NCBI GenBank assembly: GCA_030041215.1 | Contig: JASHOH010000180.1 | Location: 1 to 38,753, forward strand | DNA length: 38,753 bases | Direction: 5' to 3' | Source of the DNA: Candidatus Sulfotelmatobacter sp. | GTDB taxonomy: Bacteria > Acidobacteriota > Terriglobia > Terriglobales > Acidobacteriaceae | In this document: one piece after another, positions 1 to 38,753 of the stretch | How positions within the stretch are numbered: position 1 is the first letter of the stretch | Layout of the letters: each line of letters starts with the position of its first letter | Position numbers and translations under genes: made by a program | Notes under the pieces: generated by a model | The model's input: the letters and a program-made list of their open reading frames with translations, nothing else | Told to the model about the DNA's origin: nothing | Database searches by the model: none

Positions 1-45
1 CTGAAAAGGCTGGCGTCGGCGGTTCAACTCCGTCCCTGGCCACCA
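1..45 (+). tRNA. tRNA-Phe (GAA), 3' part, cut by window start
   Basis: The window opens inside a tRNA. Bases 1-7 (CTGAAAA) fit an anticodon loop with anticodon GAA at 3-5. Then come the 3' anticodon strand (8-12), a 5-nt variable loop (13-17), a T stem (18-22 with 30-34, one G-U pair) around the loop TTCAACT (23-29), the acceptor 3' strand CCTGGCC (35-41), discriminator A42 and an encoded CCA (43-45). The 5' half lies outside the window, so the D arm and acceptor pairing cannot be checked. Confidence 0.85.
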
Positions 46-79
46 TGTTCTTCAATGGTTTAGCAGACCAGCCTGAAAC

Positions 80-105
80 TTCACACCTGTGATTTCACAC
101 CTGTG
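80..105. repeat. short tandem repeat TTCACACCTGTG x2
   Basis: TTCACACCTGTG occurs at 80-91 and again at 94-105, shortly after the tRNA 3' end. A degenerate relative (TTTCACGCCTGTA) lies near 784. No function is evident. Confidence 0.5.
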
Positions 106-300
106 GTTTCTCACAGCTCCTAACTTCCCAATTTGCCGACGACACGTCCATTGGCGAGCGAATTCCAGAGTTCTGAGCGCGATCGCGATTTTGCAACAGT
201 TATCGGCGGGAGGGAACGGAGCGCTTTCTCAAGCTGTGACCGCAAAGTCGATGTTGGAAGAATTATGAACCGTTGAATTCGGCCAAAGAAAGTCATCAGT

Positions 301-462
301 TTAAGATTGAGCGTAGTCAACTGTGCGGACTCGTCTCAATCCTCCGCTCCGACTGCCGAGATTTCCCAGAGCCATCAGAGCTGCGTTCAGCCGCTCCACC
401 TCCTTCTGCGCTCGATCTCGCTCTGTTTTCAACTGTTGGACTATCCCCCTCAAATTGGGCAT
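301..462 (-). CDS. small coiled-coil protein, 53 aa, possibly truncated
   Basis: This ORF encodes 53 residues beginning MPNLRGIVQQLKTERDRAQK. The N-terminal half is a charged amphipathic helix typical of a short coiled coil, followed by a Gly/Arg-rich tail. The start is supported by a purine-rich ribosome binding site (GAGGGAG, about 6 bases before the ATG at 462). Similar small proteins recalled from Acidobacteria continue into a basic alanine-rich C-terminus (AAQRARW-like) that is absent here, so this copy may be shortened. The function is unknown. It stands alone between the tRNA and the nitroreductase remnant. Confidence 0.5.
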   Translation of the reverse strand: MPNLRGIVQQLKTERDRAQKEVERLNAALMALGNLGSRSGGLRRVRTVDYAQS

Positions 463-985
463 CGTGTTCTCCCTCGGGCGAGCATTGTAACAGCGTGCAT
501 GACGATGACGCGGCGTGCCGAATCACAGAAACGGCGGGCGGTGATCAACCAGAATGGACTGCTGATGGCCGATTAGTCGTTCTCACGCCTTGTCAACGGG
601 CAAAAAGGCTGGAAATCAACGATTTGCCTATAACGTTGCCTGCGCGGAAGCACTTGATTACGTTGTTGCAATGAGGCTAGTTGGCACCCATGAGTTCGAC
701 TGATAGGGCACCGTCTCGGCACACCTGCTTTGGTACGAACCGCTAATTTCAACGGTGTACGTCCACTCGGCTATCGGCGGAGATTTCACGCCTGTAATAA
801 TGTGGCAAAGTCAGCTCTCCTAAAGAATCTTTTCCAGACAAAACACTACTCTAAGCGGGCACAGAACCCCGCGGAATCAGTTCGGACAGCTACAATTTAC
901 TAACGAGTCTTCCGAAAATAAAGGCTGCCACAATCTGTTTGGATCGTTTAGAGGTGCGGCAATGTGAGCGCAATAACCAGGACGG
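463..985. other. intergenic stretch with no supported gene
   Basis: About 520 bases have no convincing coding frame. The open frames here lack recognisable motifs and have poor starts. One degenerate copy of the TTCACACCTGTG repeat is near 784. I see no RNA gene or clear promoter. Confidence 0.5.
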
Positions 986-1430
986 TTAAGTCCGTTTGCG
1001 GATTGCGGCAGCCGGTTGGCCCCGGATGTTTTCGAATACAAATTCCTCAGCAGACTTCCGCTGCCGTGCGGCGAGAGTTTTCTTTTGCAGGTTCTCAGGC
1101 AGGCGGTTTGGATCGCCAGGATAGCCGACTGCGGCAATGACTACTGGCTCGGGAATGGAGAATGTTTCGCGAGCTCTTTCAATATTGACGCCCGCCATCT
1201 GACAGACTGTTGGGCCGCACGCGTTTGCTTGAAAGGTGAGGCTGGCCATCACTTGACCAACATCATGGAGAGCGTGGCGATTCGGTTCTCCGGTCGAAGT
1301 GAAAGTCAGGCGCGCCGCGGACAGCAATAGACCTGCGCGTCTTGTGCCCAGCGGATGTTGAACTCTAGCAGCCAACCGAGGAGGCGATTGAACTCATGTT
1401 CATTGTCGCGCCTAGCATTGCGCCATGAAC
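986..1430 (-). pseudogene. nitroreductase-family remnant (frameshifted, 5' truncated)
   Basis: The minus strand from about 1375 to 986 encodes a nitroreductase C-terminal half: GEPNRHALHDVG, then QANACGPTVCQMAG, then VGYPGDPNRLPE and a terminal KSAEEFVFENIRG. Just upstream (about 1330-1420), a different frame reads EFNRLLGWLLEFNIRWAQDA, the segment that normally precedes it in the family. The coding sequence has therefore been split by a frameshift near 1330-1345. The N-terminal FMN-phosphate-binding portion is missing, and mnmA ends only 25 bases further on. The family reduces nitro or quinone compounds using FMN, but this copy should be inactive unless the break is a sequence error. Confidence 0.65.
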
Positions 1431-1454
1431 TCGCGGAAAGCTCGCGCTCACTCG

Positions 1455-2564
1455 CTACACGATCCAACCCCCGCCGACCACCACATCGCCGTCGTAAAAG
1501 ACCGCTGCCTGGCCAGGAGTGATTGCGCGCTGCGGTTGATCGAAGGTAACAAGAATCTCATCCTCGCCGGCCTTCTCAATTACCGCCGCTGCGGGCTCGT
1601 GTCGATTGCGAATCTTCACTGCTACACGCATTGGCTCGCGCAAGTCGTCCACAGAGATCAAATTCACGCGATGCGCGCGCAGCGTGCGGGCGTAAAGATG
1701 CTCGCCTGAACCGACGATTACCTGCTTCTCTGCTCCATTGATCTGGATCACGTAAAGCGGTGTTCCGGTCGCCACACCTAGGCCCTTTCGCTGCCCGACA
1801 GTAAAGTTTTGAATGCCGCTATGCTCGCCGATCACCTCACCGTTAGTTGTAACCAGTTCGCCTGCTGTATCGGGCAACGACTCGCCCATCTCCGCGAGAT
1901 ACGCGTCGATGAAGCGCTTGTAGTCGCCGCCGGGGACAAAGCAGATTTCCTGCGAATCGGGCTTCTCGGCCAGGGCCAGCCCATGCTTGCGCGCGAGATC
2001 GCGAACCTCCCGCTTAGTCATATCGCCGAGCGGAAATAACGTGCGGCTCAGCTGCTCTTGCGTCAGTCCGAAGAGAAAATAGGTCTGGTCCTTGCTGTGG
2101 TCGGCGGGGCGCTTGAGCAGCCAGCGTCCGCGGGTCTCATCGTACTCGACACGAGCATAATGACCCGTAGCCACGAAATCAGCGCCGATCTGGCGCGCAA
2201 CCACGTGAAGCTGGTCAAACTTCAGGTGATTGTTGCAAAGGCTGCATGGGATCGGTGTGCGCCCGGAAAGATATTCAGCGACAAATGGACGGACCACGTC
2301 CCGCTCGAATCGCTCTTCGTGATTGACCACGTAGTATGGGATGCCAAGATGCTGCGTGACTCGCCGTGCGTCGTACACGTCATCCAGCGAGCAGCAGCGC
2401 CCGGTAACTTGTTCGGGCATACCCCCGCGTCCCGCAAGCCGACGCTGGTTCCAGAGCTGCATCGTCAACCCGATGACATTGTGCCCGTCGGCGCGGAGCA
2501 TGGCCGCGACGGTGGAAGAATCCACCCCACCCGACATGGCTACGGCAATCGTCTTCAAGTTCAC
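1455..2564 (-). CDS. mnmA: tRNA-specific 2-thiouridylase MnmA
   Basis: This 369-aa cytoplasmic enzyme uses ATP to adenylate and then thiolate uridine 34 in the wobble position of Lys, Glu and Gln tRNAs. The N-terminal PP-loop SGGVDSS is at residues 11-17. The two catalytic cysteines expected for the family are C110 (in PCSLCNNHLKF) and C208 (in DSQEICFVPGGDY). VATGHYAR is at about 131-138, and the C-terminal beta-barrel segments are present (GQRKGLGVATG, PGQAAVFYDGD). Length is normal. The cysteine desulfurase that can supply its sulfur lies 104 bases upstream on the same strand, suggesting co-expression. Confidence 0.95.
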   Translation of the reverse strand: MNLKTIAVAMSGGVDSSTVAAMLRADGHNVIGLTMQLWNQRRLAGRGGMPEQVTGRCCSLDDVYDARRVTQHLGIPYYVVNHEERFERDVVRPFVAEYLSGRTPIPCSLCNNHLKFDQLHVVARQIGADFVATGHYARVEYDETRGRWLLKRPADHSKDQTYFLFGLTQEQLSRTLFPLGDMTKREVRDLARKHGLALAEKPDSQEICFVPGGDYKRFIDAYLAEMGESLPDTAGELVTTNGEVIGEHSGIQNFTVGQRKGLGVATGTPLYVIQINGAEKQVIVGSGEHLYARTLRAHRVNLISVDDLREPMRVAVKIRNRHEPAAAVIEKAGEDEILVTFDQPQRAITPGQAAVFYDGDVVVGGGWIV

Positions 2565-2668
2565 GATGGTTTAGATGCAGCAATTAGCAATTGGCACATA
2601 GCGCTTAGCCAAGCCGAATGGAAATACCACATCTTTTTCGCCATCTCGAAATGGCTAGTTGCAAACTG

Positions 2669-3832
2669 CTAAGTGCGAAGTGCGGTCTTCCGCACCGGCG
2701 ACAATTCCCTCAACCGAGCTAGTGTCTGTGGCACCAGCGTCAGCGCGATATCAACGTCCTCCTCTGTGTTCTGCTTCCCCAAGCTGAATCGAATGCTTGC
2801 CCGTGCCCGATCAGGCCTCAGTCCCATTGCGATCAACACGTGCGATGGCTCGATCGCACCCGACGAACACGCAGCGCCAGTGGAAACCGCCAGGCCCTTG
2901 AGATCGAGGGCGATCACCATCGCTTCGCCATCAATGTGATCGAAATAAAGATTCGTCGTGTTCGTCACGCGCGGTGCGCCCTCGCCATTCACAGCGGCAT
3001 CTCCCACCTGAGCAAGAATTCCCTGCTGTAATTGATCGCGCAGCGCGGATATCGTCTGGTCATCGCCGCGGGAAAAGCCTTCCATCGCCAATTCGGCAGC
3101 CTTGCCCAATCCCACAATTCCGGGAACGTTTTCTGTACCAGCGCGGCGCGATCGCTCGTGGCGTCCGCCATAAAACAGCGGCCGAAGTTCCGTTCCCTTC
3201 CGCACGTAAAGCGCGCCCACTCCTTGCGAAGCGTGCATCTTGTGGCCCGAAATCGAAAGCGCATCGCAGCTGATCCGCTCCACATCGATCGTGACCTTAC
3301 CCACCGCCTGCACCGCGTCAGTGTGAAAATAAACCTCAGCTTCGCGAGCGATCTTTCCGATTTCCTCGACCGGCTGCACGACGCCGGTTTCGTTGTTAGC
3401 CATCATGATGGAAATCAGTTTCGTATTCGGCCGCAGCGCCCGACGCACATCGTCCGGATCGACCAGGCCGCGCCCATCCACCGGCAGAAACGTGACTTCG
3501 CATCCGGACTCGCCGAAATGCTTGCAGGCTTGCAGCACGGCGTGATGCTCGATCGCCGACGTGATCACATGATTGCCCGCGCTGATCAAACCTGCGATCG
3601 CAAGATTGTCGGCCTCCGTTCCTCCGCTGGTGAAAACGATCTCGGAAGGACGGCATCTCAAGAGAGCCGCGACCGACTCCCTTGCCTGCTCAACCGCCGC
3701 CCGCGTCTCCTGCCCGTGATGATGGATCGACGAGGCATTGCCAAAACGCTCGCCGAAGTACGGGCGCATGGATTCCAGCACCTCCGGCAGAACTGGAGTG
3801 GTGGCGTTGTTGTCGAGGTAAACACGGCGCAT
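2669..3832 (-). CDS. cysteine desulfurase (NifS/IscS family)
   Basis: This 387-aa PLP enzyme converts L-cysteine to alanine and leaves a persulfide on its active-site cysteine for Fe-S clusters and tRNA thiolation. Visible motifs are the N-terminal YLDNNATTP, GGTEADNLA (residues 70-78), ANNETG (145-150), HTDAVQA (170-176), the PLP-binding lysine K198 in SISGHKMHASQGVG, and catalytic C322 in STGAACSSG. The CSSG loop places it with the IscS/NifS group rather than SufS. It precedes mnmA in the same direction, which fits a sulfur-donor role. There is no iscU or sufBCD in the window. Confidence 0.93.
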   Translation of the reverse strand: MRRVYLDNNATTPVLPEVLESMRPYFGERFGNASSIHHHGQETRAAVEQARESVAALLRCRPSEIVFTSGGTEADNLAIAGLISAGNHVITSAIEHHAVLQACKHFGESGCEVTFLPVDGRGLVDPDDVRRALRPNTKLISIMMANNETGVVQPVEEIGKIAREAEVYFHTDAVQAVGKVTIDVERISCDALSISGHKMHASQGVGALYVRKGTELRPLFYGGRHERSRRAGTENVPGIVGLGKAAELAMEGFSRGDDQTISALRDQLQQGILAQVGDAAVNGEGAPRVTNTTNLYFDHIDGEAMVIALDLKGLAVSTGAACSSGAIEPSHVLIAMGLRPDRARASIRFSLGKQNTEEDVDIALTLVPQTLARLRELSPVRKTALRT

Positions 3833-3879
3833 TCATCTATTTTACCCGCACAAAGGCTGCAGGAGACGTACCCGAAACC

Positions 3880-3951
3880 GGACGTGTGCCCACCAGTGAC
3901 CGGAGGAGAAACAGCTTCCCCCCAACGCTTCGCGCCGGTTCGGAATGACAA
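3880..3951 (-). repeat. dispersed intergenic repeat, TCATTCCGAACCGG type (copy A)
   Basis: Read on the minus strand, bases from 3951 downward begin TGTCATTCCGAACCGGCG, matching the start of repeat copies near 18580 and 26868. It lies between the citrate synthase and cysteine desulfurase genes. It has no coding potential of its own. Confidence 0.55.
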
Positions 3952-3990
3952 ACAATTAGAGGTAGAGGCAGGGAGAAAGGCGCGAACGGA

Positions 3991-5133
3991 TCAGCGCTTT
4001 TCTATCGGCACATACCGGTTGGGATGCTCCGGCCCAAGATACTCGGCCCGCGGCCGAATCAGGCGATTGTCGTCCAGTTGCTCGATCACGTGTGCTGCCC
4101 AGCCGCTGATGCGTGAAACTGCGAATACGGGAGTAAAAAGGTCTTCATCGATCCCCAGCACGTGGTAAGTCGAGGCCGAATAAAAATCAACGTTGGGGTT
4201 CAGCTTCTTTTCCGCCTTCACAAACTTTTCGATCTTTTCCGACATCTCGTACCACTTCGGCTGTCCGCTGCTCCGGCCGAGATCGCGTGACATCACGCGC
4301 AGGTGGGTAGCGCGCGGGTCTTCTGTGGTGTAGACGCGGTGGCCGAAGCCGGGAACCTTTTTCTTCTGCGCGAGCATGTCGCGCACATAATCGACCGGAT
4401 CCGCTTTCTCATGATCGATTTTCTCCATAAGACGAAACGCCGCCTCATTTGCCCCGCCATGGAGCGCACCTTTCAGCGCACCGACCGCGGCAGTGACGGC
4501 GGCATGCATGTCGGCCAAAGTCGCGGCAGTCACACGAGCAGCGAAAGTCGACGCATTCAATTCATGATCGGCATGAAGAATTAAAGCCATGTCGAGCGCG
4601 CGCTCAGCAGTTGGAGACGGCTTCTCTCCATTCAGCATCAGCAGGAAGTTCGCGGAATGAGAAAGCGACTTGTCGGGCTCAACAACCGGCTTGCCTTTGC
4701 GAATGCGGCCGTAGGAGGCAACAATCATGCCGATCTGTGAAGTCAGGCGAATCGCCTTGCGAACATTGGCCTCGTGATCATTGCTTTTCAGATCGGGATC
4801 GTAAAAAGCCAGCGCGGAAACTGCGGTGCGGAGTACGTCCATGGGTAAAGCCGTCTTCGGAGCTTCGCGCAGAAGTTGAATGATTGCACGGTCGAGATGA
4901 CGCTCATCAGCAAGCCGTTGCCGCAGCGAATTCAGCTCGTCTCGTTTGGGTAGGCGGCCAAACCAAAGCAGATAGCAGGTTTCCTCGAACGCGGAGTTGT
5001 CGGCAAGTTCGTGAATGTCGATGCCGCGGTAGGCGAGAATCCCGCGATCACCATCGATGTAACAGATGCTGGAGTTGGTGGCGACAATGCCTTCCAGTCC
5101 CTTCGTGGCAGGAGTGCTGGTCACGCTCGACAT
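3991..5133 (-). CDS. gltA: citrate synthase
   Basis: This 380-aa enzyme condenses acetyl-CoA and oxaloacetate to citrate at the entry of the TCA cycle. Family landmarks are HADHELNASTFAAR (H190 region), GALHGGANE with catalytic H225, GFGHRVY with H265, EDPRA, and VDFYSASTYHVLGI with catalytic D316. The length matches the short Gram-positive/PrpC-like type rather than the 430-aa NADH-sensitive type. 2-methylcitrate synthase cannot be excluded by sequence alone, but no prpB or prpD is nearby. It is divergent from the S46 peptidase gene across a 254-base spacer. Confidence 0.9.
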   Translation of the reverse strand: MSSVTSTPATKGLEGIVATNSSICYIDGDRGILAYRGIDIHELADNSAFEETCYLLWFGRLPKRDELNSLRQRLADERHLDRAIIQLLREAPKTALPMDVLRTAVSALAFYDPDLKSNDHEANVRKAIRLTSQIGMIVASYGRIRKGKPVVEPDKSLSHSANFLLMLNGEKPSPTAERALDMALILHADHELNASTFAARVTAATLADMHAAVTAAVGALKGALHGGANEAAFRLMEKIDHEKADPVDYVRDMLAQKKKVPGFGHRVYTTEDPRATHLRVMSRDLGRSSGQPKWYEMSEKIEKFVKAEKKLNPNVDFYSASTYHVLGIDEDLFTPVFAVSRISGWAAHVIEQLDDNRLIRPRAEYLGPEHPNRYVPIEKR

Positions 5134-5290
5134 AATTTCTCGCTCGATTGGATTAGTGTTGCGGAGGCCGGGCAGGGTGCGCCGCGATGCAACGTTCTTT
5201 TATACCCCAAGTGCTGAAAACATTCTACACGCCCCAGTTGACCTCATTTTTCGCTGAAACGCAGCAACTCGCCTATCATTCCATTCTTCT

Positions 5291-5320
5291 TTGCCTCGTC
5301 CTTTGCTGCGAGGGTATAGT
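5291..5320 (+). promoter_or_regulatory. candidate sigma70 promoter of the S46 peptidase gene
   Basis: TTGCCT at 5291-5296 and TATAGT at 5315-5320 are separated by 18 bases, about 70 bases before the start codon of the peptidase. Both are near-consensus hexamers in the divergent intergenic region. Confidence 0.4.
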
Positions 5321-5341
5321 AAAAAGTCTGCTGTAGCTATG

Positions 5342-5353
5342 CAGCGTACGCTG
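5342..5353. promoter_or_regulatory. 12-bp perfect palindrome, candidate operator
   Basis: CAGCGTACGCTG is a perfect palindrome about 20 bases downstream of the candidate -10 box and upstream of the S46 peptidase ribosome binding site. The position would suit a repressor site in the 5' leader. No cognate regulator is identified. Confidence 0.3.
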
Positions 5354-5387
5354 TATCCCTCTGCAGGTCCCTGCCTGGAGGAATCTT

Positions 5388-7475
5388 ATGAAACGCTTTT
5401 TTTCGATCTTTCTCACCTTCGCGTTTTCTATTTCCACGTTAGCTCTCGCCGACGAAGGCATGTGGCTGTATAACGAGCCTCCGACGGCGAAAATCAAGGC
5501 GAAGTATGGTTTTGAACTCACGCCGCAGTGGCTCGATCACGTTCGGCTGTCTTCGGTCCGATTCAATAACGGCGGGTCTGGGTCGTTCGTCTCCGCCGAT
5601 GGTCTGACGTTTACCAACCACCACGTTGGTGCAGCCTGCGTGCAGCAACTTTCCACCGAAAGCAAGGACTACCTGAAAACCGGCTTCTATGCCAAGACGC
5701 AAGCGGAAGAAGCGAAGTGCCCCAACCTGGAATTGAATGAATTGGTCGGGATCGAAGATGTCACGGACAAGGTAAACGCTGGCATAAAACCGGAGATGTC
5801 AGCCGCGGAAGGCGGACAGGCACAGCGCGCCGCCATGGCCCAGACTGAAAAAGATTGCGCCACGGCGACGGGGTTGCGCTGCGACGTGGTCACCTTCTAC
5901 TCCGGACAGGTTTACAACCTTTATAAATATAAAAAGTACACCGACGTGCGCCTCGTTTTCGCACCTGAATTCGACGCCGCCTTTTTCGGCGGCGACCCGG
6001 ACAACTTCACTTATCCCCGCTACGATCTCGACATCACATTTTTCCGCGTCTACGAAGATGGTCATCCCGCACATCTCGACAATTATCTGCACTGGTCGAA
6101 AGCCGGTGTGAAAGATGGAGATTTGGTCTTCGTCTCCGGTCATCCCGGCAGCACCAGCCGCTTGCAGACTATGGCTCAACTGGAATTCACACGCGACGTT
6201 GTTTACCCGCGAAATCTGGCTTTTTACGCGCGGCGAATTGCGGTGCTGCAAGAGTTCAGCAAGCAATCGGAAGAAAATGCCCGCATTGCGAAGGAAGATA
6301 TTTTTAGTTTGCAGAACTCGCAGAAAGCGGTCACCGGCTATATGACGGGGTTGACCGACAAGTCGATTATGGACGTGAAGGCCAGCGATGAGACCAAGCT
6401 GCATGCCGCATACAAGGCGGATCCGAAAAATGCCGGAAAGCCCGATCCATGGGATGAGATTGCCCAGGCGATGAAGGTGCAACGCGATATTTATCTCCAA
6501 CTCATCTATCTGGAACGCCTGCGCGGCTTTGCTTCCGGATTGTCGCAGTTCGCCCGTACTCTGGTGCGCGCCGCGGAAGAGAAGCCGAAGCCCAATGCCG
6601 AGCGGCTGCGCGAATATCGCGACACAGCGCTGCCTTCCCTTGAACAACAACTGTTCTCAACCGCGCCCGTCTACAAGAATCTCGACGCGGTCGTTTTGTC
6701 CGATTCGCTGGCTGATTTACAGGACACGCTGGGCAAGGACAATTCCGACGTGAAGGCGGTGCTAAACGGCAGGTCACCCGCCGACGCTGCGAAAGAAATC
6801 ATTGCTGGCACGCGGCTCGACGACGTTGCCGTTCGGAAGCAACTCTACGAAGGCGGCGAAGCCGCAATTCAGGCAAGCAATGATCCTCTGATTGTTGTCA
6901 TGCGCGCTATCGAGCCTGATGCACTGGCCGCCCGCAAGACGTTCGACGATAAAATCGATTCCGTTGTGCGCTTGAACGGCGCCGCGATCGCCAAGGCGCG
7001 CTTCGCCCAAAGCGGCTTCAGTCAGCCTCCCGACGCAACTTTCACTCTGCGTCTCAGCTACGGCGCGGTGAAGGGATATGAAGAGAACGGGAAGCACATT
7101 CCTGCTTACACAGTGATCGGCGGCGCTTTCGAACACGCTGCCGAGCACAACAATCAGCCTCCTTATAACCTGCCGGAGAGCTGGATTAACTCGAAATCGA
7201 AACTGGATTTGAAAGCGCCATTGAACTTCGTTTCGACCGCTGACATCATCGGTGGAAACTCCGGCTCGCCTACGGTCAACAAGCAGGGTGAAGTTGTGGG
7301 CATCATTTTCGATGGCAACATCGAGTCGCTGCCCTGGCAGTTCGCCTATAGCGATGTGCAAGGACGCGCCGTCTCCGTCGACTCGCGTAGCATTCTGGAA
7401 TCGCTGCGCAAGATTTACGGCGCAAACGCACTGGCCGACGAACTGTCAGGAAGTAAAGGACAGGCCGCCAAGTAG
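5388..7475 (+). CDS. S46 family peptidase (dipeptidyl-peptidase 7-like), secreted
   Basis: This 695-aa exported serine dipeptidyl-peptidase removes dipeptides from the N-terminus of oligopeptides. A signal peptide spans residues 1-21 (FSIFLTFAFSISTLALA core). The mature protein opens with the family's DEGMWLYNEPP. The chymotrypsin-like catalytic triad is recognisable: the His in LTFTNHHVG (78/79), the Asp in RYDLDITFFR (about D215), and S625 in GGNSGSP. The residue 18 after the nucleophile, which sets P1 preference in DPP7 versus DPP11, is Gly643, pointing to DPP7-like hydrophobic preference rather than Asp/Glu. The start is fixed by a strong GGAGGAA ribosome binding site. Confidence 0.92.
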   Translation: MKRFFSIFLTFAFSISTLALADEGMWLYNEPPTAKIKAKYGFELTPQWLDHVRLSSVRFNNGGSGSFVSADGLTFTNHHVGAACVQQLSTESKDYLKTGFYAKTQAEEAKCPNLELNELVGIEDVTDKVNAGIKPEMSAAEGGQAQRAAMAQTEKDCATATGLRCDVVTFYSGQVYNLYKYKKYTDVRLVFAPEFDAAFFGGDPDNFTYPRYDLDITFFRVYEDGHPAHLDNYLHWSKAGVKDGDLVFVSGHPGSTSRLQTMAQLEFTRDVVYPRNLAFYARRIAVLQEFSKQSEENARIAKEDIFSLQNSQKAVTGYMTGLTDKSIMDVKASDETKLHAAYKADPKNAGKPDPWDEIAQAMKVQRDIYLQLIYLERLRGFASGLSQFARTLVRAAEEKPKPNAERLREYRDTALPSLEQQLFSTAPVYKNLDAVVLSDSLADLQDTLGKDNSDVKAVLNGRSPADAAKEIIAGTRLDDVAVRKQLYEGGEAAIQASNDPLIVVMRAIEPDALAARKTFDDKIDSVVRLNGAAIAKARFAQSGFSQPPDATFTLRLSYGAVKGYEENGKHIPAYTVIGGAFEHAAEHNNQPPYNLPESWINSKSKLDLKAPLNFVSTADIIGGNSGSPTVNKQGEVVGIIFDGNIESLPWQFAYSDVQGRAVSVDSRSILESLRKIYGANALADELSGSKGQAAK

Positions 7476-7595
7476 AGACTACTCGCGAGTCGCGAGAGAC
7501 ACGAGGCATCTCGAAGCTCGGATCGGAGTTGGTTTACCTTCGTTCACTTTTGTGTCCTTCGTGGTTCTTATCCCACATGATGAAAGGAACTATCT

Positions 7596-7935
7596 ATGGG
7601 CCAACCCGTCGTCCACTTCGAAATCGGCTGCCGCAATATTGCCAAGACGTCAAACTTCTTCTCGACTCTTTTCGGCTGGAACATGCAGGCCATGGGGCCT
7701 GCGGCCATGATCAACACAGGAGCCAATAGCGGCATCCAGGGTCACGGCCCTTGGCCATGAACCCCATAATTACACGGTCTTCTACGTGCAGGTCGACGAT
7801 GTGCAGGCTTATCTCGACAAGGCGGGTTCACTCGGCGGAAAGACGCTAGTTCCTCCAGTCGAAATTCCTACGAGCACCTTTGCCTGGTTTGCCGATCCGG
7901 AAGGAAACACAATCGGCTTGTGGAAACCCAAATAG
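7596..7935 (+). pseudogene. VOC/glyoxalase-fold protein, frameshifted
   Basis: The first frame starts at ATG 7596 after a GAAAGGA site and encodes MGQPVVHFEIGCRNIAKTSN and onward to GIQGHGPWP, stopping at 7758-7760. A second frame, opening around 7750, continues in register with the fold: PHNYTVFYVQVDDVQAYL, GGKTLVPPVEIP, FAWFADPEGNTIGLWKPK, stop at 7933-7935. The total of 340 bases is one more than a multiple of three. Loss of about five bases near 7741-7750 (recalled relatives read roughly GHIT-LGHEPH at this point) would explain the break. The family is a small beta-alpha-beta metal-binding fold. It follows the S46 gene on the same strand. Confidence 0.8.
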
Positions 7936-7936
7936 C

Positions 7937-8779
7937 CTACGCAGGCCAGATGCTGAGCGCGGTCTTGCTCAAGATCTGCTGCTGAATTTCCGGTGGCAGT
8001 GGCAGCGCGCAAAAATCATCGAGATTCTTCTTTATGTCAGGCACTCCCGGCCCCGGCCAATCCGTGCCGAAAAGAGTCTTGTTCGCAATTTCATTCAGCC
8101 GCGGAAAGTATTCGAGCAAAGACTTCGGCGGAATGCCGCTGATGTCAAGGTAAACATTGGGATGGCGGCGGATCAGGAAGAATGCCGTCTCCATCCACAG
8201 CGGACGCCCGCCGTGCGCGAGCAGAATTCTTAACTTCGGGAAATCAATCGCGACATCGTCTACATATAAAGGATCGCCATACTTGTTCCGCGCCCCGGGA
8301 AAAATGGACGTTCCGGTATGAAACATCACCGGTATGCCATTCGCTTCGGCCGCACGGTAAATAATTTCCAGCTCTTTGACTCCCTTTAAATAATCGTTAG
8401 GAAACAAAAGCTGGTGCGGCGGATGGATCTTGATCATGCGGATTCCCAGCCGCAGAATCTGCTCCATATCGGCGAGCACATTCGTTGTATGCCGCGGATG
8501 CAAGCTGCCGCAGGAGATCAGCCGCTTCGGATTTTCTTTCACGTAATCCGCGACGAATTGATTTACTCCGTTCGTGAAGCCAATCACTTCAGGCGCGACG
8601 TAGTTGATGAGCACCGCACGCTCAATGCCGCACGCATCCAGATATTTCAGAAAAGCCTCGGGCGACTGGCAGAATTCATTGATTTGCTCGAAGTTCGGCC
8701 GCTTGTTTTTGATCAACTCCAGCGCATGCGGCTTGAACATCTGCATCGGCTGGATGTGAATGTGGCAGTCAGTGATCAA
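7937..8779 (-). CDS. amidohydrolase_2 family metal-dependent hydrolase
   Basis: This 280-aa TIM-barrel enzyme belongs to the family that includes ACMSD-type decarboxylases and 2-pyrone dicarboxylate (LigI-type) hydrolases. Metal ligands appear as DCHIHI (H6, H8), MFHTGTS (H154), LLAHGG (H189) and FGTDWPG (D240). KIHPP at 117-121 lies in the middle of the barrel. It has no signal peptide, so it is cytosolic. It is the last gene of the long minus-strand catabolic cluster, 64 bases after the DUF3291 gene. That context suggests it acts on a carboxylated or ring-opened aromatic intermediate, but the substrate cannot be read from sequence. Confidence 0.82.
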   Translation of the reverse strand: MITDCHIHIQPMQMFKPHALELIKNKRPNFEQINEFCQSPEAFLKYLDACGIERAVLINYVAPEVIGFTNGVNQFVADYVKENPKRLISCGSLHPRHTTNVLADMEQILRLGIRMIKIHPPHQLLFPNDYLKGVKELEIIYRAAEANGIPVMFHTGTSIFPGARNKYGDPLYVDDVAIDFPKLRILLAHGGRPLWMETAFFLIRRHPNVYLDISGIPPKSLLEYFPRLNEIANKTLFGTDWPGPGVPDIKKNLDDFCALPLPPEIQQQILSKTALSIWPA

Positions 8780-8843
8780 AGCGGAGACCAGTCGTTGTGA
8801 GGCAGATTGTATCAGTCATAGAATTTTCGCACGACGGAGCGCG

Positions 8844-9344
8844 CTAAGCCGGACAGGGCTCGAACGACACCCAATCAATGCTTCTTTGAAATTCTTCTTC
8901 AGCCTGGAAAACTGCTTTGAAAGTAAAGGCAAACTGCGTGGGCCCGTGCTTCTCTAAGTGCGCGAGCCGTTTCGTCGCCTCATCCACGCTTGGAATATGT
9001 CCGACCGGCACCCACCATAGCGCCATGTAAATGCGGGAAAATTTCTCGAACCATTCATGAGGTTGGCGCAGCAGTTCAGCATGCGCTGAACTATAGACGT
9101 ACATTTTGAGACTATCGATCGTTTCCCACACCGACATGTTGATCAAAATCGAGTCATCATCTTTGTAGGGGCGATAGGCGGTTGCGTTTCCGGCAGGTGT
9201 TTGCAGCCGCCACACGAAACCGGGAGTGCGCTCCGCTAGGGCGTTAATTTCATTAAGGCGACTCATGAATCCGTCCATGATGGGATGCTCAACCGGCGCT
9301 TTCACCTTCCCGATGTTAACTTGCGCGATGTGATAACGGCTCAT
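8844..9344 (-). CDS. DUF3291 family protein
   Basis: This 166-aa protein begins MSRYHIAQVNIGKVKAPV. The start at 9344 is chosen over an upstream TTG because an AAGGAG site sits 7 bases before it. SILINMSVWETIDSLKMYVY and ALWWVPVGHIPSVDEA are typical of DUF3291, a ferredoxin-like alpha/beta barrel related in fold to antibiotic-biosynthesis monooxygenase proteins. No catalytic residue is established for the family. It follows the molybdenum hydroxylase flavoprotein gene by 28 bases, so it is very likely part of the same transcript. Confidence 0.8.
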   Translation of the reverse strand: MSRYHIAQVNIGKVKAPVEHPIMDGFMSRLNEINALAERTPGFVWRLQTPAGNATAYRPYKDDDSILINMSVWETIDSLKMYVYSSAHAELLRQPHEWFEKFSRIYMALWWVPVGHIPSVDEATKRLAHLEKHGPTQFAFTFKAVFQAEEEFQRSIDWVSFEPCPA

Positions 9345-9372
9345 GCGGGCTCTCCTTATCAAGAATCAGTGG

Positions 9373-10356
9373 TCAGTTATGCGCAGCCGCCAGCACTGCG
9401 CGTTTGGTGAACACGCGAACCATCTCCCGCCTGTATTCGGGCGTCAGCCCTGATGTGGTCAGCGGCTTTGCTGTTCGCGCGGCAATATCCCCGATCGATT
9501 CAGCCAGCGCCTCATTCACGACTTTCCCCGTCAGTATCTGTCCCGCGCGCTCGACGAGTATCGGAGCGGGATTCACGGCCGTGATTGCCACTCGTGCATC
9601 GTCAACACGCATATTCGATCGTTTCATCGCGACTGCAACGCCGGCCAGGGGATAATCAATTGAACCGCGAACCCGCAGTTTGCGATAAACGCCGCGATAT
9701 CCCGCCGACTCGGCCGGCAAGAGAACACGGGTTACCAGTTCATTCGCTTTCAGCTTGCGATAGTCCTGCCCGTCATTTGTATAGAAGTCGCGCAGCGCAA
9801 CACGCCTCGTGCCAATTGCGCTGGCTATTTCGATTTCGGCATTCAAACAAAGAAGCGCGGCGGGCGTATCTCCCGAAAACGCGGCCCAACATTTCGTTCC
9901 ACCGGGTGCGACATGGCAAAGATTGCCGTCTTTCTTGATGCAGAAGCCGCATGCCTTGCGCCAAGCAAGCGACTGGTTGTACCACAAGCAGCGAGTGTCG
10001 AGGCAGATGTTTCCTCCGATTGTGCCCATGTTCCGAATCACCGGCGAGGCTACAGTGGCGGCAGCTTCGGTAAGAACTGGAAAGTGCTCGCGCAGATAAG
10101 TCGATTTCTCAATCGTGCTTAACGCCGTCAGCGCACCGATCTCAACGCCACCGTCGTTCAGACGACGCTCTCCGCGCAGTTGATCAACGCCACGCAAATC
10201 GAGCACGTACTCCGGCTCAAACAATTTCTGCCGCATCGAGGGAATCAAATCCGTTCCGCCCGCGAGCACGCGAATATTACCCGCGTATTGCGCCAGGTAT
10301 CCCATCGCGTCGCCAAGCGTTCGTGGGCGCAGGAGTTTGAACTCGGGAAGGCTCAA
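9373..10356 (-). CDS. hcrB: 4-hydroxybenzoyl-CoA reductase-type FAD/[4Fe-4S] subunit (HcrB-like)
   Basis: This 327-aa FAD-binding subunit belongs to a molybdenum hydroxylase. FAD contacts are LAGGTDLIP (residues 31-39) and TIGGNI (112-117). Between them and the C-terminal domain lies an insertion of about 40 residues with cysteines C123, C139, C147 and C156. Their spacing (16, 8, 9) equals that of the four cysteines described for the extra [4Fe-4S] cluster of Thauera aromatica HcrB (122, 138, 146, 155). This insertion is absent from ordinary xanthine dehydrogenase or CoxM subunits. In Hcr the cluster carries low-potential electrons from ferredoxin to the molybdenum site. The start is TTG at 10356, overlapping the TGA of the preceding gene, which suggests translational coupling. 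Confidence 0.88.
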   Translation of the reverse strand: MSLPEFKLLRPRTLGDAMGYLAQYAGNIRVLAGGTDLIPSMRQKLFEPEYVLDLRGVDQLRGERRLNDGGVEIGALTALSTIEKSTYLREHFPVLTEAAATVASPVIRNMGTIGGNICLDTRCLWYNQSLAWRKACGFCIKKDGNLCHVAPGGTKCWAAFSGDTPAALLCLNAEIEIASAIGTRRVALRDFYTNDGQDYRKLKANELVTRVLLPAESAGYRGVYRKLRVRGSIDYPLAGVAVAMKRSNMRVDDARVAITAVNPAPILVERAGQILTGKVVNEALAESIGDIAARTAKPLTTSGLTPEYRREMVRVFTKRAVLAAAHN

Positions 10357-12944
10357 TCAGCACCGCCTGCCGGCATTTCATGCCGCGCGGGATCCAGCGG
10401 ATGCCGCTCTGGCCCTTTGCCCTTGAACCACAGCGCGCCGCCGTGTTCGCGGAAGCGAGCAGGAGAAGTAAGATCGACTCCTTCGGCCAAATTCAGAGCT
10501 TTCTGCTTCTTCTTCGCCCGCAGCGCCGCCAGCACCCGCTCAGGCGTAAACGGAGACTCATGGAGTCGCACACCGACTGCGTCATGGATAGCGTTCGCGA
10601 TAGCCGGAATCGTCGCAGCCAGCGATCCTTCGCTGCATTCCTTGGCACCAAACGGGCCTTCGGGATCAACACTTTCCACAATAATTGGCTCAATCTCCGG
10701 CGACTCGACTGACGATGGACTGCGATATTCGAGCAGTCCAGCATTCATCAACATGCCGTCTTTCCAGACCATCTCTTCGGTAAGCGCCTGCCCCATGCCC
10801 ATCCAGACTGAACCGATAATCTGCCCTTCCACCGCAACCGGATTTAATGCCCGCCCGCAATCGTGCGCCGCCCAGACTTTGTGCACGGTGACTTCGCCCG
10901 TTTCTTCATCAACGCTGACTTCGGCCACCTGCGCCGAATACGAATACGCCGGCGAGGGCCCAACACCAGCGCCCTTGTGCTTGCCTCCTCGCGCTTCCGG
11001 CGGAGGCGCGTAAGAACCGGTGCCTGTCAGCGCGCCGTGAAAATCAATCGCCGCGACGACCGCTTCTTCAAACGTCATCCACTCCTTCGGGCCTTCCTCT
11101 TTCCGCTTCTGCTGGAGCGACCCGCGCAGGATCTGCCCTTCCACGCGTCCGCTGACCGAAGCGCCCGACTGTGTGATCTCGACTTCTTCTAATTGATCTC
11201 TTTTCGCAATTGGCAGAGCGCTTCCCTTCTTAAAGACCACATCCTCGCGAAAGACTAAATCTTCCGCAGCGCAATCCATCTTCTTCGCCGCAGCCGCGGC
11301 AATCATCTTTCTTACTTCTTCCGCCGCACGCAGCGTCGCATTCCCAGCCATAAACGTCACACGACTGGAATACGATCCAATGTCAATGGGTGTCAAATCT
11401 GTATCAGCCGCAATCACCCGCACGCGCTCAAGCGAGCAGCCAAGCGCCTCGGCCGCAATCTGCGCCGTCATCGTGTCCGATCCCTGACCAATCTCTGACG
11501 CTCCTGTATACACCACCACGCCGCCATCACGATCGATCTTAATGTTCACCGTCGAATGCGGCATGTCCGACCGGATGATCGAATTCGCCGCCCCGCTGAC
11601 ATAATGGCTGCACGCAACACCGAGCCCGCGTCCGCGAGGAAGCTTGCCTTTGCGCCGTTTCCAGCCCGAACGCTCGACGGTTCTCTCGATGCACTCGGGC
11701 AAACCGTAACTCTGCACGCGCAAGCTGTTGACAGTAATGCAAGGCGGCTTCAGCAGATTGCGCAGCCGAATCTCCGCCGGATCCATGCCAATCTTCTGGG
11801 CCAGCTCATCGAGTTGCGATTCGAAAGCAAATCGAACATTCACTGTCCCATGTCCACGCATCGCACCGCACGCCGGCTTGTTCGTGAGCACGCGGTATCC
11901 GTCGTATTGAATGTTGGGAATGTCGTAAAGCGCGCCCAGCAGCGCTCCCGAATAAAGGATGGTCACGACCCCGTACGAGCAATACGCGCCGCCATCTTGC
12001 ACCACGAGAGCCTTCACGGCCGTGATGCGGCCGTCATGCTTCACGCCGGTTTTCAGATCGACAATCGTCCGCGGACGCCCGCGATGCGCCCAGAACACCT
12101 CTTCGCGGGTATAAGTGATCTTGACCGGCGCCTTCGCCTTGCGCGCGGCGATGGCGGCGATAATTTCCAGCGGAATCACTTCGCTCTTTCCGCCGAAGCC
12201 TCCGCCCACCAGCGGCTTGATCACGCGAATCTGCTGCATCGGCATTTCGAGCACAAGCGAGAGTTTGTGCTGCAAGTAATATGGAACCTGTGTTGAGGAT
12301 TGCACAGTGAGCCGTCCGAGCTTGCCCGTGTGCGGGTCAAGTTCGAAAGAGGCCAGCGTGCAATGTGGCTCCATCGCGGCATGCGTCACTTCATTGGCGA
12401 TGAAACGCGCCTCGGCGATGTGATCGGCCTCAGCAAAACCTTTTTCGGGATCGCCGAACACGTGGTGGTAATCTTTTTCGATATTGTGCGGCTTGTGGTC
12501 GTGGATGAGATCGCTTTCCGCCTTCATCGACTCTTCGGGATCAAAGTAGGCAGGCAAGAGTTCGTATTCGACGTCAATTAGCTCCAGAGCTTTTTCTGCA
12601 ATCGCTTCTGACACGGCGACCACACAGGCAACGTTGTCTCCCACGTAACGGACTTTATCGAGCGCGAGCGCATGCTCATCGTGACCGACAGGAAGAATTC
12701 CAAAAGGATTGGGCGCGTCTTTACCGATTGCCACGGCAACGACTCCGTCAAGCTTCTCGGCCCGGCTGGTATCAATGCCCTTGATGCGTGCATGAGGATA
12801 CGGCGAATGCAGAATTTTGCCGATCAACATGCCGGGGACGCTGAGGTCGTCGGCGTACTTGCCGCCGCCCGTGGTCTTTCCCGCCGCGTCGACCATCGCG
12901 GTAGGCTTGCCGATAATGGAAAAGTCAGTCATTGCAGAGTTCAT
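10353..12944 (-). CDS. molybdenum hydroxylase large (Moco) subunit, HcrA/xanthine dehydrogenase type
   Basis: This large subunit binds molybdopterin cytosine dinucleotide and carries the substrate site. Motifs in order are TGGGKYADDL near the N-terminus, VGGGFGGKSE, CGAMRGHGTVN, GASEIGQGSDTM, CGRALNP, and GPFGAKECSEGSLAA. The last aligns with the loop holding the catalytic Glu of xanthine oxidase. It is about 863 aa from ATG 12944, longer than HcrA (about 770), with a Lys/Glu-rich segment and a PPPEARGG linker in the last third. An ATG at 12932 is also possible. Neither ATG has a clear ribosome binding site, and a GC-rich hairpin lies immediately upstream. Its partner subunit with the [4Fe-4S] insertion makes an aryl-CoA dehydroxylase the first guess, with another aromatic or purine hydroxylase as the alternative. 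Confidence 0.85.
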   Translation of the reverse strand: MNSAMTDFSIIGKPTAMVDAAGKTTGGGKYADDLSVPGMLIGKILHSPYPHARIKGIDTSRAEKLDGVVAVAIGKDAPNPFGILPVGHDEHALALDKVRYVGDNVACVVAVSEAIAEKALELIDVEYELLPAYFDPEESMKAESDLIHDHKPHNIEKDYHHVFGDPEKGFAEADHIAEARFIANEVTHAAMEPHCTLASFELDPHTGKLGRLTVQSSTQVPYYLQHKLSLVLEMPMQQIRVIKPLVGGGFGGKSEVIPLEIIAAIAARKAKAPVKITYTREEVFWAHRGRPRTIVDLKTGVKHDGRITAVKALVVQDGGAYCSYGVVTILYSGALLGALYDIPNIQYDGYRVLTNKPACGAMRGHGTVNVRFAFESQLDELAQKIGMDPAEIRLRNLLKPPCITVNSLRVQSYGLPECIERTVERSGWKRRKGKLPRGRGLGVACSHYVSGAANSIIRSDMPHSTVNIKIDRDGGVVVYTGASEIGQGSDTMTAQIAAEALGCSLERVRVIAADTDLTPIDIGSYSSRVTFMAGNATLRAAEEVRKMIAAAAAKKMDCAAEDLVFREDVVFKKGSALPIAKRDQLEEVEITQSGASVSGRVEGQILRGSLQQKRKEEGPKEWMTFEEAVVAAIDFHGALTGTGSYAPPPEARGGKHKGAGVGPSPAYSYSAQVAEVSVDEETGEVTVHKVWAAHDCGRALNPVAVEGQIIGSVWMGMGQALTEEMVWKDGMLMNAGLLEYRSPSSVESPEIEPIIVESVDPEGPFGAKECSEGSLAATIPAIANAIHDAVGVRLHESPFTPERVLAALRAKKKQKALNLAEGVDLTSPARFREHGGALWFKGKGPERHPLDPARHEMPAGGAD

Positions 12945-12948
12945 GTGG

Positions 12949-12970
12949 GGACGGCCGCCCTCGGCCGTCC
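12949..12970. repeat. GC-rich palindromic hairpin directly upstream of the Moco subunit gene
   Basis: GGACGGCCG (12949-12957) and CGGCCGTCC (12962-12970) form a perfect 9-bp stem with a 4-nt loop, ending five bases before the ATG at 12944. It resembles REP-type intergenic elements and could affect translation of the large subunit. Confidence 0.6.
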
Positions 12971-13001
12971 GGTCAAGCGAAGCTCGACAGGTCAATTCAC
13001 A

Positions 13002-13313
13002 TCAGAACCAATATCGATGCATCTCGTCCAGAAACTCCTTCGTCAGCGGAAAACCCGCGGCGGAGCCCAACACGGAGTCGATTCCGCATCGCGGACAGCG
13101 AGCGGTCCGTTCGTGATCAATCCAGTCCACGATCTCAGCGGGTGCAAAGGAAGCTCGACAGTAGAAACAGGCGCAGATCTCGCTAACCAGAATCTCGTCT
13201 CGATTTTGAGAGCAGCGCACATGCGCCGCTCGAACATTTGCAGGCATTCGCGATTTTAATCTCTCAAGCTTCGCCGCTATCTCCGCCGTTTCCTGCTCAG
13301 GAGTTTTGCTCAC
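13002..13313 (-). CDS. small zinc-ribbon protein within the hydroxylase operon
   Basis: This 103-aa cytosolic protein has a helical N-terminus (about 1-25) followed by a zinc ribbon with CxxC at C49/C52 (CACFYC) and CxxC at C73/C76 (CPRCG). An extra Cys is at 47. The start is GTG at 13313 with a GGAGGG site five bases ahead. I recognise the general family of small CxxC/CPxCG proteins but not a function. It lies between the 2Fe-2S and Moco subunit genes, with 30- and 57-base spacers. This invites a role in regulation, assembly or electron transfer for the enzyme, which is inference only. Confidence 0.75.
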   Translation of the reverse strand: MSKTPEQETAEIAAKLERLKSRMPANVRAAHVRCSQNRDEILVSEICACFYCRASFAPAEIVDWIDHERTARCPRCGIDSVLGSAAGFPLTKEFLDEMHRYWF

Positions 13314-13343
13314 GACGACCCTCCGGCTTTGCAGGCCATCTTA

Positions 13344-13835
13344 TTAGGATTTCGCAGCCATCCCCGCACGTTCCGCCGCCACCGCCGCTCTAATCGCCTC
13401 ATACATCTGGTTATATCCCGTACAGCGGCACAAATTGCTGCTCAAAGCGTTGCGCACATCCTCTTTTGACGGATCAGGATTTTCCCTCAGCAGCGACTTC
13501 ACGGTCATGATGAACCCCGGAGTGCAATATCCACACTGTGCACCTCCCCAGTCGCCGTATGCTTTCTGGATCACAGCCAGGCTGCCATGCTCGCTCACGC
13601 CCTCGATCGTTGTGATTTCCTGGCCTTCGCAACTCGCCGCCAACAAAGCGCACGAAAGCATAGCGATGCCATTGATCAGCACGGTGCATGCTCCGCAAGA
13701 CGACTCATCGCAGCCGCGCTTCGAGCCGGTAAGCCCGAGGTCGCGCCGCAATACGTCGAGCAATAACGCATTCGGCTCAATCGCCAGCTCGTGAGTGCGG
13801 CCGTTGACTTTCAGTTCGATGAGTTCTTTTTTCAT
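13344..13835 (-). CDS. molybdenum hydroxylase [2Fe-2S] subunit (HcrC/CoxS-like)
   Basis: This 163-aa subunit carries two [2Fe-2S] clusters. The plant-ferredoxin type cluster uses C42, C47, C50 and C62 (in CDESSCGAC and SCALL). The helical-domain cluster uses C101, C104, C136 and C138 (in QCGYCTPG and CRCTGY). These pass electrons between the molybdenum centre and the FAD subunit. Length and motif spacing are those of HcrC, CoxS and XdhC-type subunits. It is the first of the three subunit genes transcribed (order 2Fe-2S, Zn-ribbon, Moco, FAD). About 200 bases with repeats separate it from the preceding crotonase gene. Confidence 0.93.
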   Translation of the reverse strand: MKKELIELKVNGRTHELAIEPNALLLDVLRRDLGLTGSKRGCDESSCGACTVLINGIAMLSCALLAASCEGQEITTIEGVSEHGSLAVIQKAYGDWGGAQCGYCTPGFIMTVKSLLRENPDPSKEDVRNALSSNLCRCTGYNQMYEAIRAAVAAERAGMAAKS

Positions 13836-13836
13836 A

Positions 13837-13868
13837 ACTGAGCTATGAGCAATGAGCTGTGAGCAAGG
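13837..13868. repeat. tandem TGAGCTRTGAGCAA repeat (2 copies)
   Basis: Two head-to-tail 14-base units (TGAGCTATGAGCAA and TGAGCTGTGAGCAA) lie immediately upstream of the 2Fe-2S subunit start. They are non-coding, low-complexity intergenic DNA. Confidence 0.55.
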
Positions 13869-13913
13869 AGTGACTTGGTCGCTCAGCGCTCAGAACCCAT
13901 AAAATCCGTTTTG

Positions 13914-13975
13914 AAGGGGCTCGGCTTCAGCCGAGCCGTTCAGGGTGGCCAAAAGTGCGGGCTCCAGCCCCTGAG
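13914..13975. repeat. palindromic intergenic element with GGCTCGGCT/AGCCGAGCC hairpin
   Basis: GGCTCGGCT (13918-13926) and AGCCGAGCC (13929-13937) form a 9-bp inverted repeat with a 2-base centre. Outer GGGGCT (13916-13921) pairs with AGCCCC (13966-13971) as an alternative fold. It lies between the two halves of the catabolic cluster and resembles elements at 29640 and 37370. Confidence 0.55.
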
Positions 13976-14035
13976 GGTTTGCGGTTATTACTCTCTTTGT
14001 TCATTGTGGGACGGCTTTTCACTGCTCATGACCCG

Positions 14036-14821
14036 CTACTTCCCTTTCCACTTCGGCTCGCGCTTCTCCATGAACGCGCGAATGCCCTCCTGCGCATCTT
14101 CTGTCTTCATCAACTCTTCCAGGTAAATCTTTTCGGCGCGCGCCAGACCTTTGTCGAAGTGCATTGCGTCCCAAGCGTAAAAGGCTTTTTTTGTCACACC
14201 CAGTGTGGCCGGGCTCAGCCGCGCCACTTCTTCCAAAATTCCTTCGACCGCCTCAGGCAAATCATCATCGGGGACCACCTGATTCACCAGACCAATCCGA
14301 GCCGCCTCGTTGCCATTGATCGTTCGCCCAGTCAGGATCAATTCCGCCGCCCGTGTCTGACCGACCAAAGCCGCCAGCGCCGTGCACGCCACCGGCGGAT
14401 AGCAACCCAGCTTGATCTCAGGAAATCCCCACTGTGCCGATGCGGTCGCGTAAACGATGTCGCAAACCATAGCCAGCTCTGCCCCGCCGCCCAGACAATG
14501 CCCGCGCACCGCAGCGATTGTCACTTTCTTACTTGCGAGCAGCGCACGAACAACGGCATGAAACTTTCGCAACATCTCCCCGATCTTATCGGGAGTATGC
14601 GCCGCCACATCCACGCCCGCCGAGAAACCTTTGCCATCACCGCTCAACACGATTGTAGAAATATCGGAGCGGCTTTCGATCTCCGCAAGCGCCTGCACCA
14701 ACTCCTCCATCATCGGAATATCGATCACATTCAGAGGAGGATTGCGGAGCGCGATGCGCGCGACCGAACCGCTCACGTCGAGGGTGAGGCGGCTAAGCTT
14801 GGATTCCACAACAACCGGCAT
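14036..14821 (-). CDS. enoyl-CoA hydratase family, cyclohexa-1,5-dienecarbonyl-CoA hydratase-like
   Basis: This 261-aa crotonase-fold protein has an N-terminal RNPPLNVIDIPMMEELVQAL and the oxyanion-hole motifs GKGFSAGVDVAAHTPDK (about 63-79) and GHCLGGGAELA (about 107-117). PEIKLGCYPPVA follows. The combination PPLNVxDxxMM with SAGVDVxxHTxDKxxEML is what I associate with dienoyl-CoA hydratases (Dch/BamR) of benzoyl-CoA degradation rather than with fatty-acid enoyl-CoA hydratases. This is from memory, not from a search. In that pathway Dch hydrates cyclohexa-1,5-diene-1-carbonyl-CoA. No benzoyl-CoA reductase gene is present, so the substrate here may be a different ring-derived CoA ester. It lies 42 bases after the epoxidase gene. 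Confidence 0.78.
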   Translation of the reverse strand: MPVVVESKLSRLTLDVSGSVARIALRNPPLNVIDIPMMEELVQALAEIESRSDISTIVLSGDGKGFSAGVDVAAHTPDKIGEMLRKFHAVVRALLASKKVTIAAVRGHCLGGGAELAMVCDIVYATASAQWGFPEIKLGCYPPVACTALAALVGQTRAAELILTGRTINGNEAARIGLVNQVVPDDDLPEAVEGILEEVARLSPATLGVTKKAFYAWDAMHFDKGLARAEKIYLEELMKTEDAQEGIRAFMEKREPKWKGK

Positions 14822-14825
14822 TTTG

Positions 14826-14851
14826 TCTTCTCTGTGTCTCTGTGACTCTGT
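14826..14851. repeat. low-complexity TCTCTGTG-type tandem repeat
   Basis: Imperfect repeats of CTCTGTG (tctctgtgtctctgtgactc) fill the short spacer between the epoxidase and hydratase genes. It is non-coding and of a type common in intergenic DNA of this window. Confidence 0.4.
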
Positions 14852-14863
14852 GGTGAAAGCAAT

Positions 14864-16039
14864 CTACAAATTAATCGCCGACTTTCTCACTTCCCCAATC
14901 GTAGCCAGCGGATCACGTGCGCCAGCCTTCTCCGCGATCCATTTCTTTTCGGTCTCGATAATGTCGAGCAGCAATTTCTTGTCTGCAGCGGTCGGCATGT
15001 ATTCCTTCAGATGCTCTTCATAAGCCTTATCGTCGAGGGGCTCGCCCGTCTTGGCATGGAACTTCTGATTTGCCCATCGCCCGATGAAGCGATTGAACTT
15101 AATGTCCGGCGCATACAACTTCGGCTCACCCGGCTTCAAAGCACCGTTGAATCGCTCGATCAACCCGGCCACTTCCTGGCGATAGAGATGCCGGTTGTAA
15201 TCGTTGAGATCATCCAGATCGGCGGCCTTGTCATTTTTCGGCTCGTCGTAGCGTCCCTTGATTCCCCACACATACGCCCAGTGTGCAGACGAAGAATGAT
15301 CCGTTCCGAACAGATCGTAAGAACTTGAAATCCACTTGTTGAGATATTTCTGGATTAACCATCCAGGCACGACGCCCGCCTCCACGATGCGCCGCAGGCC
15401 ATCATTGCCCGTGCCCATGTGAAACGCCTCTTCGCGCAGCATGTATGACATCGACCGGCCCAGCGGAGCAAACGCCGAATACTTCAGCATCTGCAACTGA
15501 AACTTTCCGTCGCGATCGACAAAATCGGTGTAGGTGAAGAAATCCATCCAGTTGTCGACATCCACATTGAACGCGCCCAGCAGTCGCTTGTTCTCAAAGG
15601 CGCGGCGCTCGAGCATTTTCTGCGCCTCGACCTTGCCCGAGTACCCGAAATGATCGACGAGCAAGGCACACATCTGCCATCCATGCCGCATTTCTTCAAT
15701 CATCACGCGCGTGATGGCCCGCCGGTCCCAATCGGTTGGAGCATTCTCCAGCAGATTCCGCTGCTGCTCAACACTGGCGAACTCGGTATCGCCCTGATAG
15801 ACGATCATGTTCATCAGCGCGTCGCGCATCTGCTGCGTGGGCATCTGACGCAGGTTCTCCCACTTTCGCTTGCCCCTATAATGGCCAAACTCGATCTCTT
15901 CCGTATCGATCGCGCCATACAGCGTGTCGAAATGAAAGGCTTCGATGTCCTCCGTGTTGACGCCAATCTCCTTGCGCCAATCATTGAACAGACCGATCCA
16001 GTCACTGAAAGTTCCAATTTTTGCTACTTTGCCCGGCAT
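14864..16039 (-). CDS. BoxB/PaaA-family diiron aryl-CoA epoxidase, short form
   Basis: This 391-aa ferritin-like diiron protein has the pattern expected for PaaA/BoxB oxygenases. E86 lies in QGDTEFASVEQQ, an ExxH is at E116/H119 (IEEMRHGWQM), and a second ExxH is at E204/H207 (REEAFHMGTG). VVPGWLIQKYLNKWISSSYDLFG and SSSAHWAYVWGIKGR follow. BoxB epoxidises benzoyl-CoA to the 2,3-epoxide and PaaA forms ring-1,2-epoxyphenylacetyl-CoA. BoxB is about 470 aa and PaaA about 310-330, so this falls between. The neighbouring ALDH, crotonases and Hcr-like enzyme favour a benzoyl-CoA-type substrate. No PaaBCE or BoxA partner is nearby. GAGAGGAC precedes the ATG. Confidence 0.82.
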   Translation of the reverse strand: MPGKVAKIGTFSDWIGLFNDWRKEIGVNTEDIEAFHFDTLYGAIDTEEIEFGHYRGKRKWENLRQMPTQQMRDALMNMIVYQGDTEFASVEQQRNLLENAPTDWDRRAITRVMIEEMRHGWQMCALLVDHFGYSGKVEAQKMLERRAFENKRLLGAFNVDVDNWMDFFTYTDFVDRDGKFQLQMLKYSAFAPLGRSMSYMLREEAFHMGTGNDGLRRIVEAGVVPGWLIQKYLNKWISSSYDLFGTDHSSSAHWAYVWGIKGRYDEPKNDKAADLDDLNDYNRHLYRQEVAGLIERFNGALKPGEPKLYAPDIKFNRFIGRWANQKFHAKTGEPLDDKAYEEHLKEYMPTAADKKLLLDIIETEKKWIAEKAGARDPLATIGEVRKSAINL

Positions 16040-16055
16040 ATAAGTCCTCTCTACT

Positions 16056-16152
16056 TATCATCCTGAAGCGCCTTCTTGGCGCTGAAGGACCTGGGCGCGC
16101 CGCGCGCCACCTCGAAGCCTGCCCTGAGAGAGCGAAGCGACCGAAGGGCGCG
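16056..16152 (+). repeat. GC-rich palindromic intergenic repeat (copy B, TCATCCTGAAGCGCC)
   Basis: The spacer between the aldehyde dehydrogenase and epoxidase genes begins TCATCCTGAAGCGCC and contains GCGCC-N5-GGCGC at about 16069-16083. It continues through GGGCGCGCCGCGCGCC and CCTGCCCTGAG...CGAAGGG. The last segment is shared with the element at 26866-26948. Confidence 0.55.
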
Positions 16153-16166
16153 TTTGGCGCGCCTCC

Positions 16167-17630
16167 TTATCCCATATTCAGCCAAACCGTCTTCATCTCC
16201 GTGTAATGCTCAATCGCATGCGCACCAAGCTCGCGCCCAAAACCCGAACTCTTGTAGCCGCCGAATGGCAGCGACGCGTCCATCAATCCATAGGTGTTGA
16301 TCCAAACCGTGCCTGCTTTTAATCTTCGCGAAACGCTGTGCGCTTTCTTCACGTCGCGCGTCCATACAGCGGACGCTAACCCGTAAGGATTGTTGTTCGC
16401 CTGCTCGATCACCTCATCCACATCATCGAAGGTCAGCACGGACAGAACCGGGCCAAAAATTTCCTCGCGCGCAATCGTCATCTCATTCTTTACGTCGCCG
16501 AAAATCGTCGGCTCAATGAAAAATCCTTTGTCGCCATCAACCGAAACCCGATGGCCTCCCGCCACCAGCTTGGCCCCATCCCTCTTGCCTGCCTCAATGT
16601 AGCCAAGCACGGTATTCATCTGCTCCTGGCTGACAATCGCGCCCATCCGCGTCTTCGGGTCGAGCGGATCGGCTGGCCGCATCTTGCTCGCCCGCGTGAC
16701 CAGCTTCTCGGTGAACTCATCTTTCACTTTACTTTCGAGAAATAGCCGCGAACCTGCGTTGCACACTTCACCCTTGCCATAAAAAATTCCGGTGATTGCG
16801 CCTTTGACAGCGTTGTCGATATCGGAGTCCGCGAAAACGATATTCGGAGATTTGCCCCCAAGCTCCAGCGTAATGCGCTTCAGCGTGTCGGAGGCGTTGC
16901 GCATGATCTCCTGTCCGACCGCGGTCGATCCCGTAAAAGCGATCTTGTCGATACCGGGATGCTTGACCATGGCGCGTCCGATCGCGCCGGGCCCTGTAAC
17001 GATGTTGATGACGCCTGCCGGAACGCCCGCCTCCATCGCCAGCTTCCCAAACCGCAAGGTCGTAAGCGAAGTCTGGCTGGCCGGTTTCCATACCACCGCA
17101 TTCCCGCACGCCAGCGCTGGGCCGAGTTTCCAGGAAGCCAGCAGCAGCGGGAAATTCCACGGCACAATCATCCCAACCACGCCCACAGGCTCGCGCAGCG
17201 TATAGGTAAAGGCAGACTCAGTTGTATTGATGGTTTCGCCGTGAATCTTGGTCGCCAGCCCGGCGTAGTAACGCAAAACATCGATGACCATCGGCATATC
17301 GACGTAGCGCGATTCGAAGATCGGCTTGCCATTGTCTAGTGTTTCGAGTTCGGCAAACTCGTCGATATTTTTCTCGAGCAGATCGGCAAGCTTCCAGATC
17401 AGCCGCCCGCGCTCGCTGGCCGACATCTTTCGCCACGGCCCGTTACGGTCTTCCAGCGCCCGTCGTGCAGCTTCCACAGCACGGTCGACATCCGCCGATG
17501 AACCCTCCGCAATCTGAGTCAGAACCTCACCAGTTGCAGGATTGATGGTGTCGAAGCTTTTCGCCGCATCAATCCACTTGCCATCAATCAGCAACTGCCC
17601 GCGTTCGATCTTTGTTTTTGCTGCAAGCAT
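16167..17630 (-). CDS. NAD(P)-dependent aldehyde dehydrogenase
   Basis: This 487-aa ALDH-superfamily enzyme oxidises an aldehyde to the acid. Its features are the PWNFPL segment, KPASQTSLTTL, FTGSTAVGQ, the general-base Glu in LELGGKSPN, the catalytic Cys in GKGEVCNAGSR, EEIFGPVLSV and the C-terminal PFGGYKSSGFGRELG. It belongs to the classical ALDH1/2/betaine-aldehyde type, not to the BoxD (3,4-dehydroadipyl-CoA semialdehyde) or PaaZ type that I would expect for a canonical ring-opening route. Within the cluster it may oxidise a semialdehyde ring-cleavage product (inference). The enzyme is cytosolic. Confidence 0.92.
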   Translation of the reverse strand: MLAAKTKIERGQLLIDGKWIDAAKSFDTINPATGEVLTQIAEGSSADVDRAVEAARRALEDRNGPWRKMSASERGRLIWKLADLLEKNIDEFAELETLDNGKPIFESRYVDMPMVIDVLRYYAGLATKIHGETINTTESAFTYTLREPVGVVGMIVPWNFPLLLASWKLGPALACGNAVVWKPASQTSLTTLRFGKLAMEAGVPAGVINIVTGPGAIGRAMVKHPGIDKIAFTGSTAVGQEIMRNASDTLKRITLELGGKSPNIVFADSDIDNAVKGAITGIFYGKGEVCNAGSRLFLESKVKDEFTEKLVTRASKMRPADPLDPKTRMGAIVSQEQMNTVLGYIEAGKRDGAKLVAGGHRVSVDGDKGFFIEPTIFGDVKNEMTIAREEIFGPVLSVLTFDDVDEVIEQANNNPYGLASAVWTRDVKKAHSVSRRLKAGTVWINTYGLMDASLPFGGYKSSGFGRELGAHAIEHYTEMKTVWLNMG

Positions 17631-17661
17631 TCAGTCTTCTTCAATAAGCAGCAGAGCTTCG

Positions 17662-17698
17662 CTTGGCGGACGGGCAAGGGAGGCGCCCGTCCCTACAG
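17662..17698. repeat. REP-like hairpin GGACGGGC / GCCCGTCC
   Basis: GGACGGGC (17668-17675) and GCCCGTCC (17685-17692) form an 8-bp perfect inverted repeat with a 9-base loop in the 71-base spacer between crotonase and aldehyde dehydrogenase genes. It is similar in style to the hairpin at 12949. Confidence 0.6.
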
Positions 17699-17701
17699 GA
17701 G

Positions 17702-18523
17702 CTATCTTGCTTTAAAGCCCGCCGGCCGCTTCTCCACGTACGCAGCAAGGCCTTCTTTCGCATCTTCGCTCTGGAAGAGCAACTGCTGGTTTTCGCGCTC
17801 GACCGCCAGTCCAGACTCCAGCGGAATCTCCCATCCCGTCTGCACGGCGCGTTTGATCCGTCCCACAGCTTTTGCGGCCTTATTCGGCGGGCAGAACTGC
17901 CGCGCGTACTCCATGATGTTCTCCATGAATCCATCGCGCTCAAAAATATCGTTAATGATCCCAAGCTCCAGCGCCTCTTCAAACGAGAACGTGTTGCCCG
18001 TCACCATCAACTCGATTGCCTTACTCTTCCCCACGAGCCTGGAAAGCCGCTGCGTGCCGCCAGTTCCCGGCAACACACCGAGATTCACTTCTGGCAGACC
18101 GATCTTCCCTGCATCCTTGCGCGCGATGCGGATGTCCGCAGCCATCGCAATCTCCAAACCACCACCCACGCAGTGGCCATTGATCGCCGCAATCACCAGC
18201 TTCGGCGTGTGTTCCAGCCGCAGCAGCATCTCGTTGGCGTGCAGGCAGAAGTAATACTTGAACGTGGGATCGACGCTCGACAGCATCTTGATGTTGGCGC
18301 CCGCAGAGAAAAACTTATCGCCTGCCCCGGTGATAACGATAACGTAAACGTCGTTATCCATGCGTGCGCGCAGGATCGCGTCATCCAGTTGCCGGTTCAT
18401 CTCATAGGTGTAAGTATTGGCCGGCGGATCGCACATCTCGATCACCGCAACGCCGCCTTGGGTGCGGTAGTTAACAAGCTGTTTGGTGGTTTCTCCGGTC
18501 GCCGGCTGCATTGTCGTCGCCAT
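17702..18523 (-). CDS. enoyl-CoA hydratase/isomerase (crotonase) family protein
   Basis: This 273-aa crotonase-fold enzyme has its start at 18523 (MATTMQPATG), chosen because AAGGAGA lies about six bases upstream. The oxyanion-hole motifs GDKFFSAGANIKML and NGHCVGGGLEIAMAADIRIA, and the catalytic region LPEVNLGVLPGTGGTQRL, are intact. The Glu pair typical of hydratases (GLE and PE) is present, so hydration of an enoyl-CoA is plausible. It is the first enzyme gene after the TetR regulator. It is not the 550-aa BoxC ring-opening dihydrolase. Beta-oxidation of a ring-opened CoA ester is the likely role by context. Confidence 0.88.
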   Translation of the reverse strand: MATTMQPATGETTKQLVNYRTQGGVAVIEMCDPPANTYTYEMNRQLDDAILRARMDNDVYVIVITGAGDKFFSAGANIKMLSSVDPTFKYYFCLHANEMLLRLEHTPKLVIAAINGHCVGGGLEIAMAADIRIARKDAGKIGLPEVNLGVLPGTGGTQRLSRLVGKSKAIELMVTGNTFSFEEALELGIINDIFERDGFMENIMEYARQFCPPNKAAKAVGRIKRAVQTGWEIPLESGLAVERENQQLLFQSEDAKEGLAAYVEKRPAGFKAR

Positions 18524-18579
18524 ACCTATCTCCTTGTGTCGTTGTCTCAATCTCTAATCTGCCGCTGAATTCTCTGTCG

Positions 18580-18632
18580 TGATGTCATTCCGAACCGGTC
18601 CGACGGACCGGTAAGGAAACTGCTTTTCGCCA
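18580..18632 (+). repeat. dispersed intergenic repeat, TCATTCCGAACCGG type (copy C)
   Basis: ATGTCATTCCGAACCGG begins the element, followed by the palindrome ACCGGTCCGACGGACCGGT (about 18594-18612) and the end AACTGCTTTTCGCC. The start and end match copy D at 26866-26948, while the middle is shorter. It lies between tetR and the crotonase gene. Confidence 0.65.
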
Positions 18633-18649
18633 GTCGTCACCACGAGCCT

Positions 18650-19297
18650 CTACCGTCGCCCGCGATTCATCACCCCGCGTAGAAAAATATCTCCCATCTC
18701 CTGCGCAATCTGGCCGGCATCCGCATCCACCCGCGGATTGTGCCACGTATAAATCCAATTCATCATTCCGAATAAACTCAAGACCGCAATACGCGTGGAA
18801 AACTCCAATCCTTGTTCGCGCTTCAAGTCATCCAGCAATCCCACGCAGATGCGGTAATACTGACGCTTGATGGCCGCTATTTCCGATCCAAATCCGTTCT
18901 TCAGTACGTCGGCCTCATGTGACAGCACCTTCATGCTCGCTGGATTGGCCAGAAAATATTCCAGGTGATTGAGAATAAAAATGCGGATCTGTTGTTCGGG
19001 ATCGGTCACACCAGCCAGCCGTTCCCTCAGCCGCTGCACAATGGTGGTGAACGTATGCTTCTGGATGAGGAATAACAGCCGCTCTTTGGACTGGAAGTAG
19101 TAGTAAAGTCCCGCCAGCGACATGCCGCTGGCGCGCGACAGATCGCGCATGGATGCGCCTTCGTAGCCTTTTTTGCAGAAGACTTCAGTGGCGTGGTCGA
19201 GAATTTCCGCCAGCCGCCGGTCAAAGCGAGTGGCTGAAGGCGCGGTCGCGCGGTGGCCGCGAGATGAAGCACGAGTTGTTGCCGCTGGACTTCCCAC
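18650..19297 (-). CDS. TetR/AcrR family transcriptional regulator
   Basis: This 215-aa repressor-type regulator has an N-terminal helix-turn-helix. ILDHATEVFCKKGYEG is followed by SMRDLSRASGMSLAGLYYYF and SKERLL (residues about 30-75). The C-terminal ligand-binding domain is helical and resembles those of regulators of fatty-acid or aryl-CoA catabolism. It starts with GTG at 19297 preceded by GGGGAA. A sigma70 promoter and a long palindrome lie directly upstream, consistent with autoregulation. It heads the minus-strand catabolic cluster, so a CoA-thioester pathway intermediate is the probable inducer (inference). Confidence 0.92.
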   Translation of the reverse strand: MGSPAATTRASSRGHRATAPSATRFDRRLAEILDHATEVFCKKGYEGASMRDLSRASGMSLAGLYYYFQSKERLLFLIQKHTFTTIVQRLRERLAGVTDPEQQIRIFILNHLEYFLANPASMKVLSHEADVLKNGFGSEIAAIKRQYYRICVGLLDDLKREQGLEFSTRIAVLSLFGMMNWIYTWHNPRVDADAGQIAQEMGDIFLRGVMNRGRR

Positions 19298-19313
19298 AGT
19301 TCCCCAGAAAACG

Positions 19314-19343
19314 TACTGATTCGAACGTTCGTTAGAATCAGTA
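19314..19343. promoter_or_regulatory. 30-bp palindrome, probable TetR operator
   Basis: The left arm TACTGATTCGAACG and right arm CGTTAGAATCAGTA pair at 13 of 14 positions around a central TT (19328-19329). The only mismatch is 19323/19334. It overlaps the -10 box of the tetR promoter by four bases and ends 16 bases before the GTG start. This is the geometry of an autorepression site. Confidence 0.8.
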
Positions 19344-19368
19344 TAAGGAAAACGAACGTCGATAGCAA
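19340..19368 (-). promoter_or_regulatory. sigma70-type promoter of the tetR gene
   Basis: On the minus strand TTGCTA (19368-19363) and TATACT (19345-19340) are separated by exactly 17 bases. The -10 hexamer overlaps the palindromic operator. It begins just after the PEGA gene stop codon. Confidence 0.7.
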
Positions 19369-19382
19369 GGCTGAGTTCGCTT

Positions 19383-20212
19383 TTACTGTGGACTCGTGAC
19401 AGCGGGCTGGATAGGCGGAGTCTGAGTCGGTTCCCTTTCGATGAGCAGAATGTTTTTCACCTGATTTCTATCGTAGGTGACATCTTTTCCGCCAACCCGC
19501 ACAACCAATTCGGTCGCAGACATCGAGAGCAGGTCTCCGCCCAACACCGTACCGTCGCGCAGTTCGATTGTGTCGTGTGTGGAACCACCAAGCTCGAACG
19601 TCACGCTGCCCCCCGAAACATCGTCTGGGCCGATTTCTACGGGAAACTTGCCGTTACTAAACCCCTCTTTGACAAATTCAAGCACGTGCTTGCCCAAAGT
19701 GAACTTGACAATCTTGGGAGTCTCTCCTGCATCGGCGCCGTCGATCCTGAGCGTAGCCCCCTGTGGCACCGAGTTGACCGTCATAGAAATCGCCTTCGGA
19801 GGGGCAGCTGGGCCAGGCTCCGCCGGCAGATCCTCGGCACCAGTGAGAGCGATACGGGCGAACCTGCCATCGAAACCGTCGTTTGAAACTTGACGGTCTC
19901 CCCAGCACGCAGGTTGCTGACCATTACCGTGGCTTCACCGATTCGCACTTTGTTTTTGTCAAACAAGTAAAGTGAGAAGTTCGCGTTCGAAATGACTTTC
20001 GTCCAAAGGTTCTCTGCAGTGGTCTCAGTCATGTACGTACCCTGATTACCGATCCCTCCTATTTCTTTAAACTTCGCAAAGGTGAAGCGCAGGATAGGAG
20101 AACCAGATTCCGGCCACGTAATGGTCTGCGCTCCCTGATCCTTGCCGCTGGTGGTCGAGACAAGGAAGGGTAACAGTGCGATAAAACCTATAAGGATCGC
20201 ACGCCGCAACAT
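19383..20212 (-). pseudogene. PEGA-domain secreted protein, split by a frameshift
   Basis: Two frames overlap by four bases (ATGA, 19781-19784). The upstream frame (20212-19781, 143 aa) has a signal peptide (RRAILIGFIALLPFLVSTTS) and a beta-rich domain, then turns to unnatural Arg-rich sequence at its end. The downstream frame (19784-19383, 133 aa) is a PEGA domain (SVPQGATLRIDGADAGETPK) with a DTIELRDGTVLGGDLLSMSA segment. Before its ATG this frame reads a sensible linker (AEDLPAEPGPAAPPKAIS). One missing base near 19837 would join the two into one protein of about 275 aa. True two-gene coupling is the less likely alternative. Homologues are exported and of unknown function. Confidence 0.75.
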
Positions 20213-20327
20213 GGTCGCCTGTATAACACAATTGGTGCTGGAATGGCAGTGTTGGATTGAGTGAGCTCGCGAATACCAGTCACCGAAGCTCCGAAACCTT
20301 ATCCTAAAGGAACATGACTACTTCGTT

Positions 20328-21446
20328 CTACGTCCAGCGGAACCATCTCAGCGCCAGCACGAATGAAATCCCGCCCCACAACGCCATTACCAGCAGCCGC
20401 GGCCATTGATGAACGAGCGGTGTGCCTTCCAGAATGCTGGCTCGCAGCGCATCGTTCAGCGCAGTCAGCGGCAGGGCCTTGATCAGCGGCTGTGCCATGG
20501 CCGGGAACCGCTCATACGAGAAAAATACTCCGGAGAATATCCACATCGGCATCATGACCAGGTTCATGAGACCGCTCACGCTTTCAATTTTCTGCGCACG
20601 GCTGGCAGTCAGTAACCCCACGCCGCCAAAGCACAGCGCGCCGATAGAACCGAGCAGAACGATCGTGAAAATTGATCCCAGCACTTTCATGTGGAAGAAA
20701 ATCACGCCCAGGCTCAGCAACAAGCCGATCTCCATAATCATGAGAACCAGCCGGCTCGACAGCAGAGCGGCCAGGAAATCCCCGCGCCGCATCGGCGTAC
20801 CCACGAAGCGCTTAAGCAGCTTCCGCTGGCGCATGTCCACCAGCGCGAACCCCACCCCCCACATGCCCGAATTCATCAGGTTCATCCCAAGCAAACCGGG
20901 AATCAGAAAATCGATATAACGCGAGCCCGGCTCCGAAGAAGTAATTTCGCTAGTCGCAACGACGTCTTTGCGGCCGGCCGCCGCCTGTAGCGCATCGTCA
21001 ACCTCAGCTCGCGCCAACACACTCTCTGGCCGCGCCGGGTCGTAAAGATAGCGCAGTCCTCCAGCAAGGTCTGGTTGGATCACGAGATCATACTTGCCTA
21101 AACGAAAGCCTTTGCGCGCGGCACTTTCATCGAGCACATCGATTTTGAATGAAGCGTGACGTGGAGAGCGCTGTAACAGCGCTTCCGCCCGATCTGCGGC
21201 TGCTCCAGACACGATTGCAACCGGCGCCGCCTGAACCGGCTTGTTTCGAAAGGCAATGCCCAGGCCGGCAGCGAGCAAAAGAGGAAACACGAATACCCAA
21301 AACACCACCTCCGGCTCGCGCTTCAATTCCAGCAATCGAGCCCACAGCAGATGCCAATACCCCGCCCACCGGCCGTTCCGCCGCACAGGACGCTTCGGCG
21401 AAGGAATCGTTACGACCGGAATTTTTTCCGCGACACTCATAGGCAA
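20328..21446 (-). CDS. ABC-2 type transporter permease
   Basis: This 372-aa membrane protein has one N-terminal membrane segment (EVVFWVFVFPLLLAAGLGIAF), a large extracytoplasmic domain (about 70-180) and a cluster of five C-terminal membrane helices. These include FLIPGLLGMNLMNSGMWGVGF, the LVLMIMEIGLLLSLGVIFF region and a final LLVMALWGGISFVLAL. This is the ABC2_membrane_3/YhgE-like exporter layout. It pairs with the ATPase at 22370-23302. The two genes are separated by a thioredoxin-like gene whose stop is only four bases from this start. The exported substrate cannot be deduced. Confidence 0.9.
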   Translation of the reverse strand: MPMSVAEKIPVVTIPSPKRPVRRNGRWAGYWHLLWARLLELKREPEVVFWVFVFPLLLAAGLGIAFRNKPVQAAPVAIVSGAAADRAEALLQRSPRHASFKIDVLDESAARKGFRLGKYDLVIQPDLAGGLRYLYDPARPESVLARAEVDDALQAAAGRKDVVATSEITSSEPGSRYIDFLIPGLLGMNLMNSGMWGVGFALVDMRQRKLLKRFVGTPMRRGDFLAALLSSRLVLMIMEIGLLLSLGVIFFHMKVLGSIFTIVLLGSIGALCFGGVGLLTASRAQKIESVSGLMNLVMMPMWIFSGVFFSYERFPAMAQPLIKALPLTALNDALRASILEGTPLVHQWPRLLVMALWGGISFVLALRWFRWT

Positions 21447-21450
21447 AAAC

Positions 21451-22311
21451 TTAACGCGCCACCGGCGTCCATTTATTCAGGAATTCCAGCAAAGCCTCAG
21501 GAGTCATCGAGCGCGCATCTTCGAACTCCCCATTCTTCTGGCTGACCACGACTTTTCCATCGCTCTCCAGAACGGCAAGAACAGGAATTCCTTTATTAAG
21601 CGGAGTCTGATATTCCTGCGCAATATCGGCATTCTTTTTTCCGTCATCGCCCACGTCGACGTGCACAACCACATATCCTTCCATCGCCGAAGCGAAATCC
21701 GGCCGATGAAATGCCAGATCAAGCACGTGACAGTCATAGCACCAGTTCGCGCCGAAAACCAGCAGCACACGCTTGTGTTCAGCTGCCGCTTTCTCTTTGG
21801 CTTCTTCGATCTCCGCGTGGGCGTCGACATCAGCAGGATAGAGATTCTTCTTCATGTCCGAAGGCTGCGCCAGGTGAGGCGCATCGGTTCTTTCTGCGCT
21901 CACGATGCGCCACTGATCGCCCTGCAGCCGCCAGCCCTGGGCGTCAGTGATGTTCATGGTAGTTCCGTTTCCCGTCTGCACCTCCGCCTTGAAAATCACA
22001 CTCTCGCCGCCACCAGGCTTCTGCTTCAGGCGGACAATCTCAAGCTTCATGCTGCGCACTTTCAGCCCGAGCCAGAAATTTATGTCCCCATCCGCGCTGA
22101 TTGTCGTCCCATGCACGTCAATCTGCGCCGCAGGATCGCTGCTATATAAAGCCTTCAGCGCCGTCCCATCCCCCGCGAGGACGGCGTTTTTCCATTGATC
22201 AAGGGGTAGAAAATTTGTCGAGTCCGAGGGAGACTGCGCGTGGGCGAACTCTGTGGCCAGAACGATTGCCGCGACTAGCAACCGCAGTATGAGAGATTTC
22301 TTTGACGCCAT
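21451..22311 (-). CDS. secreted thioredoxin-fold protein (WCYDC)
   Basis: This 286-aa protein has a signal peptide (residues 1-25, ending AHA/Q). An N-terminal domain of about 120 residues has an NTF2/DUF4440-like feel (WKNAVLAGDGTALKALYS). The C-terminal thioredoxin domain has the redox motif WCYDCH (C191, C194) in VLLVFGANWCYDCHVLDLAF. The cis-Pro region is KGIPVLAVLESDGK. It is expected to be periplasmic and to reduce or oxidise disulfides. It lies between an ABC ATPase gene (58-base gap) and its permease (4-base gap), so all three are probably one transcript. Confidence 0.85.
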   Translation of the reverse strand: MASKKSLILRLLVAAIVLATEFAHAQSPSDSTNFLPLDQWKNAVLAGDGTALKALYSSDPAAQIDVHGTTISADGDINFWLGLKVRSMKLEIVRLKQKPGGGESVIFKAEVQTGNGTTMNITDAQGWRLQGDQWRIVSAERTDAPHLAQPSDMKKNLYPADVDAHAEIEEAKEKAAAEHKRVLLVFGANWCYDCHVLDLAFHRPDFASAMEGYVVVHVDVGDDGKKNADIAQEYQTPLNKGIPVLAVLESDGKVVVSQKNGEFEDARSMTPEALLEFLNKWTPVAR

Positions 22312-22369
22312 GATGTCCTTCCCTTAAGAACGGGATTTAGATTCATACCATTCGATAAGTGCAATCCCA

Positions 22370-23302
22370 TCACTCCTCTCGCAAATGTCTGCCTGTCAAC
22401 CTTACAAATACATCCTCCAAACTCGCCTGGCGCGTCGTGAGATGCTCTAATTGATGGCCCTGCTTATCAATCGCATCCAGCAACGCTGGAATTGTCAAAT
22501 GCGGCTCTCGAACGCTCAGCCCCACCATGCCATCTTCCTCCCGGACGGACTCCACGCTCGGCAGCTCTTGCCAGATTTCAAGAGCCGCGCTGTCTGAGTT
22601 CCCACTGATCGCGAACTCGACCACATGATGACCACCCAGCCGTTCGATCAGATCAGCGGGCGTGCCCTCGGCAATGATCTGCCCGTAATCGACAATTGCC
22701 AGCCGGTCGCACAGCCGCTCGGCCTCATCCATATAATGCGTGGTCAGCAGCACGGTGCCGCCGGCACCCTGAAATTCCCCGATGATGTCCCACAACTGAC
22801 GCCGACTCTGCGGATCGAGCCCCGTCGTCGGCTCATCCAGAAACAAAATCTTCGGATTGCTCACGAGCGCCGTCGCCACCGCTAGCCGCTGTCTCTGTCC
22901 GCCAGAAAGTTTTCCCACCCACGCGTCAGCTTTTTCAGTAAGCTGCATTTCTTCCAGCACATCGTCGGTCGAGCGCGGCTCACGATAGAAGCTGGCAAAT
23001 AGTCCGACGGTCTCGCGGACAGAAAGTTTCTCGGAAAGCCGCGTTTCCTGAAGCGAAATCCCCAGCCACTCGCGCAGTTCGCGCTCATTCTCGCGCCAGG
23101 AATGGCCGAGAATCGAGACCTCGCCCGAAGTCGGCTCCAGCAGGCCCTCAAGAATTTCGATGGTCGTGGTCTTCCCCGCCCCGTTCGGTCCGAGCAGCCC
23201 AAAGCACTCGCCGGTCTGAATTTCGAGATTTAGCCCGCGAACGGCCTCGACTTTGCCGTCGTAGGTCTTTCGCAGATCACGGCATTGGATGGCAGTAGCC
23301 AT
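22370..23302 (-). CDS. ABC transporter ATP-binding protein
   Basis: This 310-aa nucleotide-binding subunit has Walker A GPNGAGKT (38-45), signature LSGGQRQRLAVA (about 135), Walker B ILFLDEPTTGLDPQ and the switch His in LLTTHYMDEAERL. The C-terminal extension of about 90 residues (HVVEFAISGN..., ending LEDVFVRLTGRHLREE) is typical of CcmA/DrrA-type exporters with ABC-2 permeases. It is the first gene of a three-gene minus-strand operon (ATPase, thioredoxin, permease). It probably energises export, but the substrate is unknown. Confidence 0.93.
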   Translation of the reverse strand: MATAIQCRDLRKTYDGKVEAVRGLNLEIQTGECFGLLGPNGAGKTTTIEILEGLLEPTSGEVSILGHSWRENERELREWLGISLQETRLSEKLSVRETVGLFASFYREPRSTDDVLEEMQLTEKADAWVGKLSGGQRQRLAVATALVSNPKILFLDEPTTGLDPQSRRQLWDIIGEFQGAGGTVLLTTHYMDEAERLCDRLAIVDYGQIIAEGTPADLIERLGGHHVVEFAISGNSDSAALEIWQELPSVESVREEDGMVGLSVREPHLTIPALLDAIDKQGHQLEHLTTRQASLEDVFVRLTGRHLREE

Positions 23303-23543
23303 TGAGCGATTCTACCGGATGATTGCGCAGTCTGTGCGACCATGCCCAGCCGCGAGCACATTCTGGAAGCCATGGAACGCGATGATGTAGAAGAGGACGA
23401 ACAGGGCGACCCGCCACATACCGGAAAGACGGATGGTCCACGCACTTCATAAGCGCGTCGACCACAGGGTGCATTCGATTCGCGATGGATTTCCAATAAA
23501 CTAGCACGCTTCAGGGTTCACGAAGTCTCAACGAGCTAACGAG

Positions 23544-24665
23544 CTATCGTCCCGCCACTATCCCCGGTCCCCCCGGCGGCGGAGGAACGGGAACAGTCGG
23601 TGGCGGCGTCGGGGTTACCGGTGCACCTCCCTGGGCTGGTTTCGGAACGTTCTCTTGATCTTCTCCCGGACGCCGCAAGCTGGGGGCGTTGGCTGGTTTT
23701 TCCTCCTGCTCTTTCTTGGCTTCTTTCTGTTTGTCCCGATCCGGCAGCACGACCTCTTTTTCGGTGCGCACAATCTTGTCTCCACCCACTCTCATGGTTT
23801 CCACGCGCACAACTTCACCGCCTACGAACCGCACAAAATCCACGTCCGCCGGGGGGGCCCCGTAAATCCATTCTTCGTATTCCGTATCTCCCTCACGCTC
23901 GCGCACTTTCTTGGGCGGCTTGCCTTTGGCATAGATCACCATTTCCGAATCCATCCCCACCAGCACGCGATGCGCCTGGATCGCCTCTTTTACTTTGGGC
24001 GGCACGGTATCGAGGTATGCCTGCTCCCTACTGCGGGCATTGAAATCGAACACGGGATAAAGCAAGTCTCGCAACTGCTGCGCCGTCATCTCCGGCACGA
24101 ATTTATCGAAGTAAACATCCAGGGATGAGCCATGCACGTTGGTTCTTGGGTCGTCGGGTTTTGCTCCGGGAGCCACGGTCACGGGAGCGGCACCGGAAAG
24201 CTGAATGCGCTCGTACCATTTTTTTCTGCGCAGCGCTCCGCCATTCAGCTCGAAATGAATGTGGTCATTCTTAATCTGAATCAATGAAATCTGCACCGGA
24301 TCGCCCGGCTTGATGGCGGGTCCCCAAATCGCCAGCGCTTGCCGGATTTCATCGCCGTTCGGCGTGATCACGCCCTGCTTTAGCTCCAAGCCTTTCATGC
24401 CCATTGGAAATTCAGTGCGCGCATAGACCACTTGCGTTTGAAAATCATGAATGATCTCCAGGCGCGTTTGGTGCGTCATGCGTGGAGCGTTGGCAGGAAT
24501 TGGCTGGGTTGCGGAAGTACTGCCGGCCGCTTGTTCCTGGGACTTCGATTGAGGTTCAGGACTTGTACCCTCAATAGGAGCAGCGGTTTGGCAGAATACC
24601 CGGTATGATGCAGAAGCGATACAGACCGAAAGGATAACCAGAAGCGAGGTGCTCACCGAGCGCAT
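23544..24665 (-). CDS. secreted protein of unknown function with Pro-rich tail
   Basis: This 373-aa protein has a signal peptide (about residues 1-26), a Ser/Gln/Pro-rich linker to about 60, a beta-rich central region, and a segment (about 235-285) reading YAKGKPPKKVREREGDTEYEEWIYG then DVDFVRFVGGEVVRVETM. That segment resembles the BamE/SmpA-like repeat seen in outer-membrane-associated proteins. The tail is a charged KQKEAKKEQEEK stretch followed by proline-rich sequence. I do not recognise a named family. It is probably periplasmic or envelope-associated. It is divergent from the TPR-VWFA gene with a 280-base spacer. Confidence 0.75.
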   Translation of the reverse strand: MRSVSTSLLVILSVCIASASYRVFCQTAAPIEGTSPEPQSKSQEQAAGSTSATQPIPANAPRMTHQTRLEIIHDFQTQVVYARTEFPMGMKGLELKQGVITPNGDEIRQALAIWGPAIKPGDPVQISLIQIKNDHIHFELNGGALRRKKWYERIQLSGAAPVTVAPGAKPDDPRTNVHGSSLDVYFDKFVPEMTAQQLRDLLYPVFDFNARSREQAYLDTVPPKVKEAIQAHRVLVGMDSEMVIYAKGKPPKKVREREGDTEYEEWIYGAPPADVDFVRFVGGEVVRVETMRVGGDKIVRTEKEVVLPDRDKQKEAKKEQEEKPANAPSLRRPGEDQENVPKPAQGGAPVTPTPPPTVPVPPPPGGPGIVAGR

Positions 24666-24945
24666 ACTACACCCCAGAAGCTAGTGTCAATTATACGAGA
24701 TGAACCAGATTCCCGGGGAGCTGTGATTGTGATTGATGCAATGAATGGCTACGAAGCCAGGCATTCGCGCATCGAAGGGAACCTTTCCTCGAGTTACAGT
24801 CGTTATATCGAGCTATGGAAAGCCAGTGCCTGCTCGTTCTTAGAAAACGATAAAGACGGTTGCCAGATGCGCGACATAGAGCTAAACTTTCCGCGTCTGT
24901 GGTTGGTTGCGTCGCTCCCCTGCGTATTCCCCTGAGGCCAAAACC

Positions 24946-26844
24946 ATGTCGAACAGGCGAGTTTTGTTTTTCGTTGCCCTTTCCTGCATTGCGGTGCCCT
25001 GCGCCCCTGCACAGAGTTTCAGTTTTCCTAACGGCTCAATAACCGCGCTCGACGGGCTTCAGAATGCGCAAATGGACATGAATTTATTCTTGATCGATAG
25101 CCAGAGCGATACCACCACTCCCTTGCAGGGTCGCAGCGGCTCGGTTTCGAAATTGGACCTCAAAGCACCCGGAAAAGCGCAACACGAATTCGACAAGGGT
25201 TATCAGTTATTGATGAAAAAAGACCTGCAAGCCGCGGTCGCCCACCTCTCAACCGCGATTGCCCGCTATTCTAGTTATGTGGCCGCGCACAATGCACTGG
25301 GCACAGCCTATCTAGACCTGGGTCAGAACGATCGCGCCCGCGACGAGTTCGCACAGGCGGTGGCGCTCGACGACCACCTACCCAATTCCTTTCTGAATTT
25401 AGGATGCGCCCAACTGGCTTTATCCCAATACGCTGATGCTGAAGAATCCTTCCGCAAGGCATCTTCTCTAGCCCCTCTCGATCTCCAGTTGCTTTCAGCA
25501 CGGGCATATGGAGAATTCATGAACCACGACTATCCGGCCGTGCTCAAGACCGTGGACGACGTGCACAGCCGCAAACACAAAAATGCCGCCTTCGTTCATT
25601 TCTTTGCCGCAGGAGCATTTCAGGCGCAGAACGATCTCGCCGCCGCTCAGAATGAGATGGAGATTCTGCTGAACGAAGACCCAAAGTCGCCCTCAGCCGG
25701 TCAGTTTCGTGCCATCCTTGAACAAATCAAGAAAGAACGGAGTACACCCCGATTAGAGGCGAAGCTACAACTGATCGAGCCCGTCAGCCTTTCCACCAGC
25801 AACGATGCAACTCCGGAGGGAGAATCGCGTTACGCCCAACATGTCTTACAGGATCTAAAGGAGCGGCGTCAGATCGCTGAGGCCGAAGCCGAACCCGAAC
25901 CCACATGCTCGAACTGCACTACAACAGTGGCATCGAACTCTACTGCGAGCTTACCGCGACCCAGAACCAACTTCGCTGGTACAGTGCTCCGAACCAGCGT
26001 CGAGGAGGTTGGAGTTTTCTTCTCTGCTACCGATCACGGAAAATCGGTCACGGACCTAACTGCCTCGGATGTCGTGGTTAGCGACGACAACCGGCCGCCA
26101 GCGGCGGTACTCGCATTCCGCAATGAGTCCGGACTGCCTCTGCGCCTTGGACTCATCATCGACACCAGCGATTCAGTTCGTGACCGGCTTTCATTTGAAC
26201 GAGCGGCAGCTGTCAAGTTCCTGCAAACAGTAGTCACAGGCAAGGACGATCTTGCATTCGTTATTGGTATCAACAATTCGGTTTTACTGGTCCAGGATTT
26301 TACCGGGGACCACACGCTTACGGCTCGCGCCGTCAGTCAGTTAGCGCCCGGAGGGGGTACTGCACTGTGGGACGCAGTGGCTTTCGCTGCCAAGAAACTG
26401 GCGAGCCGTTCAGAGAGCCAGCCCGTCGCTCGGGTTCTGGTTGTCCTTAGCGATGGGGAGGACAATTCGAGTAGCACCACACTCAAGCAAGCGATCGCGA
26501 ATTCCCTCCAGGGTGAAAGCTCGGTTTACACAATCAGCACGAGGGACTTCACCGACCAAGCGCCGGACAACTCAACCGGTGACCATGCCCTGAAAACTCT
26601 CTCGGAACTTACAGGAGGCGCCACTTTTGTCCCCGGCTCCGTGGGTGGCCTCAGCGCTAGCTTCAGTGACCTTCAGCACGTCATACGCAGCCGCTATCTG
26701 CTTTCTTACAAGCCCGCCGCGTTCCAACGGGATGGTCGCTATCGTTCGATCGAGATCAAAGCCCAAAAGGATGGCCGCCAACTGAAGGTCTACTCGCGCA
26801 AGGGATATTACGCCGCCGCACAACCCGAGTCGACCGAACATTAG
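24946..26844 (+). CDS. secreted TPR plus VWFA domain protein
   Basis: This 632-aa protein starts at ATG 24946 (an upstream TTG is also open). It has a signal peptide (VLFFVALSCIAVPCAPAQS). TPR-like helical repeats span about 75-260 (LGTAYLDLGQNDRARDEFAQ, NLGCAQLALSQYADAEESFR). A linker with a CSNC pair follows, then the acidobacterial VWFA-related domain: TDLTASDVVVSDDN, the MIDAS-like DTSDSVR with D406, GGGTALWDAV, VVLSDGEDN, and a C-terminal RYLLSYKP and YSRKGYYAA. Such proteins are exported and probably mediate protein-protein contacts. No enzymatic function is known. Confidence 0.88.
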   Translation: MSNRRVLFFVALSCIAVPCAPAQSFSFPNGSITALDGLQNAQMDMNLFLIDSQSDTTTPLQGRSGSVSKLDLKAPGKAQHEFDKGYQLLMKKDLQAAVAHLSTAIARYSSYVAAHNALGTAYLDLGQNDRARDEFAQAVALDDHLPNSFLNLGCAQLALSQYADAEESFRKASSLAPLDLQLLSARAYGEFMNHDYPAVLKTVDDVHSRKHKNAAFVHFFAAGAFQAQNDLAAAQNEMEILLNEDPKSPSAGQFRAILEQIKKERSTPRLEAKLQLIEPVSLSTSNDATPEGESRYAQHVLQDLKERRQIAEAEAEPEPTCSNCTTTVASNSTASLPRPRTNFAGTVLRTSVEEVGVFFSATDHGKSVTDLTASDVVVSDDNRPPAAVLAFRNESGLPLRLGLIIDTSDSVRDRLSFERAAAVKFLQTVVTGKDDLAFVIGINNSVLLVQDFTGDHTLTARAVSQLAPGGGTALWDAVAFAAKKLASRSESQPVARVLVVLSDGEDNSSSTTLKQAIANSLQGESSVYTISTRDFTDQAPDNSTGDHALKTLSELTGGATFVPGSVGGLSASFSDLQHVIRSRYLLSYKPAAFQRDGRYRSIEIKAQKDGRQLKVYSRKGYYAAAQPESTEH

Positions 26845-26865
26845 GAAGCGCAAACCGCCTCACAC

Positions 26866-26948
26866 AGATATCATTCCGAACCACTCCGAAAGAGCCGGTG
26901 AAGAGCCTGCCCTGAGCCGCACGGCGAAGGGAACCTGCTTTTCGCCTC
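26866..26948 (+). repeat. dispersed intergenic repeat, TCATTCCGAACC type (copy D)
   Basis: The element starts ATATCATTCCGAACC, includes CCTGCCCTGAG...CGAAGGG (shared with copy B) and ends AACCTGCTTTTCGCC (shared with copy C). It lies between the convergent TPR-VWFA and anti-sigma genes. Confidence 0.65.
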
Positions 26949-27002
26949 GGAGATAAACAACATTCAAAGATGAGGGGCGTTTAGGGAGAACTACTGGGAG
27001 CC

Positions 27003-27040
27003 TTGAGACTTTGAAACCTTGAAACCTCTGAAACCTGCTT
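27003..27040. repeat. low-complexity TTGAAACC tandem repeat
   Basis: Three to four imperfect copies of TTGAAACCT (ttgaaaccttgaaacctc) lie in the spacer downstream of the anti-sigma gene. Non-coding. Confidence 0.4.
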
Positions 27041-27298
27041 CTACACGCTCTGCGGTCCGTGTTTCTTGTGCTGCTGGCACTTTTTCATGATGGCAGAACG
27101 AAGGCGGGTGCGGAGGTCATCGGGCAGTTCGTAGAGTTGGGAGTCGCGGTAAATCTCGATGGTCTTTTTTGTGGTATCGCAGACCACGTAGCAGTTATGG
27201 CACCAGGAAAGATGGTTCTCCAACTCGACCTTGGTCGATTCGTCGAGCATGCCGTCCAAATAATTCGTAAGCTCGTTCAAGAATTCAGAGCATTTCAC
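27041..27298 (-). CDS. zinc-finger anti-sigma factor-like protein
   Basis: This 85-aa cytosolic protein has the ZAS-type zinc-binding pattern: an N-terminal MKCSEFLNELTNYLDG, then HLSWCHNC (HxxxCxxC). A C-terminal basic helix follows. There is no membrane segment, so it would be a soluble regulator. Its start overlaps the stop of the ECF sigma gene by four bases (27295-27298), which links the two translationally. The family binds the cognate sigma factor and releases it on a redox or stress signal. Here the pairing is inferred from the overlap. Confidence 0.85.
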   Translation of the reverse strand: MKCSEFLNELTNYLDGMLDESTKVELENHLSWCHNCYVVCDTTKKTIEIYRDSQLYELPDDLRTRLRSAIMKKCQQHKKHGPQSV

Positions 27299-27960
27299 TG
27301 ATTGCCATCTCCACCTGCGCGATTGCCATCTTCACGATTTGCAGCCCCATTTCCGCGTCTCTGAAAATATTTCCCCAATCGCTCGCGCAGTTGCAACCGG
27401 GCCCGCAACAGACGCGACTTCACCGCTGGTACGCTCAAGTCGAGCGCCGCCGCGGTTTCTTCCGTTGAGAGACCTTCCACGTCTCTCAGCACAAATACGG
27501 TCCGAAAGCTTGGGGGAAGGCCCTGGATCGTCTTACCTAAAATCTCTCGTAATTCGGCCTGCGTAAATTGCTGTTCGGGATTGGGGCTCCAATCGGCAAT
27601 CTCGCGCGGCAGCGAATCGTCTTCGGTCTTTATGTCCTCATCGAGCGAAACGGTACGCTCGGGCTTTTTACGCCGCAGCTTCATCAACGCTTCGTTGACG
27701 GCAATGCGCACCAGCCATGTATAAAACTTCGACTGTTCCTGGAACTTGGCCAGGTTGCTGTACGCCTTCAGGAAGGCTTCCTGCACCACGTCTTCCGCGT
27801 CTTCGCGGTTCTGCGTGATGTGCTGCGCGATCCTGAAAACGTTGCGATCATAGCGCCGAACCAGCTCTTCAAAAGCCGAGTCGTCGCCGCGCTTGGCTGC
27901 CTGTACCAGCGCTAGTTCGTCGCTGACAGGCTGTTCCAGTTTATTTTGGATGGCTCCCAT
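27295..27960 (-). CDS. ECF (RpoE-like) RNA polymerase sigma factor
   Basis: This 221-aa sigma-70 family protein has region 2 (FEELVRRYDRNVFRIAQHIT, EDAEDVVQEAFLKAYSN) at about 30-95 and region 4 (LPPSFRTVFVLRDVEGLSTEETAAALDLSVPAVKSRLLRAR) at about 145-190. A charged linker lies between them (DIKTEDDSLPREI). The C-terminal tail is Gly/Asn-rich. It directs RNA polymerase to stress or envelope genes. It is co-transcribed with the overlapping anti-sigma-like gene. Confidence 0.93.
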   Translation of the reverse strand: MGAIQNKLEQPVSDELALVQAAKRGDDSAFEELVRRYDRNVFRIAQHITQNREDAEDVVQEAFLKAYSNLAKFQEQSKFYTWLVRIAVNEALMKLRRKKPERTVSLDEDIKTEDDSLPREIADWSPNPEQQFTQAELREILGKTIQGLPPSFRTVFVLRDVEGLSTEETAAALDLSVPAVKSRLLRARLQLRERLGKYFQRRGNGAANREDGNRAGGDGNQ

Positions 27961-28443
27961 TGTTTCGGCGATGCAGTAATTTTGCGGGAATAATCCGCGC
28001 CGTTCCCAAAAGTAACCTCTATTCTACTTTGTGTGCGGAGATTTGCCCAATCGCAGGTTGAGTCAAACAGCATCAAGCCTGATCGTCAAAAGAGGCCTCG
28101 ACGAACAAACCGGAGAGACGAAACGGAGAAGGACAAACCGGCAAGGGCATGAGTTTTCACTCGTACCGGAAAAAGCCCTTTAGAGAATTTGCATTCGGGC
28201 TTCCGTGCCTGAGGTTCCTGCTTGCTGCACTAGCATTTATTCGCCTTAACAGGTGTCAAGATGGACAATCTTGCAACCCGAACCCGCTTTCTCCACACCG
28301 CGATTTGCGATACAGTCGAGGCAGTCCAGTACGCGGTCGAACACGTCCTTGCGTACTCTGGGGCGTGCCCACAAGTACCATATAATCAGTGTTTACGGGA
28401 CGTATTACCCGACCGGTTACGCCCGCATCTCACGATTGTTCGC
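27961..28443. other. divergent intergenic region without supported gene
   Basis: About 480 bases separate the ECF sigma gene (minus) from the GAF protein gene (plus). A TATAAT hexamer at 28381-28386 could be the -10 box for the GAF gene, but no -35 box lies at normal spacing. A GGGAAC element lies near 28009 on the minus strand upstream of the sigma gene, with no convincing -10 partner. The open frames here have no recognisable content. Confidence 0.4.
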
Positions 28444-29556
28444 ATGGCGAAAACGAAACACCAAGACGACGGCAAGCAAAGTCAGATACGGCAGATCGTA
28501 GAACAAGCCGTGGCGCAGGCTCTGCAGTCGCAGCTTACAGAACTGCAATCGCGAATAGTCCAGCAGGTGCTCGATACATTGCCGCAGCAACCAGGTGAGG
28601 GGGCACAAAGCGGCTCTTCCGCGAACGCCAACGTCCTCGTTCAAGCCGTTTCCAATATTCACGCGGGATCAACGCAGAAAGAAATCCTTCGCGCCCTGCT
28701 CGATGCGGGCAGCGGCTACTGCTCGCGCATTGCGCTGTTTGTAGTCAAGGCAGGTGCCGCCACAGGCTGGCACTCCCGCGGCTTTGGAGGAGAAGATCCG
28801 GTCAAAGACTTCGCCCTCGATCTCTCCATCGGCCCCGTCGCTCACAGCTATCAGAACCGGATCGCCACTCCCGGCAACATCGCCGAGATGGGCAGTGCGT
28901 TCATCGATCGCTTCGGCAAACCAGCCAATGAACAAATGCTGGTCTTGCCGCTCCTGTTGAAAGATAAAGTCGCCGCCATTGTATACGCCGACGGCGGTGA
29001 GACCGGCCAGCTTGATCCCGACGCTCTCGAGTTACTGGTGATGACTACCAGCGCCTGGCTCGAAGTCGCGTCGCTGCGCAAGCAAGCCTCGAAAGAAGAT
29101 GCCGGCCGCATGGAAACGGCTTCCTCGGTGCAGACGGTTTCTTCGTTTTCCGATCCCTTCGCCGGACATGCGCCCAAACATGCGGTCGCCCACGTGCCCG
29201 AACAAGTAGTCGAAGTCCCTGCAGCCCACGCCAGCGCAGCCGCTGCCCCGGCCGCGGCTGCAGATCCTCTGGCCGGGCTGTCGCCCGAAGACGCCGAGAT
29301 TCACCGCAAAGCGCAACGCTTCGCCCGTCTGCTCGTCGATGAAATTAAACTTTACAATCAGGCGAAGGTCGCCGAGGGCCGGCGCAACAAAGATCTATAC
29401 GATCGGTTGAGAGAAGATATAGAGAAGAGCCGCGGCACATTTCAGAAGCGTTATGGAAACACCGCGGCCGCCAGCGCCGACTATTTTCATCATGAGCTGT
29501 TGCGCAGCCTGGCGGAAGATGATATCTCCGTGATGGGTTCGAATTTTCACCGCTAG
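28444..29556 (+). CDS. GAF-domain protein
   Basis: This 370-aa soluble protein starts at ATG 28444 (MAKTKHQDDG). An in-frame ATG at 28261 would add 61 residues that cross a TATAAT box and look non-coding. An N-terminal coiled-coil segment (QIVEQAVAQALQSQLTELQS) is followed by a GAF-like domain at about 60-215: AGSGYCSRIALFVVKAG, LPLLLKDKVAAIVYADGG, ALELLVMTTSAWLE. An Ala/Pro-rich linker and a C-terminal helical domain (AEIHRKAQRFARLLVDEIKL) complete it. GAF domains bind small ligands or form dimers. No output domain is visible. A transcription or signalling role is a guess. Confidence 0.78.
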   Translation: MAKTKHQDDGKQSQIRQIVEQAVAQALQSQLTELQSRIVQQVLDTLPQQPGEGAQSGSSANANVLVQAVSNIHAGSTQKEILRALLDAGSGYCSRIALFVVKAGAATGWHSRGFGGEDPVKDFALDLSIGPVAHSYQNRIATPGNIAEMGSAFIDRFGKPANEQMLVLPLLLKDKVAAIVYADGGETGQLDPDALELLVMTTSAWLEVASLRKQASKEDAGRMETASSVQTVSSFSDPFAGHAPKHAVAHVPEQVVEVPAAHASAAAAPAAAADPLAGLSPEDAEIHRKAQRFARLLVDEIKLYNQAKVAEGRRNKDLYDRLREDIEKSRGTFQKRYGNTAAASADYFHHELLRSLAEDDISVMGSNFHR

Positions 29557-29629
29557 CTGGGCGGGCGTTGTGGTTGTATTGTGTCTCCGCAGAAAACAAA
29601 AGTAGTGCTTTCAGGTTCAATGAAGTGGT

Positions 29630-29704
29630 CGGCTTTGGGGTGGCGCAGCTCTTCCAGCGCTGCGATTTACTCTTCTTGTCGGACCACGGCTTTAGCCCGT
29701 GAGG
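29630..29704 (+). repeat. palindromic intergenic element (GCGCAGC..GCGCTGCG, GGCTTTAGCC)
   Basis: The element holds an imperfect GGCGCAGCTCTTCCAGCGCTGCG inverted repeat at about 29642-29664 and CACGGCTTTAGCCCGTG at about 29685-29701. Both resemble the hairpins at 13918 and 37370. It abuts the presumed start of the lytic transglycosylase gene. Confidence 0.5.
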
Positions 29705-32046
29705 TGAATTCTTCACCTAACCGTTTACCGATTCTGCTTCTAGTTCTGTCGATATCTCTGTCAGCTGCAGCGAAAGCGCTGCCGCTCTCAATTCAGACTG
29801 AAACATCGCAAAGATCCCCAGCTCCTTCTGAAACCAAAGCAGCCGATACCAAACCTACCTCCACCATCCACAAAACCTATGCCACAAAAAATTCTACGAT
29901 CCACCACACCGCCTCCCGCAAACATCCCCTTTCTCCTCGTGTCCGCCGCATACGGCAGGCTTTTGTCGCCTCAGCCAGTCTTCGCCCCATGGCGCAACAA
30001 CTCTTGGCCGATCGCACACTTGCCGCCTACACCGGAGTCCAAACTTACGCCCGAACTCACGCGAGAGAAGACGCCGGCGCTCTCGCCTGGCTCGTCCTCG
30101 GTTACGCCCACGTTCTGGACCGCGACTACGCCAAAGCCATCGACCCCCTGAGCCGCGCCAAAGTTCATGCCGGAGACCTCGGCGACTACATCGCCTACTA
30201 TCTCGGCGTCTCGTATCTGCAAACGGGCCGCACCGCCGAAGCTCTGGCCACGCTCGCCGATTTTTCCAAACACTATCCCGATTCTCTGCTAATACGTGAC
30301 GCTCGCCTCAGCTACGCTGACGCGCTATTGCTCGAAAACCAGCCCGCCGACGCCGTCACCGTACTCGAAAGCATTCGTGAGCCCATTGGCCCCGACATTG
30401 AATTCGCCTTGGGCCGCGCCTACGCCGCCTCCGGCGATAACGCGAAAGCTGCTGGCATCTTCCAAAACATTTATTACACGATGCCCACGGCGGTTGAGGC
30501 CGATTCCGCCAGCGCGGAATTGAAGAAATTGCCTCTGGCTCCGCAGCCCACCCTTACCCAGATGAAGACTCGCGCCGATGCCCTGATGACCAAGCATCGA
30601 TATGCCGATGCCTCAGATACGTATCGCGAACTTGTCAACGAATCTCCAGCTGGAGATCGTCCTCTGTTCGAACTTTCCCTGGCCGATGCGCTTCACAAGA
30701 GCGGCCGCAACCGCGACGCAAAGCTGGTTCTCGCCTCGCTGAGCAATCAAGGTGGAGAAATCAATGCCCACCGCCTCTATCTGCTCGGCCAGATCGCCTT
30801 TGCCTCTAACGACAACGACACATTCTTCCGCAGCGTGAACGACCTGCGTCAACTCTCACCTAGCAGTCCGTGGCTCGAGCAGGCGCTTCTGTCTGCCGCG
30901 AATCTGCACCTAGTCCATCACGAATATGATCAGGCGCTCGACGCGTATCGTGAGGCCCAGCAGCGATTCCCCAATGGCGCACACGCTTCCTACGTCCACT
31001 GGAAGGTGGCGTGGCTCACGCTGCGCCAGGGGCGCAACGAAGACGCCAAGAAAGCCTTTGAAGAGCAAATTGCGCTATACGCTTCTGGCGCCGAAACGCC
31101 CGCCGCGCTCTACTGGCGCGCCCGCCTCGCCGAAGAAGATAACGACTTCACCATGGCGCGCGCGTTTTATCAAAAGCTTTCCGACCGCTACCGCAACTTC
31201 TACTATGCCGAGCTGGCGCGCGAGCGCATCAAGCATCTTCCCGCCGCCACCGACGCAACCGCACACTACGCGCTGCTCGAGCACGTGCCGCCGCTCGATA
31301 GCCCGGGCAAAGTCGCAGATGTCGAGCCCCCTCAGGACGAACTTCACGTGCAGAAAGCTCAGCTTCTCGGCAATGGAGGCCTGGTCGATTTCGCTGTCCG
31401 CGAGTTGCAATACGCAGCGGCCAACAACGGCGACGGCGCAAGTTGGGGTCCGGCTGAAACCGCCCATCTCTACGACGAAACCGGACACTATGATCAAGCC
31501 ATCGAAGTCATGAAGCACTCGGCGCCGAATTATTTCGCGCTCGACATCCCCGACCTGCCTCGCAAGTATTGGGAAGCGCTTTTCCCCAAAGCCTTCTGGA
31601 GCGACCTCAGACGCAACGCCGCAGCCAACGGCCTCGATCCTTACTTGGTCGCATCGCTCATCCGGCAGGAATCCGAATTCAATCCCGATGCCGTCTCGCG
31701 CGCCAACGCCGTCGGCCTTATGCAGCTTCTCCCCAAGACCGGCAAAACCGTAGCCAAACAAATCAAGCTGAGGCGCTACAACGCCAGCCAGCTCTACACG
31801 CCCTCAGTCAATTTGCAACTGGGGACGAAGTATTTCCGCGGCATGGTCGACAAGTTCGGATCATTCGAATACGCCCTCGCCGCCTACAACGCAGGATCCG
31901 ATCGCGTGGAAGAATGGCTCGGCCAGGGCAAATACCGCGACCCCCAGGAATTCGTCGAATCCATCCCCTTCACCGAAACCCGCGAGTACGTGCAGGCCAT
32001 TCTGCGGAATGCGAGCGTGTATAAGCAGCTGTACGGGACGCCGTAG
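29704..32046 (+). CDS. soluble lytic murein transglycosylase (Slt70-like) with TPR region
   Basis: This exported protein cleaves peptidoglycan strands to 1,6-anhydro-muropeptides. I place the start at GTG 29704, because the signal peptide (RLPILLLVLSISLSAAAKA) then begins at residue 8. Earlier in-frame starts (29620 ATG, 29581 GTG) would lie in or before a palindromic repeat. From 29704 it is 780 aa. Tandem TPR-like helices fill about 90-620 (superhelical U domain). The C-terminal SLT domain includes DPYLVASLIRQESEFNPDAV with catalytic E656, then GLMQLLP, NLQLGTKYF and ALAAYNAG. The length fits the family. Confidence 0.9.
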   Translation: MNSSPNRLPILLLVLSISLSAAAKALPLSIQTETSQRSPAPSETKAADTKPTSTIHKTYATKNSTIHHTASRKHPLSPRVRRIRQAFVASASLRPMAQQLLADRTLAAYTGVQTYARTHAREDAGALAWLVLGYAHVLDRDYAKAIDPLSRAKVHAGDLGDYIAYYLGVSYLQTGRTAEALATLADFSKHYPDSLLIRDARLSYADALLLENQPADAVTVLESIREPIGPDIEFALGRAYAASGDNAKAAGIFQNIYYTMPTAVEADSASAELKKLPLAPQPTLTQMKTRADALMTKHRYADASDTYRELVNESPAGDRPLFELSLADALHKSGRNRDAKLVLASLSNQGGEINAHRLYLLGQIAFASNDNDTFFRSVNDLRQLSPSSPWLEQALLSAANLHLVHHEYDQALDAYREAQQRFPNGAHASYVHWKVAWLTLRQGRNEDAKKAFEEQIALYASGAETPAALYWRARLAEEDNDFTMARAFYQKLSDRYRNFYYAELARERIKHLPAATDATAHYALLEHVPPLDSPGKVADVEPPQDELHVQKAQLLGNGGLVDFAVRELQYAAANNGDGASWGPAETAHLYDETGHYDQAIEVMKHSAPNYFALDIPDLPRKYWEALFPKAFWSDLRRNAAANGLDPYLVASLIRQESEFNPDAVSRANAVGLMQLLPKTGKTVAKQIKLRRYNASQLYTPSVNLQLGTKYFRGMVDKFGSFEYALAAYNAGSDRVEEWLGQGKYRDPQEFVESIPFTETREYVQAILRNASVYKQLYGTP

Positions 32047-32099
32047 GGGATTTTCGATTAGTTGATTTCTAATCGTCGATTGAAGCTAATGCTGGGGTG

Positions 32100-32132
32100 T
32101 CCCACGTCTCGCCGCTTTTGCGAGATGTGGGA
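32100..32132. repeat. hairpin repeat TCCCACGTCTCG / CGAGATGTGGGA
   Basis: Arms 32100-32111 and 32121-32132 pair over 12 bases (one G-T) around the 9-base loop CCGCTTTTG. A sister element with nearly the same stem core and loop lies at 35523-35553. There is no T-run, so it is not a classical terminator. Confidence 0.7.
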
Positions 32133-32149
32133 AATGGGCAGCCTTCACG

Positions 32150-32345
32150 CGATATGGTCCCGCAGGGACGCCTGAAAATAGCCGGCCAGTTCACTGGCGG
32201 GAAAGCGATCGTACCGCAATCAGCCTCGTGCCGTAGGCACGACTGAACCTCGGCATGTCAGTTCGGTTCTCAGGCGTCCCTCTGGGCTCGGTTCCATTTC
32301 GTGCCTGCTCCCGGCGTTGGAACACCGGGCTATTTTCAGTCGTCG
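32150..32345. repeat. composite palindromic intergenic repeat (about 200 bp)
   Basis: Nested inverted repeats include GGGACGCCTGA (32165-32175) with TCAGGCGTCCC (32270-32280), and CTGAAAATAGCC (32172-32183) with GGCTATTTTCAG (32328-32339). Local hairpins are CCAGT-TC-ACTGG (32186-32197), CGTGCC-GTA-GGCACG (32227-32241) and CCCGGCGTT/AACACCGGG (about 32310-32329). The whole block can fold on itself. It is non-coding and lies upstream of the amidohydrolase gene. Confidence 0.7.
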
Positions 32346-32403
32346 CTCGCATGGAACCTGCGCTCATGCTGCTTCGTACCTTAACCAGATTCGCGGAACC
32401 CCT

Positions 32404-33660
32404 ATGCATAAATGGATTCTCCTTTCCTGCTTGCTCTGTTCGTTTTCGGCAGCGGCTCAGAAAGATGACGCTCTTGCCATAACACACGTAACGGTCATCG
32501 ACTGCACCGGCGCGCCCGCCCAACCGAACTCCACCGTCGTCGTTGTCGGCACCCGCATCACCGCAGTCGGCCCAGCTGACACCGTCAAAATTCCCACAGG
32601 CACTCGCGTAGTGGATGCCACCGGCAAGTTTCTGATCCCCGGCCTCTGGGACATGCACGGACACCTGACCGATGCCACGGAAGATGCTTTTCCGCTGCTG
32701 ATCATGAATGGCGTGACCGGCGTGCGCGATATGGGCGGCGATCTCGTTCAAATCGATCGCTGGCGATCGGAGTTCGAAAGCGGCGCGCGAGTAGGGCCGC
32801 ACATCATCCGCGCCGGCCCATTTGTCGACGGCCCCAAAGAAGGAGTGTCAAATCGGCTCACGGTGCGCACGCCGGAAGAGGCTCGCAAAGCAGTTGGCGA
32901 TCTGAAGGCCAAGGGCGTCGATTTCATCAAGGTCCACAACGCGCTTCCTCCTGACGCGTTCTTTGCTCTGATGGATGAAGCCCACAAAGAACACATCCCC
33001 GTAGCCGTCCATTTGCCGAAGAATGTAAGTTCGGCTGAAGCATCCGACGCGGGGGTCGTCAGCTTTGAGCACGTCGAAACGCTCTACGAGAGCGCCATGT
33101 GGCGCAAAGGAGCAACTGCCAAGACCATCGAACAAGCCGTGGATGAAATCCTTGGCCCTGCGGGACAGGAACTCTTTCAGCGCTTTGTTAAGAACGGAAC
33201 ATGGTATGTGCCAACTCTGGTCGCGTATGAACGAGGTTTTGTGCTTTGGAGCAATGATCCGGAATCGCTAAAGCCACGACTGGATGTTCACAAAAAAAAT
33301 ATTGAGGTTATCCGCAAAATGCACAAAGCCGGTGTTCAGATCATGGCAGGGTCAGACTTTTCCGATTGGGCCATGGTGCCCGGCGTCGATCTGCACAATG
33401 AATTAGCACTGCTCGTGGAAGCCGGCTTCACTCCTCTGGAGGCGTTGCAGGCCGCGACTCTCAATCCTGCGAAGTTTCTGGGCAAGACCGACACTTTCGG
33501 GACAATACAAGCGGGCCGCGTGGCTGATCTGGCCTTGTTGGATATGAATCCGCTCGAAGACATCAGCCACACGCGCAAAATCCATGCCGTCGTGCTCGGC
33601 GGCAGGTTCTACCCGCTGGCCTTCATCCGAGCGCGAGCCCTGCAGAACGCCACAAAATAA
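32404..33660 (+). CDS. secreted amidohydrolase (imidazolonepropionase-like)
   Basis: This 418-aa TIM-barrel metal-dependent hydrolase has a signal peptide (WILLSCLLCSFSAAAQ), so it is extracytoplasmic. The start is ATG 32404. The frame opens earlier, but that part is a palindromic repeat. The beta-sandwich N-terminus (ITHVTVIDCTGAPAQPNSTV) leads into the metal site: GLWDMHGHL, the Lys in DFIKVHN, AVHLPKN, VSFEHVE and MAGSDFS. The C-terminal GTIQAGRVADLALLDMNP is family-typical. Similar secreted enzymes include Xaa-Pro and Xaa-Arg dipeptidases. The substrate is unknown. Confidence 0.88.
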   Translation: MHKWILLSCLLCSFSAAAQKDDALAITHVTVIDCTGAPAQPNSTVVVVGTRITAVGPADTVKIPTGTRVVDATGKFLIPGLWDMHGHLTDATEDAFPLLIMNGVTGVRDMGGDLVQIDRWRSEFESGARVGPHIIRAGPFVDGPKEGVSNRLTVRTPEEARKAVGDLKAKGVDFIKVHNALPPDAFFALMDEAHKEHIPVAVHLPKNVSSAEASDAGVVSFEHVETLYESAMWRKGATAKTIEQAVDEILGPAGQELFQRFVKNGTWYVPTLVAYERGFVLWSNDPESLKPRLDVHKKNIEVIRKMHKAGVQIMAGSDFSDWAMVPGVDLHNELALLVEAGFTPLEALQAATLNPAKFLGKTDTFGTIQAGRVADLALLDMNPLEDISHTRKIHAVVLGGRFYPLAFIRARALQNATK

Positions 33661-33860
33661 CGATGAAAAGGGCCCATTTCATGGATGCGGGTGACCCAAG
33701 CTGGCTGTAACCTCGCTGTAACAATTCCGAGCACGCGTTGCACTTCTATTCGTTCAACGTCTATTAATACAATAATGTCGATAAATCGGGTAACCTTGTT
33801 TCCCCTCAATCTCTCTGGCCAGATGGTAACGCGGATGTCTCGCTTGTCAACGCATCCAAT

Positions 33861-35384
33861 GTGTACAACGCTATTGGAACTTCCTCCTCGGGAACCGGCG
33901 ATGCCTACATCAACGTTGCCCTCACCGATCTCCGTCCTGAGGACGCATTGTTCGCCACGACACGCGCTCTGGCAAAACTGAACAAGACAAACTGGTCGGG
34001 TCTTGGCTACATTGGACCGAATGCTACTATAGGGGCTCCGATCTATACCGCGCAGGGCACCGGGACACAGGCAACGCCAGTCAAGTTCGGGCTGAGCGGC
34101 CAATCAGATCCCATAACGGGAATCACTGTTCCTTCATACACCACAATTCCCGTCGGTGCTGGCCAAGTCATTTTCGTTTTGAATAACGGCGGCACCTTCT
34201 CGTCTTCCACCGCAAACCTCATTACTGGAGTTGGCACGAAGGGTCCATTCCCGCTGGCTCATCTGTTTGATGGAACTACCACCGCCGACACAGACAATGC
34301 GGCTTTCGGTGGACCGGGCGACGGCGCGGGAACTCCGCTCACTCTTTTCTTGCGCGAACCGCTCTCCGGAACAGAGAACGTGGCTGAATTCACTCTGTTC
34401 CGCACAACCGGCAACACGGATGATTCCCAGGAAGTTGGCGTCATCAATCCGTACAACAGTCCTTACAATCCGCTGAACCTTCCTACTCCGGTTCACGGTG
34501 TCCGGCAGCGCGCGCTCAGCACCAGCGAAGTGGTGGGCAGTAATAAGAGTGGGGCTGCCTACGGCCTGCTGGGAACTCCCAACTCACTGGGCTACATCTT
34601 CTTCAGTTTCGCCAATGCCTCAAAATTGTCTGGAGCCGGTTTCAATTATCTGACTCTTGACGGAGTCGATCCCCTCGCCATTCCCGGGACGACTAATCAG
34701 GCGTTGCCAAATGGTACGGTCACGGACGCGGCTTCGGTATGGGGAGGCCCTTCTTTCCCCAATCTTCGCAACGGCACATACAAGGCGTGGTCGTTCCTGC
34801 GGTATCTCGTGCCAAATTCGCTGATCGGAGTTGACCCCTACGGTCCAGATGTGCTGGCTCAGTCGGCCCAGGATATCGTCGATACTACCGTATCCGACTT
34901 CGTTCCCTTCTATACCTCAGACGGTAGCGACGGTCTCGACGTTTATCGATCTCACTTCACGCAATCCGGAGTCGCTGGAAACAACGGAGCTGCAACGGCT
35001 GCAAATTCGTTAGATGGGGGCAATACGCTGGGCGGCAGCTCCGAGGCAGGCGGCGATGTCGGTGGAGCGATCCAGGGACCCTTCGGCGTTACGGTTCCAA
35101 ACAGCACTGGCACGGTAACTACCTCGGGCACTCTCACCAAGAACAAAGGCTATAAGGTGACCTGGAAGAGTGGCATCCAATTCACCGCCGGCACTTCTTG
35201 GGAAGGAGGGTCGATCACCATTAACGGCACGGACTACACAATTGCCAACGTGGCCCTGACGAGCAAGATTCTCTACGTCACGACCGATCCAGGCGCCAAC
35301 ACTACCGCAGTTGGTTATTCCGCCGCGTTCCCTTACACCTACCCATCGGCGACGCCCCCTGGCGTACTTAACAAGAAGCAATAG
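33861..35384 (+). CDS. PstS/PBP-like exported protein, N-terminus lost
   Basis: The remaining frame encodes 507 aa from a GTG at 33861 with no signal peptide. Sequence such as ALTDLRPEDALFATTRALAK, LFRTTGNTDDSQEVGV, FNYLTLDGVDPLAIPG and YKAWSFLRYLVP resembles phosphate-binding-protein-like (PBP superfamily) secreted proteins of Acidobacteria. This is recalled, not searched. The same frame continues sensibly upstream of the GTG (SGNLVSPQSLWPDGNADVSL) to an in-frame TAA at 33765-33767. Before that it reads HFYSFNVY, back to another stop at 33708. The gene has thus lost its 5' end and gained a stop, or the sequence has errors. The C-terminus has Gly/Ser/Thr-rich beta sequence. A strong terminator follows. 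Confidence 0.6.
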   Translation: MYNAIGTSSSGTGDAYINVALTDLRPEDALFATTRALAKLNKTNWSGLGYIGPNATIGAPIYTAQGTGTQATPVKFGLSGQSDPITGITVPSYTTIPVGAGQVIFVLNNGGTFSSSTANLITGVGTKGPFPLAHLFDGTTTADTDNAAFGGPGDGAGTPLTLFLREPLSGTENVAEFTLFRTTGNTDDSQEVGVINPYNSPYNPLNLPTPVHGVRQRALSTSEVVGSNKSGAAYGLLGTPNSLGYIFFSFANASKLSGAGFNYLTLDGVDPLAIPGTTNQALPNGTVTDAASVWGGPSFPNLRNGTYKAWSFLRYLVPNSLIGVDPYGPDVLAQSAQDIVDTTVSDFVPFYTSDGSDGLDVYRSHFTQSGVAGNNGAATAANSLDGGNTLGGSSEAGGDVGGAIQGPFGVTVPNSTGTVTTSGTLTKNKGYKVTWKSGIQFTAGTSWEGGSITINGTDYTIANVALTSKILYVTTDPGANTTAVGYSAAFPYTYPSATPPGVLNKKQ

Positions 35385-35402
35385 TAAGTCGTCCTCCTGA
35401 AT

Positions 35403-35447
35403 GAGGCAGATGGCCACCGACCCGGCCATCTGCCTCGATTTTTTTTT
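35403..35447 (+). terminator. Rho-independent terminator
   Basis: GAGGCAGATGGCC (35403-35415) pairs perfectly over 13 bp with GGCCATCTGCCTC (35424-35436) around an 8-base loop. A run of nine T follows at 35439-35447. It lies 19 bases after the stop of the PstS-like gene. Confidence 0.95.
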
Positions 35448-35522
35448 ATTCGGGATTCTGGCAATCGAAAATCTCACCGTTGGCCGGGATGTTCGATCTG
35501 CTATGTTCTGCCCCGGAGCTGC

Positions 35523-35553
35523 CTCAGGTCTCGCCGTCTTTGCGAGACCTGGG
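35523..35553. repeat. hairpin repeat CAGGTCTCG / CGAGACCTG
   Basis: CAGGTCTCG (35525-35533) and CGAGACCTG (35543-35551) pair perfectly around the 9-base loop CCGTCTTTG, almost the loop of the element at 32100. It lies between the PstS-like and lspA genes. Confidence 0.7.
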
Positions 35554-35584
35554 ACCCTGAGTTGACTCTCTGACCCTCGAACTC

Positions 35585-36097
35585 TCACCGCATCTCACTG
35601 AGGCCGCCCATCAGGCTTGACTTCGCGAACACAATCTCCAGCACCAGCAGACCGGCGCCGATGCAAATCGCGCTGTCGGCCAGATTGAACACAGGCCACT
35701 GATATCTCCCCACATAGAACAGGAGAAAATCGACTACCCGGCCCCGCGCCACGCGGTCCCACAGATTGCCGACCGCGCCCCCCATGATCAGCGCCAATCC
35801 GATGCCGCTGGCGATGCGAGCATGATGATTCTTCCACAGCAGGATGGAAACTACGATCAGCGCAATCACCGAGAAAGCGATCAGCAATCCCGTTTTCCAT
35901 GGCGCGGTCGAGTCGGCAAACAGACTGAAGGCAGCACCAGTGTTTTCAGTATGAGTCAGGCGAAAAAATCCCGGAATAATTTGGATATGCGAATAAAGCG
36001 GAATGCGCCGTGCCACAATGTATTTCGTCCAGCGGTCGAGCAGGACCATCAGCAGAGCGATGGAAAGATAGAGAACGCGCGCGGAATTCTTGGTCAT
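35585..36097 (-). CDS. lspA: lipoprotein signal peptidase (signal peptidase II) LspA
   Basis: This 170-aa inner-membrane aspartyl protease removes signal peptides from prolipoproteins after lipid attachment. Four membrane helices are visible (about 8-25, 68-88, 95-110, 137-157). Conserved blocks are DRWTKYIV, THTENTGAAFSLF, GGAVGNLWDRVARGRVVDF with catalytic D123, and FNLADSAICIG with D141. Length is normal. It stands alone on the minus strand, with the small Zn-ribbon gene 150 bases upstream. Confidence 0.95.
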   Translation of the reverse strand: MTKNSARVLYLSIALLMVLLDRWTKYIVARRIPLYSHIQIIPGFFRLTHTENTGAAFSLFADSTAPWKTGLLIAFSVIALIVVSILLWKNHHARIASGIGLALIMGGAVGNLWDRVARGRVVDFLLFYVGRYQWPVFNLADSAICIGAGLLVLEIVFAKSSLMGGLSEMR

Positions 36098-36249
36098 CCG
36101 AAGTCAGGCTGTGTGAGTTTGTCCTGAAAATATCTTAACAGCCCGTCGCAGTAGGTTCAGGGGTTGGTTGTTTAAATGAAAGTGGAACGGCAAATTCCTG
36201 GCTGAGTCGGAATGATACCGTGACAGAATCCGCCGGCATGCGGAAATGA

Positions 36250-36498
36250 CTACGCTGCATGCTTCTCGGCCAATGATGCCACGTACTGGCGCCGCTCGGC
36301 GTTCGACGAGATGATCCTCATCTCCTGCCAGTCGTAGGGAAATTCCTTCCCGCAATCCAGGCACGCAACGTAAGTGCCGGTTAACCCAGCCGCCTGTGGA
36401 CGCCGACCGGCGCCGCGAATCGTGACGGGAAAGCTGAACCGGGAATGGCGACAACCGAAGAAGAAATCAATCAATTTTTCGATCAACCTGCCGATCAT
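36250..36498 (-). CDS. small CxxC zinc-ribbon-like protein
   Basis: This 82-aa protein has CRHSRFSFPVTIR near the N-terminus and CLDCGKEFPYDWQEM at about 46-60, giving a possible Cys/His plus CxxC zinc site. The ATG at 36498 has a strong GGAGGTG site, which supports real translation. I recall similar short proteins from Acidobacteria but know no function. It lies between lspA and nuoB on the same strand with sizeable gaps on both sides. Confidence 0.7.
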   Translation of the reverse strand: MIGRLIEKLIDFFFGCRHSRFSFPVTIRGAGRRPQAAGLTGTYVACLDCGKEFPYDWQEMRIISSNAERRQYVASLAEKHAA

Positions 36499-36732
36499 GG
36501 AGCACCTCCCACAGCCGCGCTGGTTCGCCCGGACCTTCTGAGTGCGCTGCCCCCTTTTGACTAAAAATCGTTAATGTGCCACCCATAAAGTTAGATTCAG
36601 CTTCGCGAAGAATAGTTTCGCTTTTGACGGGCGGCGGAGCGCAACCAGTTCCGTTTTTGCAACTGCTTGTGCAGCGGGGAGTTATGTCGGCCAATCAGGC
36701 AATTCGGTTGCGGTAATAACGCTTTTGCAGTA

Positions 36733-37293
36733 TCAGGCGAGGTGTAGGGCTTTCCTAATGGTTCCCCGCTGCTGCTGGATTTTTTCCTGCAGCAGCGTAA
36801 TGGCATAGATTAATTGCTCGGGCCGCGGGGGGCAACCCGGTACGTAAACGTCTACCGGAATGACCTGGTTGACGCTCTGCACGAGTGCATAATTCTGAAA
36901 CACTCCGCCGGATGTGGCGCATGCGCCCATGGAAATCACCCATTTGGGTTCCGGCATCTGCTCCCATAGCTGGCGAATCACCGGCGCCATCTTGTTCGAG
37001 ACGCGCCCGGCAATGATCATCAGATCGCTCTGCCGCGGTGACGGGCGAAACACTTCCGCTCCGAAGCGCGCAATATCGAAGCGCGATGCGCCCATCGACA
37101 TCATCTCGATCGCGCAGCAAGCCAAGCCGAACGTCATCGGCCAGATGGAGCCTTTCCGCATCCAGTTGACGGCGGAGTCGAGCGTGGTCAGAATCAGGCC
37201 CTCCGGCGTGGGATTGCCGTAGGTCAGATCTTTGACGACCTTCTTGCCATTGTGAACGTCAACGTAGGGGCCGAAGTTCAGCTCGCGGGACAT
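36733..37293 (-). CDS. nuoB: NADH-quinone oxidoreductase subunit B (NuoB)
   Basis: This 186-aa peripheral-arm subunit of respiratory complex I binds cluster N2, the last [4Fe-4S] centre before quinone. The ligand cysteines are C59 and C60 ([10 protein letters not shown]), C125 (GACATSGG) and C154 ([10 protein letters not shown]). The N-terminal extension is that of a normal bacterial NuoB. No nuoA, nuoC or other complex I gene adjoins it, which is unusual because the subunits are normally in one operon. It may be a separate functional copy or a displaced gene. Confidence 0.93.
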
Positions 37294-37361
37294 GTCGTTA
37301 TTCTAAATCAGGCGGAAGTCCTAGTGTTACGCTTCAATTTCAAATCGCATGCGAAGCGACC

Positions 37362-37390
37362 GTGGAAGAGCGGCGCTTCAGCGCCGCGTA
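37362..37390. repeat. palindromic element GCGGCGCT-TC-AGCGCCGC
   Basis: GCGGCGCT (37370-37377) and AGCGCCGC (37380-37387) form an 8-bp inverted repeat with a 2-base centre, between the alcohol dehydrogenase stop and the nuoB start. It is of the same style as the elements at 13918 and 29642. Confidence 0.6.
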
Positions 37391-37402
37391 AGCCAGCTGA
37401 CC

Positions 37403-38425
37403 TCACGGGTTCACCACCACCTTCCCAAACATCTGGCTCTTCTCCAGATACTCATGCGCCGCCCGGATTTCACTCAAAGGAAACGCCCGATCAACCACCG
37501 GCTTCAATCGTCCTGCGAACACATGCTTCAAAACCTCATGCAGTTCGCCCATCGTTCCCATGTAAGAACCCAGCAGGCTCAACTGCCGCGCAAACAGATG
37601 CCTCAACTCGATCGCCACGTTCGATCCGGTAGTCGCGCCGCAAGTCACCAGCGTGCCGTTGCTCTTGAGCGACTTCATGCTTTCATCCCAGGTCACCGCG
37701 CCCACGTGTTCAAAAACGATATCGCACCCTTCTTTGTTCGTGATCCTGCGAACTTCGTCAGAAATTATCTGCTTGTAGTGGTTGATACCGAAATCGGCGC
37801 CAAGCTCACGTCCCTTCGCCAGTTTGGTTTCATCTCCGGCTGTTGTAATCACGCGGCAGTGAAACATCTTCGCAATCTGAATGGCGGCAATGCCCACTCC
37901 CGAACCCGCACCCAACACCAGCACCGTCTGCCCGGGACGAATACCGGCCCGTCCCACCAGCATGTGCCAGGCAGTCAAGAAAACCAGCGGCACACTTGCC
38001 GCTTGATTGAAATCGAGTGAGTCAGGAATTGGAATGACATTCGAAGCACGTGCAGCGAACAGTTCGCAGTCACCTCCATCAACGGTATTGCCCAAAACCG
38101 TGAACTCCCGGCACTGATTTTGCAGCCCGGCGACGCACTTTTCGCAATGCCCGCAATAGTGCATTGGCGCAAGAAGAACGCGTTGGCCCGCCTTGAATCC
38201 CGTAAGGTACTCGCCCACCTCCACGATCTCGCCCGCGACATCGCTGCCTGGAATATGCGGCAATTTGATTCCCGGCAATCCCTTGCGCACCCAGATGTCC
38301 AAATGATTCAGCGAGCACGCGCGCACCCGCACCAGCACTTGATCCTTGCGCGGCTGCGGATCAGGCACATCTTCGTACATCAACACTTCCGGCCCACCAA
38401 ACTGATGAATGCGTACGGCTTTCAT
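37403..38425 (-). CDS. zinc-binding alcohol dehydrogenase / quinone oxidoreductase family (MDR)
   Basis: This 340-aa medium-chain dehydrogenase/reductase is cytosolic and NAD(P)-dependent. HIPGSDVAGEIVEVG is at 57-71. The structural zinc lobe has C91, C94, C97 and C105 (CGHCEKC...QC). The Rossmann motif VLGAGSGVGIAAIQIAK is at about 169-185, and AHEYLEKSQMFGKVVV closes the protein. A structural zinc site with no clear catalytic-zinc GHE motif suggests a quinone/enoyl reductase or crotonyl-CoA reductase-like relative as well as alcohol dehydrogenase. The substrate is undefined. It is upstream of nuoB on the same strand, 109 bases apart. Confidence 0.88.
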   Translation of the reverse strand: MKAVRIHQFGGPEVLMYEDVPDPQPRKDQVLVRVRACSLNHLDIWVRKGLPGIKLPHIPGSDVAGEIVEVGEYLTGFKAGQRVLLAPMHYCGHCEKCVAGLQNQCREFTVLGNTVDGGDCELFAARASNVIPIPDSLDFNQAASVPLVFLTAWHMLVGRAGIRPGQTVLVLGAGSGVGIAAIQIAKMFHCRVITTAGDETKLAKGRELGADFGINHYKQIISDEVRRITNKEGCDIVFEHVGAVTWDESMKSLKSNGTLVTCGATTGSNVAIELRHLFARQLSLLGSYMGTMGELHEVLKHVFAGRLKPVVDRAFPLSEIRAAHEYLEKSQMFGKVVVNP

Positions 38426-38573
38426 GGCTTTCTCCTGTGAACGTATGAGGCTAGCACAGGTGATGCTACCGAGGCGCAGCTGTTTCGAGGCGACCGCAGT
38501 TGCTCGTCTTTTTTGGCAATCTTTCTCACGGAACGCCGCCGTTTTAGCAGGTCAATGAGTCCTATAAAAAGGG

Positions 38574-38753
38574 ATGTCAAGAAAAAAGCTCTGCCCCGAC
38601 CGGAAGAGCGAGATTGTTTCTCGAGATCCAGCCCACTGTAGGTTCACTTCTCGGGAGAAGTTTGGCTGGTTGTCCATGCTCGTGAGTTCCTCCGCTGCTG
38701 GTGACCATGCTATCGAGTTGGAGAAAGCGGCAAGCGCGCCGGTTGCTTCCGAG
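38574..38753 (+). CDS. partial ORF running off the right end
   Basis: An ATG at 38574 opens a frame of 60 codons with no stop before the window end, beginning MSRKKLCPDRKSEIVSRDPA. A second in-frame ATG is at 38676 (MLVSSSAAGDHAIE). An AAAAAGG stretch lies directly before the first ATG. I do not recognise the protein. Whether it is real depends on the next bases. Confidence 0.3.
   Translation, partial: MSRKKLCPDRKSEIVSRDPAHCRFTSREKFGWLSMLVSSSAAGDHAIELEKAASAPVASE

What the first reader, a model, noticed from the sequence alone, without database searches (positions are those of the whole stretch)
7937..19345. Hybrid aryl-CoA catabolic cluster joining an Hcr-type reductase to a BoxB/PaaA-type epoxidase
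One minus-strand block encodes TetR, crotonase, ALDH, a short diiron epoxidase, a Dch-like hydratase, 2Fe-2S / Zn-ribbon / Moco / FAD-4Fe4S hydroxylase genes, DUF3291 and amidohydrolase_2. Hcr-type dehydroxylation is best known from anaerobic 4-hydroxybenzoate degradation, while BoxB/PaaA needs oxygen. The canonical partners (BoxA, BoxC, CoA ligase, benzoyl-CoA reductase) are missing. The presence of these families is seen in the sequence. That they form one pathway is inferred from strand, spacing and shared chemistry. It could be an undescribed aerobic or microaerobic route for hydroxylated aromatic acids.
Basis: partly seen in the sequence, partly recalled or inferred. Interest (0 to 1): 0.82.

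Follow-up and report, generated by a model that had tools for sequence, protein, structure and literature searches.

The report
Oxygen-dependent benzoyl-CoA operon with Hcr feeder
Soil Acidobacteriota carry a conserved gene cluster that appears to strip the hydroxyl group from 4-hydroxybenzoyl-CoA and then attack the resulting benzoyl-CoA with oxygen, using a divergent epoxidase that lacks its usual ring-opening partner and a switch sequence shared with the oxygen-free benzoate pathway.

Summary
The genes are real and at the stated places: eleven minus-strand genes, -4 to 200 bp apart. The order recurs across Terriglobales. The BoxB-like epoxidase has the crotonase ech as neighbour (at most an ALDH between) in 65 of 65 testable loci. 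DUF3291 (4 of 100 loci) and the Zn-ribbon ORF (none) are passengers; ALDH and hcrCAB are optional modules.

The epoxidase keeps all six BoxB iron ligands and Gln116/Thr119/Ser123/Phe193 in 99 of 99 rows, but has two signature pocket changes, and BoxC was found in 0 of 16 genomes with it (canonical BoxB: 9 of 9).

'Missing' partners exist elsewhere in the genome: a benzoate-CoA ligase and a class I benzoyl-CoA reductase operon. The palindrome before tetR (CGAACG-NN-CGTTCG) also stands at the start of that operon here and in 13 of 14 genomes whose operon was located independently. In five of 19 genomes whose locus lacks hcr, hcrCAB lies elsewhere, in three 2.6-2.7 kb downstream of the reductase operon.

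Best reading: an oxygen-flexible benzoyl-CoA regulon, with Hcr as feeder and a BoxC-less Box variant as oxygen exit. Hcr feeding Box has published precedent. New variant of a known kind; no activity has been shown.

The parts
19320..19337 (-). operator palindrome TTCTAACGAACGTTCGAA, 22 bp before the tetR start
   Evidence: 1 mismatch to TTCGAACGNNCGTTCGAA; in the window alone a match at <=3 mismatches arises in 29 of 100 shuffles; the 10-mer CGAACGTTCG lies upstream of tetR in 66 of 71 loci
19340..19345 (-). TATACT -10-like box next to the operator
   Evidence: read; TATACT in many relatives (listing)
18650..19297 (-). TetR regulator (TetR_N + TetR_C_24)
   Evidence: present in 56 of 61 loci with enough flank
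17702..18550 (-). ech: single-domain crotonase, proposed BoxC replacement
   Evidence: near boxB in 65 of 65 loci; best match of this genome to the BoxC model (86 bits, cut-off 712)
16167..17630 (-). aldehyde dehydrogenase, proposed BoxD-like step; optional
   Evidence: 33 of 71 loci
14864..16039 (-). short BoxB-like diiron epoxidase, 391 aa
   Evidence: tree
14036..14821 (-). second crotonase, Dch-like but below cut-off
   Evidence: 56 of 63 loci
13344..13835 (-). HcrC: 2x[2Fe-2S] subunit
10353..12995 (-). HcrA: molybdopterin subunit
   Evidence: over TIGR03194 cut-off; one search aligned to 1rm6_A
9373..10356 (-). HcrB: FAD/[4Fe-4S] subunit
   Evidence: aligned to 1rm6_B with four loop cysteines kept
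7937..8779 (-). amidohydrolase_2 of unknown substrate, found with and without hcr
   Evidence: 42 of 52 loci
13002..13313 (-). small ORF with two CxxC pairs (Zn-ribbon-like), passenger
   Evidence: sequence; no Pfam hit; absent from relatives
8844..9362 (-). DUF3291 protein, passenger
   Evidence: in 4 of 100 loci

Best explanation
The block is the oxygen-using half of a TetR-controlled benzoyl-CoA regulon. Aryl acids are activated elsewhere (benzoate-CoA ligase on C18; in some relatives perhaps by a GctAB-type CoA-transferase inside the cluster). HcrCAB reductively removes the para-hydroxyl of 4-hydroxybenzoyl-CoA, giving benzoyl-CoA. With oxygen present, the short BoxB epoxidises benzoyl-CoA. 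The invariant neighbour ech, alone or with the second crotonase, takes the place of BoxC and opens the epoxide/oxepin; the ALDH, where present, oxidises the resulting semialdehyde as BoxD does. Without oxygen, genomes that have it can use the Bcr/Dch/Had/Oah operon behind the same palindrome. Shown by sequence: gene content, synteny, conserved iron ligands and pocket residues, no match to the BoxC and BoxA models over cut-off, shared palindrome, hcr lying in either operon. Inferred: substrates, reaction order, ech as ring opener, TetR as the binder of the palindrome, benzoyl-CoA as inducer. Unknown: electron donors of BoxB and Hcr here, and the role of the amidohydrolase.
For: Pocket: six Fe ligands plus Gln116, Thr119, Ser123, Phe193 (residues named in PMC5489048, passages read) are invariant in 99 of 99 short-BoxB rows, window included, 97 of them distinct; PaaA aligns with H, S, G at 116/119/123. 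Pairing: ech near boxB in 65 of 65 loci; hcr in 35 of 52. BoxC over cut-off in 0 of 16 short-BoxB genomes but 9 of 9 canonical ones, where it is adjacent. Family f1 in the 297-genome sample: Hcr over cut-off in 7 of 7 BoxB+ and 0 of 24 BoxB- genomes (not corrected for kinship). Regulon: about 0.05 sites at <=1 mismatch expected in this genome under independent bases, 2 found, one before tetR and one just before the bcr operon. Of 14 genomes whose operon was located by the Had or Oah model, 9 have a core-perfect palindrome at its start, 4 one with a single core mismatch, 1 (G312) none within four mismatches. hcrCAB lies 2.6-2.7 kb downstream of the bcr operon on the same strand in 3 genomes (L141-L143), and the HcrA of these and of L140 nest within box-operon HcrA (99*). 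Of 20 genomes with hcr in the box operon, 15 have no Had match; G084 and G210 (100 and 99% complete) have Hcr without Oah or Had, so BoxB is the only exit seen there.
Against: No activity, transcript or metabolite data; almost all named sources are MAGs. BoxB is below its TIGR cut-off, and two pocket positions differ in nearly all or all 99 rows (Phe206 to Tyr in 97, Thr210 to Val/Ile in 99), so the substrate may not be plain benzoyl-CoA. HcrB and HcrC are below cut-off. ALDH is missing from over half the loci. No reductase for BoxB was recognised in the Terriglobales cluster. 14 of 19 genomes whose locus lacks hcr have no Hcr over cut-off, so the core cannot depend on Hcr. All sites at <=2 mismatches are no more frequent than in the reversed-pattern control, so only close sites at operon starts carry weight, and G312 has no such site before had. 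The AlphaFold model of BoxB was poor (mean pLDDT 54.7) and is not used.
Confidence: 0.6

Rival explanations
1. The short BoxB acts on a substituted or different aryl-CoA, for example hydroxybenzoyl-CoA, and Hcr is only a neighbour serving the anaerobic route.
For: Clade-wide Tyr at 206 (97 of 99) and Val/Ile at 210 (99 of 99) next to the substrate; hcr is optional and can sit downstream of the bcr operon.
Against: 15 of 20 genomes with hcr in the box operon have no Had match; the Tyr/Val pocket is the same in loci with and without hcr, so it does not track the para-hydroxyl; the Gln116/Thr119/Ser123/Phe193 set is kept.
Confidence: 0.2
2. The Moco enzyme is a hydroxylase of another aryl- or heteroaryl-CoA (as in furoyl-CoA or nicotinate oxidation) rather than a dehydroxylating Hcr.
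For: HcrB and HcrC fall below their Hcr cut-offs; related Moco enzymes hydroxylate (recalled).
Against: HcrA is over its cut-off and its best PDB match is 1rm6 by a wide margin (822 vs 271 bits); HcrB has the extra 4Fe-4S loop with all four cysteines, a mark of 4-hydroxybenzoyl-CoA reductase (recalled); hcr lies behind the bcr operon in relatives.
Confidence: 0.1
3. The core (TetR, ech, BoxB-like, amidohydrolase) is a general epoxide/oxepin detoxification or lipid-type acyl-CoA unit and not a catabolic pathway.
For: No thiolase, hydroxyacyl-CoA dehydrogenase, transporter or ligase among the eleven genes; ech has its strongest PDB match to a chain named only 'Enoyl-CoA hydratase' (2ppy); TetR_C_24 domain.
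Against: BoxB benzoyl pocket largely conserved; palindrome shared with the bcr operon; hcr co-location.
Confidence: 0.1

Closest known systems
Aerobic hybrid benzoyl-CoA (box) pathway, BoxABCD, Azoarcus/Aromatoleum evansii
   Same: diiron epoxidase with the same ligands and most pocket residues; crotonase and ALDH partners; CoA esters
   Different: short BoxB (366-392 aa where complete), no BoxC or BoxA over cut-off, TetR instead of BoxR, pocket Tyr206 and Val/Ile210
4-Hydroxybenzoyl-CoA reductase HcrABC (Thauera aromatica, 1RM6)
   Same: three subunits, HcrA over cut-off, 4Fe-4S loop in HcrB
   Different: encoded inside an oxygenase operon; HcrB/HcrC below curated cut-offs
Aromatoleum aromaticum EbN1 4-hydroxyphenylpropanoate route (PMC9765128, passages)
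   Same: 4-hydroxybenzoyl-CoA to benzoyl-CoA ('presumptive reductive dehydroxylation') in oxic and anoxic growth, then box
   Different: box pathway named there is the standard one; here one joint operon, another phylum, no BoxC
Single or cross-acting regulators of box and bzd (BoxR/BzdR; PMC6449761, passages)
   Same: one regulatory logic for aerobic and anaerobic benzoyl-CoA routes
   Different: XRE/shikimate-kinase-like regulator and TGCA repeats there; TetR and CGAACG-NN-CGTTCG palindrome here; bcr-type operon rather than bzd
Class I benzoyl-CoA reductase pathway had-oah-dch-bcrCBAD
   Same: present elsewhere in this genome with the same palindrome
   Different: not in the window; Bcr subunits below their curated cut-offs

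Membership tests
BoxB (benzoyl-CoA 2,3-epoxidase) | six diiron ligands (E120, E150, H153, D211, E240, H243) | tested here: met
   99 of 99 short-BoxB rows
BoxB (benzoyl-CoA 2,3-epoxidase) | benzoyl-positioning residues Q116, T119, S123, F193, F206, T210 | tested here: inconclusive
   first four invariant; F206 is Tyr in 97 and T210 is Val/Ile in 99 of 99
BoxB (benzoyl-CoA 2,3-epoxidase) | NCBIfam TIGR03225 curated cut-off | tested here: not met
   220.9 vs 499.1 bits
BoxB (benzoyl-CoA 2,3-epoxidase) | falls inside the canonical BoxB clade | tested here: not met
   13 canonical acidobacterial rows are a separate 100/100 group; 18 Terriglobales short rows a 100/100 group; monophyly of all short forms unresolved
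Box pathway | BoxC (double-crotonase dihydrolase) present | tested here: not met
   0 of 16 short-BoxB genomes over cut-off; own genome best 86 vs 712 bits
Box pathway | BoxA reductase present | tested here: not met
   0 of 25 genomes over cut-off, canonical-BoxB Acidobacteriota included
4-hydroxybenzoyl-CoA reductase | HcrA over curated cut-off | tested here: met
   1029.3 vs 994.6 bits
4-hydroxybenzoyl-CoA reductase | extra [4Fe-4S] loop with four cysteines in the FAD subunit | tested here: met
   alignment to 1rm6_B
4-hydroxybenzoyl-CoA reductase | HcrB and HcrC over curated cut-offs | tested here: not met
   308 vs 405 and 186 vs 258 bits
4-hydroxybenzoyl-CoA reductase | reductive dehydroxylation of 4-hydroxybenzoyl-CoA | not testable with these tools
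   needs an assay
PaaA (phenylacetyl-CoA epoxidase) | PaaA-like pocket and PaaBCE partners | tested here: not met
   PaaA aligns with H/S/G at the Q116/T119/S123 positions; no PaaB/C/E among the cluster genes
Dch (cyclohexadienoyl-CoA hydratase) | TIGR03189 cut-off, for the window crotonase 14036-14821 | tested here: not met
   182 vs 292.5 bits; the C18 paralogue beside oah/had scores 255, also below

The most novel reading that the evidence does not exclude
Terriglobales and other Acidobacteriota use a second, BoxC-less and BoxA-less form of the oxygen-dependent benzoyl-CoA pathway: a short BoxB with a Tyr/Val pocket hands its epoxide to a single-domain crotonase, and the low-potential Hcr enzyme works in the same operon under oxic or micro-oxic conditions, in many species with no anaerobic pathway at all, under one TetR palindrome that also switches the reductive pathway where it exists.
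Probability: 0.45. Interest if true: 0.75.

Novelty: new variant of a known kind. Interest (0 to 1): 0.62.

Why it matters
If right, uncultured soil and peat Acidobacteriota have an overlooked route for lignin-type aromatic acids that model-based annotation would miss, because its key enzyme is below the BoxB cut-off and BoxC is absent. It also gives a testable case of how one regulon switches between oxygen-dependent and reductive attack on benzoyl-CoA, and whether an Hcr-type enzyme can serve an oxic pathway.

Tried and rejected
Rejected: (1) the whole ten-gene block as one fixed pathway: hcr and ALDH are optional, DUF3291 and Zn-ribbon are passengers. (2) CoA-transferase pair of relatives (c14/c16) as an IpdAB-type ring-opening hydrolase: the Glu of glutaconate CoA-transferase that I recall as catalytic aligns with a Glu in c14, so a true CoA-transferase is more likely. 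(3) PaaA-type epoxidase. (4) Absence of benzoyl-CoA reductase: false at genome level. (5) BoxA absence as a special feature: canonical-BoxB Acidobacteriota lack a match over cut-off too.

Plasmid searches with BoxB (the same search with more rows) gave 28 records at 36% identity or less, annotated BoxB or PaaA where they were annotated. Paper searches listed no paper on this cluster; only open-licence PMC papers are searched.

I therefore looked at operons located by the Had or Oah model alone: 13 of 14 have a site, 9 core-perfect and 4 with one core mismatch; G312 has none. G265, found through the palindrome, is not in that count.

Limits: the genome-contig scan kept the best 80 of 275 relatives, all Acidobacteriota, so distribution outside the phylum is untested. 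Rows dropped: one search counts only loci with enough flank; one search uses 71 loci (window included) with tetR and ech hits; searches used 16 of the 18 genomes with a short BoxB. Two genomes are in the locus sets twice (L035 = L068, L036 = L112). Operator-like sites near ech/boxB were seen in 4 of 13 distant loci (L047, L048, L049, L052) and not in the other 9. The <=2-mismatch hits include five inside ORFs (G310 C94, G210 C88 and C107, G121 C11, G257 C19) that I take as chance; I did not inspect every hit. Rhodanese and CoA-transferase counts rest on my own ORF caller and may be low.
Full report
What is there. The window is contig C65 of an acidobacterial genome assembly; its nearest named relatives are Candidatus Sulfotelmatobacter and other Terriglobales/Acidobacteriota MAGs. 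Eleven minus-strand genes run from tetR (19297) to an amidohydrolase (7937), with gaps of -4 to 200 bp. HcrA is over its cut-off; HcrB and HcrC are not, but HcrB aligns to Thauera HcrB with all four 4Fe-4S loop cysteines. The epoxidase is BoxB-like and below the BoxB cut-off.

Synteny. I compared 100 loci: 80 from the genome-contig scan and 20 regions from whole genomes, one of them a canonical-BoxB comparison (L053); two genomes occur twice (L035 = L068, L036 = L112). In Terriglobales the order is tetR-ech-(ALDH)-boxB-(CoA-transferase B)-crotonase-(CoA-transferase A)-rhodanese-(hcrC-hcrA-hcrB)-amidohydrolase. Among the 80 scan loci, with those cut short by contig ends dropped, ech is present in 65 of 65, tetR 56 of 61, ALDH 33 of 71, the second crotonase 56 of 63, rhodanese 48 of 63, each CoA-transferase gene 18 of 63, hcrC, hcrA and hcrB 35 of 52 and the amidohydrolase 42 of 52. 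DUF3291 is in 4 of 100 loci and the Zn-ribbon ORF in none. In the 47 loci with both flanks, a CoA-transferase gene occurs in 13 of 31 with hcr and 0 of 16 without; outside that set, L040 (G257) has one without hcr beside it, its hcr lying about 100 kb away. The B subunit aligns a Glu with the one that I recall as catalytic in glutaconate CoA-transferase, so the pair may activate the hydroxyaryl acid; that is inference.

The epoxidase. Short BoxB-like proteins (50% identity or more to the window's) occur in 18 of 297 sampled Acidobacteriota genomes, in 11 families. Against the BoxB active site described in PMC5489048 (passages read), all six Fe ligands and Gln116, Thr119, Ser123 and Phe193 are invariant in 99 of 99 short rows (97 distinct, window included), while Phe206 is Tyr in 97 and Thr210 is Val or Ile in 99. 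PaaA aligns with different residues at 116, 119 and 123. Canonical acidobacterial BoxB form a separate clade with full support, as do the 18 Terriglobales short rows; whether all short forms are one clade is unresolved. BoxC is over cut-off in 0 of 16 short-BoxB genomes and in 9 of 9 canonical-BoxB genomes, there next to boxB. BoxA is over cut-off in 0 of 25. PMC4498308 (passages read) says that BoxC has two crotonase domains, co-purifies with BoxB and is needed to overcome its product inhibition; a crotonase always near the short BoxB is therefore a natural stand-in. Distances of ech and BoxB correlate at r 0.92 over 79 loci, against 0.73 for HcrA (44 loci) and 0.69 for the second crotonase (75 loci); shared ancestry contributes to all three. 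In some other acidobacterial families the pair sits with a NuoE-like 2Fe-2S protein and a NuoF-like protein (L047, L048, L052; family scans on L047 only), a plausible NADH reductase in place of BoxA.

The rest of the genome. The genome encodes a benzoate-CoA ligase over cut-off at C18:256793-258316. About 53 kb away on the same contig is an operon with BcrC, BcrB, two BcrA/D-type ATPases, Had (456 vs 339 bits), Oah (554 vs 464 bits) and a Dch homologue; the Bcr subunits and Dch are below their cut-offs.

The operator. Upstream of tetR lies TTCGAACG-NN-CGTTCGAA next to a TATACT box; the window copy at 19320-19337 has one mismatch, and the 10-mer CGAACGTTCG is found upstream of tetR in 66 of 71 loci. 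In the window alone such a match is not remarkable (29 of 100 shuffles give one at up to 3 mismatches); conservation and placement are. About 0.05 sites with at most one mismatch are expected in this genome under independent bases; two were found, here and just before the bcr operon. To avoid choosing operons by their sites, I took the 14 Terriglobales genomes whose operon was located by the Oah or Had model. Nine have a core-perfect palindrome at the start of the operon (G000, G073, G121, G257, G302, G307, G310, G317, G321), four one with a single core mismatch (G315, G327, G328, G329), and one, G312, none within four mismatches. In several the site overlaps the first aligned codons, so the true start must lie downstream of it or the site is inside the gene; for G302 only the first gene's start is on the contig. 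A fifteenth genome, G265, has a bcr operon behind an exact site but was found through it. In G257 the relocated hcr module carries its own core-perfect copy (L145:11193). At two mismatches the sites are no commoner than in the reversed-pattern control, so only close sites at operon starts count. That this TetR binds the palindrome is inference.

Hcr lies in either route. Of 19 genomes whose box-type locus lacks hcr, 14 have no Hcr over cut-off and 5 have it elsewhere. In three of those five, hcrCAB lies 2.6-2.7 kb downstream of the bcr operon on the same strand (L141-L143); in a fourth (L140) no bcr gene is on that contig; in the fifth (L144) it lies in a separate module with the CoA-transferase pair and the amidohydrolase. 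The HcrA proteins of L140-L143 nest inside box-operon HcrA with 99 support in a quick tree. Had was sought in 42 genomes and found in 10: the five with displaced Hcr, none of the 14 without Hcr, 5 of 20 with hcr in the box operon, and none of G084, G210, G265. In 15 of 20, then, Hcr sits with BoxB and no Had is found; MAG gaps may explain some.

Reading. Hcr makes benzoyl-CoA; short BoxB plus crotonases is the oxygen exit; Bcr is the anoxic exit where present. Hcr-type dehydroxylation feeding box is already proposed for A. aromaticum EbN1, whose network places the presumptive dehydroxylation in both oxic and anoxic growth (PMC9765128, passages read). Joint control of box and bzd genes is known for BoxR/BzdR (PMC6449761, passages read). 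A genomic survey of the benzoyl-CoA pathway, PMC10803450, has no occurrence of 'acidobacteri' in its main text. What is not described in anything I found is the BoxC-less short-BoxB form, the joint operon with Hcr and the TetR palindrome shared with bcr; searches listed no such paper, in an open-licence library only.

Verdict. It is a new variant of the oxygen-dependent benzoyl-CoA pathway with a known type of feeder enzyme. Function remains unproven.

Noticed in passing
L171 2341-10057 (own genome C18): Divergent class I benzoyl-CoA reductase operon with Had, Oah and Dch homologues in an acidobacterial genome, beside genes that look by eye like a cytochrome bc complex.
   Followed up: partly
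L194-L204: A third BoxB-like clade (419-445 aa in 9 of 11 rows, 28-34% identity to the window protein), fully supported in the tree; five of its eleven genomes also carry Oah (G029, G042, G230, G246, G254). Function unknown.
   Followed up: no
L173 3477-14723 (G265 C2): Ferredoxin and KorA/KorB-like genes directly before the palindrome and a bcr operon, with what looks like a Rieske-type oxygenase after it; a possible source of reduced ferredoxin for Bcr and Hcr. Names are by eye, no family scan.
   Followed up: no
L047 10320-12922, L048, L052: NuoE-like and NuoF-like genes near short BoxB and ech; L047 and L052 also have a further crotonase, in L047 with 'oxepin-CoA hydrolase, alternative type' as best model (below cut-off).
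   Followed up: partly
L179 and L183 (G121 C2, G073 C11): The same palindrome (1-2 mismatches) upstream of what looks by eye like an acyl-CoA dehydrogenase, a possible further regulon member.
   Followed up: no
window 19383-20212: Small PEGA-domain ORF and an adjoining ORF upstream of tetR; in several relatives they are one protein, sometimes in two copies.
   Followed up: no
L038, L054, L132: A 109-aa protein is inserted between hcrC and hcrA in these loci.
   Followed up: no
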